A stretch of DNA of 8,146 bases from NCBI GenBank assembly GCA_900696645.1, contig CAADGV010000001.1, positions 1-8,146 of the forward strand. The letters are read 5' to 3'. Shown here one piece after another: positions 1 through 8,146 of the stretch (within the stretch, counting starts at the first letter, position 1; every line of letters begins with the position of its first letter). A model generated the notes under the pieces. It saw nothing but the letters and a program-made list of their open reading frames with translations, searched no databases and was not told the origin of the DNA. Made by a program: the position numbers and the translations under genes. The DNA comes from an uncultured Chlorobiota bacterium (lineage in GTDB: Bacteria; Bacteroidota; Ignavibacteria; UBA10030; UBA6906).

Positions 1-2
1 TC

Positions 3-3000
3 GGCGACAAGGTGTATCGGGGGAACCGTGGCGAGATTCATGCCGACCTGCTTCCCCGTATGACGCAGGATGAGCAATTCAAGTACCTCGACAATACCGA
101 CAGCCACAACAAGTTAGACGGGTTCATAGATGATTCAGGACAATTCGTGTCAAGACAGGAAGCGTCCAGAGAAGCGAAGCGTGAACTCGTCAGCCCCGAC
201 GTGCTCAGGCAGATTGAGGGTGATGAAGAAACTCGCGATATTGAAGGCAACGGACGACCGCTCCGCCAACTCTCTCCCGAATCCGACTCCGAAACACTCG
301 CACGCCTGAAACCCATCATCGAAGGCACGGGCGGCTACAACGTCCGTGTGGATTCCCAGATGGGCAGACCCGTCGTTTACTTCGAGCACAAGGGCGTAAA
401 GGATGCAGAGGGGAAATCCGTACCCACGACATTCGCCCGATTCCCCGAAACCGTTGACACGCCGGAGAAGATAAACGCTATCGTCGAAGAGAAGAACGCC
501 GACTATCAGGTGCTACGGCAGTTGGATGAGGGGATTGACACACCGATGGGTGATGTAACCTCTTTGCAGGCGCAGGAGAATTATGACCGCATCAAGCGCA
601 ATCTTGATAGCGTCAAGGTAAAAATCCTTGAGAAGTTGCAAGATAATTGGGTGCGCGTTGATAAACTTCTGCAAGACAGGGAAGTAGTCGTTACCGATGA
701 GAATAATCCCTACCAGCAAAAGGTACTGTACGCTGGGCGTGTACAGGACAGAATGGATAAAATCCAAAATGAACTCGATTCCATTGATAAAGCCGTACTC
801 AAAACCGCGAAAGAACGTGGGCTGAGTTCCGAGGAATTGTGGAACGATATTAACCTGTATCTCCACGCGAAACATGCCCCCGAACGAAATGCCGTTCATG
901 GGGAACGAGCATCCGGCATGAGCGACGAAGATGCTCAGAATGTTATGAATGAACTCCAAGAGAAGGGAGAATTTTCGGACATTCAACGTCTCGGCGATCA
1001 ACTCGCACAGGCGAGCCGGAAAGGGTTGGAGATACTTCGTAACGCTCAACTCATCAGCGAAGAAAAATACAGCAAACTGCGGGAACTCTACCCCAATCAT
1101 GTCCCCCTGAACAGGGTCATGGATGATACGGGGATTGAGCACTACATCGCCGGCGGAGAGGGCTTCAACGTGTATTCATCCGGGTTGAAGCGCGCCAAAG
1201 GGAGCGAACGTCAGGTTGCCGACATTGCAGTAAACATTGCCACAAATCTTGCGACATTCTCTGTGAGGGCGGAAAAGAACCTTGTGGATTTGGCGACATT
1301 ACAATTCTCCCGCGACAATGCACACTTGGGGTTGTTTGAAGAAATCAAACCGAAGGCGATAGGGAAGCGGTGGGACGGTTCGACAATCTTCCAAGAGATA
1401 CGCGATCCGCTTGTATTGCATTTGTACGAGAACGGGAAGCCCGTGTATTTGAGAATCAAAGATGCAAGCCTTGCGCGTGCGTTCCAGAATATCAACATCG
1501 AAAAATTGCATCCGTTGTTTCATTACGTTGCGGCTTTCGGAAGGTTGTATTCCGGTCTGGCAACCCGATTCAATCCTGAGTTCTGGCCGAGTAACAAAAT
1601 TCGTGATCTTGAGGAATTGTTGCCTACGATTGCGGCGGCGAAGGGACTTGGCGGGAAAGCTGCGCTGAAAGCTGTTGGACGCGACATACTCATGGAGAAC
1701 GTCAAGGCGGTGAGTGATTATGTTCGCGGTAAGGATACCGAAGGCGCGAGGTTATACGCACAGATGAAGGCCGATGGTGGAACAACGGGCGGACTTGCAC
1801 TTTCTACGCGCAAAGATATTGAAATCAACCTTGAAAAGCTGAAGAGGCTCAATCGGAGTGGCGGGAGGCGGGCATTGAACTATGCCATCCAAACCGTTGA
1901 CCATCTTAATCAAATCTTTGAGGACTCTACCCGTCTTTCGGTGTACAGGACTGCGCTTGAAATGGGTATGACGCGCAAGCAGGCGGCGTTCCACGCCAAG
2001 AATTCCACGATTGACTTCAATCGTAAGGGCGAGTGGGGCGGGGTTATCAATGCTCTATACATCTTCTCAAACGCATCTATTCAGGGATCGGTCAAGATGT
2101 TGCGGGCAATGAAAAACCCAAAGGTGGCTACTGCGGTAACTCTTGCCGTCGCAACGGCGGTATTTCTCACGGCACAGTGGAATGATGAAATAGACGAGGA
2201 TTGGCGGGATAAAGTATCGAAGTGGGATAGACTGAACGGTTTGCCAATACTGATACCATCGGATGAGGGTGTACGGTACATCACTATTCCGGTATCGTGG
2301 GGATTGAAACCGATAAAGGCGATGGTGGACAACATCTACGATCTTTCTACGGGGAACGAAGAGAGCGTTAAAGATGCGGTGGGCAGTGTCCTCACGTCGG
2401 TTATTGATGCGTACAACCCACTTGGCGGGAGCGATGTTGTCTCAGCTATTACCCCGACAGTATTAGACCTTCCGGTTGACTTGGCTCGTAACAAAACATG
2501 GTCGGGTTCAATGATTCGTCCGCATGATTACGGAGCGCGTCCGCGATATACCCTGTACTTCAAGAGTCTTGAGAAATCGGCGGTTGGGCAGGGGGCTATT
2601 GCAACGGCGCGACGCTTGGATGACATAGGTATTGAGGTAAGCCCGGCAGATATTAAGTATGTGTTCGATCAGGCCACCGGAGGAACGGGCAGGTTCTTAT
2701 CAAAGGTAATTACGAGTGCGGCATCAACCGTGACGGGAGAACTACCGACTTCGCGGGAAGCCCCATTTGCGGGGAGATTCTACCGCGACATTCCAACAGA
2801 AGAATTGGGGGCGCGCAGGCCAGTCTTGCAAAGAATAACTGAACAAGAAAAGCGGGTAACACGATTGAAAATCCGTGCCCTTGAAACCGGCTCCCAGCCG
2901 GACATTGACGCGTACACAGCGGCCAAGCGCGTTCTTGACGACATGCGTAAAGCCTCGCCGGAATATCAGGCGAAACTTCGCGTGGAGAAAGACCAAAGAG

Positions 3001-3035
3001 AAGCCCGCGAACGCACTCTGCGCTCCGGGATATGA
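3..3035 (+). CDS. Giant phage polyvalent protein, C-terminal part (LPD38-like), 5' end outside window
   Basis: The reading frame is open from the left edge (GDK precedes the GTG at 12), so about 1,010 residues of a longer protein are visible and the GTG is probably an internal Val. Counting from that GTG, residues 37-51 (GFIDDSGQFVSRQEA) match the GFxxxxGxFxxRxEA element I know from phage polyvalent proteins. Residues 90-520 are long, charged and mainly helical. NPEFWPSNKIRD at 521-532, with the following ~200 residues, resembles large polyvalent protein-associated domain 38 (LPD38). Residues ~705-723 form one hydrophobic, Ala/Val-rich segment that could cross or insert into a membrane. The C-terminus is basic and coiled. 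Proteins of this type are thought to be packaged in virions and to enter the cell with DNA, but the role here is inferred. The frame is intact, with no sign of decay. The domain name rests on recalled motif similarity, not a search. Confidence 0.85.
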   Translation, partial: GDKVYRGNRGEIHADLLPRMTQDEQFKYLDNTDSHNKLDGFIDDSGQFVSRQEASREAKRELVSPDVLRQIEGDEETRDIEGNGRPLRQLSPESDSETLARLKPIIEGTGGYNVRVDSQMGRPVVYFEHKGVKDAEGKSVPTTFARFPETVDTPEKINAIVEEKNADYQVLRQLDEGIDTPMGDVTSLQAQENYDRIKRNLDSVKVKILEKLQDNWVRVDKLLQDREVVVTDENNPYQQKVLYAGRVQDRMDKIQNELDSIDKAVLKTAKERGLSSEELWNDINLYLHAKHAPERNAVHGERASGMSDEDAQNVMNELQEKGEFSDIQRLGDQLAQASRKGLEILRNAQLISEEKYSKLRELYPNHVPLNRVMDDTGIEHYIAGGEGFNVYSSGLKRAKGSERQVADIAVNIATNLATFSVRAEKNLVDLATLQFSRDNAHLGLFEEIKPKAIGKRWDGSTIFQEIRDPLVLHLYENGKPVYLRIKDASLARAFQNINIEKLHPLFHYVAAFGRLYSGLATRFNPEFWPSNKIRDLEELLPTIAAAKGLGGKAALKAVGRDILMENVKAVSDYVRGKDTEGARLYAQMKADGGTTGGLALSTRKDIEINLEKLKRLNRSGGRRALNYAIQTVDHLNQIFEDSTRLSVYRTALEMGMTRKQAAFHAKNSTIDFNRKGEWGGVINALYIFSNASIQGSVKMLRAMKNPKVATAVTLAVATAVFLTAQWNDEIDEDWRDKVSKWDRLNGLPILIPSDEGVRYITIPVSWGLKPIKAMVDNIYDLSTGNEESVKDAVGSVLTSVIDAYNPLGGSDVVSAITPTVLDLPVDLARNKTWSGSMIRPHDYGARPRYTLYFKSLEKSAVGQGAIATARRLDDIGIEVSPADIKYVFDQATGGTGRFLSKVITSAASTVTGELPTSREAPFAGRFYRDIPTEELGARRPVLQRITEQEKRVTRLKIRALETGSQPDIDAYTAAKRVLDDMRKASPEYQAKLRVEKDQREARERTLRSGI

Positions 3036-3056
3036 CGAACAACCAACGGGGGGTAG

Positions 3057-3884
3057 GTGAAGGTAAATAATCTTGTCGTTATTTCAGACACACATTGCGG
3101 TTGTAGATTGGGGCTATGCCCGCCCGAAGCGGCACTTGACGATGGGGGCACATACAGGCATTCCCGCTTACAAGCCAAAGTATGGAATATGTGGGAAGAG
3201 TTCTGGGGGGAGTTTGTTCCTCACGCAACCTCGAAAGAACCATACGCCGTAATCCACAACGGTGACGCTATTGACGGCGTTCATCACAACTCCACGACAC
3301 AAATCTCGCACAACATCGAAGACCAAATCGAAATTGCCTACAACATTTTGAAACCGGTTGTGGAGAAATGTGAGGGCAGGTATTACCACATCAGGGGGAC
3401 AGAGGCGCATGTCGGCAAATCCGCAGTACACGAAGAAGCCCTTGCCAAGAGACTGAAAGCAATCAAGAATGAAGAGGGGCAACACTCACGATATGAACTT
3501 TGGAAGTATTGCGGCCCCGCATTAGTTCACCTACTCCATCACATCGGCACAACGGGGAGCCAAGCATACGAGGCAACGGCTGTGCATAAAGAACTTGTTG
3601 AGAGCTACGTCGAAGCCGCCAGATGGGGAAGGAAGCCACCCGACATGATTGTGCGTTCCCACAGACATCGTTATTTCCGAGATGAGATTGCGACCGGCAC
3701 GAAGATAGGGCACGCGGAAGCCGTTGTAACACCCGCATGGCAAGGGAAAACTCCTTTTACTTGGAAAATCCCCGGCGCACGGTTATCTCTTCCACAGTTC
3801 GGGGGGATTGTAATACGTTACCACGACGATGAACTTTACATCAGGAGGAAAGTGTGGACAATAGACCCGCCAAAACCAGAATAA
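3057..3884 (+). CDS. Calcineurin-like metallophosphoesterase, phage type
   Basis: This 275-residue protein carries the ordered metal-binding motifs of the calcineurin-like phosphoesterase fold: SDTH (D11, H13), GDAID (69-73), GTEAH (114-118) in the place of the usual GNH[DE] motif, HH at 161-162, and SHRH (H202, H204). The family uses two metal ions to hydrolyse phosphomono- or phosphodiesters; the substrate here cannot be read from sequence. The variant third motif lacks the usual Asn, so catalysis may differ from the classic enzymes, although H118 could still act as the catalytic His. There is no signal peptide or membrane segment, so it is probably cytoplasmic or packaged. The GTG start at 3057 follows a G-rich stretch (GGGGGGTAGG) that can serve as ribosome binding site, 21 bases after the preceding gene. 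Its 3' end overlaps the next gene by 31 bases, suggesting coupled translation. It might process nucleic acid ends or nucleotides during infection, which is inference. Confidence 0.85.
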   Translation: MKVNNLVVISDTHCGCRLGLCPPEAALDDGGTYRHSRLQAKVWNMWEEFWGEFVPHATSKEPYAVIHNGDAIDGVHHNSTTQISHNIEDQIEIAYNILKPVVEKCEGRYYHIRGTEAHVGKSAVHEEALAKRLKAIKNEEGQHSRYELWKYCGPALVHLLHHIGTTGSQAYEATAVHKELVESYVEAARWGRKPPDMIVRSHRHRYFRDEIATGTKIGHAEAVVTPAWQGKTPFTWKIPGARLSLPQFGGIVIRYHDDELYIRRKVWTIDPPKPE

Positions 3885-4129
3885 CAGCCGAAGAATTGTT
3901 ATCGGAACTTGCTGAAGCCTACCGTCCACGTACGCGCGAGTCGCTACGAAAAGACGGCTGGATTAGCAAGTTGGACTTGATAGATATGGGATTGGAGGAA
4001 CGCACAGCTCGGCGCGTGTTAGATGAGAAGATGCAGGATGCGGAGAAACGTGCGTTCAAGGTCGAGGGGGTGCAAAACAGGATACATTTCTACCGTCTGA
4101 AAGCAAAGACTAATGGAAGTCCGCATTGA
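3854..4129 (+). CDS. Small winged-helix-like putative DNA-binding protein
   Basis: This 91-residue basic protein starts at GTG 3854, supported by AGGAGGA at 3843-3849 inside the end of the upstream gene. Residues ~35-84 read like a winged helix-turn-helix: a Trp-initiated segment (GWISKLDLIDMGLEERTARR), a recognition-helix-like TARRVLDEK and a beta-wing ending in IHFYRLK. Proteins of this shape usually bind DNA and act as regulators or accessory factors, but no operator is evident nearby. It overlaps the phosphoesterase by 31 bases and the peptidase gene by 17, so all three are likely made from one transcript. The fold is inferred by eye from hydrophobic spacing. The alternative is a small uncharacterised virion-associated protein. 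Confidence 0.65.
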   Translation: MDNRPAKTRITAEELLSELAEAYRPRTRESLRKDGWISKLDLIDMGLEERTARRVLDEKMQDAEKRAFKVEGVQNRIHFYRLKAKTNGSPH

Positions 4130-4616
4130 GGGGATAAAGCCGATTGTGCAGAGAACAAGTTATACTTGTGGCCCCGCCGCACTACGGACAATCTTCGCCC
4201 ACTACGGCGTGAAGGTATCGGAAAGGGAACTTGTCGAAGAAGCGGAAATCACCGAGGACGGTACGGGGTTCACCCAGATGAAGCAACTGGCGCGCTCACA
4301 CGGATTCACATTCAGGGAATACCGCAACGGGACGATAGACGACTTGCGAAGATGGTTATTGAAGGATTCCCCCGTACTGACAAGCATACAAGATTACGGC
4401 GCGCCCAATGGTAACAACGGGCATTATGTTGTTGTGGTTGGCATGAGCAAGCGATACGTTCATCTCGCCGATCCTGCAAACTACTACGAAGCCACACGTC
4501 CGAGATTCGCGAAGCAAAAGAGAATGTCGGTGGAGAACTTCACCCGAAGGTGGTTTGACGTTGACGACAATGTTGTAAAGGGTTGGTACGCTATACTGCA
4601 TCCGCGTAACGTATGA
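4113..4616 (+). CDS. C39-like papain-fold cysteine peptidase
   Basis: This 167-residue protein has the layout of C39 / C39-like peptidases: a Gln (Q13) six residues before the nucleophile in TSYTCGPAALR (C19), then NNGHYVVVVG (H104) and LADP (D120), giving an intact Gln-Cys-His-Asp set. C39 domains of bacteriocin and peptide exporters cleave double-glycine leader peptides. Here there are no transporter membrane helices or ATPase, so this is a stand-alone peptidase, with no signal peptide. Its length is close to a bare C39 domain. The ATG at 4113 lies inside the preceding gene and has no good ribosome binding site, so translation probably depends on coupling. In this context it might mature a virion protein, process the giant polyvalent protein or act on a host protein; none of these can be chosen from sequence. 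The family call is strong, the role is inference. Confidence 0.8.
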   Translation: MEVRIEGIKPIVQRTSYTCGPAALRTIFAHYGVKVSERELVEEAEITEDGTGFTQMKQLARSHGFTFREYRNGTIDDLRRWLLKDSPVLTSIQDYGAPNGNNGHYVVVVGMSKRYVHLADPANYYEATRPRFAKQKRMSVENFTRRWFDVDDNVVKGWYAILHPRNV

Positions 4617-4663
4617 TAATAGAATAACTTACGGCGCAGGCTGAAACTTTTTTCAAAACCCTC

Positions 4664-4692
4664 TTGACATTGCAGGGCTGAGATATTATTGT
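4664..4692 (+). promoter_or_regulatory. Strong sigma70-like promoter for the 70-residue gene
   Basis: A perfect -35 box TTGACA (4664-4669) is followed after 17 bases by TATTGT (4687-4692). The sequence continues as TATTGTTG, close to the TAnnTTTG -7 element of Bacteroidota-type promoters, with 19 bases between TTG and TA. Transcription would start about seven bases downstream, at or next to the ATG at 4699, which would give a leaderless or nearly leaderless mRNA. It lies after the peptidase gene and gives the next gene its own transcript. Confidence 0.65.
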
Positions 4693-4698
4693 TGGTTC

Positions 4699-4911
4699 AT
4701 GAGAACTAAAGAAGAAATTGAATTGATTGAACGTGCGATGAGCGCAAGGCTCGCCCACAATCGTGCGTCTGCACAGTCAAGACCTTCCCACAAGGTCGGC
4801 AAGTCCGACAGAATCCGGCGTGCATACGCCCCCAAGAATGGGGATCGCATCCACAACGAGATAGTCGGAATGTTCGGCCAGCTTGCCGACACGGAGGTTG
4901 TCATCACCTAA
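4699..4911 (+). CDS. Small basic protein of unknown function (70 aa)
   Basis: I do not recognise this 70-residue protein. The N-terminal ~25 residues are a charged amphipathic helix (RTKEEIELIERAMSARLAHN). A Ser/Lys/Arg-rich middle (PSHKVGKSDRIRRAYAPK) and a short hydrophobic C-terminus (IVGMFGQLADTEVVIT) follow. There are no cysteines, signal peptide or membrane helix. It stands alone behind its own strong promoter, with no Shine-Dalgarno sequence between promoter and ATG, fitting leaderless translation. Independent expression from a strong promoter at the end of a gene block suggests a small regulator or an early/lysogenic host-interaction protein, which is inference. The transcript probably ends at the terminator at 5212-5245, leaving an unusually long 3' untranslated region. 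Confidence 0.6.
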   Translation: MRTKEEIELIERAMSARLAHNRASAQSRPSHKVGKSDRIRRAYAPKNGDRIHNEIVGMFGQLADTEVVIT

Positions 4912-5093
4912 CGCCTTCTCTTTCCGAGACAGACGCGTACGGAGACCGCCGCCCTTGAGTTCACAAGACCCTCGGTACGAAGTACTAAACTCGCTTAGTC
5001 GAGAGCAGGAGCTTTAACATCACGATATTTTCGGATTTCACGCAAACAGTCGAACCGCGATGGCTGGGTTGCCGCCGATTAGTCCTCTGATGA
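4912..5093. other. Intergenic stretch with no convincing gene
   Basis: No start-to-stop frame of convincing quality was found on the + strand here. Short inverted repeats are present (for example CTTG/CAAG around 4960-4975, GTAC-GAA-GTAC and ACTAA/TTAGT around 4975-5000), but each is only 4-5 base pairs, which is no more than expected by chance. On the - strand an open stretch without a usual start codon reaches in from 5184 and ends at 5038. The region is most simply the 3' untranslated part of the upstream transcript, or the 5' part of a structured RNA ending at 5245. Confidence 0.3.
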
Positions 5094-5245
5094 GTTTTTC
5101 ACACCGTAAGAATAATCCCAGAAAAACAAAACGGAAACTTACCTCCCTTTGCCGTGCTTCATCAAAAGAAAGGGGGTAGGGGGATTATCGCCTGAAAAGA
5201 TAGGCGACTTTGCGCTCGCAAAAAGAATGCGAGCGCGTTTTTTTT
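5094..5245 (+). ncRNA. Possible structured RNA or structured 3' UTR
   Basis: Several helices fit together on the + strand. GTTTTTC (5094-5100) pairs with GAAAAAC (5121-5127). ATAATCCC (5112-5119) pairs with GGGATTAT (5181-5188) and encloses CTCCCTTT (5143-5150) with AAAGGGGG (5169-5176), which has one G-U pair. CGCCT (5189-5193) pairs with AGGCG (5202-5206), and the last helix is the terminator. The first helix crosses the second, so both would form a pseudoknot, and helices two, four and the terminator are placed end to end. No dedicated promoter was seen, so this may simply be the 3' end of the mRNA from 4699. I could not match it to a known RNA family. A coding-like open frame lies antisense to it (5038-5184). 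Confidence 0.35.
5212..5245 (+). terminator. Strong Rho-independent terminator
   Basis: A perfect 9-bp GC-rich stem GCGCTCGCA (5212-5220) with TGCGAGCGC (5228-5236), a 7-base loop, one G and then eight T (5238-5245). The T-run is only on the + side, so it ends rightward transcripts. It lies 30 bases before the end of the leftward gene chain, so two transcription units converge here. Confidence 0.92.
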
Positions 5246-5274
5246 CTTCTGGATGTAAACCGAAAGATTGGTAG

Positions 5275-5370
5275 TTAGGAGAGTAGTCGGATGATAAAAT
5301 ACACTACCGCAGCGAGCAGGAAGACTGCCGGAAGAAGAGAGAATCTGTCGTTCATGTACTTTGGGAACAT
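5275..5370 (-). CDS. 31-residue single-pass membrane protein
   Basis: This short leftward gene runs from the ATG at 5370-5368 to TAA at 5277-5275. It encodes MFPKYMNDRFS followed by one strongly hydrophobic segment, LLPAVFLLAAVVYFIIRLL (about residues 12-30), and a terminal Ser. That is nearly all one transmembrane helix behind a short polar N-terminus with two basic residues. A second in-frame ATG at residue 6 would give a 26-residue form. The start overlaps the stop of the upstream 44-residue gene (TGATG), the usual sign of translational coupling. Small phage membrane proteins of this kind include holin-like, lysis-regulating and superinfection-exclusion proteins; which applies here cannot be told. 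It ends the leftward chain just before the convergent terminator. Confidence 0.6.
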   Translation of the reverse strand: MFPKYMNDRFSLLPAVFLLAAVVYFIIRLLS

Positions 5371-5504
5371 CACGCAGCCGATTTCTGTTCTTCGTCGAGG
5401 GATGAATACGCAAGCACAAGCGGAGAACGTGGGAGTTCGGCTTGGTACTTCTTGAAACGGGGGGAAAGTTCAAGTGCGGGTTGACAGAGAATGTTGCGGA
5501 GCAT
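5370..5504 (-). CDS. Small hypothetical protein (44 aa) in leftward chain
   Basis: The gene runs from the ATG at 5504-5502 to TGA at 5372-5370. The product begins MLRNILCQPALELSPRFKKY and ends SSLDEEQKSAA. I do not recognise it. Composition is ordinary and protein-like, with a basic centre and an acidic, charged tail. There are no membrane segments and a single Cys. It overlaps the end of the 74-residue gene by 35 bases, and its stop overlaps the ATG of the membrane protein, so it sits within a continuous overlapping chain. No strong ribosome binding site is seen, so coupling is likely. It may act with its two neighbours, which is inference from packing only. Confidence 0.5.
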   Translation of the reverse strand: MLRNILCQPALELSPRFKKYQAELPRSPLVLAYSSLDEEQKSAA

Positions 5505-5694
5505 TGTTACCCGAACGGCCCGTCAGTCCTTTGACGGGATAGAGTTTGACGATTTCCCATGATGATCTCACCAAAAGGTCGTTCAAAAAAAATGGGAATG
5601 CGGCCTTGAGTTTCCGTCGCAGTTCTTCAATCGCTTCTTCGGCATTGAAAGATTTTTCAGACTGCGGATGCGGTAAACATTCAGTGAGATTCAT
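5470..5694 (-). CDS. Small hypothetical protein (74 aa) in leftward chain
   Basis: The ATG at 5694-5692 has a GAGG ribosome binding site five bases upstream on the - strand and overlaps the stop of the preceding leftward gene as ATGA, which supports this start. The N-terminal half (NAEEAIEELRRKLKAAFPFF) is a clear amphipathic helix. I do not recognise the family. The second half is less certain, because a run of eight A on the + strand (5585-5592) lies in the middle. Shifting frame there gives a different tail (ERPFGEIIMGNRQTL...) that stops two bases before the next ATG, which would pack more neatly. As read, the protein ends in SLSTRT and overlaps the 44-residue gene by 35 bases. Confidence 0.55.
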   Translation of the reverse strand: MNLTECLPHPQSEKSFNAEEAIEELRRKLKAAFPFFLNDLLVRSSWEIVKLYPVKGLTGRSGNNAPQHSLSTRT

Positions 5695-5889
5695 TTGAGC
5701 CTCAGAACTTGTGCTTCGCGCCTGAGTATCTTCTTGTGAAGATCGTATTTATTGGAAAGATAGAGTTCGCAGGCCTCTCTCAGTTCGGGGTGAAGAACGG
5801 GATGCCATACAATGTTGTTGGAAACAAACTTGGAAATAATGGAATCCGGTTCGCCGAAGTAACGGGGCGTCGGTTGAAAAATACCGCAT
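5691..5889 (-). pseudogene. Frameshifted small gene (~65 aa) at head of leftward chain
   Basis: On the - strand an open frame reads QPTPRYFGEPDSIISKF and continues through HPELREACELYLSNKYDLHK to QVLRLK and a TGA at 5693-5691. That stop overlaps the next ATG as ATGA. Composition and packing are those of a real gene, but the frame has no ATG, GTG or TTG start. An ATG at 5889-5887 (MRYF) is one base out of frame. The run of five A at 5877-5881 lies between the ATG and the open frame, and removing one base joins them into a 65-residue protein. The cause may be a sequencing error, a true inactivating indel, slippage, or an unusual ATT start at residue 'IF'. I do not recognise the family. The + strand frame across the same bases is a shadow. 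Confidence 0.5.
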
Positions 5890-5949
5890 TCAGCCGAAAC
5901 CTACAATACGCTATACAACGTATGAGAAAAAATTTAATCAAAAAATTAC

Positions 5950-5978
5950 TTGACAACCGTCTTGGCATTTTGTATCTT
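5950..5978 (+). promoter_or_regulatory. Strong sigma70-like promoter for the switch RNA
   Basis: A perfect -35 TTGACA (5950-5955) and a -10 TATCTT (5973-5978) are separated by 17 bases and preceded by an AT-rich stretch. TATCTTTC also resembles the TAnnTTTG element. The predicted start is near 5983-5986, just before the first complementary segment of the RNA. Confidence 0.75.
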
Positions 5979-5984
5979 TCAAAT

Positions 5985-6099
5985 GTCGGTTAGCCCTCTT
6001 TCCTCCTTCAAATAATATGTAGGAGGTAAAGTTACAGAGAAGTAATTAACAGAGGGTCGAGAAGTTTTTAAGGGCTAACCAATGCGGTTAGCCTTTTTT
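5985..6099 (+). ncRNA. Leader or small RNA with alternative terminator/antiterminator pairings
   Basis: This is a ~115-nt RNA between a strong promoter and a strong terminator, with no usable ORF. Segment 1 GGTTAGCCCT (5988-5997) is perfectly complementary over 10 bp to segment 2 AGGGCTAACC (6071-6080). Segment 2 also forms the terminator with segment 3 GGTTAGCC (6086-6093), so 1:2 and 2:3 exclude each other. Between them CTTTCCTCCT (5998-6007) pairs with AGGAGGTAAAG (6021-6031, one bulge), and TTAC (6032-6035) can pair with GTAA (6042-6045). Also, CCCTCT (5994-5999) can pair with AGAGGG (6051-6056). The layout is that of an attenuator, riboswitch or RNA-based phage immunity region. I do not recognise a known riboswitch core. 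If transcription passes 6099 it would enter the gene at 6279. Confidence 0.65.
6070..6099 (+). terminator. Rho-independent terminator with competing upstream arm
   Basis: GGCTAACC (6073-6080), loop AATGC and GGTTAGCC (6086-6093) form a perfect 8-bp stem. It can extend by a G-U and two A-U pairs (6070-6072 with 6094-6096) and carries six T (6094-6099). Its left arm is also perfectly complementary to 5988-5997, so terminator formation can be blocked by the 5' end of the same RNA. Confidence 0.88.
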
Positions 6100-6123
6100 G
6101 TTTTGGTGATGTTAAGAACTTGA

Positions 6124-6165
6124 GAAAATGTTTTCGCTGTCACAATTAAGAGTTTGATTTTGTGA
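6124..6165. promoter_or_regulatory. Possible operator dyads upstream of accessory genes
   Basis: GAAAA-TG-TTTTC (6124-6135) is a perfect small palindrome, followed by TCACAA (6140-6145) and TTGTGA (6160-6165), inverted repeats 14 bases apart. They lie just after the terminator and before the G-tract element. They could be repressor sites or an RNA hairpin. Each is short enough to arise by chance. Confidence 0.25.
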
Positions 6166-6193
6166 TGCAGTACAAAGGTAACACACGTGGTCA

Positions 6194-6230
6194 GGGGAAA
6201 CAAGGGGAAAGTCGGGGAAACGGGGGGAAT
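6194..6230 (+). repeat. Four G-tract repeats at 10-base spacing; G-quadruplex motif
   Basis: GGGGAAA occurs at 6194, 6204 and 6214, and GGGGAAT at 6224: four units at an exact 10-base period, one DNA helical turn. The G-runs (4, 4, 4 and 6 G) have loops of 6, 6 and 4 bases, meeting the usual four-tract G-quadruplex pattern on the + strand, and in RNA if transcribed. The period is not a multiple of three, so coding does not explain it. It lies about 50 bases upstream of the gene at 6279. Confidence 0.8.
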
Positions 6231-6278
6231 GGGTGATTACACAGGGGCGGGCGAATCAATCAAACAGGTAATACACTA

Positions 6279-6470
6279 ATGGGAACAGAAGTGAAACGCG
6301 GAAGCATATACGATTTTGACCGACTAAAAGTCGGTGACACGGCTCGTCATCCAATCAAGCACAGACAGAAGATTTCAAATGCGCTCTGTATGTACCACAA
6401 GTGGAACGCCGGGAAGCGGATAATCACACGCCGGGACGGAAACGAAGTCATTGTATCGAGGATCAAGTGA
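6279..6470 (+). CDS. Small phage protein (63 aa), DUF7303-like pattern
   Basis: This is a 63-residue basic protein with the pattern F-x-L-x-V-G-D (FDRLKVGDTARHP, residues 13-25), a middle KISNALCMYHKWNAGKRIITR and a C-terminal VIVSRIK. The order 'KLxVGD ... helix with K/H ... GKxxxTR ... VxVxRI' recalls small phage proteins of the DUF7303 type, whose role is unknown to me; this is pattern memory only. There is no signal or membrane segment. The ATG at 6279 has only a weak ribosome binding site (CAGG about 9 bases upstream). It is the first intact gene after the RNA switch and the G-tract element, and is followed 23 bases later by the beta-barrel gene, so the two are probably cotranscribed. 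Confidence 0.65.
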   Translation: MGTEVKRGSIYDFDRLKVGDTARHPIKHRQKISNALCMYHKWNAGKRIITRRDGNEVIVSRIK

Positions 6471-6493
6471 ACACAAACAAAACGGGGGAACAA

Positions 6494-7027
6494 ATGATTA
6501 ACCGAAACATCGTCACGGGACTTTTGATATTGTTGTGTCTGTTTGCCGCAGTGTGGGCAGCGAATGGTCAAACCCACATCAGGGCAATGGGTGGCATTTC
6601 AGTCCCGCAGAGAACCGAGCAACCGCATCAGACAACTAAATTCGGGCTTGCGGGTGCAGGATGGAGCACGGGGATTAACGTCATGATCGGGCACATCCAC
6701 TTCGACGGCGGATTACTCATTTCCACCAGCTACGGCGACTACGATGCAAACACAACCCACATCGGGAGTCCGCGCCTCAAGCTACTCAGAGCAGAAATCG
6801 GCGCATTCACACACTTTCCATTTGTGAATCAAGAGTTGTACTTGTTCGGTTCATTCGGCAAAGCATTTCAGTTTGACCCGATACACAACAATGGGTTTGG
6901 CGGCTCAGTTGGTGCAACCTACGAAACGGCAAAGCGATACGGTATCTATGCCCGATACGGCTATTACAATCTTGGACTGAACACGGTTTCTATGCTGGAA
7001 GCCGGACTTTCGTTGAAGGTGTTCTAA
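6494..7027 (+). CDS. Predicted exported outer-membrane beta-barrel protein
   Basis: The start is set at ATG 6494 because it gives a classic signal peptide (MINRNIVTGLLILLCLFAAV, then WAANG) and follows a GGGGGAA ribosome binding site. An in-frame ATG at 6401 would put 31 polar residues before the signal and overlap the upstream gene. Cleavage is likely near residues 22-25 by signal peptidase I; there is no lipobox. The ~150-residue mature part alternates polar and hydrophobic residues in about eight strands (for example GAGWSTGINVMIG, LYLFGSFGKAF, YGIYARYGYYNLGL, MLEAGLSLKVF). It ends in Phe, the usual C-terminal signal for outer-membrane insertion. Size and shape recall small 8-stranded barrels; phage lambda Lom is a known phage example of such a protein, though I see no direct homology. 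It may alter the surface of the lysogen or infected cell. Confidence 0.7.
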   Translation: MINRNIVTGLLILLCLFAAVWAANGQTHIRAMGGISVPQRTEQPHQTTKFGLAGAGWSTGINVMIGHIHFDGGLLISTSYGDYDANTTHIGSPRLKLLRAEIGAFTHFPFVNQELYLFGSFGKAFQFDPIHNNGFGGSVGATYETAKRYGIYARYGYYNLGLNTVSMLEAGLSLKVF

Positions 7028-7218
7028 TGTTTTCCCGATTCTGAAAGCGGCTGCGCCGCAAGGGTTTTTCCCGACAATATGCGGGTGCGCCGACACCGAC
7101 AGACCGTCTGCCGACGACGACAGAAGAGTTGTGGATATGCTATTTCTCAAAGCCCGTATCGTGGAAAAGCGTAATCAATCTCAGTTACCTTTACTCTGAC
7201 ACAACCATAAGGATATAG
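7027..7218 (+). pseudogene. Possible small gene interrupted by in-frame TGA
   Basis: An ATG at 7027-7029 overlaps the stop of the beta-barrel gene (TAATG). It reads MFSRF, meets TGA at 7042-7044, and then stays open for 57 codons (RQYAGAPTPTDRLPTTTEEL ... SDTTIRI) to TAG at 7216-7218, two bases before the next ATG. Such packing at both ends suggests an original gene with a Trp or other codon lost to TGA. Against this, the other two forward frames are also open for part of this stretch, and none has a good ribosome binding site. There is also a small hairpin GCGGC-TGC-GCCGC (7047-7059) followed by AAGGGTTTTT, which could be a weak terminator. No product is assigned. Confidence 0.3.
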
Positions 7219-7220
7219 TC

Positions 7221-7586
7221 ATGTTGAAGGGTCTCGTTGCAAAGTTCAAAACTGCGTTCAACCGTCAAACCCCAACGGCCACACAGGAGAAGTTCATTGT
7301 GGCGGCCAAGTCTAAACTCGCAACAGAAGAGAAAGAAACGATTGTCGAGAAGCGCAATCGGTACGGTGGTTGGTTGGGTGCAATGCTCCGCAAAATCAAC
7401 GAGTTGCCGTACCGCCGTCCGTTCGGGACGTTCTCAGCACTCAAGCCCATCAAGGGGAGAACGGATTTCTCCCGCTCTGCCGAAGTTCACCGTGAGAGAC
7501 TTAACGGCGAACGGATGACACGATCCGAACATCGCCGCCTTGTTCGGCGGAGAGAACTTCACGCCCAACGGAGAGTAACCACATGA
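7221..7586 (+). CDS. Highly basic small protein of unknown function (121 aa)
   Basis: This 121-residue, strongly basic protein has a good ribosome binding site (AAGGA at 7209-7213, 7 bases before ATG 7221). The N-terminus MLKGLVAKFKTAFNRQ is a basic amphipathic helix. Residues 30-45 are charged, and residues 48-60 (YGGWLGAMLRKIN) form a Gly/aromatic segment. The C-terminus is dominated by Arg (MTRSEHRRLVRRRELHAQRR). No enzyme motif, cysteine pair or signal peptide is visible. The charge suggests nucleic-acid binding or membrane association, which is inference from composition. The stop TGA overlaps an ATG as ATGA, so it was followed directly by another small gene. The second forward frame inside it is a shadow. 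Confidence 0.65.
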   Translation: MLKGLVAKFKTAFNRQTPTATQEKFIVAAKSKLATEEKETIVEKRNRYGGWLGAMLRKINELPYRRPFGTFSALKPIKGRTDFSRSAEVHRERLNGERMTRSEHRRLVRRRELHAQRRVTT

Positions 7587-7689
7587 CAACGAAATCGCAA
7601 AACGGGCGATAGATTCCTTTGTCAACATGTATCTTGCCGAACTGAATAAGCAAATGAACCACTCAGCGAAAGGGAGTCAAAGCAAATGA
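7583..7689 (+). pseudogene. Frameshifted small gene (~35 aa)
   Basis: ATG 7583 overlaps the upstream stop (ATGA) but reads only MTTKSQNGR before TAG at 7610-7612. The neighbouring frame from 7585 reads DNEIAKRAIDSFVNMYLAEL NKQMNHS... and ends at TGA 7687-7689, overlapping the next ATG. One inserted base after ATGAC would join them as MTNEIAKRAID..., a 35-residue protein fitted exactly between its neighbours. The only in-frame ATG in the second frame (7627) has no ribosome binding site. No canonical slippery heptamer was found, so an indel or sequencing error is more likely than programmed frameshifting. Confidence 0.4.
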
Positions 7690-7973
7690 TGACAGTACGC
7701 TATCCAAACGGTCAAGCCATCCAATACAACGATGCAATGTTCCTTGAACACGGCAATGGGACGACTTGGGTACTACGCAAAAAACAAGGGGGCGACCCTT
7801 TAGCATTCATCCAAGCATCGGCGGGGGCTATCGTCGAATTTGTTTACCCGTGTCGTGTCTATGACGGCATTCGTAAGATTGAGGATGAGAAAGTAGCAGA
7901 GATCACGCGTGAAATCCGGTCGGTCAAACGTAAGCTCAACAGTCGTACCGTGACCCAAAGGGGAACCACATGA
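7686..7973 (+). CDS. Small phage protein (95 aa) with YPNGQ ... PCRVYDG pattern
   Basis: This is a 95-residue protein starting MMTVRYPNGQAIQYNDAMF, with a central VLRKKQGG and then IVEFVYPCRVYDG at residues ~50-62. This layout, a beta-rich domain beginning VRYPNGQ and ending PCRVY, recalls a small protein seen in many phages whose role I do not know. The C-terminal third (IRKIEDEKVAEITREIRSVK) is a charged helix or coiled coil. The ribosome binding site is AAAGGGAG about 9 bases before the tandem ATGATG; either ATG could be used. The stop overlaps the next gene's ATG as ATGA, indicating coupled translation in the accessory run. Confidence 0.7.
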   Translation: MMTVRYPNGQAIQYNDAMFLEHGNGTTWVLRKKQGGDPLAFIQASAGAIVEFVYPCRVYDGIRKIEDEKVAEITREIRSVKRKLNSRTVTQRGTT

Positions 7974-8146
7974 ACTACCACGACGAGAACTACACTGCCG
8001 AAGATGCACGACGAGATCGTGACATCGAGCGCAAGTTGGATACCGAAAAGCTGAAAGAGTGCTGTGAATGCGGGGAGATATTTGAGCCACATCCGACCTC
8101 AATCTGGGACGACTGCGAAATGTGCGAGAACTGCATCACCAGCCAA
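7970..8146 (+). CDS. Cys-rich zinc-ribbon-like protein, 3' end outside window
   Basis: The gene begins at ATG 7970, overlapping the previous stop as ATGA, with AAAGGGGA at 7957-7964 as ribosome binding site. The frame is still open at the right edge after 59 codons. After a charged helix (residues 10-30), it has C31, C32 and C34 in KECCECGEIF, then C49, C52 and C55 in DDCEMCENC. A CxxC pair, a ~14-residue loop and a second CxxC(xxC) cluster are the form of a zinc ribbon or short rubredoxin-like metal site. Such small phage proteins often bind nucleic acids or host transcription machinery, but no specific family is recognised. The extra cysteines (C32, C55) leave the exact ligands uncertain. 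Confidence 0.65.
   Translation, partial: MNYHDENYTAEDARRDRDIERKLDTEKLKECCECGEIFEPHPTSIWDDCEMCENCITSQ

Follow-up and report, generated by a model that had tools for sequence, protein, structure and literature searches.

A rare three-segment arrangement at an intrinsic-terminator-like hairpin of a phage-like contig: a possible transcription attenuator

The window analysed here, which is the entire contig C1 (8146 bp) of a 4.2-Mb assembly in 46 contigs, carries an intrinsic-terminator-like hairpin whose 5' arm is complementary both to its own 3' arm and to a segment at the 5' end of a predicted RNA. This three-segment arrangement is real and rare, and of a kind already known. We tentatively favour reading it as a phage-borne transcription attenuator, ahead of a plain small RNA and of an antisense pair; that the RNA is made, that polymerase reads past the terminator, which way control would run and whether a three-way junction in the RNA senses a signal are matters that we infer.

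The predicted RNA, ~115 nt long, extends on the plus strand from a promoter-proximal end at 5985 to a T-run ending at 6099. Its segment 1 (GGTTAGCCCT, 5988-5997) would compete with segment 3 and has its 3' half also engaged in a predicted stem, P1; segment 2 (AGGGCTAACC, 6071-6080) forms the 5' arm of the terminator and is the perfect 10-bp complement of segment 1; and segment 3 (GGTTAGCC, 6086-6093) forms the 3' arm, repeats segment 1 and is directly followed by TTTTTT. The hairpin and T-run (6070-6099, plus strand; 11 pairs, loop of 5) make one of the two best terminators in the window, and the hairpin leads into a U-tract as an attenuator's terminator would. Upstream on the same strand lies the promoter TTGACA-N17-TATCTTTC (5950-5980; TATCTT, then TC), with a predicted transcription start at ~5985-5986. 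The promoter, the three segments and the terminator are thus all found at the positions given by the first-pass annotation.

The promoter appears to be of host type. It scores 10/12 over 5950-5978, with a perfect -35 hexamer (TTGACA, 6/6), and its trailing TTTC makes it a near-fit to TTG-N20-TAnnTTTG, which includes the -7 motif TAnnTTTG known from Bacteroidota (PMC7366714). In host contigs, TTG-N20-TAnnTTTG is enriched approximately three-fold (15 occurrences versus 5 in a single random sequence with matching dinucleotide content), and in host stretches TTGACA-N17-TAnnnT occurs 15 times, versus 4 in one random sequence matched in the same way. This near-complete host-type promoter places segment 1 at the 5' end of the predicted RNA. 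An inverted repeat, ATACG-N8-CGTAT (5906-5923), lies upstream of it; it is a possible operator and may be due to chance. A second strong promoter of this type, TTGACA-N17-TATTGTTG, is located on the plus strand at 4664, its predicted start falling at or adjoining the ATG (4699) of a 70-aa ORF, which may be expressed from a leaderless mRNA; the ORF is followed by ~300 nt of low coding potential and then by a strong plus-strand terminator at 5211-5237.

The arrangement was picked after the window was read, which makes the rarity figures that follow look somewhat more surprising than they are. Among 221 other terminators (139 host, 63 viral and 19 others), no 5' arm has an exact upstream complement of more than 7 nt, whereas the one here has 10 nt. 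A stricter measure, the upstream copy of the 3' arm, gives 8 nt here and never exceeds 6 nt across 62 host terminators or 7 nt across 63 viral ones. The 15 nucleotides at 5987-6001 are 87% identical (13/15) to those at 6085-6099.

The fold of 5985-6103 is more stable than that of any of 200 shuffled sequences (z -3.55; 0/200 as good), and the 5' domain by itself stands out less strongly (z -2.65; 2/200 as good). This domain is predicted to form a three-way junction on the plus strand (5986-6060), closed by P1 (5986-5988/6058-6060 and 5993-5999/6051-6057) and carrying stems P2 (~6002-6026) and P3 (~6030-6047). Within P2, an anti-Shine-Dalgarno-like CCTCCT is paired with a Shine-Dalgarno-like AGGAGG; a start-stop, ATGTAG (6017-6022), precedes the AGGAGG run, and no start codon follows it. 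Prefix folds, which represent equilibrium structures of naked RNA, together with pair probabilities predict an order of folding in which the junction persists to ~6075, the helix between segments 1 and 2 prevails at ~6080-6090 and the terminator takes over from ~6093; the leading pair probability passes from P1 (0.85) to the 1:2 helix (0.99, 6081-6090) and on to the terminator (0.95, 6096). Of the possible attenuator put forward in the first-pass annotation, the self-competing terminator behind a promoter stands and the fold is predicted to flip; that the flip regulates transcription is a proposal that we retain.

Predicted energetics temper the impression made by the sequence. Forming the antiterminator is predicted to change the free energy by -7.4 kcal/mol, a gain that 61 of 500 shuffles attain and that 5 of 51 host terminators surpass. 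The candidate upstream antiterminator is an exact 10-bp competitor that is rare among terminators and whose energy gain is ordinary; the segment match is unusual in sequence and ordinary in predicted strength. Nearly all of the full-length RNA is predicted to adopt the terminated form at equilibrium. By direct-path estimates, the passage from the junction into the antiterminator has a barrier of 6.7 kcal/mol; for leaving the antiterminator towards the terminator, the barrier is 5.2 or 9.8 kcal/mol according to which structure is taken as the start, and with a spread of this size the folding race cannot be called.

These properties would also suit a stand-alone small RNA that starts at its own promoter, ends at a strong terminator and exerts no control over read-through, which we regard as a real possibility. 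The 1:2 match would then be a by-product, either because part of the terminator's 3' half was duplicated or because it is a folding intermediate. The locus forms a discrete promoter-to-terminator unit of ~115 nt, the predicted equilibrium lies strongly on the terminator side with an antiterminator of ordinary energy, and the 5987-6001 copy resembles the terminator 3' arm plus T-run, all of which is consistent with this explanation. However, an exact 10-nt complement is rare among terminators, and candidate antisense targets of the RNA in three phage-like contigs were no better than shuffled controls.

If the locus is instead an attenuator, the host-type promoter would start the RNA and the first ~75 nt would fold as the three-way junction. 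With segment 1 held in the junction, segment 2 would be free to form the terminator with segment 3, and the ~115-nt RNA would be released; if the junction were weakened, or if segment 1 won segment 2, the terminator would not form and the polymerase would read on into a 63-aa ORF and then an outer-membrane-barrel gene. Such a switch would mostly terminate. The 63-aa ORF (6279-6470, plus strand), the first possible read-through target, matches no known family; the second (6494-7027, plus strand) encodes a 177-aa outer-membrane beta-barrel-like protein, whose PF13505 score of 28.4 bits falls narrowly short of the Pfam cut-off of 28.7. No further plus-strand promoter reached the scan threshold between 5950 and 7190, and therefore both genes could depend on read-through. 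A more specific version, in which the junction is a sensor of a ligand or protein and gates the accessory genes through capture of the terminator arm, is decidedly improbable in our estimation.

The opposite strand offers another explanation. A candidate minus-strand promoter, TTG-N20-TACCTTTG (6173-6203), would yield a transcript antisense to the whole RNA, its leader passing via 6099-5985 into small genes at ~5900-5275; the plus-strand RNA would then be a counter-transcript, and the two RNAs or their polymerases would interfere. Besides the presence of this promoter consensus, the codon scores of the minus-strand ORFs at 5691-5900 (0.21) and 5370-5522 (0.26) match those of recognised genes, and where the 5691-5900 frame ends the next ORF already begins, the two overlapping in ATGA. 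Nevertheless, the candidate promoter is a consensus match only and was picked post hoc, and the 5691-5900 frame, the first of the series, has no standard start codon and no homologue that we could find, leaving an antisense pair rather unlikely. Overall, the minus strand of 5275-5900 could encode four small ORFs in a row whose ends overlap (ATGA near 5691-5694, TGATG near 5370), the last giving a 31-aa hydrophobic peptide; none of the four has a family match.

Searches for relatives returned no homologue of the RNA. At the DNA level, none was found in phages or plasmids, nor in 100 relatives, where short matches were scattered pieces of 17-43 nt. A covariance model (R1) built from the single sequence and run on samples of the relatives, order, class and phylum recovered the window itself and weak matches, and the weak matches inspected (L084-L086, L091-L097) proved to be terminators, either ordinary ones or ones whose upstream part aligned loosely. 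When L091-L097 were scanned for upstream complements, the five that could be parsed had 4-5 nt only, the terminators of L091 and L097 being unparsed. When IMG/VR was searched with exact patterns, describing either the terminator or else the three segments or the junction, three unrelated terminators lacking segment 1 were retrieved and nothing else. The absence of homologues applies to the collections and samples searched. Against Rfam 15, no match reached the gathering score in the window; the best sub-threshold matches in 5900-6300 were at chance level, and neither a leader peptide nor a known aptamer was found in the predicted RNA. Elsewhere in the window, identity with isrK was rejected, the sole match (5188-5245, 15.4 bits) being at chance level, as was a hammerhead-like CTGATGAG at ~5086, for which an Rfam match was absent.

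Judging from its genes, contig C1 is a phage-like fragment. Its ORF 1 has matches to phage proteins without an assigned function and to the LPD38 domain; DarB-like and podovirus-type proteins are related to it at ~25% identity, and no relative of it was found in 100 relatives or the phylum sample (395 genomes). It is followed by a C39-peptidase-like protein with endolysin matches and then by a phosphoesterase-like protein (3057-3884). Relatives of the latter, 46-70% identical, occur on 27 IMG/VR contigs and one Verrucomicrobia-labelled contig. None of these loci, 27 on viral contigs and one on a genome contig, matches any other gene of the window, which is why the phosphoesterase appears to be a widely exchanged phage gene; the RNA model likewise had zero matches in them. 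The tetranucleotide profiles closest to that of the window belong to two short contigs, C2 (L014) and C35 (L046), on which matches to a phage exonuclease and to a virion protein were found; they are probably pieces of the same phage or of a related one. No overlap between contig ends was found in the stretches compared.

Collectively, we favour attenuation because of the rare 10-nt complement, the 8-nt copy of the 3' arm, the stability of the whole fold and the predicted shift in pairing, and because the promoter lies just upstream while none is evident for the downstream genes themselves. Counting against it are the ordinary antiterminator energy, the near-complete termination at equilibrium and the uncallable race, as well as the lack of a homologue or covariation, leader peptide, aptamer or Rfam match. 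Should the switch be real, it would mean that accessory genes are gated by a cis-acting RNA in a phage from a little-studied group of bacteria, and would offer a compact and easily tested promoter-switch-terminator cassette. If it is not, the locus serves as a calibration, showing that three-segment complementarity beside a terminator can look striking while its predicted energetics are ordinary.

Among known systems, the immunity locus of phage P4, to which the first-pass annotation had likened this one, has short seqA, seqB and seqC segments in the same direct-inverted-direct order near a phage promoter, and the fragment here is phage-like; only the order matches. In P4, a processed CI RNA, antisense to seqA and seqC, causes termination (PMC4825925), whereas here terminator and competitor lie within one RNA, the repeats build an intrinsic terminator, and the predicted 1:2 pairing takes the terminator arm away, which is the opposite logic. 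Instead of P4-type replication or regulatory genes, the downstream ORFs comprise one of no family and an outer-membrane barrel; no P4-type gene was found among the ORFs scanned, no immunity function or processed RNA on the fragment, and no homologue of the RNA. Membership of the P4 CI-RNA family is thus not supported, failing on mechanism and gene context, and it is highly improbable that the locus confers P4-like immunity through a processed CI-type RNA. IsrK of the Salmonella prophage Gifsy-1 (PMC4825925) has no sequence relation that we could find to the RNA described here, and its read-through and trans action have been experimentally shown; like our candidate, it is a short, terminated, phage-encoded RNA, and in both cases a longer read-through mRNA could also arise from the promoter. 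Intrinsic-terminator attenuators and transcriptional riboswitches are likewise close in layout. Unlike in those systems, there is here no known aptamer, leader peptide or covariation support, and control is predicted; what the locus shares with them is a predicted structured 5' domain, antiterminator and terminator helices that would be mutually exclusive, a U-tract and downstream genes without an obvious promoter.
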